Source: Streptomyces sp. NBC_00523 (lineage in GTDB: Bacteria > Actinomycetota > Actinomycetes > Streptomycetales > Streptomycetaceae). From it: DNA of 64,000 bases. Positions 1 to 64,000 of the stretch are shown piece after piece. The position numbers and the translations under genes are program-made. The stretch spans positions 868,001 to 932,000 of the forward strand of contig NZ_CP107836.1 in the NCBI RefSeq assembly GCF_036346615.1, given 5' to 3'. The notes beneath the pieces are model-generated. The model searched no databases. It saw only the letters and a list, made by a program, of their open reading frames with translations, and was not told the DNA's origin. Positions within the stretch are counted from its first letter, which is position 1; the number at the start of each line of letters is the position of its first letter.

Positions 1-1091
1 GCGCCGCCGCCACCGCGCTCCGTCCCGACTGGGCGCCGCTGCTCGACGCGCCCGCGCTCAACCCGCTGATGGCCGCGGGCGCGACGGTGTGGGCGGAGGT
101 CCGAGCCTGGGCCACCGCACTGCTCACCGACACCGCTTACCGCGACCGCGTCCGCCTGGTGCCGCTGGCCGACATCACGCTGCACCTGCCGTTCGAGGTC
201 GGGGACTACGTCGACTACTACGCGTCCGTGGACCACGCCACGAACGTCGGGCGGATCTTCCGGCCCGACGGGGACGCCCTGATGCCCAACTGGCGCCATC
301 TGCCGGTCGCGTACCACGGCCGCGCGGGCTCCATCGTCGTCTCGGGCACCCCCGTGCACCGCCCCGCCGGACAGCGCAAGGCCCCCGCCGACCCGGCGCC
401 CAGCTTCGGTCCTTCGCTGCGCCTGGACATCGAGGCCGAACTCGGCTTCGTCGTCGGCCGAACCGTCCCGCTCGGGCAGCGCGTCGCGACCTCCGAGTTC
501 ACCGAGACAGTGTTCGGCGTGACCGGCGTCAACGACTGGTCCTCGCGCGACATCCAGGCGTGGGAGTACGTCCCGCTGGGCCCCAACCTCGGCAAGTCCT
601 TCGCCACCAGCATCAGCGCCTGGGTCACCCCGCTCGCCGCGCTGGAGCACGCCCGCACGGAACTGCCCGGCCAGGAACCCGCCGTACTGCCGTACCTGCG
701 CGAGGCGGGCCCGTCGGGCTACGACATCGACGTGGAGGTCGAGGTCAACGGCACGGTGGTGGCGCGCCCGCCGTACGCGTCCATGTACTGGTCGCCCGCG
801 CAGATGCTGGCCCACCTCACGGTCAACGGCGCCTCGCTGCGGGTCGGCGACTTCTACGCGTCGGGCACCATCTCGGGGCCCGGAAAGCACCAGCGCGGCT
901 CGTTCCTCGAACTGTCCTGGGGCGGCAAGGAGACCTGGACGGCGGGCGGCAAGGAACGCACCTTCCTCCAGGACGGCGACGAGGTCGTCCTGCGCTACTC
1001 GGCGCCGGCCGCGCGGGGGCGCATCGGCCTGGGCGAGGTCCGTGGCAGGATCCTCCCCACCATCCGGCCGATCCCCGAAGAGGTGGAATGA
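1..1091 (+). CDS. fahA: Fumarylacetoacetase, 5' end outside window
   Basis: This enzyme would hydrolyse fumarylacetoacetate to fumarate and acetoacetate, the last step of tyrosine/homogentisate breakdown. About 362 codons are visible, and the frame is open to the first base of the window (first full codon at 3), so the N-terminus is missing; family members run to about 400-420 residues. The FAH catalytic region is clear: a metal-binding DIEAELGFVVG segment, the NDWSSRDIQAWEY loop, and the GKSFATSISAWVTPL and GTISGP stretches. An internal ATG at 69 is not the likely start because coding sequence continues upstream of it. The stop overlaps the start of the IclR-type gene (ATGA), so the two are probably co-translated. 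The assignment to the FAH family is secure, and the exact substrate is inferred from family. Confidence 0.9.
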   Translation, partial: AAATALRPDWAPLLDAPALNPLMAAGATVWAEVRAWATALLTDTAYRDRVRLVPLADITLHLPFEVGDYVDYYASVDHATNVGRIFRPDGDALMPNWRHLPVAYHGRAGSIVVSGTPVHRPAGQRKAPADPAPSFGPSLRLDIEAELGFVVGRTVPLGQRVATSEFTETVFGVTGVNDWSSRDIQAWEYVPLGPNLGKSFATSISAWVTPLAALEHARTELPGQEPAVLPYLREAGPSGYDIDVEVEVNGTVVARPPYASMYWSPAQMLAHLTVNGASLRVGDFYASGTISGPGKHQRGSFLELSWGGKETWTAGGKERTFLQDGDEVVLRYSAPAARGRIGLGEVRGRILPTIRPIPEEVE

Positions 1092-1780
1092 CACCGCCGA
1101 ACGACTCCGAGAGCGGCGGCTCGCAGACCCTGGAGCGCGGACTCGCCCTCCTGGTCGAACTGAGCCGCCACCCGGAGGGCCTGACGACCAGTCAGGTGTC
1201 GGCCGCGACGGGGTTCCACCGCTCCATCGCGCACCGCCTGCTCGTCTCGCTCCACCGGACGGGGTTCGCCGCGCGCGACGACGGCGGCCGCTACACCGTG
1301 GGCTCGGCCGTGACCGGGCTCCTCGGCGGCACTGGCCCCAGCCTGCGGACCGTCGCCGAGCCGGTCCTGCACCGCCTCGCCCGCCGCCTGGACGCCACCG
1401 CGAGCCTGGTCGAGGCCGTCGGCACCGCCGCCGTCACCACGGTGGTGGCCGAACCGCCGACGGACGGCCCCCTGTTCTGGTACCGCAAGGGCAGCCGCGA
1501 CCCCCTGGACCACGGCTCCGGCGGTCTCGCCGCACTGGCCTCCGGCCCCCCGCGCACCGCCGAACCGCCCCGCGTCCAGGCGATCCGCGAGACCGGCTAC
1601 GTCATCACCCACAGCGAGGTCAACATCGGCGCCCACGGCATCGCGGCCCCGCTGCCGGGCTGGCCGGTCCGGGCCGCGATCAACGTGGTCACCTCCGACC
1701 CCGAACTCGCCGACCGGGCCGTCCCGCACGTCCTGGAGGCCGCCGCCGCGATCGGCACGCTGGGCGACCACCTGGGGTGA
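1088..1780 (+). CDS. IclR-family transcriptional regulator
   Basis: A 230-residue regulator with an N-terminal winged helix-turn-helix (about residues 14-70, including LTTSQVSAATGFHRSIAHRL), followed by a small IclR effector domain. The ATG overlaps the fumarylacetoacetase stop, so it is translationally coupled and probably controls the tyrosine-degradation genes that continue to the left of the window. The effector part is somewhat short for the family, which usually totals about 250 residues. The stop codon lies inside the left arm of a long terminator hairpin. The family call rests on the HTH and layout. The effector, perhaps an aromatic-acid intermediate, is an inference from the neighbour. 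Confidence 0.88.
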   Translation: MTPPNDSESGGSQTLERGLALLVELSRHPEGLTTSQVSAATGFHRSIAHRLLVSLHRTGFAARDDGGRYTVGSAVTGLLGGTGPSLRTVAEPVLHRLARRLDATASLVEAVGTAAVTTVVAEPPTDGPLFWYRKGSRDPLDHGSGGLAALASGPPRTAEPPRVQAIRETGYVITHSEVNIGAHGIAAPLPGWPVRAAINVVTSDPELADRAVPHVLEAAAAIGTLGDHLG

Positions 1781-1824
1781 ACGGCGTACCGGCCGTGGTG
1801 AACGCGGCCGGTACGCCGTTCACC
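1776..1824. terminator. Bidirectional terminator, 19-bp perfect stem
   Basis: Positions 1776-1794 pair perfectly with 1806-1824 around an 11-nt loop. It lies between the convergent IclR gene and the cellulose-binding protein gene and overlaps the IclR stop codon. It has no U-tract, which is usual in streptomycetes. Confidence 0.85.
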
Positions 1825-1826
1825 TG

Positions 1827-3014
1827 TCAGCAGCCGATCGGCGCGGAGCCGACGGCCACGTCGTCGAACCACAGGGTGTCGTCGCCCACCCCGTAGCTCT
1901 CCCAGCCCAGCCGCAGGGCGGTGGGCCGGGGCGGGGTGGTCCGCGAGAGCCACTGGTCGTCCACGTCACGCGTGGGGACGCCGTCGGCGTGCAGACCGGG
2001 CACCTGCTCGTCGCCCAGCCAGGTGTCGAGCCCCGGGGCCGAGGTGTCGACCGCGAACCGCAGGCACTGCCAACTGCCCGTCGGCAGCGGCCTGCTCAGC
2101 CCCACCCCGGTCGGGCTCTGCGCCGGGAGCGTCGCGTCGTCGGTCTCCCGGTTCCACTGCAGCGCCCCGTTCTGCCCGCCGATCCGCAGGGCCTTGCCGC
2201 CCTGGGAGCTGTCGGGCATGGACACGAAGGCGACGTGCGCCGCCGGGAGCGCGGTGGTGTGCCGCACCCACATGCGCACGTACAGCACGGGACCCACGGC
2301 CGAGAGGTCCGCGGTGGAGGCCACGAAGGCGTGGTTGCAGTACCCCGCCTTCCCGTCCAGCCGCAGCGACCGGGTGCCGCTGTGCGCGGTCTCCGTGTCC
2401 ACGGCGGCCGTCCCGGTGCCCTGGCAGTCCGGCGCGGTGAACTGCCAGTTCCCGGCGGGGGCCGGACCGGCCTGGTCCTCGAAGTCGTCGCAGACGACCG
2501 CGTCACCGCACTCGGCGGACGGCGGCGTGGTGGGCGGCGGAGTCGTGGGGGGCGGCGTGGTCGGGGGCGTGGTGGCGTCGCCGCCGCACGAGACTCCGTT
2601 GAGGGCGAAGTCGGTGGGCGCGGGCCCGCCCGACTGCGAGGTCCCCTGCACACCGAAGGAGACGGTGCCGCCCTCGGCCACCGCGCCGTTCCAGGCCGTG
2701 CTGACGGCGGTCACGGCGTGCCCGGTCTGCGTGACGGTGCCGTTCCAGCCGGAGGTGACCTGCTGGTCCCCTTCGTACGTCCAGGTGAGCCGCCAGTCGC
2801 TGAGCGCCGGGCCCTCGTTGGTGACGCGCACGTCGGCGGTGAAGCCGCCGGTCCACTCGTTGGCCGTGTAGTCGACCTGGCACCCGGGTGCGGACTCCGC
2901 CGCCGCGGCCGGTCCCCCGGCGGGCATGGCGACGAACAGCGACAGGGCCAGCGCCACGACGGAGCCGGCCGCCGTCCAGGGTCTGCGCGGTAAGCGGCGG
3001 GGGTGGATGGTCAT
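1827..3014 (-). CDS. Secreted CBM2 protein with Cip1-like domain
   Basis: A 395-residue exported protein. It has an Arg-rich signal peptide (about 1-40, ending in an AAAA stretch), then a family 2 carbohydrate-binding module (about 41-145, with conserved W residues such as EWTGGF and DWRLTW), a Thr/Pro linker (TTPPPTTPP repeats), and a C-terminal domain beginning CGDAVVCDDFEDQ. The C-terminal part resembles Cip1, a cellulose-induced protein with a lyase-like jelly roll; that assignment is from memory of the family and is the weakest part. I chose the ATG at 3014 because GAGGAGG precedes it by 5 nt and the signal peptide starts there. A perfect CebR operator lies 31 bp upstream, so cellobiose or cellotriose probably induces the gene. 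It probably binds crystalline cellulose outside the cell and helps break it down. Confidence 0.82.
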   Translation of the reverse strand: MTIHPRRLPRRPWTAAGSVVALALSLFVAMPAGGPAAAAESAPGCQVDYTANEWTGGFTADVRVTNEGPALSDWRLTWTYEGDQQVTSGWNGTVTQTGHAVTAVSTAWNGAVAEGGTVSFGVQGTSQSGGPAPTDFALNGVSCGGDATTPPTTPPPTTPPPTTPPSAECGDAVVCDDFEDQAGPAPAGNWQFTAPDCQGTGTAAVDTETAHSGTRSLRLDGKAGYCNHAFVASTADLSAVGPVLYVRMWVRHTTALPAAHVAFVSMPDSSQGGKALRIGGQNGALQWNRETDDATLPAQSPTGVGLSRPLPTGSWQCLRFAVDTSAPGLDTWLGDEQVPGLHADGVPTRDVDDQWLSRTTPPRPTALRLGWESYGVGDDTLWFDDVAVGSAPIGC

Positions 3015-3044
3015 GTGCGCCTCCTCGGGGCGTGGGGAAATATG

Positions 3045-3058
3045 TGGGAGCGCTCCCA
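3045..3058. promoter_or_regulatory. CebR operator (14-bp palindrome)
   Basis: TGGGAGCGCTCCCA is the established CebR consensus, here without mismatch. It sits just upstream of the CBM2/Cip1-like gene on its 5' side. CebR is released by cello-oligosaccharides in streptomycetes, so this site predicts cellulose induction. Confidence 0.93.
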
Positions 3059-3121
3059 TGTATGACAGCGAGTTGACGGCGCACTGTCAATACGGTGGAC
3101 GGGCGGAGCCTCCCGAGATCC

Positions 3122-3132
3122 CGAAACTTTCG
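3122..3132. promoter_or_regulatory. CGAAACTTTCG xylanase-type operator
   Basis: This is an 11-bp near-perfect palindrome identical to the element I recall upstream of Streptomyces xylanase genes. It lies in the divergent region between the CBM2 protein gene and the acetylxylan esterase gene, about 240 bp from the esterase start, so it could serve either gene. The regulator is not in the window. Confidence 0.6.
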
Positions 3133-3262
3133 CCGTACGACCCCCTGCCGGAACGCGCTCACAGAGCCAACCACCTCCTTCACCTCTCGACGCATGTCAC
3201 CTCACCCACGTTGACGTGCGCCGTTGCCGCCCCACCCCGTTGCCACACCAGCCCGACGCTTT

Positions 3263-3281
3263 CGAAACTCTTGCCGAAACT
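3263..3281. promoter_or_regulatory. Paired CGAAACT half-sites before axeA-like gene
   Basis: Two CGAAACT copies start 12 bp apart (3263-3269 and 3275-3281). They match the left half of the palindrome at 3122-3132. A TTGACA hexamer follows at 3283-3288 and could be a -35 element, although no convincing -10 is seen. Binding in this position would block the promoter. Confidence 0.5.
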
Positions 3282-3374
3282 ATTGACAGTCGCTCAAGCG
3301 GCCCAAAAACTCCGTGCTCAGGCCCGGCCGTGCCGCCCGTGCGGCCGGAACTCCCCTCACCTGGAGGACAGTTC

Positions 3375-4361
3375 ATGCGTCTCCGCTTCCACCGCCGCCC
3401 GGCCGCCCTGGCGGCGGGCCTCGCGCTCACCGCGGCGGGTTCCCTGGGTCTGACCGCCACGGCCGCCGCCCCGGCCCAGGCCGCCGCCTGCACCGGCTAT
3501 GTGGGCCTGACCTTTGACGACGGCCCGTCCAACGACCACACCCCCGCCCTGCTCAACGCCCTCAGGCAGAACGGTCTGCGGGCCACCATGTTCAACGAGG
3601 GCCAGTTCGCCGCCTCGTACCCCGCGCAGGTGAAGGCCCAGGTCGACGCGGGCATGTGGGTCGGCAACCACAGCTACACCCACCCCCACCTCACTCAGCA
3701 GAGCCAGGCGCAGATCGACTCGGAGCTCTCCCGGACCCAGCAGGCCATCGCGGCCGCGGGCGGCGGCACACCGAAGCTCTTCCGGCCGCCGTACGGGGAG
3801 ACCAACGCCACGCTCAAGGCCGTCGAGGCCAAGTACGGGCTCACGGAGGTGATCTGGGACGTCGACTCGCAGGACTGGAACGGGGCGAGCACCGACGCGA
3901 TCGTCCAGGCCGTATCACGCCTCTCCAGCGGCCAGGTCATCCTGATGCACGAGTGGCCCGCCAACACCCTGGCCGCCATCCCGCGCATCGCGCAGTCGCT
4001 CGCCTCCCGGGGCCTGTGCTCGGGCATGATCTCGCCGCAGACCGGGCGGGCCGTCGCCCCCGACGGCAGCAGCGGCGGAGGCGGCGGCAACACCGGCGGC
4101 TGCACGGCGACCCTGTCCGCGGGCCAGAGCTGGGGCGACCGCTACAACCTCAACGTCGCGGTCTCCGGCTCCAGCAACTGGACCGTGACCATGAACGTCC
4201 CGTCCCCGGCGAAGGTCCTCTCCACCTGGAACATCAGCGCCGGTTACCCCAGCGCCCAGGTGCTGACCGCCAAGCCCAACGGCAGCGGCAACAACTTCGG
4301 CGTCACCATCCAGTCCAACGGCAACTGGACCTGGCCGACGGTCTCCTGCGCGACGGGCTGA
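3375..4361 (+). CDS. axeA: Acetylxylan esterase (CE4 deacetylase + CBM2b)
   Basis: A secreted 328-residue enzyme expected to remove acetyl groups from xylan. The signal peptide spans about 1-40 (AQAAA cleavage region). The NodB/CE4 domain (about 41-230) shows every motif: TFDDGPS with the catalytic and metal Asp pair, NHSYTHPHL with the two metal His, RPPYGE, DVDSQDW and a late MHEW. After a Gly-rich linker ([11 protein letters not shown]), the last 85 or so residues form a CBM2-type xylan-binding domain ([18 protein letters not shown]). The domain order and length are those of Streptomyces lividans AxeA. ATG 3375 follows GGAGGACA. CGAAAC elements upstream support xylan control, and a strong terminator follows the gene. 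A chitin or peptidoglycan deacetylase is less likely because of the C-terminal module. Confidence 0.88.
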
Positions 4362-4378
4362 CCAACCGCCCCCGTGGT

Positions 4379-4410
4379 GAAGCGCCCCGCGCCCGTGTGC
4401 GGGGCGCTTC
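4379..4410 (+). terminator. Terminator after acetylxylan esterase
   Basis: A perfect 12-bp stem (4379-4390 with 4399-4410) encloses an 8-nt loop, 17 bp after the esterase stop. Confidence 0.85.
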
Positions 4411-4469
4411 GTCATGTCCCCGGACCGGCGTGAGCTACCGGAAACCAGTCGTTCACCGCGCCGTGGACT

Positions 4470-4485
4470 CCGGTGAAACAACCGG
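4470..4485. promoter_or_regulatory. Inverted repeat before GntR gene
   Basis: CCGGT and ACCGG flank a 6-nt spacer (GAAACA) 18 bp before the GntR-family start. Its size and place suit an autoregulatory operator, but the assignment is only positional. Confidence 0.35.
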
Positions 4486-4503
4486 TTCCTAGCGTCTCCG
4501 CCC

Positions 4504-5250
4504 ATGGATGCGACGCTGGATACGACGCTGGATACACCCCCGGACACAGCGCGGGACGCGGACGCGGAGCCCGCGCCCTCGCTCCGCGAGACGGTGTACG
4601 GGCAGCTGCGGGCGGCCGTGCTCGACGGCGAGTTCGGGCCGCGCGAGCGACTGGCCGAGACCCGGCTCGCCGCACGCTTCCGCGTCTCACGGACCCCGGT
4701 GCGCGAAGCCCTGGCGCGCCTGCTCGCGGACGGCCTGATCGAGCGCGGGGACGGCGGCTTCTTCGTCACGATCCCCAATCTGGCCCAGCTGCGCGACCTC
4801 TACGAACTCCGGGTGACGCTGGAGCTGCGCGGCATCGCCCGGGCGATCGACGACCCGTCCGTACGGCATGATCCGGCCGTCCTCAAGGGCGAGCTGGACC
4901 GCTGGTACGCCATGCGCGAGCGGCCCCCGGACCCCGATCCCCGCTTCGTCGTCCAGGACGAGCGCTTCCATGCCGAGCTCTCCCGCGCCTCCGGGAACCC
5001 CGCCCTGACGGATGCCCTGGTGGCCGTCGGCGAGCGCATCCGCCGGGTCCGGATGTACGACTTCCTCACCCCGGACCGGGTCGGAACGACCATCACCGAG
5101 CACATCGCGATCATGGAGGCCGTCCTCGACGGGCGCCTCGCCGACGGCCACCGCGCCCTGCACGCCCATGTCGGCGACTCCATGGCCGTCGTCCTCGAAC
5201 GGGCCCAGCGCGCCATGACGCAGATGGCCCTGCACTCCGACCGCCTCTGA
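4504..5250 (+). CDS. GntR/FCD regulator of the urea amidolyase locus
   Basis: A 248-residue regulator. The winged HTH (about 27-95: LRETVYGQLRAAVLDGEF, then LAARFRVSRTPVREALARL) is typical GntR. The all-helical FCD effector domain follows (about 100-240) with expected metal-site positions (DERFHAELSRASGN and a late EHIAIMEAV). It is the first gene of a same-strand set with a permease, urea carboxylase and allophanate hydrolase, so it most likely controls nitrogen release from urea or a urea precursor. The N-terminus is oddly repetitive (LDTTLDT), encoded by a 12-bp tandem repeat right after the start codon. The ligand is unknown. Confidence 0.88.
   Translation: MDATLDTTLDTPPDTARDADAEPAPSLRETVYGQLRAAVLDGEFGPRERLAETRLAARFRVSRTPVREALARLLADGLIERGDGGFFVTIPNLAQLRDLYELRVTLELRGIARAIDDPSVRHDPAVLKGELDRWYAMRERPPDPDPRFVVQDERFHAELSRASGNPALTDALVAVGERIRRVRMYDFLTPDRVGTTITEHIAIMEAVLDGRLADGHRALHAHVGDSMAVVLERAQRAMTQMALHSDRL
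4505..4540 (+). repeat. 12-bp tandem repeat at start of GntR gene
   Basis: Units TGGATGCGACGC, TGGATACGACGC and a third partial TGGATAC unit follow each other directly at 4505, 4517 and 4529, inside the first codons of the GntR gene. The period is a multiple of three, so copy changes would keep the frame. Confidence 0.7.
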
Positions 5251-5327
5251 AACCCCGGCGGCCGACGACGCCCGCCGCGTCCTCAGCACGGCCTTCCCTC
5301 CGTACACCGCTCCCCGAAGGGCTGCCC

Positions 5328-6983
5328 ATGAGTACGACCGAGTCACGTGCGACGTCCACACCACCGCCCGCCGCCGAGAGCAGGGCGACGAGCGAAACGC
5401 TGGAGGACTACACCCTCCGCTTCGCGCCCCGCAGTTATCGCCGCTGGACCCCCGCGGTCGTGGCCACCACCGCCCTGGGCGGCATCGCCTACATGGCCGA
5501 CTTCTCGATCGGCGCGGGCATCGGCCTGGCCCACGGCACCGGAAACGCGCTCCTGGCCATCGCGGTGGCCGCCGTCGTCATCTTCGTCACCGGCTTCCCG
5601 CTGGCCTACTACGGCGCCCGGTACAACCTCGACCTGGACCTGATCACCCGGGGCTCCGGCTTCGGGTACTACGGCTCGGTCCTGACCGGAGTCATCTTCG
5701 CCAGCTTCACCTTCATCTTCTTCGCCCTAGAGGGCTCGATCATGGCGCAGGGCCTGGAACTGGGACTCGGACTGCCGCTCTGGCTCGGCTATCTCGTCTC
5801 GACGCTGATGGTCATTCCGCTGGTGATCTACGGGATGTCGGCGCTCAGCAAGCTCCAGGTGTGGACGACGCCCATCTGGCTGCTGCTCATGGTCGGCCCG
5901 CTGGTCTATCTGGTCGCCACCGACCCCGGCACGGTCGACCGGTTCCTCTCGTACGCCGGAACGGACGGCAAGGGCGGCATCGACACCGCGGCCGTGCTCC
6001 TCGGTGCCGGGGTGTGCCTCTCGCTCATCGCGCAGATCGGCGAGCAGATCGACTACCTGCGCTTCATGCCGCCGAGGACCGAGGCCAACAAGCGCACCTG
6101 GTGGACCGCCGTGGTCATGGCCGGACCCGGCTGGGTGGTGCTCGGCGCGCTCAAGCAGGCCATCGGTGTGTTCCTCGCCGTGTACATCATCGCGAAGGTC
6201 GGGGCCGACGCCGCGCCCGAGCCGATCCAGCAGTTCCGGGGCGCCTTCGACGCGATGCTGCCGTCCTGGCTGGTCGTCCCGCTCGCCGTGGTCCTGGTGG
6301 TCATCAGCCAGATCAAGATCAACGTCACCAACGCCTACTCCGGCTCGCTCGCCTGGACCAACTCCTTCACCCGGGTCACGAAGCACTACCCCGGACGCCT
6401 GGTCTTCGTCCTGGTCAACCTCGGCTTCGCGCTCGCGCTGATGGAGGCCGACATGTTCAGCTTCCTCAACGACATCCTCGGCTTCTACTCCAACTGCGCC
6501 ATCGCCTGGATCGTCACCGTCGCCACCGACATCGGCGTCAACAAGTACCTGCTGCGCCTCTCGCCGCTCCGGCCGGAGTTCCGCCGGGGCATGCTGTACG
6601 CCGTCAATCCCGTCGGCGTGGTGGCCTTCACCGCCGCCTCCGGCCTGTCGATCGCGATGTACTTCCACGCCCTGGGCGACACCCTCCAGCCGTACTCGCC
6701 GGTCGCCGCCGCCGTCATCGCCTTCGTGCTGACGCCCCTGGTCGCGTACGTCACCAAGGGCCGCTACTACCTGCGCCGCACCGACGACGGCCTGGACGAG
6801 CCGATGCTCGACGCGGACGGCAACCCCAGCGCGGTGACGTACGACTGCCACGTCTGCCGGCAGTCGTTCGAACGCCCCGACGTCGCCGCCTGCGCCACCC
6901 ACGAAGCGGTCGTCTGCTCGCTCTGCCTGAGCACCGACGGCGTGGGTGACCACGTGCTGCCCGCACAGCCGCCCCTTGCCTGA
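5328..6983 (+). CDS. NCS1 (purine-cytosine) permease with C-terminal Cys cluster
   Basis: A 551-residue integral membrane transporter with about 12 hydrophobic segments between residues 40 and 480, of the nucleobase:cation symporter-1 family (for example YYGARYNLDLDLITRGSGFGYYG early on). NCS1 proteins import cytosine, allantoin, hydantoins and similar compounds. Placed between a GntR regulator and the two urea amidolyase genes, it probably brings in urea or a compound that yields it. After the last membrane segment there is a cytoplasmic tail of about 60 residues with CHVC (507-510), C522, H525 and CSLC (530-533), which looks like a zinc-binding site and is not part of classical NCS1 proteins. 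A start at 5328 follows an AAGGG-type site. Confidence 0.85.
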   Translation: MSTTESRATSTPPPAAESRATSETLEDYTLRFAPRSYRRWTPAVVATTALGGIAYMADFSIGAGIGLAHGTGNALLAIAVAAVVIFVTGFPLAYYGARYNLDLDLITRGSGFGYYGSVLTGVIFASFTFIFFALEGSIMAQGLELGLGLPLWLGYLVSTLMVIPLVIYGMSALSKLQVWTTPIWLLLMVGPLVYLVATDPGTVDRFLSYAGTDGKGGIDTAAVLLGAGVCLSLIAQIGEQIDYLRFMPPRTEANKRTWWTAVVMAGPGWVVLGALKQAIGVFLAVYIIAKVGADAAPEPIQQFRGAFDAMLPSWLVVPLAVVLVVISQIKINVTNAYSGSLAWTNSFTRVTKHYPGRLVFVLVNLGFALALMEADMFSFLNDILGFYSNCAIAWIVTVATDIGVNKYLLRLSPLRPEFRRGMLYAVNPVGVVAFTAASGLSIAMYFHALGDTLQPYSPVAAAVIAFVLTPLVAYVTKGRYYLRRTDDGLDEPMLDADGNPSAVTYDCHVCRQSFERPDVAACATHEAVVCSLCLSTDGVGDHVLPAQPPLA

Positions 6984-7013
6984 ACCCCGGCCCCGTACCC
7001 AGGAGTTGCCGTC

Positions 7014-10000
7014 ATGTTCGACACCCTGCTCATCGCCAACCGCGGCGAGATCGCCTGCCGGGTCATCCGCAGCGCCGAAGCCCTCGGCCTGCGTACGGTG
7101 GCCGTGTACTCCGACGCCGACCGCACCGCCCCGCACGTCCGCCTCGCCGACGAGGCGGTGCGCCTCGGCCCCGCCCCCGCCGCCGAGAGCTATCTGCGGG
7201 CGGACGCGGTCCTGGAGGCCGCCCTCGCCACCGGGGCCGGGGCGATCCACCCCGGCTACGGCTTCCTGTCCGAGAACACGGCGTTCGCCGCCTCCGTGGA
7301 GAAGGCGGGCCTCGCGTTCGTCGGCCCCACGCCCGCCCAGCTGGAGGTGTTCGGCGCCAAGCACACCGCACGGGCCGCGGCGCTCGCGGCGGGCGTCCCC
7401 CTGCTGCCCGGCAGCGGGCTCCTCGCCGACGAGGAGGAGGCCCTGAGCGCGGCGGAGCGGACCGGCTACCCGGTGATGCTCAAGGCGACCGGCGGCGGAG
7501 GCGGCATCGGCATGCAGGCGTGTGCCGGACCCGAGGAGCTGCGCGACGCCTTCGCCCGGGTCTCGCGGCTGGCCCGGGGCAGCTTCGCCGACGGCGGGGT
7601 CTTCCTGGAGCGTTACGTGGAGCGCGCCCGCCACGTCGAGGTGCAGGTCTTCGGGGACGGCGCCGGGTCCGTCGTGGTGCTCGGCGACCGCGACTGCTCC
7701 CTCCAGCGCCGCAACCAGAAGGTGCTGGAGGAGGCCCCGGCGCCGGACCTGCCGCCGCACCTGCGCTCCGTACTCCACGCCGCCGCCCGGGAGTTGTGCG
7801 CCTCGGTGGACTACCGCTCGGCCGGGACGGTGGAATTCGTGTACGACCCGGTGCGCGAGGAGGCGTACTTCCTGGAGGTCAACACCCGCCTCCAGGTGGA
7901 GCATCCGGTGACCGAGGAGATCCACGGCATCGACCTGGTCGCCTGGATGCTGCGGCTGGCACGCGGCGAGAGCGGCTTCCTGACGGAACCGTCCGCCCGG
8001 GGCCACGCGGTCGAGGCGCGGATCTACGCCGAGGACCCGGCCCGGGACCACCGGCCCAGCTCCGGCCTGCTGACCCGGGTCTCCTTCCCCGACGGCGTAC
8101 GGGTGGACGGCTGGGCGGAGACCGGACAGCACGTCTCCACGGCGTACGACCCGATGCTCGCCAAGGTCGTCGCGACGGGCGACACCCGTGCCGAGGCGTT
8201 CGCCCGGCTGGCCGAGGCCCTGGACGGCACGGTGGTGGACGGGGTGGAGACCAACCTCGGGCTGCTGCGCGCCGCCTGCCGCGAACCGGTCGTGCTCGAC
8301 GCCCGGCACACCACGGCGACCCTGGCCGGTCTGCGCGATCCGCGCCCCCGGATCGAGGTGGAGCGCGGCGGTGCCCAGACCACGGTGCAGGACTGGCCGG
8401 GGCGCACCGGCTACTGGGAGGTCGGCATCCCGCCCGGCGGCCCGATGGACGACCTCTCCTTCCGCCTCGGCAACCGGGCCGTCGGCAACCCGGAGGGCGC
8501 CCCCGGCCTGGAGTGCACGCTGGAGGGGCCCGCGCTGCGCTTCTCCGCCCCGGCCACCGTCTGCGTCACCGGCGCCCCCGCCACGGTCACGGTCGACGGG
8601 CGCCCCGCGCCCCTGTGGGAGCCGGTCGAGCTCGCCGCCGGGCAGCTGCTCGACGTCGGCACCGCCCAGGGCCCGGGGATGCGCACCTACGTCCTGGTGC
8701 GCGGCGGTCTCGACGTCCCCGCCTACCTGGGCAGCGCGGCCACCTTCACCCTGGGCGGTTTCGGCGGCCATGCCGGGCGCGCCCTGCGCACCGGTGACGT
8801 GCTGCGGCCCGCCCGGCCCGGCACCGATGCCCCGGCGCCCGCCCCCGTGCCGGCCGCCTCGCGTCCGCACTTCGCCGCGCACTGGCGCATCGCGGTCAGC
8901 GAAGGCCCGCACGCCGCACCGGACTTCCTCACCCGGGAGGGCATCGGAACGGTGTACGGGACGCACTGGAAGGTCTCGGCGCAGTCGGCGCGCACCGGGG
9001 TGCGTCTCGTCGGGCCCCGTCCCGAGTGGGCCCGTCCGGACGGGGGTGAGGCGGGGCTGCATCCGTCCAACGTGCACGACACCGCGTACTCGGTCGGCGC
9101 GGTCAACCTCACCGGCGACACCCCGGCCATCCTCGGCCCCGACGGGCCGAGCCTGGGCGGTTTCGCCTGCCCGGTCACCGTGGTGCGCGGTGAGCGGTGG
9201 AAGACGGGGCAGCTCCGGCCGGGCGACACCGTCCAGTTCGTCCCGGTCACCGAGCAGACGGCCGACGCCCTGCGGCGGACCCCGGCGCTCCTCACGCTGC
9301 CGGCCCCCGGCGGCCCGGACGGCGACGACGGGGTGCTCGGCCGCCGCCCCGCCGACGACACCGCGCCCGAGGTCACGTACCGGCGGGGCGCCGATGACAA
9401 CATCCTCGTCGAGTACGGCCCGATGTCCCTCGACCTGGGCCTGCGGATGCGCGTCCACGCCCTCGCCGAGCACATACGGGCGCTCGCGCCGCGCGGTCTG
9501 GTCGACGCCACTCCGGGCGTACGTTCGCTGCATCTGCACACCGATCCGGACGTGCTGCCGCTGCGCAGTCTGCTCGGTCTGCTCCGGGAGGCCGAGGACC
9601 AGCTGCCCGCCACCGCCGATCTGCGGGTGCCCAGCCGGGAGGTGCACCTTCCGCTGTCCTGGGACGACCCGACCGTGGACGAGGCCATCGACCGCTATGC
9701 CGCCTCGGTCCGCGGGGACGCGCCCTGGAATCCGTCCAACATCGAGTTCATCCGCCGGATCAACGGCCTGGGCAGCGTGGAGGACGTACGCCGTACGGTC
9801 TTCGACGCCCGCTATCTCGTCCTCGGCCTCGGCGACGTCTATCTCGGGGCCCCCGCCGCCACCCCGCTCGACCCGCGCCACCGCCTGGTGACCACCAAGT
9901 ACAACCCGGCGCGCACCTGGACGGCGGAGGCAGGTGTGGGCATCGGGGGCTCGTACCTGTGCGTCTACGGGATGGAGAGCCCCGGCGGCTATCAGCTCAT

Positions 10001-10595
10001 CGGCCGGACCGTCCCGGTGTGGGGCGGTCTGCGCCCGCCCCGCTCCTTCGCCGACGGCACGCCGTGGCTGCTGCGGTTCTTCGACCGGATCGTCTGGCAC
10101 CCGGTCGGCCCGGACGAACTCCTGGACATCCGGGGCGACCTGGCCTCCGGGCGTACCGCCCTCGACATCCGCCCGGGCGTCTTCTCGCTCGCCGAGCACG
10201 AGGCGTTCCTCCGGAAGAACGCGGCGGACATCGCCGCCTTCCGCGACCGCCAGTCCGCCGCCTTCGAGACCGAGCGGCGGGCGTGGGAGGCGGCGGGCGA
10301 GTTCGCCCCGCGCGCCGAACCGGAGCCGGCCGCCGAGCATGCCGTCCCGCTCACCCTGCCGCCCGGCTCGGGCCTGGTCGAGGCCCCGCTGAGCTCCACC
10401 GTGTGGAAGGTGGAAGCCGTGCCCGGCACGCGAGTTGAGCCGGGACAGGCACTTCTGGTCCTGGAAGCCATGAAGATGGAGGTCGTGGTGCGCGCCCCCG
10501 CGCACGGCGTCGTCACCGACGTCCTCGTCACCCCCGGACAGCAGATCGACGCCGGCACACCGCTGGCCGTCGTCGCACGAGAGGAAGCAGCGTGA
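7014..10595 (+). CDS. Urea carboxylase (biotin-dependent)
   Basis: A single 1193-residue polypeptide that would carboxylate urea to allophanate with ATP and bicarbonate. Domain order: biotin carboxylase (about 1-450; NRGEIACRVIRSAEALG, the Gly-rich ATP loop GGGGGIGMQA, EVNTRLQVEHPVTEE), an AHS2/KipA-like carbamoyl part (from about 445; TVQDWPGRTGYWEVG, PPGGPMDDLSFRLGN), an AHS1/KipI-like part (from about 785; DNILVEYGPMSLDL), and a biotinyl domain at the end with the biotin lysine in EAMKMEV. Its length matches known urea carboxylases (about 1200). The stop overlaps the GTG of allophanate hydrolase (GTGA), giving balanced synthesis of the two halves of urea amidolyase. Pyruvate or acyl-CoA carboxylase is ruled out by the AHS domains. 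Confidence 0.94.
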   Translation: MFDTLLIANRGEIACRVIRSAEALGLRTVAVYSDADRTAPHVRLADEAVRLGPAPAAESYLRADAVLEAALATGAGAIHPGYGFLSENTAFAASVEKAGLAFVGPTPAQLEVFGAKHTARAAALAAGVPLLPGSGLLADEEEALSAAERTGYPVMLKATGGGGGIGMQACAGPEELRDAFARVSRLARGSFADGGVFLERYVERARHVEVQVFGDGAGSVVVLGDRDCSLQRRNQKVLEEAPAPDLPPHLRSVLHAAARELCASVDYRSAGTVEFVYDPVREEAYFLEVNTRLQVEHPVTEEIHGIDLVAWMLRLARGESGFLTEPSARGHAVEARIYAEDPARDHRPSSGLLTRVSFPDGVRVDGWAETGQHVSTAYDPMLAKVVATGDTRAEAFARLAEALDGTVVDGVETNLGLLRAACREPVVLDARHTTATLAGLRDPRPRIEVERGGAQTTVQDWPGRTGYWEVGIPPGGPMDDLSFRLGNRAVGNPEGAPGLECTLEGPALRFSAPATVCVTGAPATVTVDGRPAPLWEPVELAAGQLLDVGTAQGPGMRTYVLVRGGLDVPAYLGSAATFTLGGFGGHAGRALRTGDVLRPARPGTDAPAPAPVPAASRPHFAAHWRIAVSEGPHAAPDFLTREGIGTVYGTHWKVSAQSARTGVRLVGPRPEWARPDGGEAGLHPSNVHDTAYSVGAVNLTGDTPAILGPDGPSLGGFACPVTVVRGERWKTGQLRPGDTVQFVPVTEQTADALRRTPALLTLPAPGGPDGDDGVLGRRPADDTAPEVTYRRGADDNILVEYGPMSLDLGLRMRVHALAEHIRALAPRGLVDATPGVRSLHLHTDPDVLPLRSLLGLLREAEDQLPATADLRVPSREVHLPLSWDDPTVDEAIDRYAASVRGDAPWNPSNIEFIRRINGLGSVEDVRRTVFDARYLVLGLGDVYLGAPAATPLDPRHRLVTTKYNPARTWTAEAGVGIGGSYLCVYGMESPGGYQLIGRTVPVWGGLRPPRSFADGTPWLLRFFDRIVWHPVGPDELLDIRGDLASGRTALDIRPGVFSLAEHEAFLRKNAADIAAFRDRQSAAFETERRAWEAAGEFAPRAEPEPAAEHAVPLTLPPGSGLVEAPLSSTVWKVEAVPGTRVEPGQALLVLEAMKMEVVVRAPAHGVVTDVLVTPGQQIDAGTPLAVVAREEAA

Positions 10596-12295
10596 CCCAG
10601 AGCTGTGCCGCACGCGTCACCACCGCCTACCACCGCATCGCCGAGACCGACCGGCCGGAGGTGTGGATCCTCCTGCGCCCTGAGGAGGAGGTCCTGGCGG
10701 AGGCCACCGCCCTGGACGCCCGGCTGGCCGCCGGGGAGACGCTGCCGCTGGCGGGCGTCCTGCTCGCGGTGAAGGACAACATCGACGTGGCGGACCTGCC
10801 CACGACGGGCGGCTGCCCCGCCTTCGCGTACCACCCGGACTCCTCCGCGACGGCCGTGCGGCGGCTGCTGGACGCGGGCGCGCTCCTGCTGGGCAAGACG
10901 AGCCTGGACCAGTTCGCCACCGGCCTGGTCGGGACGCGGAGCCCGCACGGTCCCGTGCGCAACGCGCTCCACCCCGAGAAGATCTCCGGCGGATCCAGTT
11001 CCGGTTCGGCGGTCGCCGTGGCCCTCGGCCTCGTGGACATCGCGCTCGGCACCGACACGGCGGGCTCCGGTCGCGTCCCCGCCGCCCTGAACGGCATCGT
11101 CGGCATCAAGCCCACGCTGGGGGTCGCGCCCACCACCGGGGTGCTGCCCGCCGCCCGGCCCTACGACGCGGTCACGGTGTTCGCCCGCACCCTCACCGAG
11201 GCCCAGACGGCCATGGGCATCATGACGGGCCCGGACAAGGGCGACCCGCGCGGCCGGGTCTGGCCCGACGACGTCCGCCTCTCCGCCCCGCCCCGGCCCC
11301 GGGTCGCGGTCCCCCGGGACGAGGACCTCGCCCCGCTGTCGCCCGGAGGGCGCGCCGCGTTCGCCGCGGCCGTCAAGCAGTTGGAGGCCGCCGGCGTCAC
11401 GACCGCCGTGGTGGACGTGTCACCGCTGCTGGCGGCGGCCCGGCTGCTCTACGACGGGGCGCTGGTCGCCGAACGCTACGCGGCCGTCGGCGAGTTCGTC
11501 GCGGACCACCGGTCGGCGGTGGACCCCACGGTCGCCAGGATCATTCTCGCCGCCGGCAGACTGCCCGCCCATGCGCTGGCCGCCGACCAGGAACGGCTGG
11601 ACCGCTACCGGGTGCACGCGTACTCCCTCCTGTCGGACTACGACGCGCTGCTGCTGCCGACGACGACCGGGCACCCGGACATCGCCGAGGTGCTGGCCGA
11701 TCCGGTGGGGCTCAACTCCCGGATGGGCACGTACACCAACTTCGTGAACCTCCTGGACATGGCGGCCGTCGCGGTCCCGGCCGGGGAGGCCGACGGCAGC
11801 CCGTTCGGCGTCAGCGTCATCACCCGTGCCTTCGAGGACCAGCCGGCCATCGACATCGCCGCCCTCTTCACCGGGGAGCAGGCACCGCACCCCCTGCCGG
11901 ACGGGGGCATCGGCCTCGCCGTGTTCGGCGCCCACCTGACCGGGCAGCCGCTCAACCACCAGCTCACCGACACCGGGGCCCGGTACGCCGGTGAGGTGAC
12001 CACCGCCGCGTCCTACCGGCTCACGGCGCTCCGGACGACCCCGCCCAAGCCGGGCCTGGTCCGCGTGGGTCCGGAAGCCGGTGCGGCGATCGCGGGCGAG
12101 CGCTGGCTCCTCTCGCCCGGCGCCCTCGGGCGCTTCCTGGCGGCGCTGCCCGCGCCCATGTCGCTGGGCCGCGTCGAACTCGATGACGGCAGCTGGGTCC
12201 TCGGCTTCCAGTGCGACCCGCACGCGGCGGCGGACGGCACCGACATCACGGAGCACGGGGGCTGGCGCGCCTACCTGGAGGCGACGAGCGCCTGA
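10592..12295 (+). CDS. atzF: Allophanate hydrolase
   Basis: A 567-residue amidase that would split allophanate into two ammonia and two bicarbonate. The amidase-signature domain carries the Lys-cisSer-Ser triad: AVKDNID (Lys), GGSSSGSAVAVA (Ser), and TDTAGSGRVPAA (nucleophile Ser). The last 130 or so residues (from about FGAHLTGQPLNHQL) form the C-terminal domain typical of AtzF-like enzymes, which sets it apart from generic amidases. It starts with GTG overlapping the urea carboxylase stop. With the upstream carboxylase it makes a two-protein, urease-independent route from urea to ammonia. The gene symbol follows the family name. Confidence 0.92.
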   Translation: MTQSCAARVTTAYHRIAETDRPEVWILLRPEEEVLAEATALDARLAAGETLPLAGVLLAVKDNIDVADLPTTGGCPAFAYHPDSSATAVRRLLDAGALLLGKTSLDQFATGLVGTRSPHGPVRNALHPEKISGGSSSGSAVAVALGLVDIALGTDTAGSGRVPAALNGIVGIKPTLGVAPTTGVLPAARPYDAVTVFARTLTEAQTAMGIMTGPDKGDPRGRVWPDDVRLSAPPRPRVAVPRDEDLAPLSPGGRAAFAAAVKQLEAAGVTTAVVDVSPLLAAARLLYDGALVAERYAAVGEFVADHRSAVDPTVARIILAAGRLPAHALAADQERLDRYRVHAYSLLSDYDALLLPTTTGHPDIAEVLADPVGLNSRMGTYTNFVNLLDMAAVAVPAGEADGSPFGVSVITRAFEDQPAIDIAALFTGEQAPHPLPDGGIGLAVFGAHLTGQPLNHQLTDTGARYAGEVTTAASYRLTALRTTPPKPGLVRVGPEAGAAIAGERWLLSPGALGRFLAALPAPMSLGRVELDDGSWVLGFQCDPHAAADGTDITEHGGWRAYLEATSA

Positions 12296-12327
12296 GGGCC
12301 GCGGGGGTCGTAGCGGACAAGGCTCTC

Positions 12328-12378
12328 GCGGACCGGGCGGCCGCTCGGCGTCGCCCCTCCGGCGGACCGGGCGGCCGC
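12328..12378. repeat. 17-bp direct repeat in intergenic region
   Basis: GCGGACCGGGCGGCCGC occurs at 12328-12344 and again at 12362-12378, 34 bp apart, just after the allophanate hydrolase gene. Each copy holds the palindrome GCGGCCGC or part of it. The function is unknown. Confidence 0.75.
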
Positions 12379-12465
12379 CACCCGGCGTACACCGAGTGGC
12401 GCCCCCGGTGCCCCGCCCCGATGCTGTTGCGGCGCCGCCCGTACTCCCGCACCGAGAGGCCCGAC

Positions 12466-14178
12466 ATGCCCGTGGACGAACCCCCTCCCGCGGGCAGCAC
12501 GCGCGCACGTCTGGAACTCCAGGCGATCCGGGCGCTGCTGGACGCCCAGCGGCGGCGCGTCACCCGGTACGCCGAGCGGTACGAGGCCCCCGCGCCCGAG
12601 ACCGTGCCCCGGGCCCCGCAGGCCGCCACTCCCCCGCCCTCCGGTCAGGACGTGCTCGACGCCCTCCCGGTGGCGGCCCTGCTGCTGACCCCGGTGTTCG
12701 GCGAGGGCGGCGAGGTCCGGGACGTCGTCCTCCTCGCCCGCAACGCCACGGCCCGCGCCGACGCGGCCTCCCGGTTCCCCGGCGAGGCCCTCCCCCCGTT
12801 CACCGGACCGGTGTCGCTGTTCGAGCGGGTCCCGTCGCTGGCCGCCACGGCGATCCCGCGCATGCTGGCGGACGCGCACCACCAGGGCGCACCGCAGCAG
12901 AGCGACACGGTGGAATGGCTGGTGAACACGCGCACGGGGCCGGTGCGGGTCAGCGCGGAGGTCCGGATCGCGCCCTGCGGCGACCACTTCCTGCTCACCT
13001 GGGAACCGGGCGGCAGGCTCCGCATGGCCGCCGCGGCCCAGCAGCTGGTGCGCACGTGCTGGGCGGAGTGGAATCTCGCCGACGACGGCATCCAGCCGTC
13101 CCGGGGGTTCCGCCAGGTGCTGGGCCTGGCGGAGAACGTCCCGGTGCCCAGCCTCTCCGACCTGGCCGCGGCCACCACTCCGGACTGCCTGACCACCCTG
13201 TACCAGGCGTTGTACGACGTCCTCCTGCGCAAGCGCGTCACCCGGTGCGAGCTGCGCTTCCGCGGCAGCGAACGCATCTTCCGCATGGTCGCCGAGCCCG
13301 TGCGCATCGCGCCCGGCGGGCTGGTGTGGGCCCTGCGGGCGGTCCTGACCGACGTCACCACGGACCGGCGCAGGCGGGAGGCGACACGGCGGGCCGAGCG
13401 CCACGCGCGCCGCGAGCACGAGCGGGCCGACGCGGTGGCGGAGATCGCCGGTGTCCTGCGTGACGCGGTGCTGCCGCACTTCCAGGACGAGCTGGACGTC
13501 TACGGCCTGGAGGCGGCGGCCGTCTACCGCCCCGACGCGCCCGGGGCCGGGGTCGGCGGCGACTGGTACAAGGCCCGCGGCCTGCCCGACGGGCGGCTGC
13601 TGCTCGCGCTGGGCGATGCCCGGGGCCACGGCCTGGAGGCGGTCACCCTGATGGCCAAACTCCGTTACGCGCTCGCGGGGCTCGCGTACACCTCGGAGTC
13701 CGTGGAACTGCTGACGCAGTGGCTCAACGAGGTGGCCTGCGCGGACGCCAGGGAGTCCACCGCCACCGCGATCATCGCCCGCTACCACCCGGAGCGCACC
13801 CTGCTCCGCTGGACCTGCGCCGGGCATCCGCGCCCGGTGCTGCTGCGGGACGGCCGCGCCGCTCAGCTGCCGGCGCCCGCCGGAGGGCCCGGGCTCACCC
13901 TGGGCGTGCTGCCGGGGACGGCGTACAACGCCACCGAGACGAAGCTGGAGATCGGCGACATCGTCCTGCTGTACTCGGACGGGCTGACCGAACGCCGTCC
14001 GGCCGACCCCGACCAGGACACCCTCCGCTTCCTCGGCGCGGCCGAGAGCTGCTTCCGGGAGTCCGCGCCGGGCCCCGGCCACGCCGGGCTCCAGGACTAC
14101 GTCGAACGGCTCGTGGCCCGCCTGGACGGCCCCCACTGCACCGACGACGCGACGCTCCTGGCCCTGCGGCGGCCCTGA
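12466..14178 (+). CDS. PP2C-type SpoIIE-domain protein phosphatase
   Basis: A 570-residue protein whose last 230 or so residues are a SpoIIE/RsbU-like serine phosphatase: GVGGDWYKARGLPDGR and GDARGHG carry metal-binding Asp residues, LLYSDGLTERR follows, and CTDDATLLAL supplies the last Asp. The N-terminal 320 residues contain PAS-like sensory regions (DALPVAALLLTPVF and the segment around RMAAAAQQLVRTCWAEW) joined by a charged helical linker (RRRREATRRAERHARREHERAD). Such proteins act on anti-anti-sigma factors, and streptomycetes have many. No partner kinase or sigma factor is adjacent. ATG 12466 is preceded by GAGAGG; an ATG at 12421 is a weaker alternative. The target is unknown. Confidence 0.85.
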   Translation: MPVDEPPPAGSTRARLELQAIRALLDAQRRRVTRYAERYEAPAPETVPRAPQAATPPPSGQDVLDALPVAALLLTPVFGEGGEVRDVVLLARNATARADAASRFPGEALPPFTGPVSLFERVPSLAATAIPRMLADAHHQGAPQQSDTVEWLVNTRTGPVRVSAEVRIAPCGDHFLLTWEPGGRLRMAAAAQQLVRTCWAEWNLADDGIQPSRGFRQVLGLAENVPVPSLSDLAAATTPDCLTTLYQALYDVLLRKRVTRCELRFRGSERIFRMVAEPVRIAPGGLVWALRAVLTDVTTDRRRREATRRAERHARREHERADAVAEIAGVLRDAVLPHFQDELDVYGLEAAAVYRPDAPGAGVGGDWYKARGLPDGRLLLALGDARGHGLEAVTLMAKLRYALAGLAYTSESVELLTQWLNEVACADARESTATAIIARYHPERTLLRWTCAGHPRPVLLRDGRAAQLPAPAGGPGLTLGVLPGTAYNATETKLEIGDIVLLYSDGLTERRPADPDQDTLRFLGAAESCFRESAPGPGHAGLQDYVERLVARLDGPHCTDDATLLALRRP

Positions 14179-14253
14179 CCGGTGCCGGGGGCGGTGTCAG
14201 TGGGCTCCCGTAGTCTTCGGTCCCTCACCCACCGCCTGGAAGGACCAAGAGAG

Positions 14254-15762
14254 TTGACTGGCCTGTCCGCGTTTCCGCTGCCGTTCCACACCTCCCGCGA
14301 CGACGGGTCCACGCAACCCCGCACCCTGCGTGAACTGGAGATGATCGCGTGCAGCGCGCACCTTCGGACGAAGCCAGGGTGGTCCGAGAAGATGCACGAC
14401 ACCGCCATAGCCGCCAAGTGGACGCGGGAGGCGATCGACCAGGGCCTCACCGAGGCGCAGGTGCGCCATGTGCTGGCCGAGCTCGCGCACTACGCGGAGC
14501 TGCGGGACGCCCGTACCGGCATCGAGGTCGCCGCCGTCGACGGGGTCTGGCAGTCGGACACGCTGATCGACGCGGAACTGCGGTCGCGGCTGCGTGAGGC
14601 GGTCCGGGTGCTGGAGGATGTTCCCGAGGAGGGGAAGGACTGGCACCCCGGGTCGGACGGCCAGGTGCTGGACCTGGTGCATCCCTCGCTGTTCTGCCTG
14701 GTACGGGACGTGAGCGGCGGCCCGGAGCGGGCTTGGGAGAACCCGGCGAACCAGTACGCGAAGTACGAGTTCTCGGACCGGTTCCAGTGGCTGCCCACGG
14801 ATGTCGAGGTCAGCGCGGACGGCGAGGCCGTCTTCCGTTCGTACGTGAACAACGTCCACCCCGAGGACCACCGGGAGCTGGCCGCCGTCCTGCCGGAGCT
14901 GTTCGGCCGGATGCTCCCGCTGCTTGAGAACGTGCTCACCGATCTGCGCCATCCCCGGCCCCCGCGGATCAAGGCCAACCCGTACGGCTGGTACGACTCG
15001 GAGCCGGAGCACCCGGAAGAGGACGACTTCAGCGACAAGGACGCGTACGAGGAGGCGCTGGAGGCGTACGAGGCGGCGGTGGACGACTGGTACCAGAACC
15101 GTCGCCCGGTCGTTCCGGACGCCCCCGAATTCACCGCGCCCGAGCCGGTCGACGCCTCCGACCGGGTTGTCCTGCGCGGTCGCCGGCTCCAGGTCATCGC
15201 GAAGCTGGCGACCATCCACCTGACGCCGGAGAAGCCCGAGTACGCCGGGGGATCCTGGCACGTCGAGGGGATGCTGAACGAGCGGATCGTGTCGACCGGC
15301 ATCTACTACTGGGACAGCGAGAACATCACGGACAGCCGGCTGAGCTTCCGTACCGCGCTCTACGAGCCGGACTACGAGCAGAACGACAACAATGGCGTGA
15401 GCGACGTGTACGGCCTGGAGGACGACGACCCGCTGAACCAGGTGCTGGGCTCGGCCCCGACCCCGGCCGGGCGCTGCCTGGCCTTCCCCAACGTCCTTCA
15501 GCACCAGGTCGGTTCGTTCCGTCTCGCGGACCCGAGCCGCGCCGGGCACCGGAAGATCCTGGCGTTCTTCCTGGTGGACCCGTCGGAGACGATCGTCTCG
15601 ACCTCCGACGTCCCGCCGCAGCAGCCCTGGGCCGACACCTCGACCATGACTCTGGAGGAGGCGAAGGCGTACCGCGAAGAGCTCATGCGGGAGCGCAAGT
15701 TCTTCGTGAACGAGCACAACGAGCAGCTGTTCGAGCGGGAGTTCTCCCTCTGCGAGCACTGA
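14254..15762 (+). CDS. DUF4246 family protein, putative Fe(II) oxygenase
   Basis: A 502-residue soluble protein of the DUF4246 family, shared by fungi and streptomycetes. The diagnostic block is near residues 305-335 (KLATIHLTPEKPEYAGGSWH, then VEGMLNERIVSTGIYYWDSENI). WHVE and a later LQHQVGSF give a His/Glu...His set, which with the jelly-roll look suggests a 2-oxoglutarate/Fe(II) oxygenase; that is inference. I prefer the TTG at 14254, preceded by GGAAGGA, over upstream codons, because the region before it does not look like this family. An acidic insert (EHPEEDDFSDKDAYEEA) is visible mid-protein. Convergent with the PIG-L gene, sharing a terminator. No substrate can be proposed. Confidence 0.75.
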   Translation: MTGLSAFPLPFHTSRDDGSTQPRTLRELEMIACSAHLRTKPGWSEKMHDTAIAAKWTREAIDQGLTEAQVRHVLAELAHYAELRDARTGIEVAAVDGVWQSDTLIDAELRSRLREAVRVLEDVPEEGKDWHPGSDGQVLDLVHPSLFCLVRDVSGGPERAWENPANQYAKYEFSDRFQWLPTDVEVSADGEAVFRSYVNNVHPEDHRELAAVLPELFGRMLPLLENVLTDLRHPRPPRIKANPYGWYDSEPEHPEEDDFSDKDAYEEALEAYEAAVDDWYQNRRPVVPDAPEFTAPEPVDASDRVVLRGRRLQVIAKLATIHLTPEKPEYAGGSWHVEGMLNERIVSTGIYYWDSENITDSRLSFRTALYEPDYEQNDNNGVSDVYGLEDDDPLNQVLGSAPTPAGRCLAFPNVLQHQVGSFRLADPSRAGHRKILAFFLVDPSETIVSTSDVPPQQPWADTSTMTLEEAKAYREELMRERKFFVNEHNEQLFEREFSLCEH

Positions 15763-15768
15763 GTACGC

Positions 15769-15805
15769 CCTCCGGCTCGCACCCGGTCAGGGTGTGAGCC
15801 GGAGG
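15769..15805. terminator. Bidirectional terminator, 16-bp stem
   Basis: Positions 15769-15784 pair with 15790-15805 (one G-U pair) around a 5-nt loop, between the convergent DUF4246 and PIG-L genes. Confidence 0.85.
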
Positions 15806-15827
15806 AACACGGCCGGACGGCCGGGGG

Positions 15828-16661
15828 TCAGCGCAGTCCGGCGAAGAGGTCGTTCTCGGGGACGGGGGCGTCGGTGGTGTCCCGGACTCGGACGAAGGGT
15901 TCCACGCCCATCATCTCGCCGAACCGCTCCTTGCCCATCTTGAGGAAGAAGATGTTCTCGCCCTGGCTGGCGTGCGCGGCCAGGGAGTCGAACTTCTGGC
16001 CGCTGAACGCGGTGGTGTCGACCCAGGTGGTGATCTCGTCGTCGGGCAGACCGACCTCCGCCATCGCGGCGGTCTCTTCCGGGTCGGGCTCCGGCAGGTC
16101 CTCGCCGAACTCGCGCATCATCTCGCCGAAGCGCTGCATCATCGAGCGCGGGGCCGTCGTCCAGTAGACCTTCGGCGTGAGCCCGGTCAGCTCCAGGGCG
16201 GCCATCGTGATGCGGTTGGCCTGGATGTGGTCGGGGTGGCCGTAGAAGCCGTTCTCGTCGTAGGTGACGACCACATCGGGCCGGTAGTGGAGCATCAGCT
16301 CGGCGAGCCGGGCGGCCCCCTCCTCCACGGGCGTCCCCCAGAAGGAGCCGGGGGCGTCATTCGCCGGCCAGCCCATCATCCCGGAGTCGGCGTAGTCGAG
16401 CGTCTCCAGATCGCTGACCTTCAGGACCTCGCAACTGGCTTCCAGCTCCCGGCGGCGCATCACGGCGACGGCCGCCGGGTCGTGCCCGGGATCCCCCGGC
16501 TTCACCCCGCCCGGCCCGTCACCGCAACCGCCGTCGGTACAGGTCACCAGCACCGTCCGGATGCCTTCCGCCGCATACCGGGCGAGCACGCCCCCGGTCC
16601 CGGTGGCCTCGTCGTCGGGGTGGGCGTGCACTGCCATGAGGGTCAGCGGCCGGTCAGTCAT
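15828..16661 (-). CDS. PIG-L family (LmbE/Mca-like) deacetylase
   Basis: A 277-residue zinc-dependent amidohydrolase fold. The metal motifs AHPDDEA (about 13-19) and GHPDHIQAN (His pair) are intact, with MMGWPAND between. It resembles mycothiol-related enzymes (Mca, MshB), but lacks the SSKGAAT stretch that I recall for the housekeeping Mca. A general PIG-L deacetylase acting on a glucosamine-containing thiol conjugate or another N-acetyl sugar is the safe call. ATG 16661 follows GGAGGAC on the minus strand. It is divergent from the alpha/beta hydrolase across about 200 bp. Confidence 0.82.
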   Translation of the reverse strand: MTDRPLTLMAVHAHPDDEATGTGGVLARYAAEGIRTVLVTCTDGGCGDGPGGVKPGDPGHDPAAVAVMRRRELEASCEVLKVSDLETLDYADSGMMGWPANDAPGSFWGTPVEEGAARLAELMLHYRPDVVVTYDENGFYGHPDHIQANRITMAALELTGLTPKVYWTTAPRSMMQRFGEMMREFGEDLPEPDPEETAAMAEVGLPDDEITTWVDTTAFSGQKFDSLAAHASQGENIFFLKMGKERFGEMMGVEPFVRVRDTTDAPVPENDLFAGLR

Positions 16662-16862
16662 CACACAGTCCTCCAGCGGAAACAAGCATGCGGTACGGGG
16701 GCGCGGCTGACGCGCCGCGCCCCCGGTCATGCAACCGCCCGGACCGGACCCGATGTTCCCCGCGGGGCCGACCGGCCTGGCCGAAACCCGTCGCCCGGCC
16801 TCCCCGGCGGTGGCAGATTCCTCAAGGAGTGAGTCAACACATGCGCGGGGAGGAGACGGGAC

Positions 16863-17714
16863 ATGGCTGAGGTGGACCTTTCGGCCGGGACGGTCGAGTA
16901 TCTGGACACCGGCGGTGAGGGGCCGGTCGTGGTCCTGCTGCACGGCGTCGCGATGGACGGCTCCCTGTGGCGGAACGTGGTGGAGCCCCTGCGAGCCGAT
17001 TTCCGCTGTGTGGTGCCGACGCTGCCGCTGGGGGGCCACCGCCGGCCGATGCGCCCCGACGCGGACCTGTCGGTCGCGGGCGTGGCCCGGCTGGTCGCCG
17101 AGTTCCTCGACCGGCTCGACCTGCGTGACGTCACCCTGGTGATGAGCGACTGGGGCGGTGCGCTGGCCCTGGTCTCCGAGGGCAGGGACGAGCGGATCGG
17201 GCGGCTCGTCATTACGTCGTGCGAGGCGTTCGACAACTTCCCGCCGGGCGTGCCGGGCCGCAACCTGTTCACCTCGGCGAAGCTGCCGGGCGGCATCAAC
17301 CTCGCCTTCAGGCTGCTGAAGCTGAAGCCGCTGCGCCGGCTGCCCGTGACCTGGGGCTGGATGAGCAGGCGCCCGGTCCCGCACGAGGTGATGGACGCCT
17401 GGTTCACCCCGCTGTGGACCTCCGGCGAGATCCGCCGGGACCTGCGCAAGTACGTGCTGGGCGTCCCGCCGAAGAGCGTCCTGCTCGGCTGGGCGGAGCG
17501 GCTGCGGGACTTCGACCGGCCCGCCCTCGTGGTGTGGGCGGCCGAGGACAAGGTCATGCCCCCGGAGCACGGGCGCAGGCTCGCCGGGCTCCTGCCCAAG
17601 GGACGGCTCGTGGAGATCGAGGACAGCTACACCCTGATCCCCGAGGACCAGCCGGCGGAGCTCAGCGCCCACATCCGGTCCTTCCTGCTGGACGGCGGGA
17701 CCGCCTCCTCCTGA
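16863..17714 (+). CDS. Alpha/beta-fold hydrolase lacking the usual catalytic His
   Basis: A 283-residue protein with haloalkane-dehalogenase-like layout: oxyanion loop LLHGVAMDGSLW (about 27-38), nucleophile elbow SDWGGAL with Asp rather than Ser (about 95-101), a helical cap (about 130-210), and an acid region WAAEDKVMPPEHG. The segment that should carry the catalytic His (normally like GHFLQED) reads DSYTLIPEDQP, so the His is replaced. Either another residue serves or the protein is not a classical hydrolase. The gene stands alone between the PIG-L gene and an uncharacterised gene 28 bp downstream. The substrate is unknown. Confidence 0.8.
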   Translation: MAEVDLSAGTVEYLDTGGEGPVVVLLHGVAMDGSLWRNVVEPLRADFRCVVPTLPLGGHRRPMRPDADLSVAGVARLVAEFLDRLDLRDVTLVMSDWGGALALVSEGRDERIGRLVITSCEAFDNFPPGVPGRNLFTSAKLPGGINLAFRLLKLKPLRRLPVTWGWMSRRPVPHEVMDAWFTPLWTSGEIRRDLRKYVLGVPPKSVLLGWAERLRDFDRPALVVWAAEDKVMPPEHGRRLAGLLPKGRLVEIEDSYTLIPEDQPAELSAHIRSFLLDGGTASS

Positions 17715-17742
17715 AGCCCGGGCCGTGGGGAAGACTGGGGGC

Positions 17743-18978
17743 ATGAGCGAGGTCGTTTTCACCCGTGGGAGTGGCTGGATCCCGAGCGTGGTCCGCGAGG
17801 ACGGGGTGCTGAAGCTGATGCTCGGGGCCGGGGCGGATGCCAACCATGAGCCCCGGACGTTCACGTTCCCGGTCGGGGAGGACCATCTCGCGGTGATCCG
17901 GGAGGACCTGGGCAGGCACCTGCTGCTGTGGAGCGCGGTCCTTCCGCTGTGCGAGGCCGCCGGGACGCGGGGGCGGCTCGATGAGGACGCCGCCGTCGCG
18001 CTCCTGGACCCGGTCCTTCTCGCCGCCCCCGACGACGTCGACGCGTACTTCCGGCGCGTCCCCTGGGACAAGGGCCGGCTCATCGCCCACGGGGCCGCCC
18101 TCGACCTGCTCGAACGGGGCAAGGTCTGTGCGGCGATGCGCACGGCGACCGAGTCGTCCGACGCGAAACGGGCCCAGCAGTACCGCGCCGAACGCCGTCG
18201 CGCCGAGCGCGGCACCGTGCTCGGTCCGCTCGACGCGGCGGTTCTGCGGTACACGGGCCAGTACGTGCACGGCGCGACGATTCCGAGGCGGCTGCCCGAC
18301 GCCGTCGACCCGGCACTGCTGCCCGGGGTCATGGGGGTGGTCGCCACCGCGGAACACGCGTGCGACGGTCTGCGGATCGACCGCGATCCGCGACGCGGCA
18401 GGCGCGGCACGGACAAGCGGGACTGGGAGCGGATGGCGGCGGCGGTCGAGTCGGCCGTACGCCGGGCCCACCCGGAACTCGCCGACGACGCGGTGCGCAC
18501 CGTGAGCTTCCTGATGTGCTCGGAGGCCGTCGACCGCGCCAGGAGCACGCCCCTGGAAGCCTACGAGGAGCCTGCCGTCGGCCGCGGGGTCCTGTCGTTC
18601 ACCGACGACAAGGGCGCCGAGAAGACGTGGCGCCCCGGCAGTCCCCGTTCCGCCGCCGTGGAGTTCTGGGAGTTCGTCGAGGACCGTGTCGGGTCGGACA
18701 ACGAGGTCTTCACCATCGAGGACGAGGAGCGGGGCGAGGGAATCCAGGTCCACTTCTACGCGGACTCCCTCGCCCGGATCACGACCGCGCGCAAGGGCCG
18801 GGGCGGGGCCGAGCCGGAGTACCGGGTCGAGTACGGCCTGGTCGACGGGATCAGCGGGTACCGAAGCCTGGTGAGCGCCTTCGTCCGGGGTGGCTGCGCC
18901 GCGCTGGACGGGCTGGGTCCGTGGATCGCGGACCACGCCGAGTTCGAACGCGCGCGCCGTCGGCGGGGCGGCCGGTAG
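17743..18978 (+). CDS. Uncharacterised protein, 411 aa
   Basis: I do not recognise this family with confidence; it may be an actinobacterial DUF (possibly DUF6357). It has no signal peptide or membrane segment. Visible features are an Arg/Glu-rich helical stretch (about 139-160, AKRAQQYRAERRRAERG), an acidic patch (VFTIEDEERGEGIQVHFYAD) and an Arg-rich C-terminus (FERARRRRGGR) that might touch nucleic acid. Codon use is normal for the genome. ATG 17743 is chosen over an in-frame ATG at 17725 because it starts the region with consistent coding character. It converges with the FKBP gene with only 12 bp between them. Confidence 0.7.
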   Translation: MSEVVFTRGSGWIPSVVREDGVLKLMLGAGADANHEPRTFTFPVGEDHLAVIREDLGRHLLLWSAVLPLCEAAGTRGRLDEDAAVALLDPVLLAAPDDVDAYFRRVPWDKGRLIAHGAALDLLERGKVCAAMRTATESSDAKRAQQYRAERRRAERGTVLGPLDAAVLRYTGQYVHGATIPRRLPDAVDPALLPGVMGVVATAEHACDGLRIDRDPRRGRRGTDKRDWERMAAAVESAVRRAHPELADDAVRTVSFLMCSEAVDRARSTPLEAYEEPAVGRGVLSFTDDKGAEKTWRPGSPRSAAVEFWEFVEDRVGSDNEVFTIEDEERGEGIQVHFYADSLARITTARKGRGGAEPEYRVEYGLVDGISGYRSLVSAFVRGGCAALDGLGPWIADHAEFERARRRRGGR

Positions 18979-18990
18979 GCGGCGCCGGGG

Positions 18991-19395
18991 TCAGGCGGGT
19001 CCCGTCGAGCCGCCCGGGCCCACCACCGTAAGCAGGTCCACGACGAAGATCAGGGTCGAGTGCGGCGGGATGAAGGCGGAGGGCGACTGCCTGCCGTAGC
19101 CGAGGCGCGGGGGAACGATGATCTCGCGGCGGCCACCTACCCTCATGCCCCGCAGGCCCCGGTCCAGGCCCTTGATGGCCTTGCCGCCGCCCACGGCGAA
19201 CTTGAACGGCCGGTCCTGCTCCCAGGAGGAGTCGAACTCCCTCCCGGACGCGAACGCGACGCCGACGTAGTGGACCTGGACCACCCGCCCCGGCAGCGCC
19301 TCCGGCCCCTCCCCCACCACGAGGTCCCGGGTCGTCAGCTCGGTGGGCGCGGCGCCCTCCGGCACCTGGACCTCGGGCTTGGCCAGTTCGCTCAT
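18991..19395 (-). CDS. FKBP-type peptidyl-prolyl isomerase
   Basis: A 134-residue cytoplasmic isomerase expected to speed cis-trans proline isomerisation in folding proteins. A single FKBP domain fills residues about 20-125: VVQVHYVGVAFASGREFDSS, PFKFAVGGGKAIKGLDRGLR, GGRREIIVPPRLGYG, and PPHSTLIFVVDLL. No signal peptide is present, so it stays in the cell. Two ATGs are adjacent (19398 and 19395); the second gives better spacing to AAGGGA. It lies 26 bp downstream of the YheO-type regulator on the same strand and may be read with it. Confidence 0.92.
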   Translation of the reverse strand: MSELAKPEVQVPEGAAPTELTTRDLVVGEGPEALPGRVVQVHYVGVAFASGREFDSSWEQDRPFKFAVGGGKAIKGLDRGLRGMRVGGRREIIVPPRLGYGRQSPSAFIPPHSTLIFVVDLLTVVGPGGSTGPA

Positions 19396-19421
19396 CATGG
19401 ATCCCTTGCTCGTCCGCACGG

Positions 19422-20063
19422 TTACTTCGTGTAGTTGTAGACGGTCGCCCGCGAAACGCCCAACTGGTCGGCGATGAGCTGGGCGGAGCTGCGGGCCTCG
19501 AAGAACCCGTCGCGGTGCAGCCGCCGGACCAGCTCGCGCTTCTGCTCGCGGTTGAGGCCGCGCGGAGTGCTGGAGCGTTCCGCCGCGAACGCGTCGATGG
19601 CCGACCGGAGTTCGCGGTCGCCGCGGTCGCGCAGTGTCTCCAGGGCCTCGCCCTGATGCCGGACGTCCGTGGCGACGAGGTTGGCCAGGGTGAGGGCCAG
19701 TGGCGAGAGCGTACTGACGTCCAGGTTGAGGCAGAGGGCCGCGACATAGCGCCCCTCCGCGTTCCTGATGCCGATCGACGTGCTCTTGGCGGGGCGCCCG
19801 TCCGCGAACCGGTTGCTGTAGTTCTGGACGACGCCGGGGTAGTCGGGGTCCGCGATGCGGCGCAGGCCCAGTTCGGTGGCGGGGTCGCCGACCTGCCGTC
19901 CGGACAGGTTGTTCTCGATCACGCGGATGGCGTGGTCGGGGCGGCGGAGATCGTGGAGGACGACCTCGCACAGCCCGGGGAACATCCGCCCGACGGCGAC
20001 GGCGATGCGCTCGGCTTCGCGTACGAGGTGTTCGTCGTCCGGATCGCCGGTGGGGCGGGTCAT
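19422..20063 (-). CDS. YheO/DauR-type regulator (PAS + HTH_22)
   Basis: A 213-residue transcription factor. Residues about 10-125 form a YheO-like PAS sensor (CEVVLHDLRRPDHAIRVIEN, NLSGRQVGDPATELGL, YSNRFADGRPAKSTSIGIRN). The C-terminal 60 residues are a helix-turn-helix of the HTH_22 type (LNREQKRELVRRLHRDGFFE, then ADQLGVSRATVYNYTK). Relatives include DauR, which senses D-arginine breakdown. Its ATG overlaps the stop of the PLP-dependent enzyme gene, so the two are made together and the enzyme's substrate is a likely ligand. No operator was identified. Confidence 0.87.
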   Translation of the reverse strand: MTRPTGDPDDEHLVREAERIAVAVGRMFPGLCEVVLHDLRRPDHAIRVIENNLSGRQVGDPATELGLRRIADPDYPGVVQNYSNRFADGRPAKSTSIGIRNAEGRYVAALCLNLDVSTLSPLALTLANLVATDVRHQGEALETLRDRGDRELRSAIDAFAAERSSTPRGLNREQKRELVRRLHRDGFFEARSSAQLIADQLGVSRATVYNYTK

Positions 20064-21244
20064 CGTGTGCCGCCCGCTTCCCGGGGGTCGTCCTCGTGGC
20101 CGCCGAAGACCGCGGCCATCTTCTCGGCGGACTTGAGACCCGCGCCGGTGAGCACGACGACGGTGGTCTCGTCGGGGGCGATCTCACCGGACGCGATGAA
20201 GTGGTCGAGGGTCGCCGCGGCGACACTGCTGGTCGGCTCCGCGTACAGGCCGTGGGCGCTCAGGGCGCGGACGGCGGCGTGGATCTCCGCCTCGGGTACG
20301 GCGTACGCGGCTCCGCCGGACCGGCGAATGGCCTCCACCGCCTCGGGCAGCCGGACCGGGCGGGCGATGGACGCGCCCTCGGCGATCGTCGGCACCCGCG
20401 CGCCGCGCGAGGCCGGGTCGATGCCGTTGAACGTGTCCGCGATGGTCGCCCAGTGCTCGGGCTGCCCGACGAAGAGGCGCGGGAGCCGGTCGATCTGCCC
20501 GGCGGCCAGCAACTCGCCGAACGCGAGGTCGCACCCGATGACGTTGCTGCCGGCCCCCGCCACGAGCACCACGTTGTCGGGCGCGGTGAAGCCCAGCGAC
20601 TCCCACATCTCGTACGCGACGGTCTTGGTGCCCTGGATGAACATGGGGTGCCAGTTGTGGCTGGCATACGGAATCCGCTCCGCCTGCCGGATCGCCTCCT
20701 CCGAGACCTCATCGCGGGTGCCCGCCACGAGCTCGATCTCGGCCCCGTACGCCCGGGCCTGGAGGATCTTGGCCGCCGAGGTGGCGGCGGGGACGATGAT
20801 CCTGGCCCGGATCCCGGCAGCGGCGGCGTAGGCGGCCACCGCGGAACCACCGTTCCCCGAACTGTCCTCCAGCACGCGGTCGACCCCGTGCGCCACGAGA
20901 TGGGAGATCATCACGGACACCCCCCGGTCCTTGAAGCTGGACGTCGGATTGAACCACTCCAACTTGAAGTGGACCCGCCGCCCCGCCCAGTCCACCGGAA
21001 TCATCGGCGTACAGCCTTCCCCCAGGCTCACCCGCCGCTCGGCCGGGACGGGAAGCACGGCCCGGTAGCGCCAGAGGGACCGCTCGGCGGTGTCGATCTG
21101 CTCCGGCCGCATCCCCGTCAGCGCACTGACGGCAAGCGGACCCCCGTCCTCGCCCCGCCAGCGCGGGTCGTCCAGGGGGTAGCGCGCGCCGGACCGGTCG
21201 AGGAGGACGGGGGCGGCAACGCTCGCAGGCTGTTCGTCATTCAT
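20060..21244 (-). CDS. PLP-dependent threonine synthase-like lyase
   Basis: A 394-residue fold-type II PLP enzyme. The PLP lysine lies in FNPTSSFKDRGV (about 115-126), with the phosphate-binding ASSGN-like loop as EDSSGNGGSAVAAY and a Gly-rich loop VAGAGSNVIG. The overall layout is that of threonine synthase, threonine dehydratase and diaminopropionate ammonia-lyase, so the reaction is an elimination or replacement on an amino acid. The coupled YheO/DauR-type regulator suggests a catabolic role, perhaps on a less common or D-amino acid; this is inference. ATG 21244 is preferred; a GTG at 21268 would add eight residues. No housekeeping threonine genes are nearby. Confidence 0.82.
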   Translation of the reverse strand: MNDEQPASVAAPVLLDRSGARYPLDDPRWRGEDGGPLAVSALTGMRPEQIDTAERSLWRYRAVLPVPAERRVSLGEGCTPMIPVDWAGRRVHFKLEWFNPTSSFKDRGVSVMISHLVAHGVDRVLEDSSGNGGSAVAAYAAAAGIRARIIVPAATSAAKILQARAYGAEIELVAGTRDEVSEEAIRQAERIPYASHNWHPMFIQGTKTVAYEMWESLGFTAPDNVVLVAGAGSNVIGCDLAFGELLAAGQIDRLPRLFVGQPEHWATIADTFNGIDPASRGARVPTIAEGASIARPVRLPEAVEAIRRSGGAAYAVPEAEIHAAVRALSAHGLYAEPTSSVAAATLDHFIASGEIAPDETTVVVLTGAGLKSAEKMAAVFGGHEDDPREAGGTR

Positions 21245-21328
21245 GGGCGATCCCGGCTTCCCTTTCACTGGGCATGCACCTCAGATTAGACGAACCGTCC
21301 AGACATGAACAACCAGTCCAAGCCTTGG

Positions 21329-21397
21329 TCACCCCAGGAAGCTCAACCGCACCTGCCGCTCCGCGTTGTCCACGTTCGTGTCCACCAAAACTCCGTT
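21329..21397 (-). pseudogene. yjbQ 3'-end remnant
   Basis: The minus strand encodes GVLVDTNVDNAERQVRLSFL followed by Gly and a stop. This aligns with the last residues of the intact YjbQ at 32859 (SVCLVDTNTSNTNRSVRLSF and so on), but differs at many bases. No YjbQ-like sequence precedes it. Both copies are on the minus strand. It is therefore a leftover C-terminus, with the accessory segment lying between it and the intact gene. Confidence 0.75.
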
Positions 21398-21399
21398 AG

Positions 21400-21780
21400 G
21401 ACAACACTGCCCTACCGCTGCGGCACATCTGTTCAACCCCAGGTGAAGCCTGGCGTCGGGGAACCGTCCTCGAGTCATGAAGCACGCCCGGCTAAGCCAT
21501 GACCAGTTGTTTGTGGCACGCCCCCGCCCCATGCGAGTCCACGTCGCGCGACCAGTTCACCCTGGTCGCCGGTATCACCACCGACACCGTGATCGACCTG
21601 GTCGAAGCCGTCGGCCGCAACGAGCTGACCCGTCTCCTGCTCGCGGCGGATCCACACCAACGGCCGCACCCTCAAACGAGGAGTCCACATACGGCACACG
21701 TGCACCAGGGTGACGATGGCCTGCCCACAGTGGGTCACACGCCTGTGCCGTTCCGGGAGCGTCCTTACCCCAGGATCGGG
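21400..21780. other. Gene-poor degraded stretch
   Basis: No convincing gene is present. A plus-strand stretch around 21556-21655 (DQFTLVAGITTDTVIDLVEA, then VGRNELTRLLLAAD) looks once-coding, then the reading frame changes. I could not assign it to a family. Confidence 0.5.
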
Positions 21781-22449
21781 TCACTCCGCCAGCACGATCG
21801 TGTGCGGTGTCGGCGTGAGCTGCGCCCGATAGCGGCGGATGCCCCAGCTACGGTGCTCCAGCTCCGCCGCGACCAGCACCTCCGCCGTGTTCATACAGTC
21901 GGGCACGAGCTCCACCAACGCGGCCACCGGGTGATCACCGACCAGCGGGAATCCTTTGAGTCGTCGGAACTCCCACTGCGGGTTCGGCTGGGAAGCTCCG
22001 TGGCCCCGGACGATCCATTCCTCCCTCGCCGGTCCGGATCCTGACGGCTTCTCCACCCCTACATCCAGCACTCCAGTCGTGACCGTGAAGCTCATGCCGG
22101 TTCCGAGGCCGGGGACCGGGTGGGTACGCTCGCCAGGGTCGATCAGGCGCGCGATCGGCTGTGCCGCACGCTCCGGTGTCGACAGTGCGACACCCAGGGA
22201 GGCATGGCGGAATACGCCTCTGCTCTCCGGTCTCTCGGGGCGAAACGAGCACACCATGAGCAGTTGCCGAAACTTTCGGTCGGGGGTGGCACTCAGATAG
22301 GAGAGCCAGCCGGCCGGCGCGCCCGCATGGTCGGCGGGCAGTAGGTCCCAGCCGAAGGTGAGCCTGCCACGCAGCGGTGTCCCATCGGCTGGGCTGCCGA
22401 GCGTACGCTCCGGCAGGAGTTCGACGTCGTGCAGCCGAATCTCGGTCAT
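21781..22449 (-). CDS. 222-aa protein coupled to CHAT gene
   Basis: Function not recognised. The protein is soluble, with no signal peptide or membrane helix. It starts MTEIRLHDVELLPERTLGS and seems beta-rich with alternating hydrophobic strands (RLTFGWDLL, MSFTVTTGVLDVGV, AALVELVP) and paired aromatic/arginine motifs (REEWIVRGHG, WEFRRLKGF). Its ATG overlaps the TGA of the CHAT protein gene (ATGA), so the two are translated together and probably act together, for example as protease and substrate, inhibitor or sensor. It is not recognisably a gasdermin, a peptidase or a toxin of a known fold. Base composition is visibly less GC-rich than the flanking core genes. Confidence 0.8.
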   Translation of the reverse strand: MTEIRLHDVELLPERTLGSPADGTPLRGRLTFGWDLLPADHAGAPAGWLSYLSATPDRKFRQLLMVCSFRPERPESRGVFRHASLGVALSTPERAAQPIARLIDPGERTHPVPGLGTGMSFTVTTGVLDVGVEKPSGSGPAREEWIVRGHGASQPNPQWEFRRLKGFPLVGDHPVAALVELVPDCMNTAEVLVAAELEHRSWGIRRYRAQLTPTPHTIVLAE

Positions 22450-25400
22450 GGGGTGGCTCCCTTGTTCCTGCCGTGCACATAAGTGAACGCTCCCCAGTCA
22501 CGGTACGGGGCGTATGCGGCACGCGTAGCGAGTTGGGCACCGCGGAAGGCATGCTCCGGGTCAGTGCCGCGCGCGACTTCTTGATGCAGGTGGTGGTAGA
22601 AGTACGTGGCCGGTTCCGAGCGCACGGGCCACAGGCAGCCGACGACGGCCTGCGCTCCAGCGGTGATCAGCGCCGAAGGGATGCCACGAACGTTGTCACC
22701 GCGGTCGAATCGGCCGAGCGCCGACTCACAAGCGGCGAGCGTGACAAGTCGGACCCCGCGCAGGTCGATGTCCAAGAAGTCGTAAGCGAATACGCGGCCG
22801 TCGTCGTCGCCGTCCGGCGTGAGATAGAGGCAGTGCATCCACGGCGCATCCTCGTCCAGTGTCCCGTGTGCGGCGATGTGGACAACGTCCGCCACGGACA
22901 TCTCCGCACGCAGCCTGTCGCGAGTGGCCGCACGCCCGGTGAGGGCTGGAGCGCCTACCGCCTCGGCAACCTTCCGCGCATGCCCCTCCAGCGCCGGTTC
23001 GGCTTGCAGACCGAAGGGAACACCGCCGGCAGCGGAGGCCAGCACAACGGTGCGGCCCTCACGCGCAGGTACCTCGGCGGGTGCCAGGGCTTCGAGGCCG
23101 GCGATCGAGGTGACCGTCCAGTCGTCGGCGATCAGACGGCCGCCCCTGCGGCACAGCGGTAGGGGCAGGTAGTGCAGAGCGCCGTGCGGCCAGGCCAAGA
23201 TGCGGTCCTTGCCCTGGGCGCGCCAGTTGTCCCACAGTTCGCCGCCACCGAGCGGCAGGCCGGCCGACTCCAGCAGCCGGCTGCCCTCCGGTGTCACGTC
23301 GCCGAACAGCGGGTCGCGTTCGATCTCCGTCCGGATCGCCTCGATGCGGTCCGCATCCGGGTGCCGGTCGTCGTTCTCGTCCGCGCCCTCGCCGAGGTGC
23401 ACCACGAGCTCCCGGCCCTGCCTGGTGACCGCGAGCAGCACGGACGCGCCCTTCACCGCCGCGGGCAGGAACCACGTCAGCAGCACCGTTCGATCGTCCA
23501 GCAGATCATGGGCCTTGGCCCAGATGCGCTGGTCGTCGATGAGCGCTGTCGAACGCCGACGCAGCTCGTCATCGATGAACGACGAGACGCGCCACCGCAG
23601 ATTCCGAGCGATCTGCGTGTTGTCGTGGCCGCCAGGACGATGATCGGCGTCCACCGCGTTCAGCAGGTTCAGCAAGGCTCCTCCTGCAGCGGTGGGCACC
23701 TCCCGGTCGCGCAACTTGCCGAGGTAGTGCTGGATGTACCCGGGCAGCACGAGTGGACCTCCGATGCGCCACCACGCGCCCAGTTCCGAGCCCTTGCCCG
23801 CTTGCTGCAGGCCGAGTAACAGCCCGATCGGCAGCGTCTCGCTCTCCGCGGTGAGCTGCCAGACAGCCGAGTGCACAAGGTCTCGCAGCATCGCGCCGAG
23901 TTCGGGCGCGCCGATGGTGTCGATGTTCGGCGCGTCCACGATGATCGCGTGCAACGCGTTCCTGAGTTCGTCGCCGCGGAGGTTGCCCAGCTGCTGCACG
24001 AGCGGCACCAGGCTCGCCCGGGCCAATTCCTCGAAGCCGAGCGAGGCGTAGGAGAGCGCCGCATACGTGTAGTAGCCCCATGGGAACGGGACAGGGCTGG
24101 AGACCGGCTCGCCCGCCTGCGCCGACTGGTAGTACAGATCTGCCGTGAGCAGCCGGACCTCTTCGTTCCGGGCGTCGCCCGCCTGGCGCAGGAGGGTGAG
24201 CCCCCATGCCGGCTGCCCCCGATCGCGGGCGTGTGCGGCCGCATGCAACAGAGCCGCAGATCGCTGCATCGGTGTCCAGAAATCCGGTATGGACACCGGT
24301 AGATCCTGGTGGGGGCCTGGGCATTCGCTTGGGTCGTCGGGTAACACGTGGAGCCTGGCCTCGATCAGTTGCCTGCGATGGGCAGAGGCCCACCGGATGT
24401 CGAGCTGCCCGGCCCAGTCCAACACGGTTCGCAGCAGCCGTCGGTCGGCTCGCTCCCGGGCCAGGTTGACGCCTTGGCTGATCGCCTTCGCGGTGACCGT
24501 GCTCCCGTGGGCGACGAGGAAATCGGCCGACGGCGTCCCGAATACCCCTGTGAGCAGACCGTCGGTCGTCTCTGGGGGCACCCCGTCCATCGTCCTGACG
24601 AGGAACAGCGCGAGGTCCGGCTCCTCGTCGGCGGAAAAGTCGTGCAATGCCGAGAGCGCAGCGCGAGCAGCGTCACGGTGGGCTCCCTCCGCGTCCGCCA
24701 GGATCTGCGCCAGTATCGCCAGCAGCCGGGGCCTCCTCACCCCACCATCCAGCTCCAGCGCACGCACCACCAGGTGTCCCGCTTCTGCCACCAGCCGATA
24801 GGACTCCTTCTGGAAGGGTTCCTCTTCGGTGAACCACGTGCGGTACAGGTCCGCGGTCAGCCGAGCGGACCATGTGGTCAGCAGCGGCTCACGAGCATAG
24901 TCGTCGTCGGCCGAGTCCTCCTGTCCCCTGATGGCCATCCGTAACCGAGCGGCAGCCAGCAGCGCGGCTTCCAGGTCGGCGGTGTCGCTCAGTTCGCCGA
25001 CCAGCCGAGCCGCCAAGGCTTCGGACTCCTCGAACACCCCGCGGTCGCACCGGTCCGCCACCAGTTGGACGCCCGCCTCGATGGTCTGGAACGCCGCGGC
25101 CCGCCATGCAGCTTGCAGGGCGCAGGCGTCGGCGACCTCAGCGACCAGTCGCCAGTAGACGTACATGAACTCCACCAGGCCGCGGTGGTCGAGGAACTCG
25201 TCCCGGAACAGCAGATCCACCATCGCCCCGGTGGACATCGCGCCGTGCTCCGCCAGGGCCCGCCGCATCTCCTCCACTTCGCGCGCCCGCCGCTTCGCCT
25301 CGTCCAGCGACATGATTCGGTCGGATACGTACTGAGCCAGCTCCATGAGCACGCCGACCGGGTCGATCACGAAGGTGACCGTCGGCTTGCCGTCCGCCTC

Positions 25401-25871
25401 GCAGTTCGGCTTGCTGTTCGACTCACCGAAGCGCACACGGCCGGCGCACACCTTCCCTCGCCGTGTTTCGAAGATCAACGCGCCGAGGGGATCGTCCGTG
25501 GCTGGCAGCACGTGGGACACGACCAGCAGGACTGAGCCCGCAGCGTCCGCCGCCTCCCGCCACCCCGCCGGCCGCTCCACGTCGAGGTCGTGCACGAAGA
25601 GCGCTCCGTCGGGATCTCGTACGGACAGCACACCTTCCTCGTCCTGCGTGACATACCACCGGAGAGCGAGGGGGCGGCTGAACGGCAATTCGTCCAGTGA
25701 AGGGAGCACCTGGAGGCCCCGCGCGTACGCGCGGGTGAACAGGCTGCCTCCTGACCCGCCACCCGTGAAGAACGGGCTGATACCGGCCAGGCCGACGGCC
25801 AGACCGGCATGCCGGACACCCTCCACCTCGGCGAGGAACGCCCACCCGGTGGCCTCGCGTGACAGTTTCAC
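22446..25871 (-). CDS. Large CHAT-domain (caspase-like) protease protein
   Basis: An 1141-residue protein. The C-terminal 330 or so residues form a CHAT peptidase domain with the dyad intact: His in VVHIAAHGTLD (about 1002) and Cys in TLAACESALG (about 1048). An NVRGIPSALITAGAQAVVGC segment and a WPVRSEPATYFYHHLH motif follow, as usual for the family. The preceding 900 residues are long and largely helical with no enzyme I recognise; the first 150 are different and may be a separate sensor. GTG 25871 follows AAGGGGGA; upstream ATGs at 25898 and 25994 lack ribosome sites. Three in-frame TTA codons (23817-23819, 24342-24344, 24942-24944) make translation depend on the bldA tRNA. It is the first gene of a two-gene unit. 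CHAT proteins often act in immunity or programmed death. Confidence 0.87.
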   Translation of the reverse strand: MKLSREATGWAFLAEVEGVRHAGLAVGLAGISPFFTGGGSGGSLFTRAYARGLQVLPSLDELPFSRPLALRWYVTQDEEGVLSVRDPDGALFVHDLDVERPAGWREAADAAGSVLLVVSHVLPATDDPLGALIFETRRGKVCAGRVRFGESNSKPNCEADGKPTVTFVIDPVGVLMELAQYVSDRIMSLDEAKRRAREVEEMRRALAEHGAMSTGAMVDLLFRDEFLDHRGLVEFMYVYWRLVAEVADACALQAAWRAAAFQTIEAGVQLVADRCDRGVFEESEALAARLVGELSDTADLEAALLAAARLRMAIRGQEDSADDDYAREPLLTTWSARLTADLYRTWFTEEEPFQKESYRLVAEAGHLVVRALELDGGVRRPRLLAILAQILADAEGAHRDAARAALSALHDFSADEEPDLALFLVRTMDGVPPETTDGLLTGVFGTPSADFLVAHGSTVTAKAISQGVNLARERADRRLLRTVLDWAGQLDIRWASAHRRQLIEARLHVLPDDPSECPGPHQDLPVSIPDFWTPMQRSAALLHAAAHARDRGQPAWGLTLLRQAGDARNEEVRLLTADLYYQSAQAGEPVSSPVPFPWGYYTYAALSYASLGFEELARASLVPLVQQLGNLRGDELRNALHAIIVDAPNIDTIGAPELGAMLRDLVHSAVWQLTAESETLPIGLLLGLQQAGKGSELGAWWRIGGPLVLPGYIQHYLGKLRDREVPTAAGGALLNLLNAVDADHRPGGHDNTQIARNLRWRVSSFIDDELRRRSTALIDDQRIWAKAHDLLDDRTVLLTWFLPAAVKGASVLLAVTRQGRELVVHLGEGADENDDRHPDADRIEAIRTEIERDPLFGDVTPEGSRLLESAGLPLGGGELWDNWRAQGKDRILAWPHGALHYLPLPLCRRGGRLIADDWTVTSIAGLEALAPAEVPAREGRTVVLASAAGGVPFGLQAEPALEGHARKVAEAVGAPALTGRAATRDRLRAEMSVADVVHIAAHGTLDEDAPWMHCLYLTPDGDDDGRVFAYDFLDIDLRGVRLVTLAACESALGRFDRGDNVRGIPSALITAGAQAVVGCLWPVRSEPATYFYHHLHQEVARGTDPEHAFRGAQLATRAAYAPYRDWGAFTYVHGRNKGATP

Positions 25872-26234
25872 GCCATCCCCCTTCGCGCTGCCGGCCATCG
25901 ACAGGATCAACGGTGGCACAGACAACGGCCGAACCAGCCCGTGACCGAGACCGGGACGATGATCTGGGCTGAACTCAGATACGACTTGGCACATCGTCAG
26001 CGTTCAAGACATGAAGCATGTGCATCTTCTTGACGGTTCACCGTTGTCACTCAACACTGCCTTGACGGACCCAGCACCTTGCTTGTCCGTAGATTGAGAG
26101 CGTTTTCAAGAGGTTCATTCGAAGGCCCGCAGAGTTGGCAAGGCGATTCCTGCAGGGTGTCGAGACCATCTGCACCCTGACCTCCGCGTTGATCCGGTGT
26201 TCACTTCACGAAACCAGGTGAAAGGACTCCCCCC
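25872..26234. other. Divergent intergenic region, CHAT / GH55-like genes
   Basis: About 360 bp separate the two divergent genes, noticeably AT-richer than coding DNA. Besides the LacI-type palindrome at 26094-26109 no other clear element is seen. A TTGACG at 26062 could be a -35 for the rightward gene, but no matching -10 at normal spacing is present. Confidence 0.5.
26094..26109. promoter_or_regulatory. LacI-type operator before GH55-like gene
   Basis: TTGAGAGCGTTTTCAA is a near-palindrome with the central CG typical of LacI-family operators, about 125 bp before the start of the secreted beta-glucanase-like gene. The regulator is not in the window. Confidence 0.55.
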
Positions 26235-28589
26235 ATGCGCACAACCGTCCCGCCCGGCCGCATGAGACCCCTGCAAGGTCCGAAGCACCGCGTCATCGCT
26301 CTACTGAGTGCCCTCATACTCGCGCTCGTCGGACTGCTCGGCCTCGATCAGAGCGCGGCTCCCGCCTCGGCAGCCGCGCCCGACTACACCCAGAGCGTCA
26401 CTCAGTTGAGCCCCACGCAGGCTCAGATCTCGTTCACTCCGACCACGTCCGCGGTCTACGTCGACGTGCACTACCTGGTCAACAACGCCAACCAACAGAA
26501 CGTCCGTATGACCAACAATGCGGGCACGTGGACTCAGACCGTCGGCTCGCTCGCAGGCGGAACGGTCCTGGAGTACTGGTTCACCTACGAGAAGAGCGGG
26601 CCGCAGTACGACACACCCCACTTCACGTACACCCAGGGCGGTGGTGGAACCGGCACTGTTGCCACCCCCACCTTCACTCCCGCGGCGGGCACCTACGCAT
26701 CTGCCCAGAGCGTGACACTCGCCGACGCGACCGCGGGCGCGAGCATCCACTACACGCGTGACGGCTCCACCCCCACCGCGGCCTCCACTATGTACAGCGG
26801 GCCGATCAGCGTCACGGCCACCACCACCGTCAAGGCCATCGCCATCAAGTCCGGACTCGCCGACTCCGCGGTCGCCAGTGCGACTTACACGATCGGCGCA
26901 TCGACAGGCTGCCCCACCCAGTCGGACACGCCGAACTTCGGCCCGAATGTGCACATCTACGACCCGAGCATGTCCAGTGCCACCATTCAGGCACAGCTTG
27001 ACGCTCAGTTCGCCCAGATGAAGGACACGGCCTCCGCGCAGTTCAGCGAGAACCGGGTGGCACAGCTCTTCAAGCCGGGTGCGTACGCCGTCGACGACAA
27101 TGTCGGCTACTACACCTCGGTGGCGGGTCTCGGGCAGAATCCGGGCGACGTGACGATCAACGGACACGTCACCGTGGACGCCTTCAACGCCTCGGACGCG
27201 GGCAACGCGACGCAGAACTTCTGGCGCTCGGCGGAGAATCTGGCCATCAATCCGGTGGGCGGGAACCGTTGGGCCGTGGCCCAGGCGGCCCCGTTCCGCC
27301 GGATCGACGTCCGCGGCGACCTGCAACTCTACCCGGCCAGTTACGGCTGGGCGAGCGGCGGCTACATCGCCGACACCAAAGTCAGCGGCCAGGCGGCGTC
27401 CATCTCGCAGCAGCAGTGGTACACCCGGGACAGCAACCTGGGCAGTTGGGCCGGCGGCGTCTGGAACATGGTCTTCTCCGGCACCACCGGTGCTCCCGCG
27501 AACACCTTCCCCAACCCGCCCGAGACCACCTTGGCCACCACCCCGGTCTCCCGTGACGTGCCGTATCTGTACGTCGACGGCGCCGGAAAATACCGGGTGT
27601 TCCTTCCGTCGCTGCGCACCAACGCATCGGGGGCGAGTTGGGCGAACGGCAGCACTCCCGGCACCTCTCAGCCGATGAGCCAGTTCTACGTGGTCAAGGC
27701 CGGCGACACTGCCGCGACCATCAACAACGCCCTTTCTCAGGGCTGCAACCTCTTCGTCACGCCGGGCGTCTACCACCTGAACCAGACGCTGAACATCACC
27801 CGGGCCAACACGGTCGTCCTCGGCATCGGCTACCCGACCTTCGTCCCGGACAACGGCGTCAACGCGATCCAGGTCGCCGACGTGGACGGAGTCCGTCTCA
27901 AGGGCCTGCTGATCGACGCAGGAACCACCAACTCGGCGGCGCTGCTGACCGTCGGCCCGTCCGGATCGTCCGCGAGCCACGCGGGCAACCCGACGACCAT
28001 CCAGGACGTGTTCTTCCGGATCGGTGGCCAGATCGCCGGCAAGGCGACGACCAGCCTGATCGTCAACAGCAACAACGTGATCATCGACCACATCTGGGCC
28101 TGGCGGGCCGACCACGGCAAGGCAGGAAGCTTCGGCTGGACGACCAACACGGCGGACACCGGCGTGATCGTCAACGGCAGCAGCGTTCTGGCGACCGGTC
28201 TCTTCGTCGAGCACTATCAGAAGCACGAAGTCGTCTGGAACGGCCAGAACGGCAAGACGATCTTCTTCCAGAACGAGATGCCGTACGACGTGCCCAATCA
28301 GGGCTCGTGGATGAGTGCGGCAGGGGTCAACGGATATGCCGCTTACAAGGTGGGCGCGGGCGTCACCACCCACGAGGCATGGGGACTCGGCAGCTACTGC
28401 TACTTCAACGTCAACCCCGCGGTGAACAGCTACCACGCCTTCGAAGTGCCCAACACCCCCGGCGTGGAGTTCCACAACGCCTTGACGGTCTCACTCGGCG
28501 GCGTGGGCACCATCACCCACGTCATCAACGACACGGGGGCGGTGACCGCCTCGAACACCACTCCCAGCAATGTGGTCGCCTACCCATGA
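26235..28589 (+). CDS. Secreted CBM56 + GH55-like beta-1,3-glucanase
   Basis: A 784-residue exported protein. After a signal peptide (about 1-47, ASA-AAP cleavage) come a CBM56-like module (about 48-135, SVTQLSPTQAQISFTPTTSA, VDVHYLVNNANQQNVRM, WFTYEKSGPQYDTPHFTY) and a beta-sandwich spacer of the chitobiase C-terminal type (about 140-220, ASIHYTRDGSTP). The rest is a right-handed beta-helix resembling GH55 enzymes (NFGPNVHIYDPSMSSATIQA, YYTSVAGLGQNPGDV, NFWRSAENLAINP, SNLGSWAGGVWNMVFSGTTG). It probably cuts or binds fungal beta-1,3-glucan outside the cell. Automatic pipelines often label such proteins coagulation factor 5/8 or adenylyl cyclase, with no support here. It is followed by a strong terminator. 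The catalytic residue was not located with certainty. Confidence 0.8.
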   Translation: MRTTVPPGRMRPLQGPKHRVIALLSALILALVGLLGLDQSAAPASAAAPDYTQSVTQLSPTQAQISFTPTTSAVYVDVHYLVNNANQQNVRMTNNAGTWTQTVGSLAGGTVLEYWFTYEKSGPQYDTPHFTYTQGGGGTGTVATPTFTPAAGTYASAQSVTLADATAGASIHYTRDGSTPTAASTMYSGPISVTATTTVKAIAIKSGLADSAVASATYTIGASTGCPTQSDTPNFGPNVHIYDPSMSSATIQAQLDAQFAQMKDTASAQFSENRVAQLFKPGAYAVDDNVGYYTSVAGLGQNPGDVTINGHVTVDAFNASDAGNATQNFWRSAENLAINPVGGNRWAVAQAAPFRRIDVRGDLQLYPASYGWASGGYIADTKVSGQAASISQQQWYTRDSNLGSWAGGVWNMVFSGTTGAPANTFPNPPETTLATTPVSRDVPYLYVDGAGKYRVFLPSLRTNASGASWANGSTPGTSQPMSQFYVVKAGDTAATINNALSQGCNLFVTPGVYHLNQTLNITRANTVVLGIGYPTFVPDNGVNAIQVADVDGVRLKGLLIDAGTTNSAALLTVGPSGSSASHAGNPTTIQDVFFRIGGQIAGKATTSLIVNSNNVIIDHIWAWRADHGKAGSFGWTTNTADTGVIVNGSSVLATGLFVEHYQKHEVVWNGQNGKTIFFQNEMPYDVPNQGSWMSAAGVNGYAAYKVGAGVTTHEAWGLGSYCYFNVNPAVNSYHAFEVPNTPGVEFHNALTVSLGGVGTITHVINDTGAVTASNTTPSNVVAYP

Positions 28590-28613
28590 GGCAATGACCT
28601 GACGTGAAAGGTG

Positions 28614-28647
28614 GACCGGGCTCCTCGCGGTTGCGAGGAGCCCGGTC
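28614..28647 (+). terminator. Terminator after GH55-like gene
   Basis: A perfect 15-bp stem (28614-28628 with 28633-28647) has a GGTT tetraloop, 25 bp after the stop codon. Confidence 0.9.
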
Positions 28648-28743
28648 ATTGCAGTATGCGGCGCCGGCGAGGGCTGCGACGCCCCTGGCATCGTCCTCGT
28701 CCAGAACGAGGAGGCCCTCCCACAGGTCTGGCCCTACGGCCCT

Positions 28744-29826
28744 TCAATCGCCTGGAGCGCTGGCACGACGCAAGGGGTACTGCCGGCGTGCCGCAGCAGC
28801 GAGATCTTCCAGCAGCACATCGGCCACCAGCTCCTCGACCACGGCGATGTCGTGCTCCGTCATGGCTTCGGCCAGCTCGGGATCCCACGGTGCTCCGGTG
28901 ATGCGCCCCGGTCGAGGACCGTGCGCGTTGCGGACGATCGCGGATCGGTGGTCCGCCGCCGTCATGCGCCAGGGGTACGCCCCTGTTCTCTCGATGACGT
29001 ACGCGGCAATGCGGATACCTTCGCCGTCGAAGTCACCGTGGTAGCGGAGAGCTGCACCTCGGTCCACGAGTAGGCGCAGGGCGCAGTCCGCCGGCGATGA
29101 CGGTGGCGGACAGCTCGTCGTCGGCGACGCCGGCGCGGGACCACAGGGCGCGTCGTTCCGCTGCCGACTGCGGCGGTGCGATGTCGTACAGAGTCGCCAG
29201 GGCACGCAGGACGAGGGTGGAGGCGGGTGCGCCGTCGTCGAGAGCGTGGGCGTGGCCGTTCAGGAGTCGGGCGGCGAAGACGGGCAGGGGTTCGGCCTGG
29301 CTCGGTAGTTCGGCGAGCACCTTGAGCGTGTCGGTGAGGAGCGTACGGGTACGCTCCGCCGAGCCGCCACCCATCCTGCGGCTCGGCAGGACGCAGCCCA
29401 GTCGGCGAGCACCGGCTGCGCCCGTACCGTGTCGTGACCAGCCAGCCAGGCCAACAGACCGGCGCGTTCGTCCTCCTGGCGGCGGCGTTCACCGGCTCTG
29501 TCGCCGAGCGGGCCGATGAGTTCGGCGACGATCTCTCGTACGGTGCGGCCGGTGAGCTCGGTGACGGCCTCCTCCAGGCGAGCCAGGGCGACGGGGGGCT
29601 GGGGGTCCGGCAGGCGGTCCAGGTCGAGGAGGTCCGCGAGGGCTTCGCGCTGGGTCTCGTCCAGCAGTGCGAGGCGTACGCGTGTGATGGGGCTGCCGGA
29701 GGGGAGACGGTCGTGGCCCGTCTGGCAGACGGGATGCAGTTCGGGACGACGAAGGGTCGTGTCGCCCGACGCGAAGTGCTCCCGAGAGGTCGTCCCGCCG
29801 GACACGGAGTGGTCTCGCAAGGTCAC
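28744..29826 (-). pseudogene. Broken TIGR02679/DUF2399-family gene
   Basis: Three same-strand fragments in different frames follow one another. The N-terminal part (29826 to about 29400) reads DETQREALADLLDLDRLP and TELTGRTVREIVAELIGPLG. The middle (29374 to about 29100) reads PVFAARLLNGHAHALDDGAP and PPQSAAERRALWSRAGVADD. The C-terminal DUF2399 part (about 29090 to 28744) reads LRYHGDFDGEGIRIAAYVI. The last join is out of frame and skips a stretch normally present in the family, so there is a deletion as well as frameshifts. Intact relatives sit in a four-gene cluster (TIGR02677-TIGR02680) related to Wadjet-type plasmid defence; no other member is recognisable here. The family call is from remembered sequence patterns. 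Confidence 0.7.
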
Positions 29827-29889
29827 CCTTCATCCATTCCGGTGCCGTTCCGGACGAAGCGCGCGCTGGTGACGGCTCGTCTCCGTCGG

Positions 29890-30382
29890 TCAGGAGTTGG
29901 TTGACGGCAATGCCGGGCAGCTCTCTCGCGGCCGTGTCACTGCCCTTGGCCTCCCCGATGCGGGCGCGGAAGAAGGCGTGCAGGGTCTCCGGTCGGATTC
30001 GGTGACCCCACCGGGGTCCGTCAGAAGCAGTTGGCGGCTGGTGCGGGTGCTGTCGGGGAGGTCCGGGCGGACGTCCCAGACAAGCTGGACGGCGAAGTTG
30101 CAGGCGGTACGGACCTGCTCCGGGTGTCCGTACATGTGCGCGACGGGTTCGCCGGCCCGGCGGATGCGGACGCCGAGGTGGCGGCGGGCCTCGTGGACGG
30201 CTTCGGAGAGGTGGCGGCGTCGCCGAGGTGACGCGTGGCGTGGAAGCCGCGCGCGCCATGGCGGCACGGTGGCCCCAGGTGGGCAGCTCAGGGTGTGCGG
30301 CAGGAGTGTCAGGGCGGGAGCCGACGGGCCACGCAGGCCCGTTGTCGGCGGCGTCCGGCAGAATCCGCTTCACCGACGCCAC
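29890..30382 (-). pseudogene. Frameshifted gene of unknown family
   Basis: GC-rich third positions show coding on the minus strand, but the frame switches at least twice. Segments in order: from 30382, MASVKRILPDAADNGPAWPV; from about 30230, HLSEAVHEARRHLGVRIRRA, followed by AHMYGHPEQVRTACNFAVQL; then in the first frame, RPETLHAFFRARIGEAKGSD. I do not recognise the family. It lies directly upstream of the broken TIGR02679 gene on the same strand, so the two may be remains of one operon. Confidence 0.55.
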
Positions 30383-30420
30383 CAGGACCTGGCGTCGCCC
30401 GGTAGGAGAAGAGGGTTCCT

Positions 30421-32265
30421 GTGCGTGAACTGCCCATGTTCGAACGTCTATACCCCGATGTCCAGCTGACGTCCCCTTCGGAGAGGTTCGTGCTGCGGTG
30501 CGACTCGGAGGGTGTCGCCGTGGTCATGGACTCCGATCGCGGGCAGGTCGTCTGGCGGGCGGGCGCAGCTGGGCAGCTGTTGCTCGGACACGGGTACGAG
30601 GTCGTCGTCGAGGGCGGGGAGGACGACGGCACGGTGTGGCGCTCCGGTTTCGCCGCGTCCGGGGCGCAGTACCTCATCCTCACGGATGCCGGAGAGCTGG
30701 AGCTCCTGGACCGCACACACGTCCGCCTGGGCAACATACGCACCGGGCTCACCCACCCTGTGCCGCTCGGAGATGCGGCGCCCGCGGCTGCCATCACCCG
30801 GGACGCGTATCTGGTCAAGGAAGGGAAGACGCGGCGGACAGTGGCCCGCGAGCAGGACGGATGGCTGCGGGTCTGCGAGTACGGGAAGGGCGGGGGTATG
30901 AGCTACGCGTTGACCCGTCCGCTGGTCGACTGGTTCGAACAGGAAGACACCGTGCTCACCTGGCGCCGGCACCTGGCGGGTGGTTCGAAAGCAAAAAGCC
31001 TGATGCTGTGCCTGGTCGACTCCGCCGGGACCGTCCTGTGGCACGAGGGCACCCAACGCCCGCATGGACCAGTTCCCCTGGGAGAGCCATACGCGTACGG
31101 TGGACCCGCGCTGGAGGTGGGAGGGCGCCTGCGGAACCAGTCCCTGACGTCTCCCGCAGGTACGCACACACTGGCTCACCAGGGCAACGGCGACCTGACT
31201 CTGTACTGCCACACCGAGCGCCGCGCCGTGTGGTCGACCGGCACGGGTTGGGTGGACGGGGGATGGGCCGAGCTCTCCGAGGATGGTGTTCTCTCGGTCC
31301 GCAACACCCATGGTGTCTTGGTGTGGAGTTCCGGCCCGTCAGGTTCTGGGGCTCGTCGGCTCGTGGTCGGTGATGACGGCCGTGCCGAACTGCGTGACGT
31401 GGACGGCCGGTCGGTATGGTCCACAGGCACACACACGGCGTGCCATGGCCCCACAGCCGATGCCCCGCGGGGTGCCGTGCTGCACCGAGGACAGACGCTC
31501 GGACGGCACTCCCTCACCTCCCCCGACGGAAGCACCGTGCTCGGACACTGGGACGAACACCGCCTCGTGCTGTTCGGCGCCGACCAGACCTGGCTCTGGT
31601 GCGCGCACCTCGGCGAAGCGGCCGAGCCCGGACTGCGGCTCGACGAGGACGGCATGCTGCGCGTTCTGGGCGACGACCGCCCACCGCTGGGCGGACCGGC
31701 TGACGAACTGCGAGTCGAGGAGGGCGGAGTGGTCCTGTGCCGTGCCGACGGCACCGTCGTCTGGCGCGACGGCGAGGCGGTGGCCGAGCCGGTCGCCGCC
31801 GCGAACCCGCCCGCACGAGGAGGGCTCATGAAAAGTCTGCCGGACACGGACGAGACCCTGCTGATCCGCACCGACTTCTCCGAACCGACCGCTTGGCAAG
31901 CCCTGCTCACTGCCATCATGACACCGAGCCAGGACGGCTTTCTCGCGAACGTCCACCCAGTGGATGATCTCGCCTATCGCGATCTGACGGCCCAACAGAT
32001 CCTGGCGGCGGCAAACGAGCTGGACACCGATCTTCTCATCGTGGCCGACAAAATCGCCCTGGCGGCGCCGGAAATGCCGCTGCTGGCCCTCCTGCTCTCC
32101 GATGAGGACGACGAACGCGGGGAGGGCGAGGCCAGGCAGGAGCACGGCCAACTCCGAGTCGCAGCCACAGAACTGTGGTCGGTCGAAAACAATATCTCCC
32201 TCGCCAACATGGATTGGGAGGACTTCGAGAACGCCACCGACAACGGTGTCTTCCGGGGCTTCTGA
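30421..32265 (+). CDS. Bulb-lectin repeat protein with DUF6924-like C-terminus
   Basis: A 614-residue protein without signal peptide or membrane segment. The first 470 residues hold about three bulb-type (mannose-binding) lectin-like units, recognised by repeated SLTSPxG and VWSTGT-type strands (SLTSPAGTHTLAHQGNGDLT, AVWSTGTGW, SLTSPDGSTVLGHWDEHRLV, GRSVWSTGTH). The exact sugar-contact QxDxNxVxY motif is not intact in them. The C-terminal 140 residues (LPDTDETLLIRTDFSEPTAW onward, ending in ANMDWEDFENATDNGVFRGF) match the DUF6924 pattern as I recall it. GTG 30421 is the start. It is the last intact gene of the accessory segment. Function is unknown; a cytoplasmic carbohydrate-recognition or conflict-related role is possible. 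Confidence 0.75.
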   Translation: MRELPMFERLYPDVQLTSPSERFVLRCDSEGVAVVMDSDRGQVVWRAGAAGQLLLGHGYEVVVEGGEDDGTVWRSGFAASGAQYLILTDAGELELLDRTHVRLGNIRTGLTHPVPLGDAAPAAAITRDAYLVKEGKTRRTVAREQDGWLRVCEYGKGGGMSYALTRPLVDWFEQEDTVLTWRRHLAGGSKAKSLMLCLVDSAGTVLWHEGTQRPHGPVPLGEPYAYGGPALEVGGRLRNQSLTSPAGTHTLAHQGNGDLTLYCHTERRAVWSTGTGWVDGGWAELSEDGVLSVRNTHGVLVWSSGPSGSGARRLVVGDDGRAELRDVDGRSVWSTGTHTACHGPTADAPRGAVLHRGQTLGRHSLTSPDGSTVLGHWDEHRLVLFGADQTWLWCAHLGEAAEPGLRLDEDGMLRVLGDDRPPLGGPADELRVEEGGVVLCRADGTVVWRDGEAVAEPVAAANPPARGGLMKSLPDTDETLLIRTDFSEPTAWQALLTAIMTPSQDGFLANVHPVDDLAYRDLTAQQILAAANELDTDLLIVADKIALAAPEMPLLALLLSDEDDERGEGEARQEHGQLRVAATELWSVENNISLANMDWEDFENATDNGVFRGF

Positions 32266-32858
32266 CCTCGGCAGGATCGAAGGGACGTCCCGCAACGCGT
32301 CAGCTGAGTCGAGCATCCTCCGTCAGCCTGCCGATGCGCGGGGCATCGAGCCGTACAGGGCTGGTTTCCGGGGCTGCGAGGCCCGGGGGCCTTGCGACAG
32401 CCGTGAGCCGCACCGTCTTGGAGCGCGATGTCGGCTCTCTGCGCGAGGACCAGCGAGTGCGGGAAGCGGTGGAGGCTCAAGGCGACTACCCGGAACCCGT
32501 GCACCGGGGTGGATGACCACCTGCCACAGCAGGCGTGCGCCCCCGCTTCCGAGGTCGTCCTGGTCCGACAGATGGCCAAGATAAAGGAGCTTCACGCCTA
32601 GGACGCAGCGTCAGTCGGTGGGATACCCACTCCGCCGTACAAGTCCTCATGACTTCCCTCTCTCGTAACCCTTTTGACCGAGGTCTCCTTTGTGGAGACC
32701 TGTCGGCCCCTCCCCCTTTTGTGTGCCGGGCTCGCCACCGTCACGAGCTGTCGGCCAGTGGCCCACTGCTCTCTGCCCAAGATCCGGGCCATACTCGGAA
32801 CAGCCGCCTGCGGTGCGGTCGAATCACGACCGTTTCCGCACAGTCACATCAGAGCAGC
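32266..32858. other. Gene-free stretch with possible remnants
   Basis: No gene is supported in these 593 bp. A short plus-strand run ending at 32601 (ASEVVLVRQMAKIKELHA then stop) looks like a leftover C-terminus of an unidentified protein. A hairpin lies at 32681-32701. Confidence 0.5.
32681..32701. terminator. Short hairpin followed by T-tract
   Basis: AGGTCTCC and GGAGACCT pair around a 5-nt loop, and the plus strand then runs into CCCCTTTT. This looks like an intrinsic terminator for rightward transcription from the lectin gene region. Confidence 0.5.
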
Positions 32859-33284
32859 TCACTGGCCGAGGAAGCTCAGACGGACGCTGCGGTTGGTGTT
32901 GCTCGTGTTTGTATCGACCAGGCACACCGACTGCCACGTGCCCAGTTCCAGTCGGCCCGCGATGACCGGAAGGGTGGCGTGCGGGGGAATCAGGGCCGGG
33001 ACCACGTGGTCGCGGCCGTGGCCGGGGTGGCCGTGGCGGTGTTGCCAGCGGTCGTCGGCCGGGAGCAGGGTGTGGAGGGCGGCGAGGAGGTCGTCGTCGC
33101 TTCCCGCGCCGGTTTCCAGGACCGCGATTCCGGCGGTGGCGTGGGGGACGAAGAGGTTGAGCAGGCCGTCGCGGCCGGAGGCCGCGCGGGCGAGGAACTG
33201 TTCGCACTCCGGCGTCAGGTCGGTGACGGTCTCCGTCGAGCCCGTCGTGAGGTGCAGGACCTTGGTGGTGAAGGCAGAAGGCAT
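32859..33284 (-). CDS. yjbQ: YjbQ family protein
   Basis: A 141-residue single-domain protein of the YjbQ (UPF0047) family, with NLFVPHATAGIAVLE, the Asp/His-rich DRWQHRHGHPGHGRDHVVPA region and the hallmark C-terminus LVDTNTSNTNRSVRLSFLG. Family members have been reported to have weak thiamine-phosphate synthase activity, and the physiological role is unsettled. ATG 33284 is chosen; an ATG at 33293 would add three residues. Its 3' end faces the accessory segment, and a degraded copy of the same 3' end lies at the segment's other edge (21329-21397), as expected if something once integrated here. Confidence 0.9.
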   Translation of the reverse strand: MPSAFTTKVLHLTTGSTETVTDLTPECEQFLARAASGRDGLLNLFVPHATAGIAVLETGAGSDDDLLAALHTLLPADDRWQHRHGHPGHGRDHVVPALIPPHATLPVIAGRLELGTWQSVCLVDTNTSNTNRSVRLSFLGQ

Positions 33285-33372
33285 GGGTCCCATCCTGCCG
33301 TGGGCGGGGGCCGGAAGCGTTGAGTGACGGGCGCGCGGGAAGTTCCGCGGGACCGTCGTAGTTGGTAGAAGC

Positions 33373-34479
33373 GTGAACGAATTGGCGATGCGGTCGGTGG
33401 ACGTCGTGGTGATCGGTGCCGGGCAGGCGGGGCTGTCCGCCGCTTACCACTTGCGGCGCAGCGGTCTGGAGCCGGACCGCGACTTCGTGGTCCTCGACCA
33501 TGCGCCGGAACCGGGCGGCGCCTGGCAGTTCCGGTGGCCTTCGCTGACGTACGGCAAGGTGCACGGGATGCACGCGCTGCCGGGCATGGAGCTGACCGGC
33601 GCCGATGAGGAGCGGCCCTCGTCCGAGGTCATCGGGGACTACTTCGACCGGTACGAGCGCGCCTTCGGGCTGCGCGTGCACCGGCCGGTCGATGTCGGCG
33701 CCGTGCGCGAGGGCGAGGGCGGACGGCTGCTGGTCGAGACCTCCGAGGGTACGTACGCGACGCGCGCCCTGATCAACGCGACCGGGACGTGGGACCGGCC
33801 CTTCTGGCCGCGCTACCCGGGGCAGGAGACGTTCCGGGGGCGGCAGCTGCACACGGCGGGCTATCCCGGCCCGGCCGCGTTCGCCGGACAGCGGGTGGTC
33901 GTCGTCGGCGGTGGCGCCTCCGGTACGCAGCATCTGATGGAGATCGCCGAGGTGGCGGCGGAAACGCACTGGGTGACGCGTCGGCCGCCGGTCTTCCGGG
34001 AAGGGCCCTTCGGGGCGGACCAGGGTCGGGCCGCCGTCGCCATGGTGGAGGAGCGGGTCCGGCGCGGGCTGCCGCCGCAGAGCGTGGTCAGCGTGACCGG
34101 GCTGCCCGTCAACGACGCCATCCGGCGCGCCCGTGAGTCCGGGGTGCTGGACCGGCTCCCCATGTTCGACCGGATCACGCCCACCGGTGTCGCCTGGGAC
34201 GACGGCCGCCGCATCGAGGCCGACGTCATCCTCTGGGCCACCGGTTTCCGCGCGGCCATCGACCATCTCGCCCCGCTGCGGCTGCGGGAGCGCGGCGGTG
34301 GCATCCAGGTCGAGGGCACCCGCGCCGTGCGCGACCCGCGCATCCACCTCGTCGGCTACGGCCCCTCCGCCAGCACGATCGGCGCCAACCGGGCCGGACG
34401 CGCCGCCGTGCGGGAGATCGTCGTGCTGCTGCGGGACGGGACGGCTACGGCGTCCGCGGAGGTGCCCGCCTTCGCCTGA
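33373..34479 (+). CDS. Flavin-containing monooxygenase-like oxidoreductase
   Basis: A 368-residue FAD/NAD(P) protein. The FAD-binding motif VVVIGAGQAGLSAAYHL is at about 10-26, the WQFRWPSLTYGKVHGM loop follows, and a second Rossmann motif VVVVGGGASGTQHLMEIAEV (about 175-194) would bind NADPH. ILWATGFRAAIDHL near the end matches the family's ATGF-type signature. Related proteins oxidise soft heteroatoms or ketones (class B monooxygenases). The gene is divergent from yjbQ with about 90 bp between, and converges on mltG. The start is GTG 33373; ATG 33388 is a possible alternative. The substrate is unknown. Confidence 0.85.
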   Translation: MNELAMRSVDVVVIGAGQAGLSAAYHLRRSGLEPDRDFVVLDHAPEPGGAWQFRWPSLTYGKVHGMHALPGMELTGADEERPSSEVIGDYFDRYERAFGLRVHRPVDVGAVREGEGGRLLVETSEGTYATRALINATGTWDRPFWPRYPGQETFRGRQLHTAGYPGPAAFAGQRVVVVGGGASGTQHLMEIAEVAAETHWVTRRPPVFREGPFGADQGRAAVAMVEERVRRGLPPQSVVSVTGLPVNDAIRRARESGVLDRLPMFDRITPTGVAWDDGRRIEADVILWATGFRAAIDHLAPLRLRERGGGIQVEGTRAVRDPRIHLVGYGPSASTIGANRAGRAAVREIVVLLRDGTATASAEVPAFA

Positions 34480-34494
34480 GGCCGGGGCCTCCTC

Positions 34495-35355
34495 TCATCC
34501 CCCTCCCCCACGGTTCCGGTTGAACTCCGCCACGTTGCGCTGCTGTTCCGCGTAGTCGTCCGTGAAGCGGGTGTCGCCCGGGGCCACCGTCACGAAGTAC
34601 AGCCAGGGGCCCGGGGCGGGGGTGATCGCGGCGGTCATCGCCTGTTCGCCCGGGTTGCCGATGGGCGTGGGCGGGAGGCCCTTGTGGGCGTAGCTGTTGT
34701 AGGGGCTGTCGAGCTTGGTGTCGCCCGTGGTGGTGTCCAGGGTGCTGCGGTTCAACGCGTAGTTGAGGGTGGAATCCATCTGGAGCGGCATGCCCCGGTC
34801 CAGGCGGTTGTGGATGACGCGGGCGACCTTGCCCATGTCGGTCCCGGTGTCCGCCTCGGCCTGGACGATGCTGGCGATGGTCACCGTCTGGTAGACGGTG
34901 ACGTCGTTGCGGCGGGCGCCCGCCGTGATGTGGTCGGCGCCGAAGTGCCGGCCCGCCGTGTCGGTCATGTAGCGCAGCAGGCTCTTCGGGGTGGTCGCGG
35001 AGGTGACCGGGTACGTCGCCGGATAAAGGTAGCCCTCGGGGTTCCCCTTCGCCGCGCCCGGGAGCGGCAGGTCCGACGCCGGCGCGGCGGAGGCGGTCGT
35101 GCCGGCGGGTACGCCGAGGGCCCGGTCGACGGCCTCGTAGACCTGGGTGGCCCGGCGGCCCTCGGGGATCACCAGGGTGCGGGCCGTCTCCTCGGTCTTC
35201 GTTTCCCGTGTGAGCAGGGGGACGAGCACCGCTGCGGCCACGGCGAGGACGAGCAGGGAGCCGAGGAACAGCGTCAGGCGGCCGCGCCGGGTCAGGCGCG
35301 TGCGGCGGCGGGGCGGGGTGACCGGGGGCGGGGAATCCGGGGTCTCGTGCGCCAT
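34495..35355 (-). CDS. Short MltG/YceG-like endolytic transglycosylase
   Basis: A 286-residue membrane-anchored protein. A basic N-terminus (RRRTRLTRRGRLTLF) precedes one membrane helix (about 31-50), and the YceG domain fills the rest. The catalytic Glu is in SIVQAEADTG, followed by VIHNRLDRGMPLQMDSTLNY, SPYNSYAHKGLPPTPIGNPG and a final YFVTVAPGDTRFTDDYAEQQ, all family hallmarks. MltG cuts nascent glycan strands near the membrane and helps set their length. At 286 residues it lacks the long N-terminal extension of the usual streptomycete MltG encoded near aroE, so this is probably a second, shorter copy. Confidence 0.88.
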   Translation of the reverse strand: MAHETPDSPPPVTPPRRRTRLTRRGRLTLFLGSLLVLAVAAAVLVPLLTRETKTEETARTLVIPEGRRATQVYEAVDRALGVPAGTTASAAPASDLPLPGAAKGNPEGYLYPATYPVTSATTPKSLLRYMTDTAGRHFGADHITAGARRNDVTVYQTVTIASIVQAEADTGTDMGKVARVIHNRLDRGMPLQMDSTLNYALNRSTLDTTTGDTKLDSPYNSYAHKGLPPTPIGNPGEQAMTAAITPAPGPWLYFVTVAPGDTRFTDDYAEQQRNVAEFNRNRGGGG

Positions 35356-35408
35356 GCGGGCACGCTAACCCGCGCCGGTCCCGGCCCCGGGGAAGCCACG
35401 CCTCCCGG

Positions 35409-37214
35409 TCAGCCCGCCACCGGGGCCATCTCCGTGTCCCGGCGGACCAGGGCCGCGTACCGTCCGTCGAGCCGGAGCAGTTCCTCGTGGGTGCCGCGCT
35501 CCGCCGTGCGGCCGCCGTCGAGGACGACGATCTGGTCGGCGTCGCGGACGGTGGACAGCCGGTGGGCGATGGTGATCGTGGTACGTCCGGCGGAAAGCGC
35601 GTCGATGGCCTCCTGCACGGCGAATTCCGTACGGGTGTCGAGCGCGCTCGTCGCCTCGTCCAGGATCAGCACCGGCGGGTCGCGCAGGATCGTCCGCGCG
35701 ATGGCGAGGCGCTGCTTCTCGCCGCCGGAGAAGCGGTAGCCGCGTTCCCCCACGAGGGTGTCGTACCCGTCGGGGAGCGAGGCGATGTGGTCGTGGATCT
35801 GCGCGGCGCGGGCGGCCGCCTCGATCTCCTCGTCGGTGGCGTCCGGCTTCGCGAAGCGCAGGTTCTCGGCGACCGAGGCGTGGAAGAGGTACGTCTCCTG
35901 CGAGACGACGCCGACCGCGCGGGCGAGGGTGTCGAAGTCGAGGTCGCGCACGTCGATCCCGTCGAGGGTGACCCGGCCGCCGGTCACGTCGTAGAGCCGG
36001 GGCACCAGGTAGCTGAGGGTGGACTTGCCGGACCCCGTGGGGCCGACGACGGCCAGGGCGGCTCCGGCGGGCACGGTGACGTCGACGCCGCTGAGGGTCG
36101 GGCCGCTCTTCTCGTCGTAGCTGAAGTCGACGTTCTCGAAGCGGACCTCGCCGCGGACCTTCTCCAGGCGCACCGGGTGCTCCGGCTCCGTGATGTCCAC
36201 GGTGAGGTCGAGGTACTCGAAGATCCGCTGGAAGAGCGCGAGGGACGTCTGCATCTGCACGCCGGTGGAGAGCAGGCTCACGGCGGGGCGGAAGAGGCCC
36301 TGCTGGAGGGAGACGAAGGCGACGAGGGTGCCGATCGAGACGGCGGGACCGCCGGACTGGAGTGCCATGCCCGCGGCCCAGTAGATGACGGCCGGCATGG
36401 CGGCCATGACGATGCCGATGGTGGACATCCGCCACCGTCCGGCCATGCTGGCGCGCACTTCGAGGTCGACCAGCCGCTCGGACTCCTCGGCGAAGCCCTG
36501 GGTCAGCGAGTCGGAGCGGCCCATCGTGCGGCCGAGCAGGATGCCGCTGACGGACAGCGACTCGGTGACGGTGGCGGCCATGGCGGCCATCTGCTTCTGG
36601 CGCTGGGTGGTGATCTTCTTGCGCTCGCGGCCGACCCGGCGGCTGATCCAGACGAAGACGGGCAGCAGGAGCAGCGAGACGACGGTGAGCCGCCAGTCGA
36701 GCGCGAGCATGGCGACGACGGTGGCGATGACCGCGGTGAGGTTGGAGACGAGCGAGGTCGCCGTCGAGGTGACGGTGGCCTGCATACCCCCGATGTCATT
36801 GGCGATCCGGGACTGGACCTCACCCGTGCGGGTCCGGGTGAAGAAGGCGAGCGGCATCCGCTGCAGCTGGGTGTAGACGGCGGTGCGCAGGTCGTGCATG
36901 ACGCGCTGGCCGACGGTGGTGGAGATGAGGGTCTGAAGCACGCCGAAGACGCTGTTCATCACGGCGGTGAGGATCATGCCGAGGGCGAGCAGCGTGAGCA
37001 GTCCGGTCCGGCCCTGCGGGAGGGCGGTGTCCAGGATCTCGCGCAGCAGGAACGGCGAGGCGACCGACACCAGCGACGAGGCGCCGACGAGCAGGCCGAC
37101 CACCGCGAGGCGGCCGCGGTACGGGCGGAAGAGGCGGAGGATGCGGCGCAGCTCGGCGGGCGGCTGGGCGTCGTCCTTGGGCGGGGGTGTCCACGTGGGT
37201 TCGTCGGGTTTCAT
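35409..37214 (-). CDS. ABC exporter, fused permease-ATPase
   Basis: A 601-residue half-transporter, probably a homodimeric drug or lipid exporter. A type IV ABC membrane domain with six helices (about 35-330) precedes one ATPase domain. Walker A VVGPTGSGKST, Q-loop VVSQETYLFHASV, signature FSGGEKQRLAIARTI, Walker B VLILDEATSALD and H-loop TIAHRLST are all intact. ATG 37214 is chosen because GAAGGAG precedes it and the sequence upstream is an Arg-rich shadow. The gene is divergent from a MarR regulator across 143 bp holding overlapping inverted repeats, the usual layout for a MarR-controlled efflux pump. Confidence 0.9.
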   Translation of the reverse strand: MKPDEPTWTPPPKDDAQPPAELRRILRLFRPYRGRLAVVGLLVGASSLVSVASPFLLREILDTALPQGRTGLLTLLALGMILTAVMNSVFGVLQTLISTTVGQRVMHDLRTAVYTQLQRMPLAFFTRTRTGEVQSRIANDIGGMQATVTSTATSLVSNLTAVIATVVAMLALDWRLTVVSLLLLPVFVWISRRVGRERKKITTQRQKQMAAMAATVTESLSVSGILLGRTMGRSDSLTQGFAEESERLVDLEVRASMAGRWRMSTIGIVMAAMPAVIYWAAGMALQSGGPAVSIGTLVAFVSLQQGLFRPAVSLLSTGVQMQTSLALFQRIFEYLDLTVDITEPEHPVRLEKVRGEVRFENVDFSYDEKSGPTLSGVDVTVPAGAALAVVGPTGSGKSTLSYLVPRLYDVTGGRVTLDGIDVRDLDFDTLARAVGVVSQETYLFHASVAENLRFAKPDATDEEIEAAARAAQIHDHIASLPDGYDTLVGERGYRFSGGEKQRLAIARTILRDPPVLILDEATSALDTRTEFAVQEAIDALSAGRTTITIAHRLSTVRDADQIVVLDGGRTAERGTHEELLRLDGRYAALVRRDTEMAPVAG

Positions 37215-37293
37215 GAGCTCCTTCGTCGGGCGTGCGGCAGTGGTGCGGGCGGGGCCGCCCGGACGCGGGGATCGCGACCGTGACAGTCGAGCG

Positions 37294-37332
37294 AATGAGA
37301 GCATAGCTCATTGTTACCCCTACTCACAATGA
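37294..37332. promoter_or_regulatory. Overlapping inverted repeats, likely MarR operator
   Basis: AATGAG...CTCATT (37294-37299 and 37307-37312) overlaps TCATTGT...ACAATGA (37308-37314 and 37326-37332). The pair sits midway between the divergent ABC exporter and MarR genes, where it could shut both promoters. Confidence 0.65.
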
Positions 37333-37357
37333 ACGAAGTCCTGATATCGTTCTTCCC

Positions 37358-37801
37358 ATGGACTCCCCCGACCCCGACGGCATGCTCGCCGAACAGCTGC
37401 TGCGGCTGACGCGCAGGCTCCAGCGCATCCAGGGCCGCCAGCTGGAGCCGATCGGTATCACCCCGGCGCAGTTCCGGCTGCTGCGCACCGTCGCCCATTA
37501 CGACGGACCGCCCCGGATGGCGGATCTCGCGCAGCGCCTCGACGTGGTCCCCCGCGCCGTGACCACGCTGGTCGACGCCCTGGAGGCGAGCGGCAGGGTG
37601 CGTCGTGTCCCCGATCCGGACAGTCGTAGGGTGGTCCGGATCGAGATCACGGACCAGGGCATCGCCACACTCCGCTCGCTGCGCGACGCGCGCCGGGCAG
37701 CCGCAGAGGAGATCCTGGCTCCATTGACCGCCGACCAGCGCGAGGTGCTCGGCGGCCTGCTGACCGCCCTGGTCAACGGAATGCCGGAACGTCGCTGCTG
37801 A
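37358..37801 (+). CDS. MarR-family regulator
   Basis: A 147-residue winged-helix repressor: GITPAQFRLLRTVAHYDG, then LAQRLDVVPRAVTTLVDAL as the recognition region, and the wing RRVPDPDSRRVVRIEITDQG. It lies divergent to an ABC exporter with inverted repeats between them, so it most likely represses that exporter and itself until a toxic ligand binds. The downstream dehydrogenase gene starts 58 bp later on the same strand and may also be affected. Confidence 0.9.
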   Translation: MDSPDPDGMLAEQLLRLTRRLQRIQGRQLEPIGITPAQFRLLRTVAHYDGPPRMADLAQRLDVVPRAVTTLVDALEASGRVRRVPDPDSRRVVRIEITDQGIATLRSLRDARRAAAEEILAPLTADQREVLGGLLTALVNGMPERRC

Positions 37802-37859
37802 CCGGTCACGGGACGCGGCGCCGAGCCGCCGGACCGACGAACCGCCGAGGAGAACCACC

Positions 37860-40793
37860 ATGCCGCTGCTGGAGCCGGACCCCGACACACTGCGCCCCGC
37901 GGCGGTGCGCCCGCCCTCCCACGACCGCGTCCCCGACGCGCAGGCGCAGGGCACCCCGGAGACGCTGCGCACCGAGCTCACCGACCTGCTCGGCGCGGAG
38001 AAGGTGCTCTGGAAGGTCTCCGACCTGGTGAAGTACGCCTCGGACGCCAGCCCGTACCGCTTCGTGCCCCAGGTGGTCGTCGTCCCGGAGGACCTGGACG
38101 ACATCTCGGCGATCCTGTCGTACGCGCACGGCAGGGGTCGCAACGTGGTCTTCCGCGCCGCCGGCACCAGCCTCAACGGCCAGGCCCAGGGCGAGGACAT
38201 CCTGGTCGACGTCCGGCGGAACTGGGCGGGCGTCGAGGTCCTGGACGACGGCGCCCGCGCCCGCATCCGTCCCGGGACGACGGTCGTCCGGGCCAACGCC
38301 TCCCTCGCCCGGTACGGCAGGCTGCTGGGCCCGGACCCGGCCAGCGCCATCGCGTGCACGATCGGCGGAGTCGTCGCCAACAACGCCTCGGGCATGACCG
38401 CGGGCACCACCCGCAATTCGTACCGGACCGTCTCCTCGCTCACCTTCGTGCTGCCGAGCGGCACCGTCGTGGACACCGCGGACCCGGCGGCCGACGAGGA
38501 TCTGGCCCGGGCGGAGCCGCGGCTGTGCGAGGGGCTGCTGGCGCTGAAGGCGGAGATCGAGGCGGACGCGGCGCTCACCGCCCGTATCCGCGCCAAGTAC
38601 GAGATCAAGAACACCAACGGCTACCGGCTGGACGCGTTCCTCGACGGCTCGACCCCGGTGGAGATCCTGCGCGGGCTCATGGTCGGCTCCGAGGGGACGT
38701 TCGGCTTCATCTCCGAGGTCGTCTTCGACACCCTGCCGCTGGACCGCCGGATCTCCACGGCGCTGCTGTTCTTCCCCTCGCTGACCGCCGCGGCCGCCGC
38801 CGTCCCTCTGTTCAACGAGGCGGGGGCCATCGCCGTGGAGCTGATGGACGGCAACACCCTGCGCGCCTCGGTCAGCGTGCAGGGGGTCCCCGCCGACTGG
38901 GCCGGGCTGCCGAAGGAGACCGCCGCGCTGCTGGTGGAGTTCCGGGCCCCGGACGAGGCGGGCCAGGAGGCGTACGAGCGGGCGGCGGCCGATGTGGTGC
39001 GCGGGCTGGAGCTGGTCCGGCCCGTCACCTCGGTCACCAACGAGTTCACCCGGGACGCCCGCACCATCTCCGGCTACTGGAAGGCCCGCAAGGCGTTCGT
39101 CACCGCGGTCGGCGGCTCCCGCCCCTCGGGTACGACGCTGATCACCGAGGACTTCGCGGTCCCGCCGTCCCGGCTGGCCGACGCCTGCGAGGCGCTGCTC
39201 GCGCTCCAGGCCGAGCACGGCTTCGACGCCGCCGTCGCCGGTCACGCCGCGCACGGCAACCTGCACTTCCTGCTCGCGTTCGACGCGGCCCGGCCGTCCG
39301 ATGTCGACCGGTACGCCGCCTTCATGGCGGACTTCTGCAAGCTGACGGTCGAGCGGTTCGACGGATCGCTCAAGGCGGAGCACGCGACGGGCCGCAACAT
39401 CGCCCCCTTCCTCGAACTGGAATGGGGCCCGCAGGCCACCGAACTGATGTGGCGTACGAAGCAGGTCATCGACCCCGACGGGGTGCTGGCGCCGCGGATC
39501 GTCCTCGACCGCGACCCCAAGGCCCATCTGCGCGGGCTGAAGACCATCCCGAAGGTCGAGGCCATCGCCGACCCCTGCATCGAGTGCGGCTTCTGCGAAC
39601 CGACCTGCCCCAGCCACGACCTGACGACCTCACCGCGCCAGCGGATCGTGCTGCGCCGCGAGATGATGCGCCAGCCCGACGGTTCGCCCGTCGAGACGGG
39701 CCTGGTCGACGCCTACGGCTACGACGCCGTGGACACCTGCGCCGGAGACTCCACCTGCAAGCTGGCCTGCCCCGTCGGCATCGACACGGGCGCCATGATG
39801 AAGAACTTCCGCCACCAGCGGCACTCCCCGCGCGAGGAGCGGATCGCCGCGCTCGCCGCCAGGCACTTCCGTACGGCGGAGACGGCGGCGCGGCTCGCGG
39901 TCGCCGCGGCGAGCCGGATCGACGACCGGCTGCTGCGAGGGGTCACCCGGCTCGCCCGCAGGGCGGTGAGCCCCGATCTGGTCCCGGAGTGGCTTCCGGA
40001 GATCCCCGGCGCCGCGTCTCGCAAGCTGCCGCGCACCTCCAGGACGGGGGCGAGCGCGGTCTACTACCCGGCCTGCGTCAACCGCATCTTCGGCAGCCCG
40101 GACAGCCATCGCGGCCCGTCGCTCCCGCAGGCCGTGGTGGCCGTGTCGGCCCGGGCGGGAAAGCCCGTCTGGATCCCGGACGACGTCAACGGCACCTGCT
40201 GCGCCACCATCTGGCACTCCAAGGGCTACGACTCCGGAAACGCCGTGATGGCCAACCGGATCGTGGAAGCGGCCTGGGGCTGGACGGCCGGGGGAAAGCT
40301 GCCGCTGGTGGTCGACGCCTCCTCGTGCACGCTGGGCATCGCCCATGAGGTGGTCCCGTATCTCACCGAGGACAACCGTGCGCTGCACCGCGAGCTGACC
40401 GTGGTCGACTCCCTGGTCTGGGCGGCGGACGAGCTGCTGCCGGAGCTGACGGTGCTACGGAAGGCCCGCTCGGCCGTGCTGCACCCGACCTGTTCGATGG
40501 AGCATCTGGACGATGTGGACCGGCTGCGCGCGGTCGCTGACGCCTGCGCCGACGAGGCCGTGCTCCCCGACGACGCCGCGTGCTGCGGTTTCGCGGGCGA
40601 CCGCGGGATGCTGCACCAGGAGCTGACGGCGTCCGCGACCGCCAAGGAGGCCGCCGAGGTGCGGTCCCGGGACTACGAGGCGTATCTCTCGGCCAACCGG
40701 ATGTGCGAGATCGGCATGGACCGGGCGACGGGCCGCTCGTACCACTCCGCCCTGATGGAACTGGAGTGGGCGACCCGCCCCGGCCCCGCCTGA
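37860..40793 (+). CDS. FAD-linked D-lactate dehydrogenase-type, with Fe-S domain
   Basis: A 977-residue fusion. Residues about 50-290 are a PCMH-type FAD domain (VVFRAAGTSLNGQAQGEDIL, IGGVVANNASGMTAGTT), about 290-560 the FAD-oxidase C-terminal domain (SEGTFGFISEVVFDTLP, HGNLHFLLAFD), about 570-660 two iron-sulfur clusters (CIECGFCEPTCP at about 572, CKLACPVGIDTG), and the C-terminal part a heterodisulfide-reductase-like region with HPTCSMEHL and CCGFAGDRG (about 908). This domain set matches membrane-associated D-lactate or D-2-hydroxyacid dehydrogenases that pass electrons to quinone. Glycolate oxidase is an alternative. The gene follows a MarR regulator and ends next to a convergent L,D-transpeptidase gene. 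Confidence 0.86.
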   Translation: MPLLEPDPDTLRPAAVRPPSHDRVPDAQAQGTPETLRTELTDLLGAEKVLWKVSDLVKYASDASPYRFVPQVVVVPEDLDDISAILSYAHGRGRNVVFRAAGTSLNGQAQGEDILVDVRRNWAGVEVLDDGARARIRPGTTVVRANASLARYGRLLGPDPASAIACTIGGVVANNASGMTAGTTRNSYRTVSSLTFVLPSGTVVDTADPAADEDLARAEPRLCEGLLALKAEIEADAALTARIRAKYEIKNTNGYRLDAFLDGSTPVEILRGLMVGSEGTFGFISEVVFDTLPLDRRISTALLFFPSLTAAAAAVPLFNEAGAIAVELMDGNTLRASVSVQGVPADWAGLPKETAALLVEFRAPDEAGQEAYERAAADVVRGLELVRPVTSVTNEFTRDARTISGYWKARKAFVTAVGGSRPSGTTLITEDFAVPPSRLADACEALLALQAEHGFDAAVAGHAAHGNLHFLLAFDAARPSDVDRYAAFMADFCKLTVERFDGSLKAEHATGRNIAPFLELEWGPQATELMWRTKQVIDPDGVLAPRIVLDRDPKAHLRGLKTIPKVEAIADPCIECGFCEPTCPSHDLTTSPRQRIVLRREMMRQPDGSPVETGLVDAYGYDAVDTCAGDSTCKLACPVGIDTGAMMKNFRHQRHSPREERIAALAARHFRTAETAARLAVAAASRIDDRLLRGVTRLARRAVSPDLVPEWLPEIPGAASRKLPRTSRTGASAVYYPACVNRIFGSPDSHRGPSLPQAVVAVSARAGKPVWIPDDVNGTCCATIWHSKGYDSGNAVMANRIVEAAWGWTAGGKLPLVVDASSCTLGIAHEVVPYLTEDNRALHRELTVVDSLVWAADELLPELTVLRKARSAVLHPTCSMEHLDDVDRLRAVADACADEAVLPDDAACCGFAGDRGMLHQELTASATAKEAAEVRSRDYEAYLSANRMCEIGMDRATGRSYHSALMELEWATRPGPA

Positions 40794-40803
40794 GCGGCGC
40801 GCG

Positions 40804-41547
40804 TCAGGCGCGGAGGCTGGCCCGGTCGCCCATGACGACGACCGGGTGCTGCTTCGGGTCCAGGGTGCGCAGCAGCTTCTCCATGGCCTCCTTGGACACG
40901 CTCACGCAGGCCGAGGTGCCGCTGCCATGGTCCATGTGCAGCCAGATGCTGCCGCCCTTGGTCTGGCCCTGCGGGCGCGTCGGGTCGTTGGGCGGGGTGC
41001 CCTTGACTCGGTTGTAGTCGATGGCGATGACGTAGTCGAAGTCGTGCCAGTGCGACTTGGCCCAGTAGTGCGGGGCCTGGATCGAGGCGGTCTGCGTGTA
41101 CGGGAGGCGGGCGCCCGGGTCCGGCAGGACACCGGCCGCGTCGCTGAGGGTGTAGACGCCGACGGGGCTGCGGTTGTCGTTCTCGTGGTGGTCGGGCGTC
41201 CAGCCCTTCTTGCCGTTGTGGCCCTTCCAGGAGGCGGTCTTGTCCCAGGTGGAGCCGGACTTGGTGTAGAGGACGACGGCGGAGTCCGCCGAGTCCTTGC
41301 CCTGGCCGTAGACGGCGACGACCTGGCGGGATGCGGCAGGGATCTGCGACTGGAGCCGGTCACCCACATCGGGGATGCGCTTCAGGTCCTTGACCGGGGC
41401 CTTCGTGCCGCCCTTCGCGGCGGCCGACCGCTCGGCGGCGGCGCCCTTCTTCGTGTCCCCACCGTCACCGCAGGACGTCAGGGTCGTGAGCAGGACACCA
41501 CAGGCGGCCGCCGAGGCCACCATCCGAACCGCACCGGCTATACGCAT
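40804..41547 (-). CDS. L,D-transpeptidase-family lipoprotein
   Basis: A 247-residue exported lipoprotein. Signal peptide MRIAGAVRMVASAAACGVLL ends in a lipobox LTSC, so the mature protein should be lipid-anchored. Residues about 65-245 form a YkuD-like domain with SPVGVYTLSDAAG, the His in IWLHMDHGSGTSACVSVSKE and the catalytic Cys in the same stretch. Here the usual SxGC reads TSAC. Such enzymes form 3-3 cross-links in peptidoglycan or carry related cell-wall functions. The ATG at 41547 is chosen because the signal peptide begins there; the frame open upstream is not coding-like. Confidence 0.84.
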   Translation of the reverse strand: MRIAGAVRMVASAAACGVLLTTLTSCGDGGDTKKGAAAERSAAAKGGTKAPVKDLKRIPDVGDRLQSQIPAASRQVVAVYGQGKDSADSAVVLYTKSGSTWDKTASWKGHNGKKGWTPDHHENDNRSPVGVYTLSDAAGVLPDPGARLPYTQTASIQAPHYWAKSHWHDFDYVIAIDYNRVKGTPPNDPTRPQGQTKGGSIWLHMDHGSGTSACVSVSKEAMEKLLRTLDPKQHPVVVMGDRASLRA

Positions 41548-41805
41548 CCGTCCATGCTCGCACCTGGCGATGTACGCCGTTGTCCACCCCGGGCGGCCCC
41601 GGCGAAAGCGTGCCGAATCTTTACCCGCGCCCCGCGCCTCCGCCCCCACCCCCGCCGCGTAAAACCGTTTGCCGCGATCCGGGCGACAGGCAAGGCTTGC
41701 TCGGTCTGGTTCCCCCGCCTGCGCATCGCGCAGGTGACTCAGTGCTGCCCCGACGCGCTTTGACGGCGCCTCGCGGGCCCGTTTCTTCCAATCCTTTGGG
41801 ATGTC

Positions 41806-43629
41806 ATGCACATTCGCGATCTTCCGTACTCGGACCCCGGCGATCCCGATGTCCGTTCAGGTCCCCGCCTCCTGCTGTGGCTGGGCCGCAATCAGATCCG
41901 CGGGCAGCTCAAGTCCTTGTTCTGGGGGCTGGTGCACCAGTGCTCGATCGCGGGATACCCGCTGACCGTGGGGCTCGCCGTCCAGGCGGTCGTGGACCGG
42001 TCGGGCGGCAGGCTCGCGCTGGCCGGTGCGCTGACCGCACTGCTGGGCGTGCTGACCGCGGTGGGCGACGCGATGCTCCACCGGGCCGCCGTCACCAACT
42101 GGATCACCGCCGCCGCCCGGATCCAGCAACTGCTGTCCCGCAAGACCGCCGAGCTGGGCTCGCTGCTGACGCGCCGGGTCGCTGCGGGCGAAGTGGTAGC
42201 GGTTTCAACCGGTGACGTCGAAAAAATTGGATGGTTCGTCGAGGCGCTCTCGCGCTTCCTGGCCGCCGCCACGGTCCTCGTCGTCATCAGCGTGGGGCTC
42301 GTCCTCTACCTTCCGTCGCTGGGCGTGCTCGTGGCGATCGCCATGCCGTTCCTCGCCCTGTCCGTCCTGCCGCTGCTGCCACGTGCCACCCGGCGGGCGG
42401 ATGTGCAGCGCGAGAAGGGCGGCCGGGCCACCGAGCTCGCCTCGGACACCGTGGCCGGGCTGCGCGTGCTGCGCGGCATCGGCGGCGAGGAGCTGTTCCT
42501 GGACCGCTACCGGCGCGCCTCGCAGGAGGTCCGCGAGGCCGCCGTGCACAGCGCCCGGATGTGGTCGCTGATCTCGGCGGTCCAGGTCCTGCTGCCCGGC
42601 GTCCTGCTGCTCTCCCTGGTCGTCTACGGGGCCTCCCTCGCCCGGGACGGCAGGATCGAGGTGGGCCAGCTGGTGACGGTGTACAGCGCGGCGACCCTGA
42701 CCCTGTTCCCGCTGCGGCACTTCGAGGAGATCGCCATGGCGTACTCCTTCTCGCGCCCCTCCGCGCAGCGCGCCGTACGCGTGCTGTCGCTGAGCCGGAA
42801 CACCCGCCCCGCCACCGTCGACACCGTCCCGTCCGGCGACCTGTACGACCCGGTCACCGGGCTGCTGGCCCCGCAGGGCCGGTTCACCGCGGTCGTCTGC
42901 GGCGACCCCGACGAGGCGGGCCGGCTGGCGGAACGGCTCGGCGGACACGCCCAGCCCGAGGCACCGGAATCCGACGCCCCCGAGCCGCCCTCCGTCCTGC
43001 TGGGCGGGGTGCCGCTGGACGAACTGGACCCGGGCGCGGCCCGCACCGCCGTACTCGTCCAGGACAAGGACCCCGTGCTGCTCTCGGGCACCCTGCGCGA
43101 ACTGCTGGACGTGCCGTCGTCCGGAGAGGTGGAGGCCGCGGCCGCGCTGTCCGCCGCGCAGTGCGACGACGTGCTGGCCGCGCTGGCGCAGGCGTCCCCC
43201 GAGCCGGACCGCGAGCCGCTGGACACCCGGATCACCGAACGCGGCCGGTCCCTGTCCGGCGGCCAGCGCCAGCGGCTCGCGCTGGCCCGGTCGCTGCTCA
43301 CCGACCCGGACACGCTGGTCCTGGACGAGCCCACCTCGGCGGTCGACTCGCACACCGAGGCCCGGGTCGCGGCGGGCGTCAAGGCGCTGCGTACGGACCG
43401 TACGACCGTCGTGTTCTCCTCGTCGCCCCTGCTTCTCGACCTTGCCGACCGGGTGGCGCTGGTGCACGGCGGCACGGTGGTGGCGGTCGGCACGCACCGC
43501 GAGCTGATGCGCACCGAGGAGCGCTACCGCACCGTCGTCACCCGCGAGACCGACGACGAGGCGGAGCCCGCGGCAGCCCCGGAGCACAGTGAGCACGCCG
43601 CACACCAGGAAGTCGAGGAACGGGCATGA
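41806..43629 (+). CDS. ABC exporter subunit A, degenerate Walker A
   Basis: A 607-residue half-transporter: six-helix membrane domain (about 30-330), then an ATPase domain. The P-loop position reads VVCGDPDEAGRLAERL (about 363) and has lost the Lys-Ser/Thr of GxxGxGKS/T, and the H-loop His is replaced (VFSSSPLL). In contrast, Q-loop VLVQDKDPVLLSG, signature LSGGQRQRLALARSL (about 483) and Walker B LVLDEPTSAVD are intact. Its stop overlaps the start of subunit B, whose defects are the reverse. Together they should form one working composite ATP site. The substrate is unknown; no biosynthetic genes adjoin. Confidence 0.88.
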   Translation: MHIRDLPYSDPGDPDVRSGPRLLLWLGRNQIRGQLKSLFWGLVHQCSIAGYPLTVGLAVQAVVDRSGGRLALAGALTALLGVLTAVGDAMLHRAAVTNWITAAARIQQLLSRKTAELGSLLTRRVAAGEVVAVSTGDVEKIGWFVEALSRFLAAATVLVVISVGLVLYLPSLGVLVAIAMPFLALSVLPLLPRATRRADVQREKGGRATELASDTVAGLRVLRGIGGEELFLDRYRRASQEVREAAVHSARMWSLISAVQVLLPGVLLLSLVVYGASLARDGRIEVGQLVTVYSAATLTLFPLRHFEEIAMAYSFSRPSAQRAVRVLSLSRNTRPATVDTVPSGDLYDPVTGLLAPQGRFTAVVCGDPDEAGRLAERLGGHAQPEAPESDAPEPPSVLLGGVPLDELDPGAARTAVLVQDKDPVLLSGTLRELLDVPSSGEVEAAAALSAAQCDDVLAALAQASPEPDREPLDTRITERGRSLSGGQRQRLALARSLLTDPDTLVLDEPTSAVDSHTEARVAAGVKALRTDRTTVVFSSSPLLLDLADRVALVHGGTVVAVGTHRELMRTEERYRTVVTRETDDEAEPAAAPEHSEHAAHQEVEERA

Positions 43630-45437
43630 AAGGACAGGCAATGACCGGCGTCGTCCCACCGGCCCACGTACCCCCCGCCTACGACCCGGCGGCGCCCGAG
43701 ACGGCCACCACCCTGCCGGTGGGCCGGCCGGCGACCGTACGGGCCTACGTGCTGGAGCTGATGCGGCGCCACCGCAGGCCGTTCATCGTGGTGACCCTGC
43801 TCAACACGTTCGCGGTGGTCTCCTCCATCGTGGGCCCGTATCTGCTGGGCGGGCTCGTGGAGGACCTGTCCGACGGGGTCCGCGACCTGCATCTGGAGCG
43901 CACCGCCGCGGTGTTCGCGTGCGCGCTCGTGGTGCAGACGGTCGCCACCCGGATCATGCGGCTGCGCAGCGCCATGCTGGGCGAGGAGATGCTCGCGGAC
44001 CTGCGCGAGGACTTCCTCGTGCGCTCGGTGCGGCTGCCTCCGGGCGTGCTGGAGCGGGCCGGTACGGGCGATCTGCTGTCCCGGATCACCACGGACATCG
44101 ACCGGCTGGCCAACGCCATGCGCGAGGCCGTCCCGCAGCTGACGATCGGCGTGGTGTGGGTGGGCCTGCTGGTCGCCGCCCTCACCGTCACCGCTCCCCC
44201 GCTGGCCCTCGCGGTGGTCGTGGCGCTTCCCGTGCTGCTCATCGGCTGCCGCTGGTACTTCCGCCGGGGCCCGGCGGCGTACCGCTCGGAGGCCGCCGGT
44301 TACGCGGCGGTCGCCGCGGCCCTGGCGGAGACCGTGGACGCGGGGCGGACCGTGGAGGCGCACCGGCTGGGGGCGCGCCGGGTCGCGCTGTCGGACCTGC
44401 GCGTGAAGCAGTGGACGGCGTGGGAGCGGTACACGCTGTTCCTGCGGACGGTGCTGTTCCCGGTCGTCAACATCACGTACGCGACGATCCTCGGCGCGGT
44501 CCTGCTGCTGGGCGGCTGGTTCGTCATCGAGGGGTGGATGACCGTCGGTCAGCTCACCACGGGTGCGCTGCTCGCGCAGATGATGGTGGACCCGATCGGT
44601 CTGATCCTGCGCTGGTACGACGAGTTGCAGGTGGCCCAGGTGTCGCTGGCGCGGCTGGTGGGCGTCCGGGAGATCGAGCCGGACGCGGGCGATCCCGGGG
44701 TCGTCCCGAACGGCCGGGACGTGCGGGCCGACGAGGTGCGCTTCGGGTACGTGGACGGGGTCGACGTGCTGCACCGGGTGTCGCTGGACGTCGCGCCGGG
44801 TACGCGGCTGGCGCTGGTCGGCCCGTCGGGCGCGGGCAAGTCGACGCTGGGGCGGCTGCTGGCGGGGATCTACGCGCCCCGGACCGGTGACGTCACGCTC
44901 GGCGGGGCCGAGCTGTCGCGGATGGCGACGGAGCGGGTGCGGTCGCACGTGGCGCTGGTCAACCAGGAGCACCATGTGTTCGTGGGCTCGCTGCGGGACA
45001 ACCTGCGGCTGGCCCGTACGGACGCCGAGGACGCGGAGCTGTGGGCGTCGCTCGCCGCGGTCGACGCCGACGGCTGGGCGCGGGCGCTGGAGCAGGGGCT
45101 CGACGCGGAGGTCGGTTCGGGTGGTCTGGTGATCACCCCGGCGCAGGCCCAGCAGATCGCGCTCGCCCGGCTGGTGCTGGCCGATCCGCACACGCTGGTC
45201 CTGGACGAGGCGACCTCGCTGCTCGATCCCCGGGCGGCCCGCAACCTGGAGCGGTCGCTCGCCCGGGTGCTGGAGGGCCGCACGGTGGTGGCGATCGCGC
45301 ACCGGCTGCACACCGCGCACGACGCGGACGTGATCGCCGTGGTCGAGCAGGGCCGGATCACGGAGCTCGGCAGCCACGACGAGCTGGTGGCGGCGGACGG
45401 GGCGTACGCGGCGCTCTGGCGCTCCTGGCACGGGTGA
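43626..45437 (+). CDS. ABC exporter subunit B, degenerate signature
   Basis: A 603-residue half-transporter, translationally coupled to subunit A (ATGA). The membrane domain spans about 40-330. The ATPase domain keeps Walker A VGPSGAGKSTL (about 398), Q-loop LVNQEHHVFVGSL, Walker B LVLDEATSLLD and H-loop IAHRLHT. Its ABC signature is ITPAQAQQIALARL (about 502) instead of LSGGQ. It is therefore the catalytic partner that supplies Walker A and B to subunit A's intact signature. An ATG at 43641 with AAAGGA before it is an alternative start. A GC-rich hairpin follows the gene. Confidence 0.89.
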   Translation: MKGQAMTGVVPPAHVPPAYDPAAPETATTLPVGRPATVRAYVLELMRRHRRPFIVVTLLNTFAVVSSIVGPYLLGGLVEDLSDGVRDLHLERTAAVFACALVVQTVATRIMRLRSAMLGEEMLADLREDFLVRSVRLPPGVLERAGTGDLLSRITTDIDRLANAMREAVPQLTIGVVWVGLLVAALTVTAPPLALAVVVALPVLLIGCRWYFRRGPAAYRSEAAGYAAVAAALAETVDAGRTVEAHRLGARRVALSDLRVKQWTAWERYTLFLRTVLFPVVNITYATILGAVLLLGGWFVIEGWMTVGQLTTGALLAQMMVDPIGLILRWYDELQVAQVSLARLVGVREIEPDAGDPGVVPNGRDVRADEVRFGYVDGVDVLHRVSLDVAPGTRLALVGPSGAGKSTLGRLLAGIYAPRTGDVTLGGAELSRMATERVRSHVALVNQEHHVFVGSLRDNLRLARTDAEDAELWASLAAVDADGWARALEQGLDAEVGSGGLVITPAQAQQIALARLVLADPHTLVLDEATSLLDPRAARNLERSLARVLEGRTVVAIAHRLHTAHDADVIAVVEQGRITELGSHDELVAADGAYAALWRSWHG

Positions 45438-45443
45438 GGCGAT

Positions 45444-45471
45444 CCGGGGGGCGGTGCACCGGCCCCCCCGG
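45444..45471. terminator. GC-rich terminator hairpin
   Basis: CCGGGGGG (45444-45451) pairs with CCCCCCGG (45464-45471) and the inner bases extend the stem. It lies between the convergent ABC exporter and DUF457-type genes. Confidence 0.6.
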
Positions 45472-45475
45472 CGGC

Positions 45476-46267
45476 TCAGATGACGTTCATCGCCGCCGCG
45501 GCGCCCACGCCTCCGAGGATCATGAAGACCGGCATCAGCACCTTGATCTCCACCCAGCTGCCGGCCTTGAAGCGCATGGCCTTGGGCGGGCCGATCGGGT
45601 ACCAGCGCTTGCGGCCCAGCGGGATCGGCCACAGGATCGGGCAGCCCGAGACGGTCAGCGCGTCGCCGATGTCGTGGACGAGGGCGCCGAGCACGATCGG
45701 CAGCCCGAGCCAGAGGTATTCCTGACCGGCGTCGGTGAAGAGCCAGTCGGCGCCGTTGCCCGGCTTGTCGAGGATCCCGGCGAGGATCCACGCGCTGGTC
45801 GCGCCGAGCAGCCACACCAGGACGTCGCTGGAGACGCGGGCGGCCCGCCAGAGCAGTCCCTCGACGGCGAGGACCAGGTGGACGAAGAGGATCGCGAGGA
45901 CCCCCCAGCGCCCGCCGGTGTACGCGACGGCGGAGGCGCCCGCGCCGATCAGGACGGCCCAGACCCAGGTGTGGGTGAGGGTGCGGTGGCCGCCGTTGCG
46001 GTTGGAGTCGCCCCGCAGCTTGGTGGCCTTGTAGACGGCGTGCGAGAGCTTGTCGACGATCTCGCACACCCCGCGCGAGAGGGGGCCGAAGGCGCGCGAG
46101 ATGGTCGCCGATTTGTGGTCGAGGTCGGGGGCGAGTGCGGCGCCCGCGCTGATCAGCGCCCCGACGACGAGGACGGGCCACGGCATGGTGTGGCCGGTGG
46201 CCGCAGCCGCGGCGCCCACCCCCAGCCAGGCCGCCGCCCCTGACAGAGAGTGTGCCGGTCCCATCAT
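45476..46267 (-). CDS. YdjM/DUF457-type membrane metal-dependent hydrolase
   Basis: A 263-residue membrane protein with about five hydrophobic helices. The N-terminal MMGPAHSLSGAAAWL and LAPDLDHKSATISR, and the later GGHRTLTHTWVW and LGALVHDIGDALT, hold the conserved His/Asp residues of the YdjM (LexA-regulated membrane hydrolase-like) family, thought to bind a metal at the membrane face. The biochemical reaction is not established for the family. It is divergent from the DUF3516 helicase with about 170 bp between. The double Met start gives two possible first codons. Confidence 0.8.
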   Translation of the reverse strand: MMGPAHSLSGAAAWLGVGAAAAATGHTMPWPVLVVGALISAGAALAPDLDHKSATISRAFGPLSRGVCEIVDKLSHAVYKATKLRGDSNRNGGHRTLTHTWVWAVLIGAGASAVAYTGGRWGVLAILFVHLVLAVEGLLWRAARVSSDVLVWLLGATSAWILAGILDKPGNGADWLFTDAGQEYLWLGLPIVLGALVHDIGDALTVSGCPILWPIPLGRKRWYPIGPPKAMRFKAGSWVEIKVLMPVFMILGGVGAAAAMNVI

Positions 46268-46437
46268 GACTGCCGAGCCCCCGTAGGTGTCGCCGAGTGC
46301 GCCCGGTGGTGGCCGGACGCGGGATTCCGGCCATCGCCGTTGCGGTGTGGCCGAGTTGAGAGGGAAGCGTATCGTCCATGATCTTCGGGCCGTCGTCCGG
46401 TTCCCTCATCGGGGTGGAAGACAGGCAAGATGGGGGC

Positions 46438-48951
46438 GTGACCCTTATCGATCAGCTGCCACCGACCGACGACCCCGACGCCCTCTTCGAGGCTTTCTCG
46501 TCCTGGACCGAGACGCAGGGGATCACCCTCTACCCCGCTCAGGAGGAGGCGCTGATCGAGGTGGTCTCCGGGGCCAACGTGATCCTTTCCACGCCCACGG
46601 GGTCCGGGAAGAGCCTGGTCGCGGCGGGTGCGCACTTCACGGCGCTGGCCCAGGACAAGGTCACCTTCTACACCGCGCCGATCAAGGCGCTGGTCTCGGA
46701 GAAGTTCTTCGACCTGTGCAAACTGTTCGGTACGGAGAACGTCGGCATGCTCACCGGGGACGCCTCGGTCAACGCCGACGCCCCGGTGATCTGCTGCACC
46801 GCCGAGGTGCTGGCCTCGATCGCGCTGCGTGACGGGAAGTACGCGGACATCGGCCAGGTCGTGATGGACGAGTTCCACTTCTACGCGGAGCAGGACCGGG
46901 GCTGGGCGTGGCAGATCCCGATCCTGGAGCTGCCGCAGGCGCAGTTCGTCCTGATGTCGGCGACGCTCGGCGACGTCCGGATGTTCGAGGAGGACCTGAC
47001 GCGGCGCACCGGCCGCCCGACCTCCGTGGTCCGCTCGGCGACCCGTCCGGTCCCGCTGAGCTACGAGTACCGGCTGACGCCGATCACCGAGACGCTCACG
47101 GAGCTGCTGGAGACCCGGCAGTCGCCGGTGTACATCGTGCACTTCACGCAGGCGGCGGCGGTGGAGCGGGCGCAGTCGCTGATGAGCATCAACATGTGCA
47201 CCAAGGAGGAGAAGGAGAAGATCGCCGATCTCATCGGCAACTTCCGCTTCACCACCAAGTTCGGCCAGAACCTCTCGCGGTACGTGCGCCACGGGATCGG
47301 GGTGCACCACGCGGGCATGCTCCCCAAGTACCGCAGGCTGGTGGAGAAGCTGGCGCAGGCGGGTCTGCTGAAGGTGATCTGCGGTACGGACACGCTGGGC
47401 GTCGGCGTCAACGTACCGATCCGCACGGTGCTGTTCACCGCGCTCACCAAGTACGACGGCACCCGGGTGCGGACGCTGCGGGCGCGGGAGTTCCACCAGA
47501 TCGCCGGACGGGCGGGCCGGGCGGGCTTCGACACGGCGGGCTTCGTCGTGGCGCAGGCCCCGGAGCACGTCATCGAGAACGAGAAGGCGGTCAAGAAGGC
47601 GGGTGACGACCCGAAGAAGAAGCGGAAGGTCGTCCGCAAGAAGGCCCCCGAGGGTTTCGTGGCCTGGTCGGAGACCACGTTCGACAAGCTGATCCAGTCC
47701 GATCCGGAACCGCTGACCTCGCGTTTCCGGGTCACGCACACGATGCTGCTCTCGGTGATCGCCCGTCCGGGCAACGCCTTCGAGGCGATGCGGCATCTGC
47801 TGGAGGACAACCACGAGCCGCGCCGGGCGCAGCTGCGGCACATCCGCCGGGCCATCGCGATCTACCGCTCGCTGCTGGACGGGGGTGTGGTGGAGCGGCT
47901 GGACGAGCCGGACGCGGAGGGCCGCATCGTGCGGCTGACCGTGGATCTCCAGCAGGACTTCGCGCTGAACCAGCCGCTGTCCACGTTCGCGCTGGCCGCG
48001 TTCGAGCTGCTGGACCCGGACTCGCCGTCGTACGCCCTGGACATGGTCTCCGTGGTGGAGTCGACGCTGGACGATCCGCGCCAGATCCTGGCCGCGCAGC
48101 AGAACAAGGCGCGCGGTGAGGCGGTCGGGCAGATGAAGGCCGACGGCATCGAGTACGAGGAGCGGATGGAGCTGCTCCAGGAGGTGACGTACCCGAAGCC
48201 GCTGAGCGAGCTGCTGTGGCACGCGTACGACGTGTACCGGCGCAGCCACCCGTGGGTGGGCGACCATCCGGTGTCGCCGAAGTCGGTGATCCGTGACATG
48301 TACGAACGGGCCATGACGTTCACGGAGTTCACGTCGAACTACGAGCTGGCGCGGACGGAGGGCATCGTGCTGCGGTATCTGGCGAGCGCGTACAAGGCGC
48401 TGGAACACACCATTCCGGACGACCTGAAGTCCGAGGACCTGGAGGATCTGATCGCCTGGCTGGGCGAGATGGTCCGGCAGGTCGACTCCAGTCTGCTGGA
48501 CGAGTGGGAGCAGCTGGCCAACCCCGAGGTGGAGACCGCCGAGCAGGCGCAGGAGCGGGCGGACGAGGTCAAGCCGGTCACGGCGAACGCCCGCGCGTTC
48601 CGGGTGCTGGTGCGCAACGCGATGTTCCGCCGGGTGGAGCTGGCCGCGCTGGACCGGGTCCGCGATCTGGGCGAGCTGGACGCGGACGCGGGCTGGGACG
48701 AGGACGCGTGGGGCGAGGCGATGGACGCGTACTGGGACGAGTACGAGGAGCTGGGCACCGGTCCGGACGCGCGCGGCCCGAAGCTGCTGAAGATCGAGGA
48801 GGACGCGGCGCACGGGGTGTGGCGGGTCCGCCAGACGTTCGCCGACCCGAACGGCGACCATGACTGGGGCATCAGCGCGGAGGTCGACCTCGCCGCGTCG
48901 GACGAGGAGGGCCGGGCGGTCGTGCGGGTCACGTCCGTGGGCCAGTTGTGA
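46438..48951 (+). CDS. DEAD/DEAH-box helicase with DUF3516 domain
   Basis: An 837-residue superfamily 2 helicase. Motif I STPTGSGKSLVAAG (about 50-63), Ia-type TAPIKALVSEKFF, motif II DEFH (about 144-147), motif III MSATLGD, and motif VI QIAGRAGRAGF are all present, in the manner of Ski2-like helicases. The C-terminal 350 or so residues match the DUF3516 extension of actinobacterial helicases. A role in RNA processing or DNA repair is likely but not proven. GTG 46438 is chosen after a purine-rich site; an ATG at 46378 would add 20 residues. The stop overlaps a possible GTG of the thioesterase gene, so the two are probably co-transcribed. Confidence 0.86.
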   Translation: MTLIDQLPPTDDPDALFEAFSSWTETQGITLYPAQEEALIEVVSGANVILSTPTGSGKSLVAAGAHFTALAQDKVTFYTAPIKALVSEKFFDLCKLFGTENVGMLTGDASVNADAPVICCTAEVLASIALRDGKYADIGQVVMDEFHFYAEQDRGWAWQIPILELPQAQFVLMSATLGDVRMFEEDLTRRTGRPTSVVRSATRPVPLSYEYRLTPITETLTELLETRQSPVYIVHFTQAAAVERAQSLMSINMCTKEEKEKIADLIGNFRFTTKFGQNLSRYVRHGIGVHHAGMLPKYRRLVEKLAQAGLLKVICGTDTLGVGVNVPIRTVLFTALTKYDGTRVRTLRAREFHQIAGRAGRAGFDTAGFVVAQAPEHVIENEKAVKKAGDDPKKKRKVVRKKAPEGFVAWSETTFDKLIQSDPEPLTSRFRVTHTMLLSVIARPGNAFEAMRHLLEDNHEPRRAQLRHIRRAIAIYRSLLDGGVVERLDEPDAEGRIVRLTVDLQQDFALNQPLSTFALAAFELLDPDSPSYALDMVSVVESTLDDPRQILAAQQNKARGEAVGQMKADGIEYEERMELLQEVTYPKPLSELLWHAYDVYRRSHPWVGDHPVSPKSVIRDMYERAMTFTEFTSNYELARTEGIVLRYLASAYKALEHTIPDDLKSEDLEDLIAWLGEMVRQVDSSLLDEWEQLANPEVETAEQAQERADEVKPVTANARAFRVLVRNAMFRRVELAALDRVRDLGELDADAGWDEDAWGEAMDAYWDEYEELGTGPDARGPKLLKIEEDAAHGVWRVRQTFADPNGDHDWGISAEVDLAASDEEGRAVVRVTSVGQL

Positions 48952-48968
48952 GAGTGGAGAAGAACGGC

Positions 48969-49853
48969 ATGACGAACCCCGCCGAGCGCTTGGTCGATCT
49001 GCTCGACCTGGAGCGGATCGAGGTCAACATCTTCCGGGGCCGGAGCCCCGACGAGTCGCTTCAGCGGGTCTTCGGCGGCCAGGTCGCGGGGCAGGCACTG
49101 GTGGCGGCGGGCCGCACCACGGACGGGGACCGGCCGGTGCACTCGCTGCACGCGTACTTCCTGCGGCCGGGGCGTCCCGGGGTGCCGATCGTGTACGACG
49201 TGGAGCGCGTCCGGGACGGCAGGTCGTTCACCACCCGCCGGGTGACGGCGGTCCAGCAGGGCCGCACGATCTTCAACCTGACGGCGTCGTTCCACCGCCC
49301 GGAGGAGGCGGGCTTCGAGCACCAGCTGCCGCCCGCCCGGGTGGTGCCGGACCCGGAGGAGCTGCCGACGGTCGCCGAGGAGGTGCGCGAGCACCTGGGC
49401 GGTCTGCCGGAGGCCCTGGAGCGGATGGCGCGGCGCCAGCCGTTCGACATCCGGTACGTGGACCGGCTGCGCTGGACGCGGGAGGAGATCAAGGACGCGG
49501 ACCCGCGCAGCGCGGTGTGGATGCGTGCGGTGGGGCCGCTGGGCGACGATCCGCTGGTGCACACCTGCGCGTTGACGTACGCGAGTGACATGACGCTCCT
49601 GGACGCGGTCCGCATCCCGGTCGAACCGCTGTGGGGGCCGCGCGGCTTCGACATGGCGTCGCTGGACCACGCGATGTGGTTCCACCGGCCGTTCCGGGCG
49701 GACGAGTGGTTCCTGTACGACCAGGAGTCGCCGGTCGCGACGGGCGGGCGGGGTCTGGCGCGCGGCCGGATCTACGACCGGGCGGGCAATCTGCTGGTTT
49801 CGGTGGTGCAGGAGGGCCTGTTCCGGCGGCTGGACGACGCGCCGTCCGCGTAA
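48969..49853 (+). CDS. tesB: Acyl-CoA thioesterase II
   Basis: A 294-residue double-hotdog thioesterase expected to hydrolyse acyl-CoA to free fatty acid. Landmarks are VFGGQVAGQALVAAGRTT, HSLHAYFLRPGRPGVPIVY, RDGRSFTTRRVTAVQQGRTI, the catalytic Asp in ASLDHAMWFHRPF, and RGLARGRIYDRAGNLLVSVV. Length and order match TesB. The ATG at 48969 follows GGAGAAGA; the GTG at 48948 overlapping the helicase stop is an alternative. It shares an operon with the helicase by position, with no obvious functional link. Confidence 0.92.
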   Translation: MTNPAERLVDLLDLERIEVNIFRGRSPDESLQRVFGGQVAGQALVAAGRTTDGDRPVHSLHAYFLRPGRPGVPIVYDVERVRDGRSFTTRRVTAVQQGRTIFNLTASFHRPEEAGFEHQLPPARVVPDPEELPTVAEEVREHLGGLPEALERMARRQPFDIRYVDRLRWTREEIKDADPRSAVWMRAVGPLGDDPLVHTCALTYASDMTLLDAVRIPVEPLWGPRGFDMASLDHAMWFHRPFRADEWFLYDQESPVATGGRGLARGRIYDRAGNLLVSVVQEGLFRRLDDAPSA

Positions 49854-49914
49854 CACGCTCAGACGGTAGGGCTACTGTTCGACTTCCCGATCATCACAAC
49901 GGAGGAGCGCGCAC

Positions 49915-50613
49915 GTGGCCACCGTCCTGAAAGTGAGTCCCGTCGCGACGGGGAGGAAGCCGCGCAAGGGCGAGCCGCCGCTTCCTCCCGTCTCTCCCTT
50001 CAGCCATGTCGTCAAGGTCTCGGACGGCCCGGCCGGTGAGTCGCGGGTGCTCGCCCATCTGGAGCGGGAACTGCCGCCGGGCGGCATACCGGCCTACCTC
50101 GCCGCCCGCAAGGACGGGGCCCGTTCCTTCGTCCTGTGGGCCGACCCGGAGCGCCGCGCCCGGCTGGCAACGGTCGTCACCGCGTCCGCCGGTGACGGGG
50201 TGTCGGCGTACCAGGTGCTGGGCGGTTACGGCGAGGTGCTGGGCACCGTCGTCCGCGAGAAGGCGTGCTCGGGCAAGGGCCTGCGCACCCGCTGGACGGT
50301 CGCCCAGACCGGCTGCCCGGAGGCCGTCGGGCTCAAGGGCCGGATCTTCTGGTGGTACGTGTGGTGGCTGCTGTTCCCGCTGTGGCTGGCGATCGGCGTG
50401 GGCAGCCTGCTGAACGGCGGCGGCGACGTACCGCGCGGGCCCCGGCGCATCCGCTGGCGGGCGGCCGGTGAGACGCCGTTCGAGTTCCACGCCGACGGCG
50501 AGGTCGTCGTCCACGCGCAGTGGACCGATCAGCGGCTGGCGGCGGCGCTGACGGCGCTGATCACGTCGTTCGACAGCTGGCTGGGCACGCCCTGGGACGA
50601 CAAGCGGGAGTAG
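49915..50613 (+). CDS. Uncharacterised membrane-associated protein
   Basis: I do not recognise this 232-residue protein. It has a proline-rich start, a soluble first part (to about 135), one strongly hydrophobic segment with many Trp (IFWWYVWWLLFPLWLAIGVG, about 143-162), and a soluble C-terminal part ending SFDSWLGTPWDDKRE. The layout suggests a single-pass membrane protein. GTG 49915 has GGAGGA upstream. It follows tesB by 61 bp on the same strand and converges on the TIM-barrel gene. Confidence 0.7.
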   Translation: MATVLKVSPVATGRKPRKGEPPLPPVSPFSHVVKVSDGPAGESRVLAHLERELPPGGIPAYLAARKDGARSFVLWADPERRARLATVVTASAGDGVSAYQVLGGYGEVLGTVVREKACSGKGLRTRWTVAQTGCPEAVGLKGRIFWWYVWWLLFPLWLAIGVGSLLNGGGDVPRGPRRIRWRAAGETPFEFHADGEVVVHAQWTDQRLAAALTALITSFDSWLGTPWDDKRE

Positions 50614-50622
50614 CGGCCCCGG

Positions 50623-51648
50623 TCACCTCCGGTACCGCTCGGCCACCGCCCGGAAGGCGGCCTTGGGCTCCCACTCCATGTCGGGGTAGGTCTGCCCGCG
50701 GCGCCCTTCGAGGAGTTTGACGATGCCCAGTCCCGCCCGGTCCAGGTCGTCCCTGGGGTCGCCGTCCGGGCGGTGCGGGTAGCCGGGCAGCGCGAACAGG
50801 AAGACGAACGCGCTGTCCACGCCCTCGCTCTCGAAGACCTCCAGGAGTTCGCTCAGATACGCGGCCTGGCCGGCCTCGTCGCGCTCGTAGACGCCGTTCA
50901 GCCGGACCGGGTCCTGGGTCAGCGGGTCGAGCTCGACCACGTCCAGGACCCGTCCGCCCCGGTCCCCCGCGCCCCGGTAGGCCGCGGTGCCGAAGCCGGT
51001 GACGGCGAGCGGCTTCGGGCCCCGGGCCAGGGTGCGGACCGCGTCGCGGAACCGATCGGCGATCTCGGCGGAGCGGAGCAGCTCGTACGTCACGATGTCG
51101 AAGGGGTCCCAGTCCACCTGCTCGAACTGGATGGCCGCGTACGTGAGCGGGCCCCGGTAGTGCGCGCGGACGGCGGCCACGGCGTCGCGGAGGAAATCGT
51201 TGACGCGGACGCCGAGTTCACGGATCGCGTCGGCCCTGTGCTCGGGGCGGCTCAGCAGCTGCCCGACCCGTTCCTCGGGGCTCTCCCCGGGCAGGAACCC
51301 CCGGTTCATCACGCTCAGCTCGACGCCCGCGACGAACACGACCGCGGCGCCCTCCCGCCGGAGCCGTTCCGCCCGTGCGGCGCAGTCACGGAAGAGCGTG
51401 AGGATCTGCTCCGCCTCCAGCTCCAGCGGATAGGGCGAGAACCAGACCTCCAGGCCGAGTTCGGCGGCGGCGGACGCGGCCCGTTCCAGCCGGTCCGGGT
51501 CGCCGCCGGTGATCTGGACCGCGTTGCAGTGCAGGTCGTCGCGGATGATCGCGAGCTCGCGCCGGACCACCGCGGGGTCGAAGTGCTCGCGGGATGTGCG
51601 GCCGTTCAGCACGAATCCGGTGTCGTAGGTCATTCCTCTGGCCCGCAT
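50623..51648 (-). CDS. TIM-barrel-like protein, unknown substrate
   Basis: A 341-residue soluble protein. The pattern LHCNAVQITGGDPDRLERAA, GLEVWFSPYPLE, VVFVAGVELSVMNRGFLPG, LTYAAIQFEQVDWDPFDIV and AFVFLFALPGYP (strand-helix repeats, with Glu residues at strand ends) looks like a glycosidase-type TIM barrel. Similar proteins are sometimes labelled abortive infection protein in databases, but nothing here supports phage defence. ATG 51648 follows GAGGA; an internal ATG at 51633 is possible. It is divergent from a TetR gene across 105 bp with a striking double palindrome, so TetR control is very likely. Confidence 0.72.
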   Translation of the reverse strand: MRARGMTYDTGFVLNGRTSREHFDPAVVRRELAIIRDDLHCNAVQITGGDPDRLERAASAAAELGLEVWFSPYPLELEAEQILTLFRDCAARAERLRREGAAVVFVAGVELSVMNRGFLPGESPEERVGQLLSRPEHRADAIRELGVRVNDFLRDAVAAVRAHYRGPLTYAAIQFEQVDWDPFDIVTYELLRSAEIADRFRDAVRTLARGPKPLAVTGFGTAAYRGAGDRGGRVLDVVELDPLTQDPVRLNGVYERDEAGQAAYLSELLEVFESEGVDSAFVFLFALPGYPHRPDGDPRDDLDRAGLGIVKLLEGRRGQTYPDMEWEPKAAFRAVAERYRR

Positions 51649-51703
51649 GGCGGCGTCCTCTCCGTCGGTCCGTTTCGCGTCGGGCCGAGGCTGACAGGAA
51701 AAG

Positions 51704-51731
51704 TGCGTGCACGCAAGTTTGCGTGCACGCA
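51704..51731. promoter_or_regulatory. Double 12-bp palindrome, TetR operator
   Basis: TGCGTGCACGCA, itself a perfect palindrome, occurs at 51704-51715 and 51720-51731, a 16-bp period. It lies 23 bp before the GTG of the TetR gene and 56 bp before the divergent TIM-barrel gene. Confidence 0.85.
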
Positions 51732-51753
51732 GACTCTGTGGAACGCTGACGGC

Positions 51754-52398
51754 GTGACGACACCACCGGGGCTGCGGGAGCGCAAGAAGCAGGCCACCCG
51801 CGAGGCGCTGCGCGCGGCGGCGCTGCGCCTGGCCGTCGAGCGCGGGCCGGACCGGGTGCGGGTCGAGGACATCGCCGAGGCGGCCGGCGTCTCGCCGCGC
51901 ACCTACAACAACTACTTCGCCAGCCGCGAGCAGGCGATCGTCGCCGCCGTCACCGCCGACCGGGAGGCGCGCGTCGCGGCGTCCGTCGCGGCCCGGCCCG
52001 CGGACGTCCGCCTGGCCGACGCCGTGACCGATGCGGTGGTCGAGCAGTACACGGACCCCGGCGCGCACGGCCAGGAGGCGCTGCTCCTCGTCACCACCCG
52101 GCCCGCGCTGCGCGACGCCTACCTCGACGCCACCGCCGGCATCGAACCGCCGCTGACGACGGCCCTCGCGGCCCGCCTGGACGACACCTCGGCACCGGCC
52201 GCCCGCGTCCTCGCGGCGAGCACGGCCGCCGCGGTCCGCATCGCACTGGAAGGCTGGATCCAGCCGACGGGGGGCGCGGGGGCCGGAGGGCTGGTCGTGC
52301 CCACCGGGTCCCTGTCCGACCGGCTCCGCGAGGCGCTGGCCCCGCTCGCGCCCGCGTTCGACGCCGCCGAGGGACGCGCCCGGCAGACGGCAGTTTGA
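51754..52398 (+). CDS. TetR-family regulator
   Basis: A 214-residue repressor. The HTH is residues about 8-54 (RKKQATREALRAAALRLAVE, then VEDIAEAAGVSPRTYNNYFA). The C-terminal ligand domain (about 60-200) is Ala/Leu-rich and unremarkable. GTG 51754 is chosen because the HTH starts six residues later. It is divergent from the TIM-barrel gene and flanks two copies of a 12-bp palindrome that are probably its own operators. An IS element has landed 12 bp after its stop codon. Confidence 0.88.
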   Translation: MTTPPGLRERKKQATREALRAAALRLAVERGPDRVRVEDIAEAAGVSPRTYNNYFASREQAIVAAVTADREARVAASVAARPADVRLADAVTDAVVEQYTDPGAHGQEALLLVTTRPALRDAYLDATAGIEPPLTTALAARLDDTSAPAARVLAASTAAAVRIALEGWIQPTGGAGAGGLVVPTGSLSDRLREALAPLAPAFDAAEGRARQTAV

Positions 52399-52410
52399 CG
52401 ACAGGCCCTA

Positions 52411-52431
52411 GGGCCTGTCCGGCGGATCATG
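52411..52431 (+). repeat. IS left terminal inverted repeat
   Basis: Twenty-one bases, the exact reverse complement of 53341-53361. Confidence 0.93.
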
Positions 52432-53307
52432 GGCGGAGCCATAAGCGGACTGCCCCTGCGGTGACCGTGCCGTGGAAGACGTAGGCCCGCTTGTCGTAAC
52501 GGGTGGCGATCGCGCGGGAGTTCTTGAGTCGGTTGATGGTCCGCTCGACCTCGTTGCGTCGCCTGTAGCGCTCGCGGTCGAAGCCTGCAGGTCTGCCGCC
52601 CGCGCTGCCTCTGCGCCGGCGGTTGGCCCGCTGGTCCTTCGGCTCGGGGATCGTGTGCTTGATGCGGCGTCTTCGCAGGTAGCGGCGATTTCGGCGGGAG
52701 CTGTAAGCCTTGTCGCCACTGACGTGAGCGGGCCGGGTCCGGGGCCGCCCGCCCAGCGGGCGGGGAACCCGAATCCGGACCAGGACCTCGATCATCTGCG
52801 GGGCGTCACCCCACTGACCTGGAGTGATCAGAAGAGCCATGGGGCGGCAGCCGCCTTCACCGGCGAGGTGGATCTTGGAGGTCAGACCGCCCCGGGACCG
52901 CCCGAGTCCCTCATCGGGGCGGTGGTGCCGGGGCGTCGTCCTTTTTTCGGGACCCGCGGCCTCGCCCTGCGGGCGCCAGCCGCGTGCTGGTGGGCCCGGC
53001 AGGACGTCGAGTCGACGCCGACCATGCCCCAGTCGATCCGCCCGGCCAGGTCGGCGTCGGCCTGGACCGCCTGCAGGAGCCGGTCCCAGGTGCCGTCCGC
53101 CGACCAGCGGCGATGCCGCTCGTAGACGGTCTTCCACGAGCCGTAGCGTTCCGGCAGGTCACGCCACGGAACACCGGTGCGGACCCGGAACAGGATCCCG
53201 TTGACCACGGTCCGGTGATCGTTCCACCGGCCGCCCCGGCCACCCGGCAAAGGCAGATGCGGCTCCAGCAACGACCACTCATGATTCGTCAGATCCCCCC
53301 GGCCCAT
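52427..53307 (-). CDS. IS5-family DDE transposase made by -1 frameshift
   Basis: Two overlapping minus-strand frames encode one transposase. The first (53307 to 52882) starts MGRGDLTNHEWSLLEPHLPL and holds the helical DNA-binding part and the first catalytic Asp (GVDSTSCRAHQHA). The second frame, offset by -1 and ending at 52427, carries GDKAYSSRRNRRYLR (second Asp) and RRNEVERTINRLKNSR (Glu). A run of six A's at the crossover is a plausible slip site. This layout is standard for many streptomycete IS5/IS427-group elements, so the gene is intact rather than broken. One TTA leucine codon (52442-52444) lies near the end. Confidence 0.88.
52942..52947 (-). other. A6 slippery site for transposase frameshift
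   Basis: Six A's on the coding strand (CCG AAA AAA GGA in the first frame) lie inside the overlap of the two transposase frames. A -1 slip here joins them into one DDE protein. Confidence 0.65.
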
Positions 53308-53340
53308 GCCCCAACCAACGAGCGACCGATCGGAAAGTCA

Positions 53341-53361
53341 CATGATCCGCCGGACAGGCCC
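53341..53361 (-). repeat. IS right terminal inverted repeat
   Basis: Twenty-one bases, the exact reverse complement of 52411-52431. Confidence 0.93.
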
Positions 53362-53487
53362 TAGGCCTTCCGGGCGATCCAGCCCCCTGAGTACGTCTCC
53401 CGGCGCGAGCCCTCGCGGTCGCCGTGCACGGCGGCGCGGAAGGTGGTCACGCGCGCTGCCGTGGGGTGCGCCGGAGGAGGCGGGTGG

Positions 53488-55239
53488 ATGTCGGCGGATC
53501 AGGTGTACGCGGGGGCCGGGCTGATCGTGGTCCTCGCGGTCGGCTCGCAGCTGCTGGCGAGCCGGTTGCGGGTACCGGCGCTGCTCGTGCTGCTCCCGGC
53601 CGGGTTCACCGCCGGGGCGCTCACCGACAACGTCGATCCGCAGCGGCTGCTCGGGGACTCCTTCTCACCGCTGGTGTCGCTGGCGGTGGCGGTCATCCTC
53701 TACGACGCCGGGCTGGGGCTGGACCTGAGGCGACTGAAGGGGCACAACCGGCGGGTGGTGATCCGCCTGCTGTGGCTGGGGACGCTGCTGACGATGGTGT
53801 CCGCCGCGCTGTTCGCCGTACCGGTGCTGGACATGTCGGCGCATGCGGCGGTCATGCTGGCGACGATCCTCGTGGTGTCCGGCCCGACGGTCGTGGGGCC
53901 GCTGCTCGCCTTCGTACGGCCCACCGAGCGGTTGCGGCGGATCCTCGTCTGGGAGGGTTCGCTGATCGATCCGGTCGGCGGCATCCTGGGGGCGCTGGTC
54001 TTCCACGGCGTCCTCGCGGGCAGTCGGCCCGGGTTCGGCAGCGGCGTCGGGCACTTCCTGGCCAGCGCGGCGCTGGGCCTGGGGGCGGGCGCGGTCGGCG
54101 CGGGGGTGCTGTGGCTGGTGCTGGGGCGGGTGCGGCTCAGCGAGGAGCTGGCGACCTCGGTACAACTGGCCGCCGTGATCGGGGTGGCCGCCGCCTGCGA
54201 CGCGCTGCGCGACGACACGGGGCTGATCTCCGCCGTGATCATGGGGATGGCCCTGGCCAACCTGCCGGGCCTGGAACTGCCCACGCGCCGGCCGTTCTTC
54301 GAGACGCTGGTCTCCCTGATCATCGGGCTGCTGTTCGTCTCCATCTCCGCGACGGTGACCCCGGAGTCCCTGCGGCACGTCGTACTGCCCTCGCTGGCGC
54401 TGACCGCCCTCCTCGTCCTGGTGACCCGGCCGCTCATCGCCCACCTCGCGGCGGCCGGCACCGACGTACCCGCGCGGGAGCGGTGGTTCATCGGCTGGAT
54501 GGCGCCCCGGGGCATCGTCGCCGCGGCCACGGCCTCCACGTTCTCGGCCGAACTCGCCGCGCACCACATCGCCGGTGCCGGGCGCATCCTGCCCGCGACC
54601 TTCGTGGTGATCGTCGCGACCGTCACGCTCTACGGCCTGACGGCGTTCCCGGTGGCGCGGCGGCTCGGGGTGCTGCGGCCGTCCCGGTCCAGGCCGCTGC
54701 TGGTGGGCGGGGCGCCCTGGGCGGTCGACCTGGCGCGCGCCCTGAGCGCGGCGGGGCTCGACGTGCTGATGTGGGCGGGCGCGGACGAGGAGCGTACGCG
54801 GATCGAGGCGGCCGGGCTCGAACTGGCGCCCGGCGAGCTGATGGCCTCGGCGGAGGGGATCGGCGCGGTGCTCGAAGGGATCACCGATGTGCTGCTGCTC
54901 ACCGGTGAGGACGACTTCAACGCGCTGGCCTCGCTCACGCTCCGGGAGAGCGTCGAGGGGACGGTGCGCCGCCTCGCCCCGTCCGCCGCGAGCGAGGGCG
55001 TGGTGGCCCCGTACGCCGGGGGCGAGGCGCTGTTCGACGCGGACCTCACCCGGCCCGAGATCGTCCGGAGGTACGAGGCCGGGGCGCGAGTGGTGACGCG
55101 GACGGCGGACGGCCCTCCGGCGGCCGGGGAGCATGTGCTCTTCGTGGTGCGTCCGGAGGGCCGGCTGGTCCCGGTCACGGACGGCGTGCGCCCGGAACCG
55201 GTCCCGGGCGACACGCTCGTCCTGCTGACGGAGACGTGA
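53488..55239 (+). CDS. Cation/proton antiporter with TrkA-N-like C-terminus
   Basis: A 583-residue membrane protein of the CPA1 (NhaP-like) type. About 12 hydrophobic segments fill residues 5-400, with the paired acidic/polar motif in VWEGSLIDPVGGILGALVFH and WFIGWMAPRGIVAAATAST near the end of the membrane part. The C-terminal region (about 410-583) resembles a nucleotide-binding regulatory domain (PLLVGGAPWAVDLARALSAA, DVLMWAGADEERT). It probably exchanges Na+ or K+ for H+. ATG 53488 is chosen after GGAGG. The gene stands alone to the right of the IS element. Confidence 0.87.
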   Translation: MSADQVYAGAGLIVVLAVGSQLLASRLRVPALLVLLPAGFTAGALTDNVDPQRLLGDSFSPLVSLAVAVILYDAGLGLDLRRLKGHNRRVVIRLLWLGTLLTMVSAALFAVPVLDMSAHAAVMLATILVVSGPTVVGPLLAFVRPTERLRRILVWEGSLIDPVGGILGALVFHGVLAGSRPGFGSGVGHFLASAALGLGAGAVGAGVLWLVLGRVRLSEELATSVQLAAVIGVAAACDALRDDTGLISAVIMGMALANLPGLELPTRRPFFETLVSLIIGLLFVSISATVTPESLRHVVLPSLALTALLVLVTRPLIAHLAAAGTDVPARERWFIGWMAPRGIVAAATASTFSAELAAHHIAGAGRILPATFVVIVATVTLYGLTAFPVARRLGVLRPSRSRPLLVGGAPWAVDLARALSAAGLDVLMWAGADEERTRIEAAGLELAPGELMASAEGIGAVLEGITDVLLLTGEDDFNALASLTLRESVEGTVRRLAPSAASEGVVAPYAGGEALFDADLTRPEIVRRYEAGARVVTRTADGPPAAGEHVLFVVRPEGRLVPVTDGVRPEPVPGDTLVLLTET

Positions 55240-55243
55240 GGTC

Positions 55244-55678
55244 TCACGCCTTCGCGCGGCCGCTCCCGTCCGTGCAGAGCGCCCAGATGATGAAGACGTC
55301 GATGGCGATGAGCACGAGGGACCACAGCGGATAGTGCGGCAGCCAGGCGAAGTTGGCGAGTGCGCCGAGTCCGGCGAGGATCACGCCGACGACGCGCGCC
55401 CAGAGGGCTCCGGTGAACAGGGCGCAGCCCGCGAGGACGATGACGATGCCGAGGATGAGGTGGATCCAGCCCCAGCCGGTCAGGTTGAACTGGAAGACGT
55501 AATTGCGCGTGGCGACGAAGACGTCGTCCTTGGCGATGGCGGAGATCCCCTGGAAGATCGCCATGACTCCACCGAAGATCATCAGCACCGCGGCGAACGC
55601 GGTCCAGCCCGTTCTGAAGGGGTGGTGTGATCCGTCGGTGCCTTGTGGAGCTGCCGGTGCGCTGCCCGTGCTGGCCAT
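55244..55678 (-). CDS. Four-helix membrane protein (DUF7144-type)
   Basis: A 144-residue protein with a short Ser/Ala/Pro-rich head and four membrane helices (WTAFAAVLMIFGGVMAIFQG, WIHLILGIVIVLAGCALFTG, VVGVILAGLGALANFAWL, WSLVLIAIDVFIIWAL). It resembles the common streptomycete family annotated as DUF7144 or simply membrane protein; the role is unknown. ATG 55678 follows AGGAGG. It converges with the antiporter gene, with only 4 bp between stops. Confidence 0.8.
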   Translation of the reverse strand: MASTGSAPAAPQGTDGSHHPFRTGWTAFAAVLMIFGGVMAIFQGISAIAKDDVFVATRNYVFQFNLTGWGWIHLILGIVIVLAGCALFTGALWARVVGVILAGLGALANFAWLPHYPLWSLVLIAIDVFIIWALCTDGSGRAKA

Positions 55679-55892
55679 CTCGGGCCTCCTTTGTTCGCAC
55701 GGTCGCCCGGCACGGACCGGATCCGAACCGGACATTCCGCTTCCAGAGTGTCACGGGCGGGCGTGTCCGGCAGAACGGCGGGCAGGGGGCCGACAGACCA
55801 TGCATCCGCCGCCACGCACCACCCGCTTAGGATCACGTCGCAGCCGGTCCGCGCGGAGACGCGGCCCGGCGTTCCGTGGAAGGACCTGCCCC

Positions 55893-56435
55893 ATGACCGA
55901 GATCGTCCCGGTGTCCGGCCCCGAGCTGGTCACCTACGCCGACGAGCTGGCCGCCCTGCTGGTGGAGACCGTCGAGAACGGCTCGTCCGTCGGCTTCCTC
56001 GCGCCCCTGGACCGGGACGCCGCCGCCGACTGGTGGCGCGCGCGGGCCGCGTCCGTGGAGGCGGACGGGCTCCGGGTGTGGATCGCCCGGGACGGGGAAC
56101 GCATCGCGGGCACCGTCGGCCTGGTCCGGGCGCCGCTGCCCAACGCCCGCCACCGCGCGGAGGTGGCCAAGCTGATGGTCCGCCCCTCGGCGCGCGGGCG
56201 CGGGCTCGGCCGTGAGCTGCTGGCCGCGGCCGAGCGCACGGCGGCCGAGGACGGCGTCACGCTGCTGGTCCTGGACACCGAGAGCGGCAGCCCGGCGGAG
56301 CGGCTGTACCGCGCGGCGGGCTGGACGGAGTGCGGTTCCGTTCCGGACTACGCGGCGGGGCCCGACGGGGTCCTGAAGCCGACGACCTTCTACTACAAGG
56401 CGGTCGGCCGCGATACGGACGTACCCCTGGGGTGA
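55893..56435 (+). CDS. GNAT-family N-acetyltransferase
   Basis: A 180-residue acetyltransferase. The acetyl-CoA loop is RPSARGRGLGRELLAAAERT (about 104-123), preceded by the strand KLMV and followed by TLLVLDTESGSPAERLYRAAG, all typical GNAT features. ATG 55893 has GGAAGGA upstream. The acceptor is not known; candidates are a small amine or an antibiotic, but there is no supporting context. It precedes the peroxidase gene by 35 bp on the same strand. Confidence 0.87.
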   Translation: MTEIVPVSGPELVTYADELAALLVETVENGSSVGFLAPLDRDAAADWWRARAASVEADGLRVWIARDGERIAGTVGLVRAPLPNARHRAEVAKLMVRPSARGRGLGRELLAAAERTAAEDGVTLLVLDTESGSPAERLYRAAGWTECGSVPDYAAGPDGVLKPTTFYYKAVGRDTDVPLG

Positions 56436-56470
56436 CAATGGGCCGGGAAGACACCGACGAGGAGACATCC

Positions 56471-56959
56471 ATGACGCTGTACGACATTCCGCTGCGCACC
56501 CTGACCGGCGAGCCGACCTCGCTGGGCGACTACCGCGGCCGGGCGGTGCTGCTGGTGAACGTGGCATCGAAGTGCGGGCTGACCCCGCAGTACGCGGGTC
56601 TGGAGCGGCTCCAGAAGGAGTACGGGGACCGGGGCCTCACCGTGCTCGGCGTGCCGTGCAACCAGTTCGGCGGCCAGGAGCCGGGCACCGCCGAGGAGAT
56701 CGAGACCTTCTGCTCGACCACGTACGGGGTGAGCTTCCCGCTGCTGGAGAAGACCGAGGTGAACGGCGCGAACCGGCACCCGCTGTACGTGGAGCTGACC
56801 CGGCTGGCGGACGCCGGGGGCGAGGCAGGGGACGTCCAGTGGAACTTCGAGAAGTTCCTGATCTCTCCGGCGGGCGAGCCGGTCGCCCGCATCCGCCCCC
56901 GCACGGAACCGGACGCGCCCGAGCTGGTCGCGGCCATCGAGGCGCAGCTTCCGGCCTGA
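56471..56959 (+). CDS. Glutathione peroxidase-family thiol peroxidase
   Basis: A 162-residue peroxidase. The active-site Cys lies in VNVASKCGLTPQY (about 37), with the conserved Gln in GVPCNQFGGQEPG and Trp in DVQWNFEKFLI. As a Cys (not Sec) enzyme in an organism that uses mycothiol rather than glutathione, it most likely reduces peroxides with thioredoxin. Length matches bacterial GPx. ATG 56471 follows GAGGAG. The name glutathione peroxidase is therefore a family name only. Confidence 0.9.
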   Translation: MTLYDIPLRTLTGEPTSLGDYRGRAVLLVNVASKCGLTPQYAGLERLQKEYGDRGLTVLGVPCNQFGGQEPGTAEEIETFCSTTYGVSFPLLEKTEVNGANRHPLYVELTRLADAGGEAGDVQWNFEKFLISPAGEPVARIRPRTEPDAPELVAAIEAQLPA

Positions 56960-56972
56960 TCCGAGGGAGGTT

Positions 56973-57368
56973 CTAGGCGCGGCTGAGCAGGACGGAGCCC
57001 TTGGGGTAAGTGGCATCGCCGCCCACGTTCGCCACCTGGATGAGGACGGGGGTGCCCTCCTTGATGTTGCCGGTCTTCCACGACGTGCAGTACGGCGACG
57101 TGTGGCCGCGGGTGGTGGCCGTGCGGTCCCAGGTGCCGTCCCGGCCGATGTCGAGCTTCACCTCGATGCTCCAGCCGTCGGCGGTGGTGTCGCAGGCGCG
57201 GATGGAGTCGCCGGGGGCGCCGCCGTACGGGTCCGCGTTCCACTCCCCGTAGCCGCCGAAGACGGCGTCGACCGACCGGGGCTCGGCGTGCGCCGCCGTC
57301 TGCACGGTGACCACGAGCCCGAAGGCCGCCGCCGCCGTCACCGCGATCCGTGCACCGGATCTCGCCAT
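56973..57368 (-). CDS. Small secreted protein, unknown
   Basis: A 131-residue protein with a clear signal peptide (MARSGARIAVTAAAAFGLVV, then QTAAHAEP cleavage). The mature part holds two Cys (ACDTTADG and SPYCTSW), which could form a disulfide, and WSIEVKLDIGRDGTWDRTAT. It is not a recognised enzyme. ATG 57368 follows GGAGGGAG. It converges on the peroxidase gene. Confidence 0.8.
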   Translation of the reverse strand: MARSGARIAVTAAAAFGLVVTVQTAAHAEPRSVDAVFGGYGEWNADPYGGAPGDSIRACDTTADGWSIEVKLDIGRDGTWDRTATTRGHTSPYCTSWKTGNIKEGTPVLIQVANVGGDATYPKGSVLLSRA

Positions 57369-57457
57369 GCCTGCTCCCTCCACCACCCGGTCACGATCTC
57401 CACCGGGAATCTACAGGTACATGGCAGGTGCCCACCATCGTGAGTGCCCCACGACTG

Positions 57458-57494
57458 CGGCCCCCGCCCCGGCGTGAACCGGGGACGGGGGCCG
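57458..57494 (-). terminator. Terminator after acyl-CoA dehydrogenase
   Basis: A 15-bp stem with one bulged A (57458-57472 with 57479-57494) has a 6-nt loop, 29 bp after the dehydrogenase stop on the minus strand. Confidence 0.85.
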
Positions 57495-57522
57495 TGGTGG
57501 CCTTACGGGCGTCGCGGCGCGG

Positions 57523-58749
<1,227 letters not shown>

Positions 58750-58784
58750 GTTCCCCTCCACGTGCTGCCGTCGAAACGCCTCGT

Positions 58785-58819
58785 TACTTGCGGTAACAAC
58801 AGTCTGTTACTGGCAAGTA
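58785..58819. promoter_or_regulatory. Interrupted palindrome, likely TetR operator
   Basis: TACTTGC (58785-58791) and GTAACA (58793-58798) are mirrored by TGTTAC (58805-58810) and GCAAGTA (58813-58819), with one base of asymmetry. It sits 36 bp before the acyl-CoA dehydrogenase and 102 bp before the TetR gene. Confidence 0.75.
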
Positions 58820-58920
58820 GCCTGTGTCAACCACATGAGACGCCATCCGCACCCCGCCGGACAGGGTGTTACGTTGCGCAGGCACGACGGACAGGCACGG
58901 TCAGGGGTGGGAGAGACGAC

Positions 58921-59571
58921 ATGGAGACCACACGACAGGCCGAGCGCCAGCGGACCACGGCCGAGCGCCGCCGCCGAGAGCTGCTCGACGCCGCCGACCG
59001 CGTGGTGCTCAGGGACGGCCCCGGCGCCTCGATGAACGCCATCGCGGCGGAGGCGGGCATCACGAAGCCGATCCTCTACCGGCATTTCGGCGACAAGGGC
59101 GGGCTCTACCGGGCCCTCGCCAAGCGGCACACCGACGCACTGCTGAGCGCCCTGCGCGCCGCGCTCGACGCCCCGGCGGAGCGGCGCGCCCGGGTCGAGT
59201 CGACGCTCGACACCTACCTCGCGGCGATCGAGGCCCGCCCGCAGGTGTACCGCTTCCTGATGCACCCGTCCGACGACGCGACCCCCTCCCCCGAGCAGGG
59301 CTTCGACGTGGGCCGGCACTCCGCACCGCTGCTGCGTCGCCTGGGCGAGGAGCTGGCCATGGTGATCGCGGAGCGGGTGGACCTCGGCCCGGACAGCGAG
59401 GCGATGGCCCGGATCTGGGGCCACGGCATCGTCGGCATGATGCACGCGGCCGGTGACTGGTGGCTGGGCGAACGCCCTTGCTCGCGCGAGCAGTTGGTCC
59501 GCAGCCTCGCCGACCTCCTCTGGGGCAGGCTGGCCGAGGCGGGCGACCGCGCGGACGGGCCCGGCTTCTGA
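58921..59571 (+). CDS. TetR-family regulator of fatty-acid oxidation
   Basis: A 216-residue repressor with the HTH at about 15-62 (RRRELLDAADRVVLRDGPGA, MNAIAAEAGITKPILYRHFG). The C-terminal domain (about 70-205) shows WGHGIVGMMHAAGDWWLGER, typical of the TetR_C subfamily found beside acyl-CoA dehydrogenases, which usually senses acyl-CoA. It is divergent from such a dehydrogenase with a palindrome between. The ligand is inferred. Confidence 0.88.
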   Translation: METTRQAERQRTTAERRRRELLDAADRVVLRDGPGASMNAIAAEAGITKPILYRHFGDKGGLYRALAKRHTDALLSALRAALDAPAERRARVESTLDTYLAAIEARPQVYRFLMHPSDDATPSPEQGFDVGRHSAPLLRRLGEELAMVIAERVDLGPDSEAMARIWGHGIVGMMHAAGDWWLGERPCSREQLVRSLADLLWGRLAEAGDRADGPGF

Positions 59572-59587
59572 CAGCCCGTCGACCGGC

Positions 59588-60142
59588 TCAGCCGGTACGC
59601 GCCCACGACGCCCGGCGCGCCGCGCGCAGCACCCGCGCCCGGCGCAGCCCGGTCAGCCGGTCGGTGTAGACCCGGCCCTCCAGGTGGTCGCACTCGTGCT
59701 GGAGGCAGCGGGCGAAGAACCCGGTGCCGTCGATCCGGACCGGCTCGCCGGTCATCGTGACGCCCTCGACCACCGCGTGGTCGAAGCGCGGGGTGCCGGC
59801 CTCGAGACCGGGGAGCGAGAGGCATCCCTCGGAGCCGCGCACCGTGATCCCGTCCGCCTCCACGAGGACCGGGTTCACCACGTGACCGAGGTGTCGCACG
59901 TCCTCGTCGTCGGGGCAGTCGAAGACGAACACCTGTGACGGCACACCGATCTGGTTCGCGGCGAGCCCGACGCCCCGCGCCTCGTACATCGTGGCGAACA
60001 TGTCCTCGACCAGCCGGGCGAGCAACGGGCCGAACTCCGTGACCGGTTCGCACGGCGCGTGCAGGACGGGGTCGCCGAGCAGGCTCATGGTGCGGACGAT
60101 GCCGGAGCTGCCGGGGATCGGGCGGTTGCGCATGGCGGTCAT
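59588..60142 (-). CDS. def: Peptide deformylase
   Basis: A 184-residue metalloenzyme that removes the formyl group from new proteins. All three family motifs are present: [18 protein letters not shown] (metal Cys) and QHECDHLEG (two metal His and catalytic Glu). Streptomycetes carry several copies and this is one of them. The start is ATG 60142 or the nearby 60133. An Arg-rich C-terminus ([19 protein letters not shown]) extends past the usual end. It converges with the TetR gene, with 16 bp between stops. Confidence 0.94.
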
Positions 60143-60246
60143 CGTACGTTCCACGGGGTGGCGCCGCGGACGCCGGACAGCCTGCGTCAACGCCCTTGCC
60201 CCGGTCACCCGGGCGGACGCGGCGGGCCGTGGGCGATCATGGGCGG

Positions 60247-60924
60247 ATGGACACCCGATTCCTCGGTATCGCCGAGCTGGCCGCGACCCCGTCCGTCGCG
60301 GTCGTCGTCGACGTCATGCGCGCCTGCACCGTGTCGGCCTGGGCCTTCGCCCGGGGCGCGGAGAAGATCGTGCTCGCCGGCTCACTGGACGAGGCACTGG
60401 CGCTCAAGGGCCGCCACCCGGACTGGGTGGCACTCAAGGACGGGGCGCCCGCGCCCGGGTTCGACGCCGTCAACTCTCCGGGCCGGCTGCGCTCGCGGGA
60501 CATGGGCGGCCGGACCGTGGTGCAGAAGACCACGGCGGGGACGGTCGGCGCCCTCGCGGTGAAGGACGCGTCGCTGGTGCTGTGCGCCGGCTTCGTGGTG
60601 GCGGAGGCGACGGCGCGGCTGCTGCGGGAACGCGGTGGCGACGACGTCACCTTCGTGGTCACCGGTGAGGACGGGCGCGCCGACGAGGATCTGGCGTGCG
60701 CCCAGTACATCGCCCGCCGGGCGGCCGGAGAGGCGACCGACGCCGCGCCGTTTCTGCGCAGGGGCGGCGATTCCCGCGCCGCAGCCGAGCTCACGCAGGG
60801 GGTGCGCGCGGGGGCCCATCCCGATGATGTGGCGCTCTGCCTCGAACTCGACCGGTTCCCCTTCGCCATGGTGGCCACGCAGGAGGACTCCCTCATGGTG
60901 CTGCGCCCGCACACCTTCGCGTAG
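60247..60924 (+). CDS. ComB-like 2-phosphosulfolactate phosphatase family protein
   Basis: A 225-residue protein that matches the ComB fold: [20 protein letters not shown] near the start, then [36 protein letters not shown], and [14 protein letters not shown]. ComB hydrolyses 2-phosphosulfolactate in coenzyme M synthesis, a pathway not expected here, so the real substrate in actinobacteria is unknown. ATG 60247 has only a weak ribosome site. It stands alone between deformylase and the pectate lyase. Confidence 0.85.
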
Positions 60925-61019
60925 AGACGCGCGGAGTTCACCTCTGCGGCGTTCACATATCCGATCACAGAACACATGCATGACCATTGACGTGCCCATG
61001 GCGTCACTCTACGGTCGAC

Positions 61020-61033
61020 GGAAAGCGCTTGCA
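61020..61033. promoter_or_regulatory. LacI-type operator before pectate lyase
   Basis: GGAAAGCGCTTGCA has the perfect centre AAGCGCTT (61023-61030) typical of LacI-family sites. It lies about 55 bp before the pectate lyase start codon. Confidence 0.6.
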
Positions 61034-61084
61034 CCATGCCGGGCGGGAGTCCGTCCGGTTCACTCCCCCCACCTGGAGTCGAAG

Positions 61085-62278
61085 ATGCAGCTCAAGCCTG
61101 TTCTCGCATGTGCCGGCCTGCTCGCCGGTTCGCTCGCCGTCCTGGGTACGACCGCGCAGGCCGCCCCGGGCCAGGAAAACGCTTCCCTCGCGGCCGCCGC
61201 GCTGTACGTGGCGCCGGACGGAAGCGCGGACGCCGCCGGGACCGAGTCGGCCCCCACCACGCTCGCCTCGGCGATCAGCCGGGTGAACGCCGGCGGCACG
61301 ATCTACCTGCGCGGCGGCACGTACCGCTACGGGCAGACGGTCACCATCCCGCCGGGCAACGACGGCACATCGGGCGCCCGCACCACCATGGCCGCCTACC
61401 CGGGCGAGCAACCGGTACTGAACTTCTCGGAGATGAGCGAGGATCCCGCCAACCGGGGGCTCGCGGTGAACGGCGACTACTGGCACATCGACGGCCTCAC
61501 GGTCGAGCACGCCGGTGACAACGGCATCTTCGTCGGCGGCAGCGACAACGTCATCGAGCACGTCGTGACCCGCTTCAACCACGACTCGGGGCTCCAGATC
61601 TCCCGGATCTCCTCCGACACCCCCGACGACGAGTGGCCCGCGAACAACCTCGTCCTGAGCTCCGAGTCCCACGACAACGCGGACTCCGACGGCGAGGACG
61701 CGGACGGGTTCGCCGCCAAGCTCACCGCGGGCCCGGGCAACGTCTTCCGCTACACCGTCTCGCACAACAACATTGATGACGGCTGGGACCTCTACACCAA
61801 GACGGAGACCGGCCCCATCGGCCCGGTGACCATCGAGGACTCCCTCAGCTACGACAACGGCACCCTCTCCGACGGGACCGTGAACGAGGACGGCGACCGC
61901 AACGGCTTCAAGCTGGGCGGCGACGGGATCGAGGTCGATCACATCGTGCGACGCAACATCGCCTACAACAACGGCCACCACGGCTTCACGTACAACAGCA
62001 ACCCCGGCTCGATGACCGTGTCCGACAACGTGGGCATCGACAACGAGGAGCGCAACTTCTCCTTCGACAAGGGCACTTCGGTGTTCCGGGACAACACCTC
62101 CTGCCGCAGCGGTGACGGCTCCAACGACAAGACCGTCGGCGACGCGGACGGCTCCAACCAGTTCTGGACCGGCTCCAACGGCTCCCGGTGCTCCGCGTAC
62201 GACGGGGCCATGGACTGGTCGTTCGCCTCCGACGGCCGCCTGGTCGTCTCCTTCGGCGGGACCGTGGTCACTCCGTAA
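61085..62278 (+). CDS. Secreted pectate lyase, PL9 family
   Basis: A 397-residue exported right-handed beta-helix enzyme. Signal peptide about 1-27 (TTAQA-AP). The mature protein opens with LYVAPDGSADAAGTESAPTT and shows repeated beta-helix coils (GLAVNGDYWHIDGLTVEHAG, GIFVGGSDNVIEHVVTRFN). The block SHDNADSDGEDADGFAAKLT (about 196-215) holds the Asp cluster for calcium and the Lys that acts as base in PL9 lyases, then NNIDDGWDLYTKTETG. It would cut polygalacturonate by beta-elimination outside the cell. ATG 61085 is chosen because the signal peptide starts there. A LacI-type palindrome sits upstream. Confidence 0.86.
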   Translation: MQLKPVLACAGLLAGSLAVLGTTAQAAPGQENASLAAAALYVAPDGSADAAGTESAPTTLASAISRVNAGGTIYLRGGTYRYGQTVTIPPGNDGTSGARTTMAAYPGEQPVLNFSEMSEDPANRGLAVNGDYWHIDGLTVEHAGDNGIFVGGSDNVIEHVVTRFNHDSGLQISRISSDTPDDEWPANNLVLSSESHDNADSDGEDADGFAAKLTAGPGNVFRYTVSHNNIDDGWDLYTKTETGPIGPVTIEDSLSYDNGTLSDGTVNEDGDRNGFKLGGDGIEVDHIVRRNIAYNNGHHGFTYNSNPGSMTVSDNVGIDNEERNFSFDKGTSVFRDNTSCRSGDGSNDKTVGDADGSNQFWTGSNGSRCSAYDGAMDWSFASDGRLVVSFGGTVVTP

Positions 62279-62283
62279 GCGCG

Positions 62284-62324
62284 GGCGGCGGTGCCGGGGG
62301 CGGGCGGCCCCCGGCACCGCCGCC
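62284..62324. terminator. Bidirectional terminator, 17-bp perfect stem
   Basis: Positions 62284-62300 pair perfectly with 62308-62324 around a 7-nt loop, between the convergent pectate lyase and AlaRS-like genes. Confidence 0.9.
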
Positions 62325-62327
62325 GTC

Positions 62328-63494
62328 TCACTCCTCCCGCAGGCTCGTCACCAGGTCGCGCGGCAGCCCGTGGGTGTCGTGGAGGTAGTGCAGGTCCTCC
62401 TCCGTCAGCGTCCCCCGGAACCGGGGCCGGGCCAGCACCTGCCGGCCGCGTTCCAGGAGCCGGACGAACCGGCGCTCCTCGTCGGCCAGCACCCGCAGCA
62501 CCTCGCCGGGGTCCACGTCCTGCCGGAAGTGGTCCAGGGTGTGCCGGACCAGCTCGGGCGGCAGATCGCCGAGCGTGCGCGAGGGGTCGCCCTGCCGGAG
62601 CACGGTCAGGGCGCGTCGCAGCAGGCGGCGCAGCACGTAACCGCGCCCGGTGGCGGCCGGGCGGACCCCGTCGCCGATGACGACGACGGCGGAGCGGAGG
62701 TGGTCGCAGACCAGCCGCAGCGAGGGCTCGTCCAGCGGCCAGAGGGCCGGTACGAGCCGGCGCCAGGGATCGAAGACGTCGCACTCGAACACCGAGGGTT
62801 TGCCCTGGAGCAGCGAGGCCAGCCGCTCCAGACCGAGCCCGGTGTCGACATTGCGCTGCGGGAGCGGCACCAGCGAACCGTCGTCCAGCCTGCGGTGGCT
62901 CATCGTGACGTGGTTCCACACCTCCACCCAGCGGTCGTCCCCGGTGGGCGTGGACACGGGCGGCCCCTCACCGCTCCACAGGAAGATCTCCGAGTCGGGG
63001 CCGCACGGCCCGGTCGGCCCATTGGACCACCAGTTGTCCTCGACGGTCGGCTCCACCGGCACCCCGAGCTCCTGCCACGTCCGCAGCGAGGCGGTGTCGC
63101 GCTCGGTGTGCTCGTCCCCGGCGTACACCGTGGCGTGCAGCCGGCCGGGGTCGATGCCCAGGCCCTCGGTGAGCAGCCCGTATCCCCACTCCAGGCTGCG
63201 CGGGCCCTCGTAGTCGCCCAGCGACCAGCTGCCGAGCATCTCGAAGACGGTCAGGTGGGTGGCGTCGCCGACCTCGTCCAGATCGGTCGTGCGCAGGCAG
63301 CGCTGCCGGTTGACCAGCCGGCTGCCCAGCGGATGCGGGCGGCCCTCCAGGTACGGGGTGAGGGGATGCATCCCGGATGTGGTGAAGAGCACCGGGTCGC
63401 CGGGCGGCGGCAGCAGGGTCGAGCCGGTGATGCGGCGGTGGCCGCGCTCCTCGAAGTACTCCAGGAAGGTACGGGCGAGCTGTTCGGTGTCCAT
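62328..63494 (-). CDS. Stand-alone alanyl-tRNA synthetase catalytic domain
   Basis: A 388-residue protein matching only the first half of AlaRS. Class II motif 1 is FTTSGMHPLTPYL, motif 2 lies around NRQRCLRTTDLDEVGDATHL and FEMLGSWSLGDY, and motif 3 is DTGLGLERLASLL. The tRNA-recognition helices (CDHLRSAVVVIGDGVRPAAT, GYVLRRLLRRAL) are present. It stops at YLHDTHGLPRDL, just before the editing domain, so both editing and C-Ala domains are absent; full AlaRS has about 880 residues. It could charge a tRNA or carrier with alanine or a related amino acid without proofreading. ATG 63494 has GAAGGAG upstream. A small reading frame with a hairpin lies before it. Confidence 0.87.
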   Translation of the reverse strand: MDTEQLARTFLEYFEERGHRRITGSTLLPPPGDPVLFTTSGMHPLTPYLEGRPHPLGSRLVNRQRCLRTTDLDEVGDATHLTVFEMLGSWSLGDYEGPRSLEWGYGLLTEGLGIDPGRLHATVYAGDEHTERDTASLRTWQELGVPVEPTVEDNWWSNGPTGPCGPDSEIFLWSGEGPPVSTPTGDDRWVEVWNHVTMSHRRLDDGSLVPLPQRNVDTGLGLERLASLLQGKPSVFECDVFDPWRRLVPALWPLDEPSLRLVCDHLRSAVVVIGDGVRPAATGRGYVLRRLLRRALTVLRQGDPSRTLGDLPPELVRHTLDHFRQDVDPGEVLRVLADEERRFVRLLERGRQVLARPRFRGTLTEEDLHYLHDTHGLPRDLVTSLREE

Positions 63495-63618
63495 GGGGAC
63501 GGCTCCTTCGCGGGTGGCGGGGAGGCGCCGGAGAACGGACGGTTCGGTCACCCGGCCGGGGAGGAATCACCACGGCAACCACCGACGGACCGTTTCCGGT
63601 CGCCGGGGGAAGGGAAAG

Positions 63619-63687
63619 TCAGACGGCGGCAACCGGCGAGCTGGTCGCTCGCGCGGTCGCGGTGGTGGTGATGCCGTTGACGTCCAT
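63619..63687 (-). CDS. Possible 22-codon leader peptide
   Basis: A small frame upstream of the AlaRS-like gene encodes MDVNGITTTATARATSSPVA then AV and a stop, rich in Ala and Thr. Downstream on the same strand a GAAA-capped hairpin (63589-63602) and GC-rich sequence follow before the AlaRS-like start. The layout could be a translation-controlled attenuator sensing Ala- or Thr-tRNA charging. There is no good ribosome site, so it may be leaderless or not a gene at all. Confidence 0.35.
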   Translation of the reverse strand: MDVNGITTTATARATSSPVAAV

Positions 63688-63882
63688 ACGCCGACGGTAA
63701 CGCGCCCCCGGCCGCCCGTGCACCCGGATTCCGTCGCCGGCGGGCTCACGGAGAACGCGACGGCCCGCTCACGCGTCCTCCATTCCACGGGAAGTACACG
63801 TGCCGGACGGTGCCGCCGTGCGGTCACCGTGCCGGACATCGATAGGCTGGGCGGCGGACCGATGCAAGGAGGATCTAGGACG

Positions 63883-64000
63883 ATGGCAGGCAACACGGAG
63901 CCGTTGTCGCCGCGGGCCAAGCTGGCCGTGACGGCGGGCAAGGCCGCTGCGGCGGTGTCGCGGGCGGCCGGGCGGGGCAGCGGATCGGTGATCGGCGGCC
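63883..64000 (+). CDS. murT: MurT-like Mur ligase, 3' end outside window
   Basis: The first 39 residues (MAGNTEPLSPRAKLAVTAGK, then Ala-rich sequence ending in GSVIGG) are visible. The start matches my memory of actinobacterial MurT (DUF1727), which works with GatD to amidate the D-glutamate of lipid II. ATG 63883 has AGGAGGATCTAGGACG before it. The ATP-binding motif lies beyond the window, so the call rests on N-terminal similarity alone. Confidence 0.6.
   Translation, partial: MAGNTEPLSPRAKLAVTAGKAAAAVSRAAGRGSGSVIGG

Follow-up and report, generated by a model that had tools for sequence, protein, structure and literature searches.

Two adjoining genes lie on the minus strand of the locus described here, within a window of 64,000 nucleotides (the whole stretch of Streptomyces sp. 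NBC_00523 DNA that was analysed): a gene for a CHAT protease at 22446-25871, assigned from a Pfam match and an alignment of relatives, and a gene for a 222-residue partner protein at 21781-22449, both of them in agreement with the first-pass annotation. The longest open CHAT frame extends over 22446-25994 and would code for 1182 residues. In most relatives, the alignment begins near residue 41 of this form, their consensus starts with MRLSRxxTGWAFLAEV, fitting a GTG codon at 25871, and AAGGGGGA is found directly upstream of that codon; for these reasons, the GTG start at 25871 is preferred over the one at 25994, resulting in a protein of 1141 residues, in whose numbering the features below are given.

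The Pfam search of the CHAT protein returned a match to PF12770 (E 2.7e-37; score 129 bits, cut-off 24) that covers residues 886-1131 (22479-23216, minus strand). Within it, the motifs HIAAHG and ACES, together with the alignments, locate His1002 (codon 22866-22868, minus strand) and Cys1048 (codon 22728-22730, minus strand), which are presumed to be the catalytic dyad from knowledge of the CHAT family. These residues, placed by the first-pass annotation at the same positions, are invariant in all 47 aligned CHAT proteins and in 22 of 22 same-locus units (the window and 21 other loci). The window protein belongs to the CHAT protease family PF12770, and its proteolytic activity is predicted. 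A profile search of the CHAT protein minus its CHAT domain against the PDB found no usable relative (the best, a designed protein, reached E 0.03), and seven relatives showed no credible Pfam domain outside the CHAT domain. Specifically, residues 1-205 (25257-25871, minus strand), which vary more than the partner does and have no Pfam or PDB relative, may function as a sensor.

The CHAT stop and the partner start share an ATGA overlap at 22446-22449 (minus strand), read directly from the sequence and corresponding to the fusion of the two genes originally described. Moreover, the CHAT gene contains three TTA codons on the minus strand, at residues 310 (24942-24944), 510 (24342-24344), and 685 (23817-23819), and the partner gene contains none.

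The partner protein and its predicted fold

The partner had at first been left unassigned, and for sequence comparison this description holds: its sequence and profile retrieved nothing usable from Pfam, PADLOC, NCBIfam, PHROGs, or the PDB sequences, the best profile match to the PDB reached E 0.28, and none of 40 partner-family members matched the Leukocidin Pfam family at E 10 within HMMER's filters. Conversely, AlphaFold2 models of the window partner (model 1) and of a relative of about 30% identity (model 2) now suggest an assignment, since the best structural matches of both are pore formers of the alpha-hemolysin/leukocidin type. The structural scores of model 1 are middling, and other beta sandwiches match it equally well, and pore formers account for all of the best 50 structural matches of model 2. 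On the basis of these models, the partner is predicted to have the cap/rim sandwich fold of alpha-hemolysin and leukocidin, at middling scores. No gasdermin appeared among the best 50 rows of each structure search with the two models, the viral structure library gave no match at E 1e-3, and a known housekeeping fold did not emerge in the searches run.

The partner nevertheless differs from alpha-hemolysin and leukocidin in several respects: it has no sequence match to them, it lacks an export signal (0/117 partner homologues in a hydrophobicity test), it is encoded together with a protease, and it is 222 residues long against about 250-300 in the chains matched. The lipid site of bacterial gasdermins (bGSDM) is an N-terminal Cys, whereas no Cys occurs within the first five residues of any of the 117 partner homologues.

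Both models contain a mid-chain stretch of low confidence with a conserved pattern that is amphipathic on average; in the window partner it corresponds to residues 110-141 (22027-22122, minus strand), a candidate membrane hairpin. Just before this weak stretch, residues 100-112 (22114-22152, minus strand) hold the conserved ARLIDPGERTHPV, a candidate region for the cut by CHAT. By analogy with the loop cut of Csx30 and the cleavage of gasdermins, the strongest candidate for the cut or the hairpin is the segment 100-141, beginning with the conserved ARLIDPGERT(R/H)PV.

Distribution, divergence, and neighbourhood of the unit

The co-occurrence of the two genes in other genomes, anticipated at first pass, was found in an order-level sample of 391 genomes, 388 of which have a completeness of 90% or more and a contamination of 5% or less. 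The partner query matched 25 genomes: a full-length class-1 partner is present in 13, class-1 remnants occur in three (G339, G160, G243), class-2 partners of 32-35% identity in four (G277, G219, G266, G088), and a more distant partner in one (G293); the matches in G179, G052, G174, and G081 are weak, contain in-frame stops, and were discarded. With CHAT residues 1-761 as the query (E 1e-10), 16 genomes matched, namely the 13 with a full-length class-1 partner and three that carry remnants (G160, G175, G331). Since the same 13 genomes are retrieved by both queries, near-full-length class-1 CHAT and full-length class-1 partner coincide in 13 of 13, counting one genome with a frame break near the CHAT N-terminus (G216) and one with CHAT truncated at the contig end (G318). 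The genome of the window itself has one partner match, recovered at the same site with the class-2 query, and two CHAT matches. Class-2 partners and the G293 partner also adjoin CHAT coding sequence, and partners just about 30% identical are still located next to CHAT genes. A full-length class-1 CHAT without a partner was not seen in the 391 order genomes and 38 named loci, as would be expected of a substrate and of an inhibitor alike. As judged from these comparisons, the two genes form a nearly obligate unit of scattered occurrence (13/391 genomes).

In the class-level sample, the partner query matched 6 of 394 genomes, two of them in the genus of the window (one being its own genome). Among the other four, the G707 homologue has CHAT adjacent, the distant partner of G560 overlaps a 1096-residue CHAT gene and has an overlapping 116-residue ORF after it, the G436 match is weak and lies inside another ORF, and in G481 (L099) the partner homologue, related by profile comparison at E 5.6e-21, precedes genes for EAD1-CHAT and Clp_N-EAD1 proteins, in this order. 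Partner searches of named proteins gave 68 and 143 matches; those listed (120 of the 143) are all actinobacterial and mostly from Streptomyces, with further relatives in Kitasatospora, Nonomuraea, Dactylosporangium, Pseudofrankia, Nocardia, and Allokutzneria.

The 38 loci from named genomes are in part from the same strains and hence not independent. Twenty-three of them (L028-L050) combine a CHAT frame bearing the His motif with a class-1 partner behind it; 22 of these frames match the Cys motif pattern, and in the remaining L036 the Cys was found by alignment. This group includes an internal CHAT deletion (L030) and a frame break (L046). In eight loci (L056-L061, L063, L064), the partner after the CHAT frame is of class 2; all eight frames carry the His motif, and seven also carry the Cys motif. 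The other seven (L051-L055, L062, L065) are decayed or rearranged: in L062 a class-2 partner frame survives, but nothing there matches the window CHAT, and in L053 a 371-residue CHAT frame with both motifs, having lost its N-terminal part, adjoins a broken partner. The ATGA-type one-base overlap is kept in 22/23 class-1 loci, the exception being L048 with a 19-nt gap, and in 7/8 class-2 loci when the nearest start codon is taken as the partner start. TTA codons, which amount to 17 in 90,485 codons and occur in 15/199 long ORFs across the window and 37 related loci, are present in 10/23 class-1 and 5/8 class-2 CHAT frames. The bldA dependence claimed at first pass is thus plausible for the window copy with its three TTA codons, but it is not a fixed trait of the unit, because these codons are neither universal nor fixed in place.

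Divergence is distributed unevenly along the pair. Specifically, in the 231 pairwise comparisons of 22 same-locus units (the window and 21 loci, with L030 and L046 excluded for their deletion and frame break), the partner is better conserved than residues 1-205 of the CHAT protein in 229 pairs and better than residues 206-780 in 215, as opposed to just 71 for the CHAT region 781-1141. In class-2 CHAT proteins, the match to the window protein begins at residues 192 to 879 of the 1182-residue form, depending on the locus. Such a pattern would be expected if a variable sensor were attached to a constant pair of protease and effector.

Among neighbouring ORFs chosen by a coding-signature filter, no third gene family recurs beside the unit in three or more loci, except mainly for gene runs in S. 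griseus-like loci. Among 20 neighbour ORFs from 13 loci, there are two clear PADLOC matches (PDC-S03, PDC-S53) and one marginal match (E 1e-3), and 10 other ORFs of the window gave none. On a plasmid of Streptomyces sp. NBC_01724, CHAT and partner adjoin AbiEi/AbiEii genes; this AbiE setting and the EAD1-CHAT/Clp_N-EAD1 setting of G481 are conflict-system contexts. Co-occurrence, gene overlap, scatter, decayed copies, and the conflict-system neighbours of two distant relatives all lend good support, at the sequence level, to the protease-partner unit put forward by the first-pass annotation. Phage records contain no match, and viral contigs contain one partner match, at a contig end. The DNA of the two flanking genes yielded no usable empty site in 61 genomes, own genome included: the flanking PALP gene has no close copy outside its own genome, and the other flanking gene has many paralogues. 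The window is located 0.87-0.93 Mb into a 7.24-Mb contig, and its genes flanking the unit look metabolic or secreted.

Proposed mechanism, rival explanations, and meaning

The unit shares traits with several described systems. Caspase-like proteases cut neighbouring bacterial gasdermins after Leu or Arg, and the gasdermin operons described in PMC9612521, like the unit of the window, place a gene for a protease of the caspase superfamily (CHAT included) next to one for a small cytosolic protein armed by a cut, a trait that for the window is predicted; in contrast to gasdermin, the modelled fold of the window partner is of the hemolysin type. In type III-E CRISPR, as reported in PMC10028731, Csx29 cuts Csx30, which is encoded beside it, within a flexible loop, and Csx30 frees a sigma factor. 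The likeness to this Craspase (Csx29-Csx30) consists of a CHAT protease with a neighbour-encoded target, a role predicted for the window partner, whereas the window CHAT scores 14.4 bits against a Csx29 model cut-off of 300, and no search that was run revealed a likeness of the partner to Csx30. Borvo (BovA), an antiphage protein with a CHAT domain (PMC10952713), matches the window CHAT protein in PADLOC at E 3.4e-11, but the match joins BovA 547-667 of 711, the CHAT part alone, to window residues 1035-1158 of 1182, and the unit of the window has two genes. Lastly, a pairing of effectors through EAD1 has been described (PMC7159879), and the distant partner of G481 shares its locus with such genes; conversely, Pfam detects no EAD in the window unit, and the partner is not named in the portions of PMC7159879 covered here. 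Both the cutting of a neighbour-encoded target by a CHAT protease and the triggering of pores by a protease are thus known kinds of system, while the combination of a CHAT protease with a hemolysin-type fold appears new: searches of an open-access library, a scope outside which most subscription papers fall, listed no title or abstract on a CHAT protease paired with a hemolysin-fold protein.

By analogy with these systems and from the structural models, the preferred reading, whose prospects are about even, is that CHAT would cut the partner and thereby arm it as a pore in the cell's own membrane from the inside, in the manner of animal gasdermins but with a different fold. Specifically, an invader or a stress would be sensed through the N-terminal and middle regions of the CHAT protein, where conservation is lower. 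Cleavage of the partner by the His1002/Cys1048 dyad would follow, with residues 100-141 or their immediate vicinity as the most plausible site. The cleaved partner would then form oligomers, and the stretch 100-141, as fold and pattern suggest, may enter the cytoplasmic membrane from the inner side in the form of a beta hairpin, so that cell death or growth stop would precede the spread of the invader.

The main rival is that the partner serves as an inhibitor or chaperone of a toxic CHAT protease held until a trigger, in a toxin-antitoxin-like arrangement. It is unlikely: the tight coupling, the full-length CHAT never found without a partner in 13/13 genomes, and the partner frame of L062 lacking a CHAT match would all suit such a role, but the antitoxin-like gene is downstream of the protease gene, both models resemble pore formers and not protease inhibitors among the best 50 rows per search, and in L053, where the partner is broken, the shortened CHAT frame retains both motifs. 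A role of the partner as a signalling or adaptor protein that is cleaved, comparable to Csx30, is quite improbable as well; the hemolysin likeness would here reflect a shared beta-sandwich arrangement without pore function, as the middling scores and ties of model 1 and the Csx30 precedent (PMC10028731) would allow, whereas no recurrent regulator gene adjoins the unit outside clade synteny and the best 50 rows of model 2 are pore formers without exception.

Only a slim chance is given to a developmental cell-death device under bldA that would act in aerial growth and sporulation and not against invaders, possibly through the same pore mechanism. The three TTA codons of the window CHAT gene are consistent with it, as is the presence of TTA in 15/31 class-1 and class-2 CHAT frames versus 15/199 surrounding long ORFs, a contrast overstated by the mostly shorter length of the latter; however, the unit is scattered (13/391 genomes), one copy is plasmid-borne, and 16/31 CHAT frames have no TTA codon.

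The reading of the partner as a CHAT-armed pore leads to a broader and more tentative proposal, whose prospects fall somewhat short of even, namely that bacteria invented protease-triggered pore death twice, with the gasdermins and with a portable actinomycete pair of CHAT and a cytosolic hemolysin-fold effector, served by interchangeable protease sensors (class 1, class 2, EAD1-CHAT). If true, the pore fold of secreted toxins would double as a suicide effector inside the cell, controlled by a caspase-like protease, providing a second solution to the gasdermin task and making the hemolysin fold an immune suicide effector beyond a secreted weapon. Moreover, the unit would offer a compact two-gene system for studying how CHAT proteases switch on, and at least 129 partner protein clusters without a named function would become a testable family.

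Genes surrounding the unit

In the window, a 153-aa ORF (28744-29205) that matches DUF2399 in its C-terminal part only and a DUF6924 protein (30421-32265) both lie within a few kb of the unit. At two other loci, the genes directly after the unit (L049, 10842-13565; L038, 10826-11476) match the PADLOC candidate families PDC-S53 and PDC-S03. CHAT is matched at one more place in the own genome, though more weakly (29.7 bits; L067, G000:C1:1971702-1972241), and no partner match was found at that place.

Additional genes beside distant partner relatives

In genome G481, the unit takes a three-gene form, in which a partner homologue is followed by an EAD1-CHAT gene and then by a Clp_N-EAD1 gene (L099, 4520-7513; G481:C2:28000-40000), and sensor and protease may be joined through EAD1. 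In G560, the end of the distant partner gene, at its stop, overlaps with a 116-aa ORF (L100, 6811-7161) that has no match in Pfam and may represent a third component.

Copies on a plasmid and a putative viral contig, and decayed copies

CHAT and partner genes are also found on the 790-kb plasmid NZ_CP109170.1, typed as mobilizable, where they adjoin AbiEi/AbiEii genes and an IS5 transposase (L098, 1-7672). A partner homologue (59% to P0160) lies at the extreme edge of a contig of 55.8 kb that was filed as viral (L091, 43-699); the contig stops short of the position at which CHAT would be expected. Among the 38 loci of the named-genome set, seven (L051-L055, L062, and L065) carry the unit in a decayed or rearranged state, a pattern that might be expected of a dispensable, costly module.
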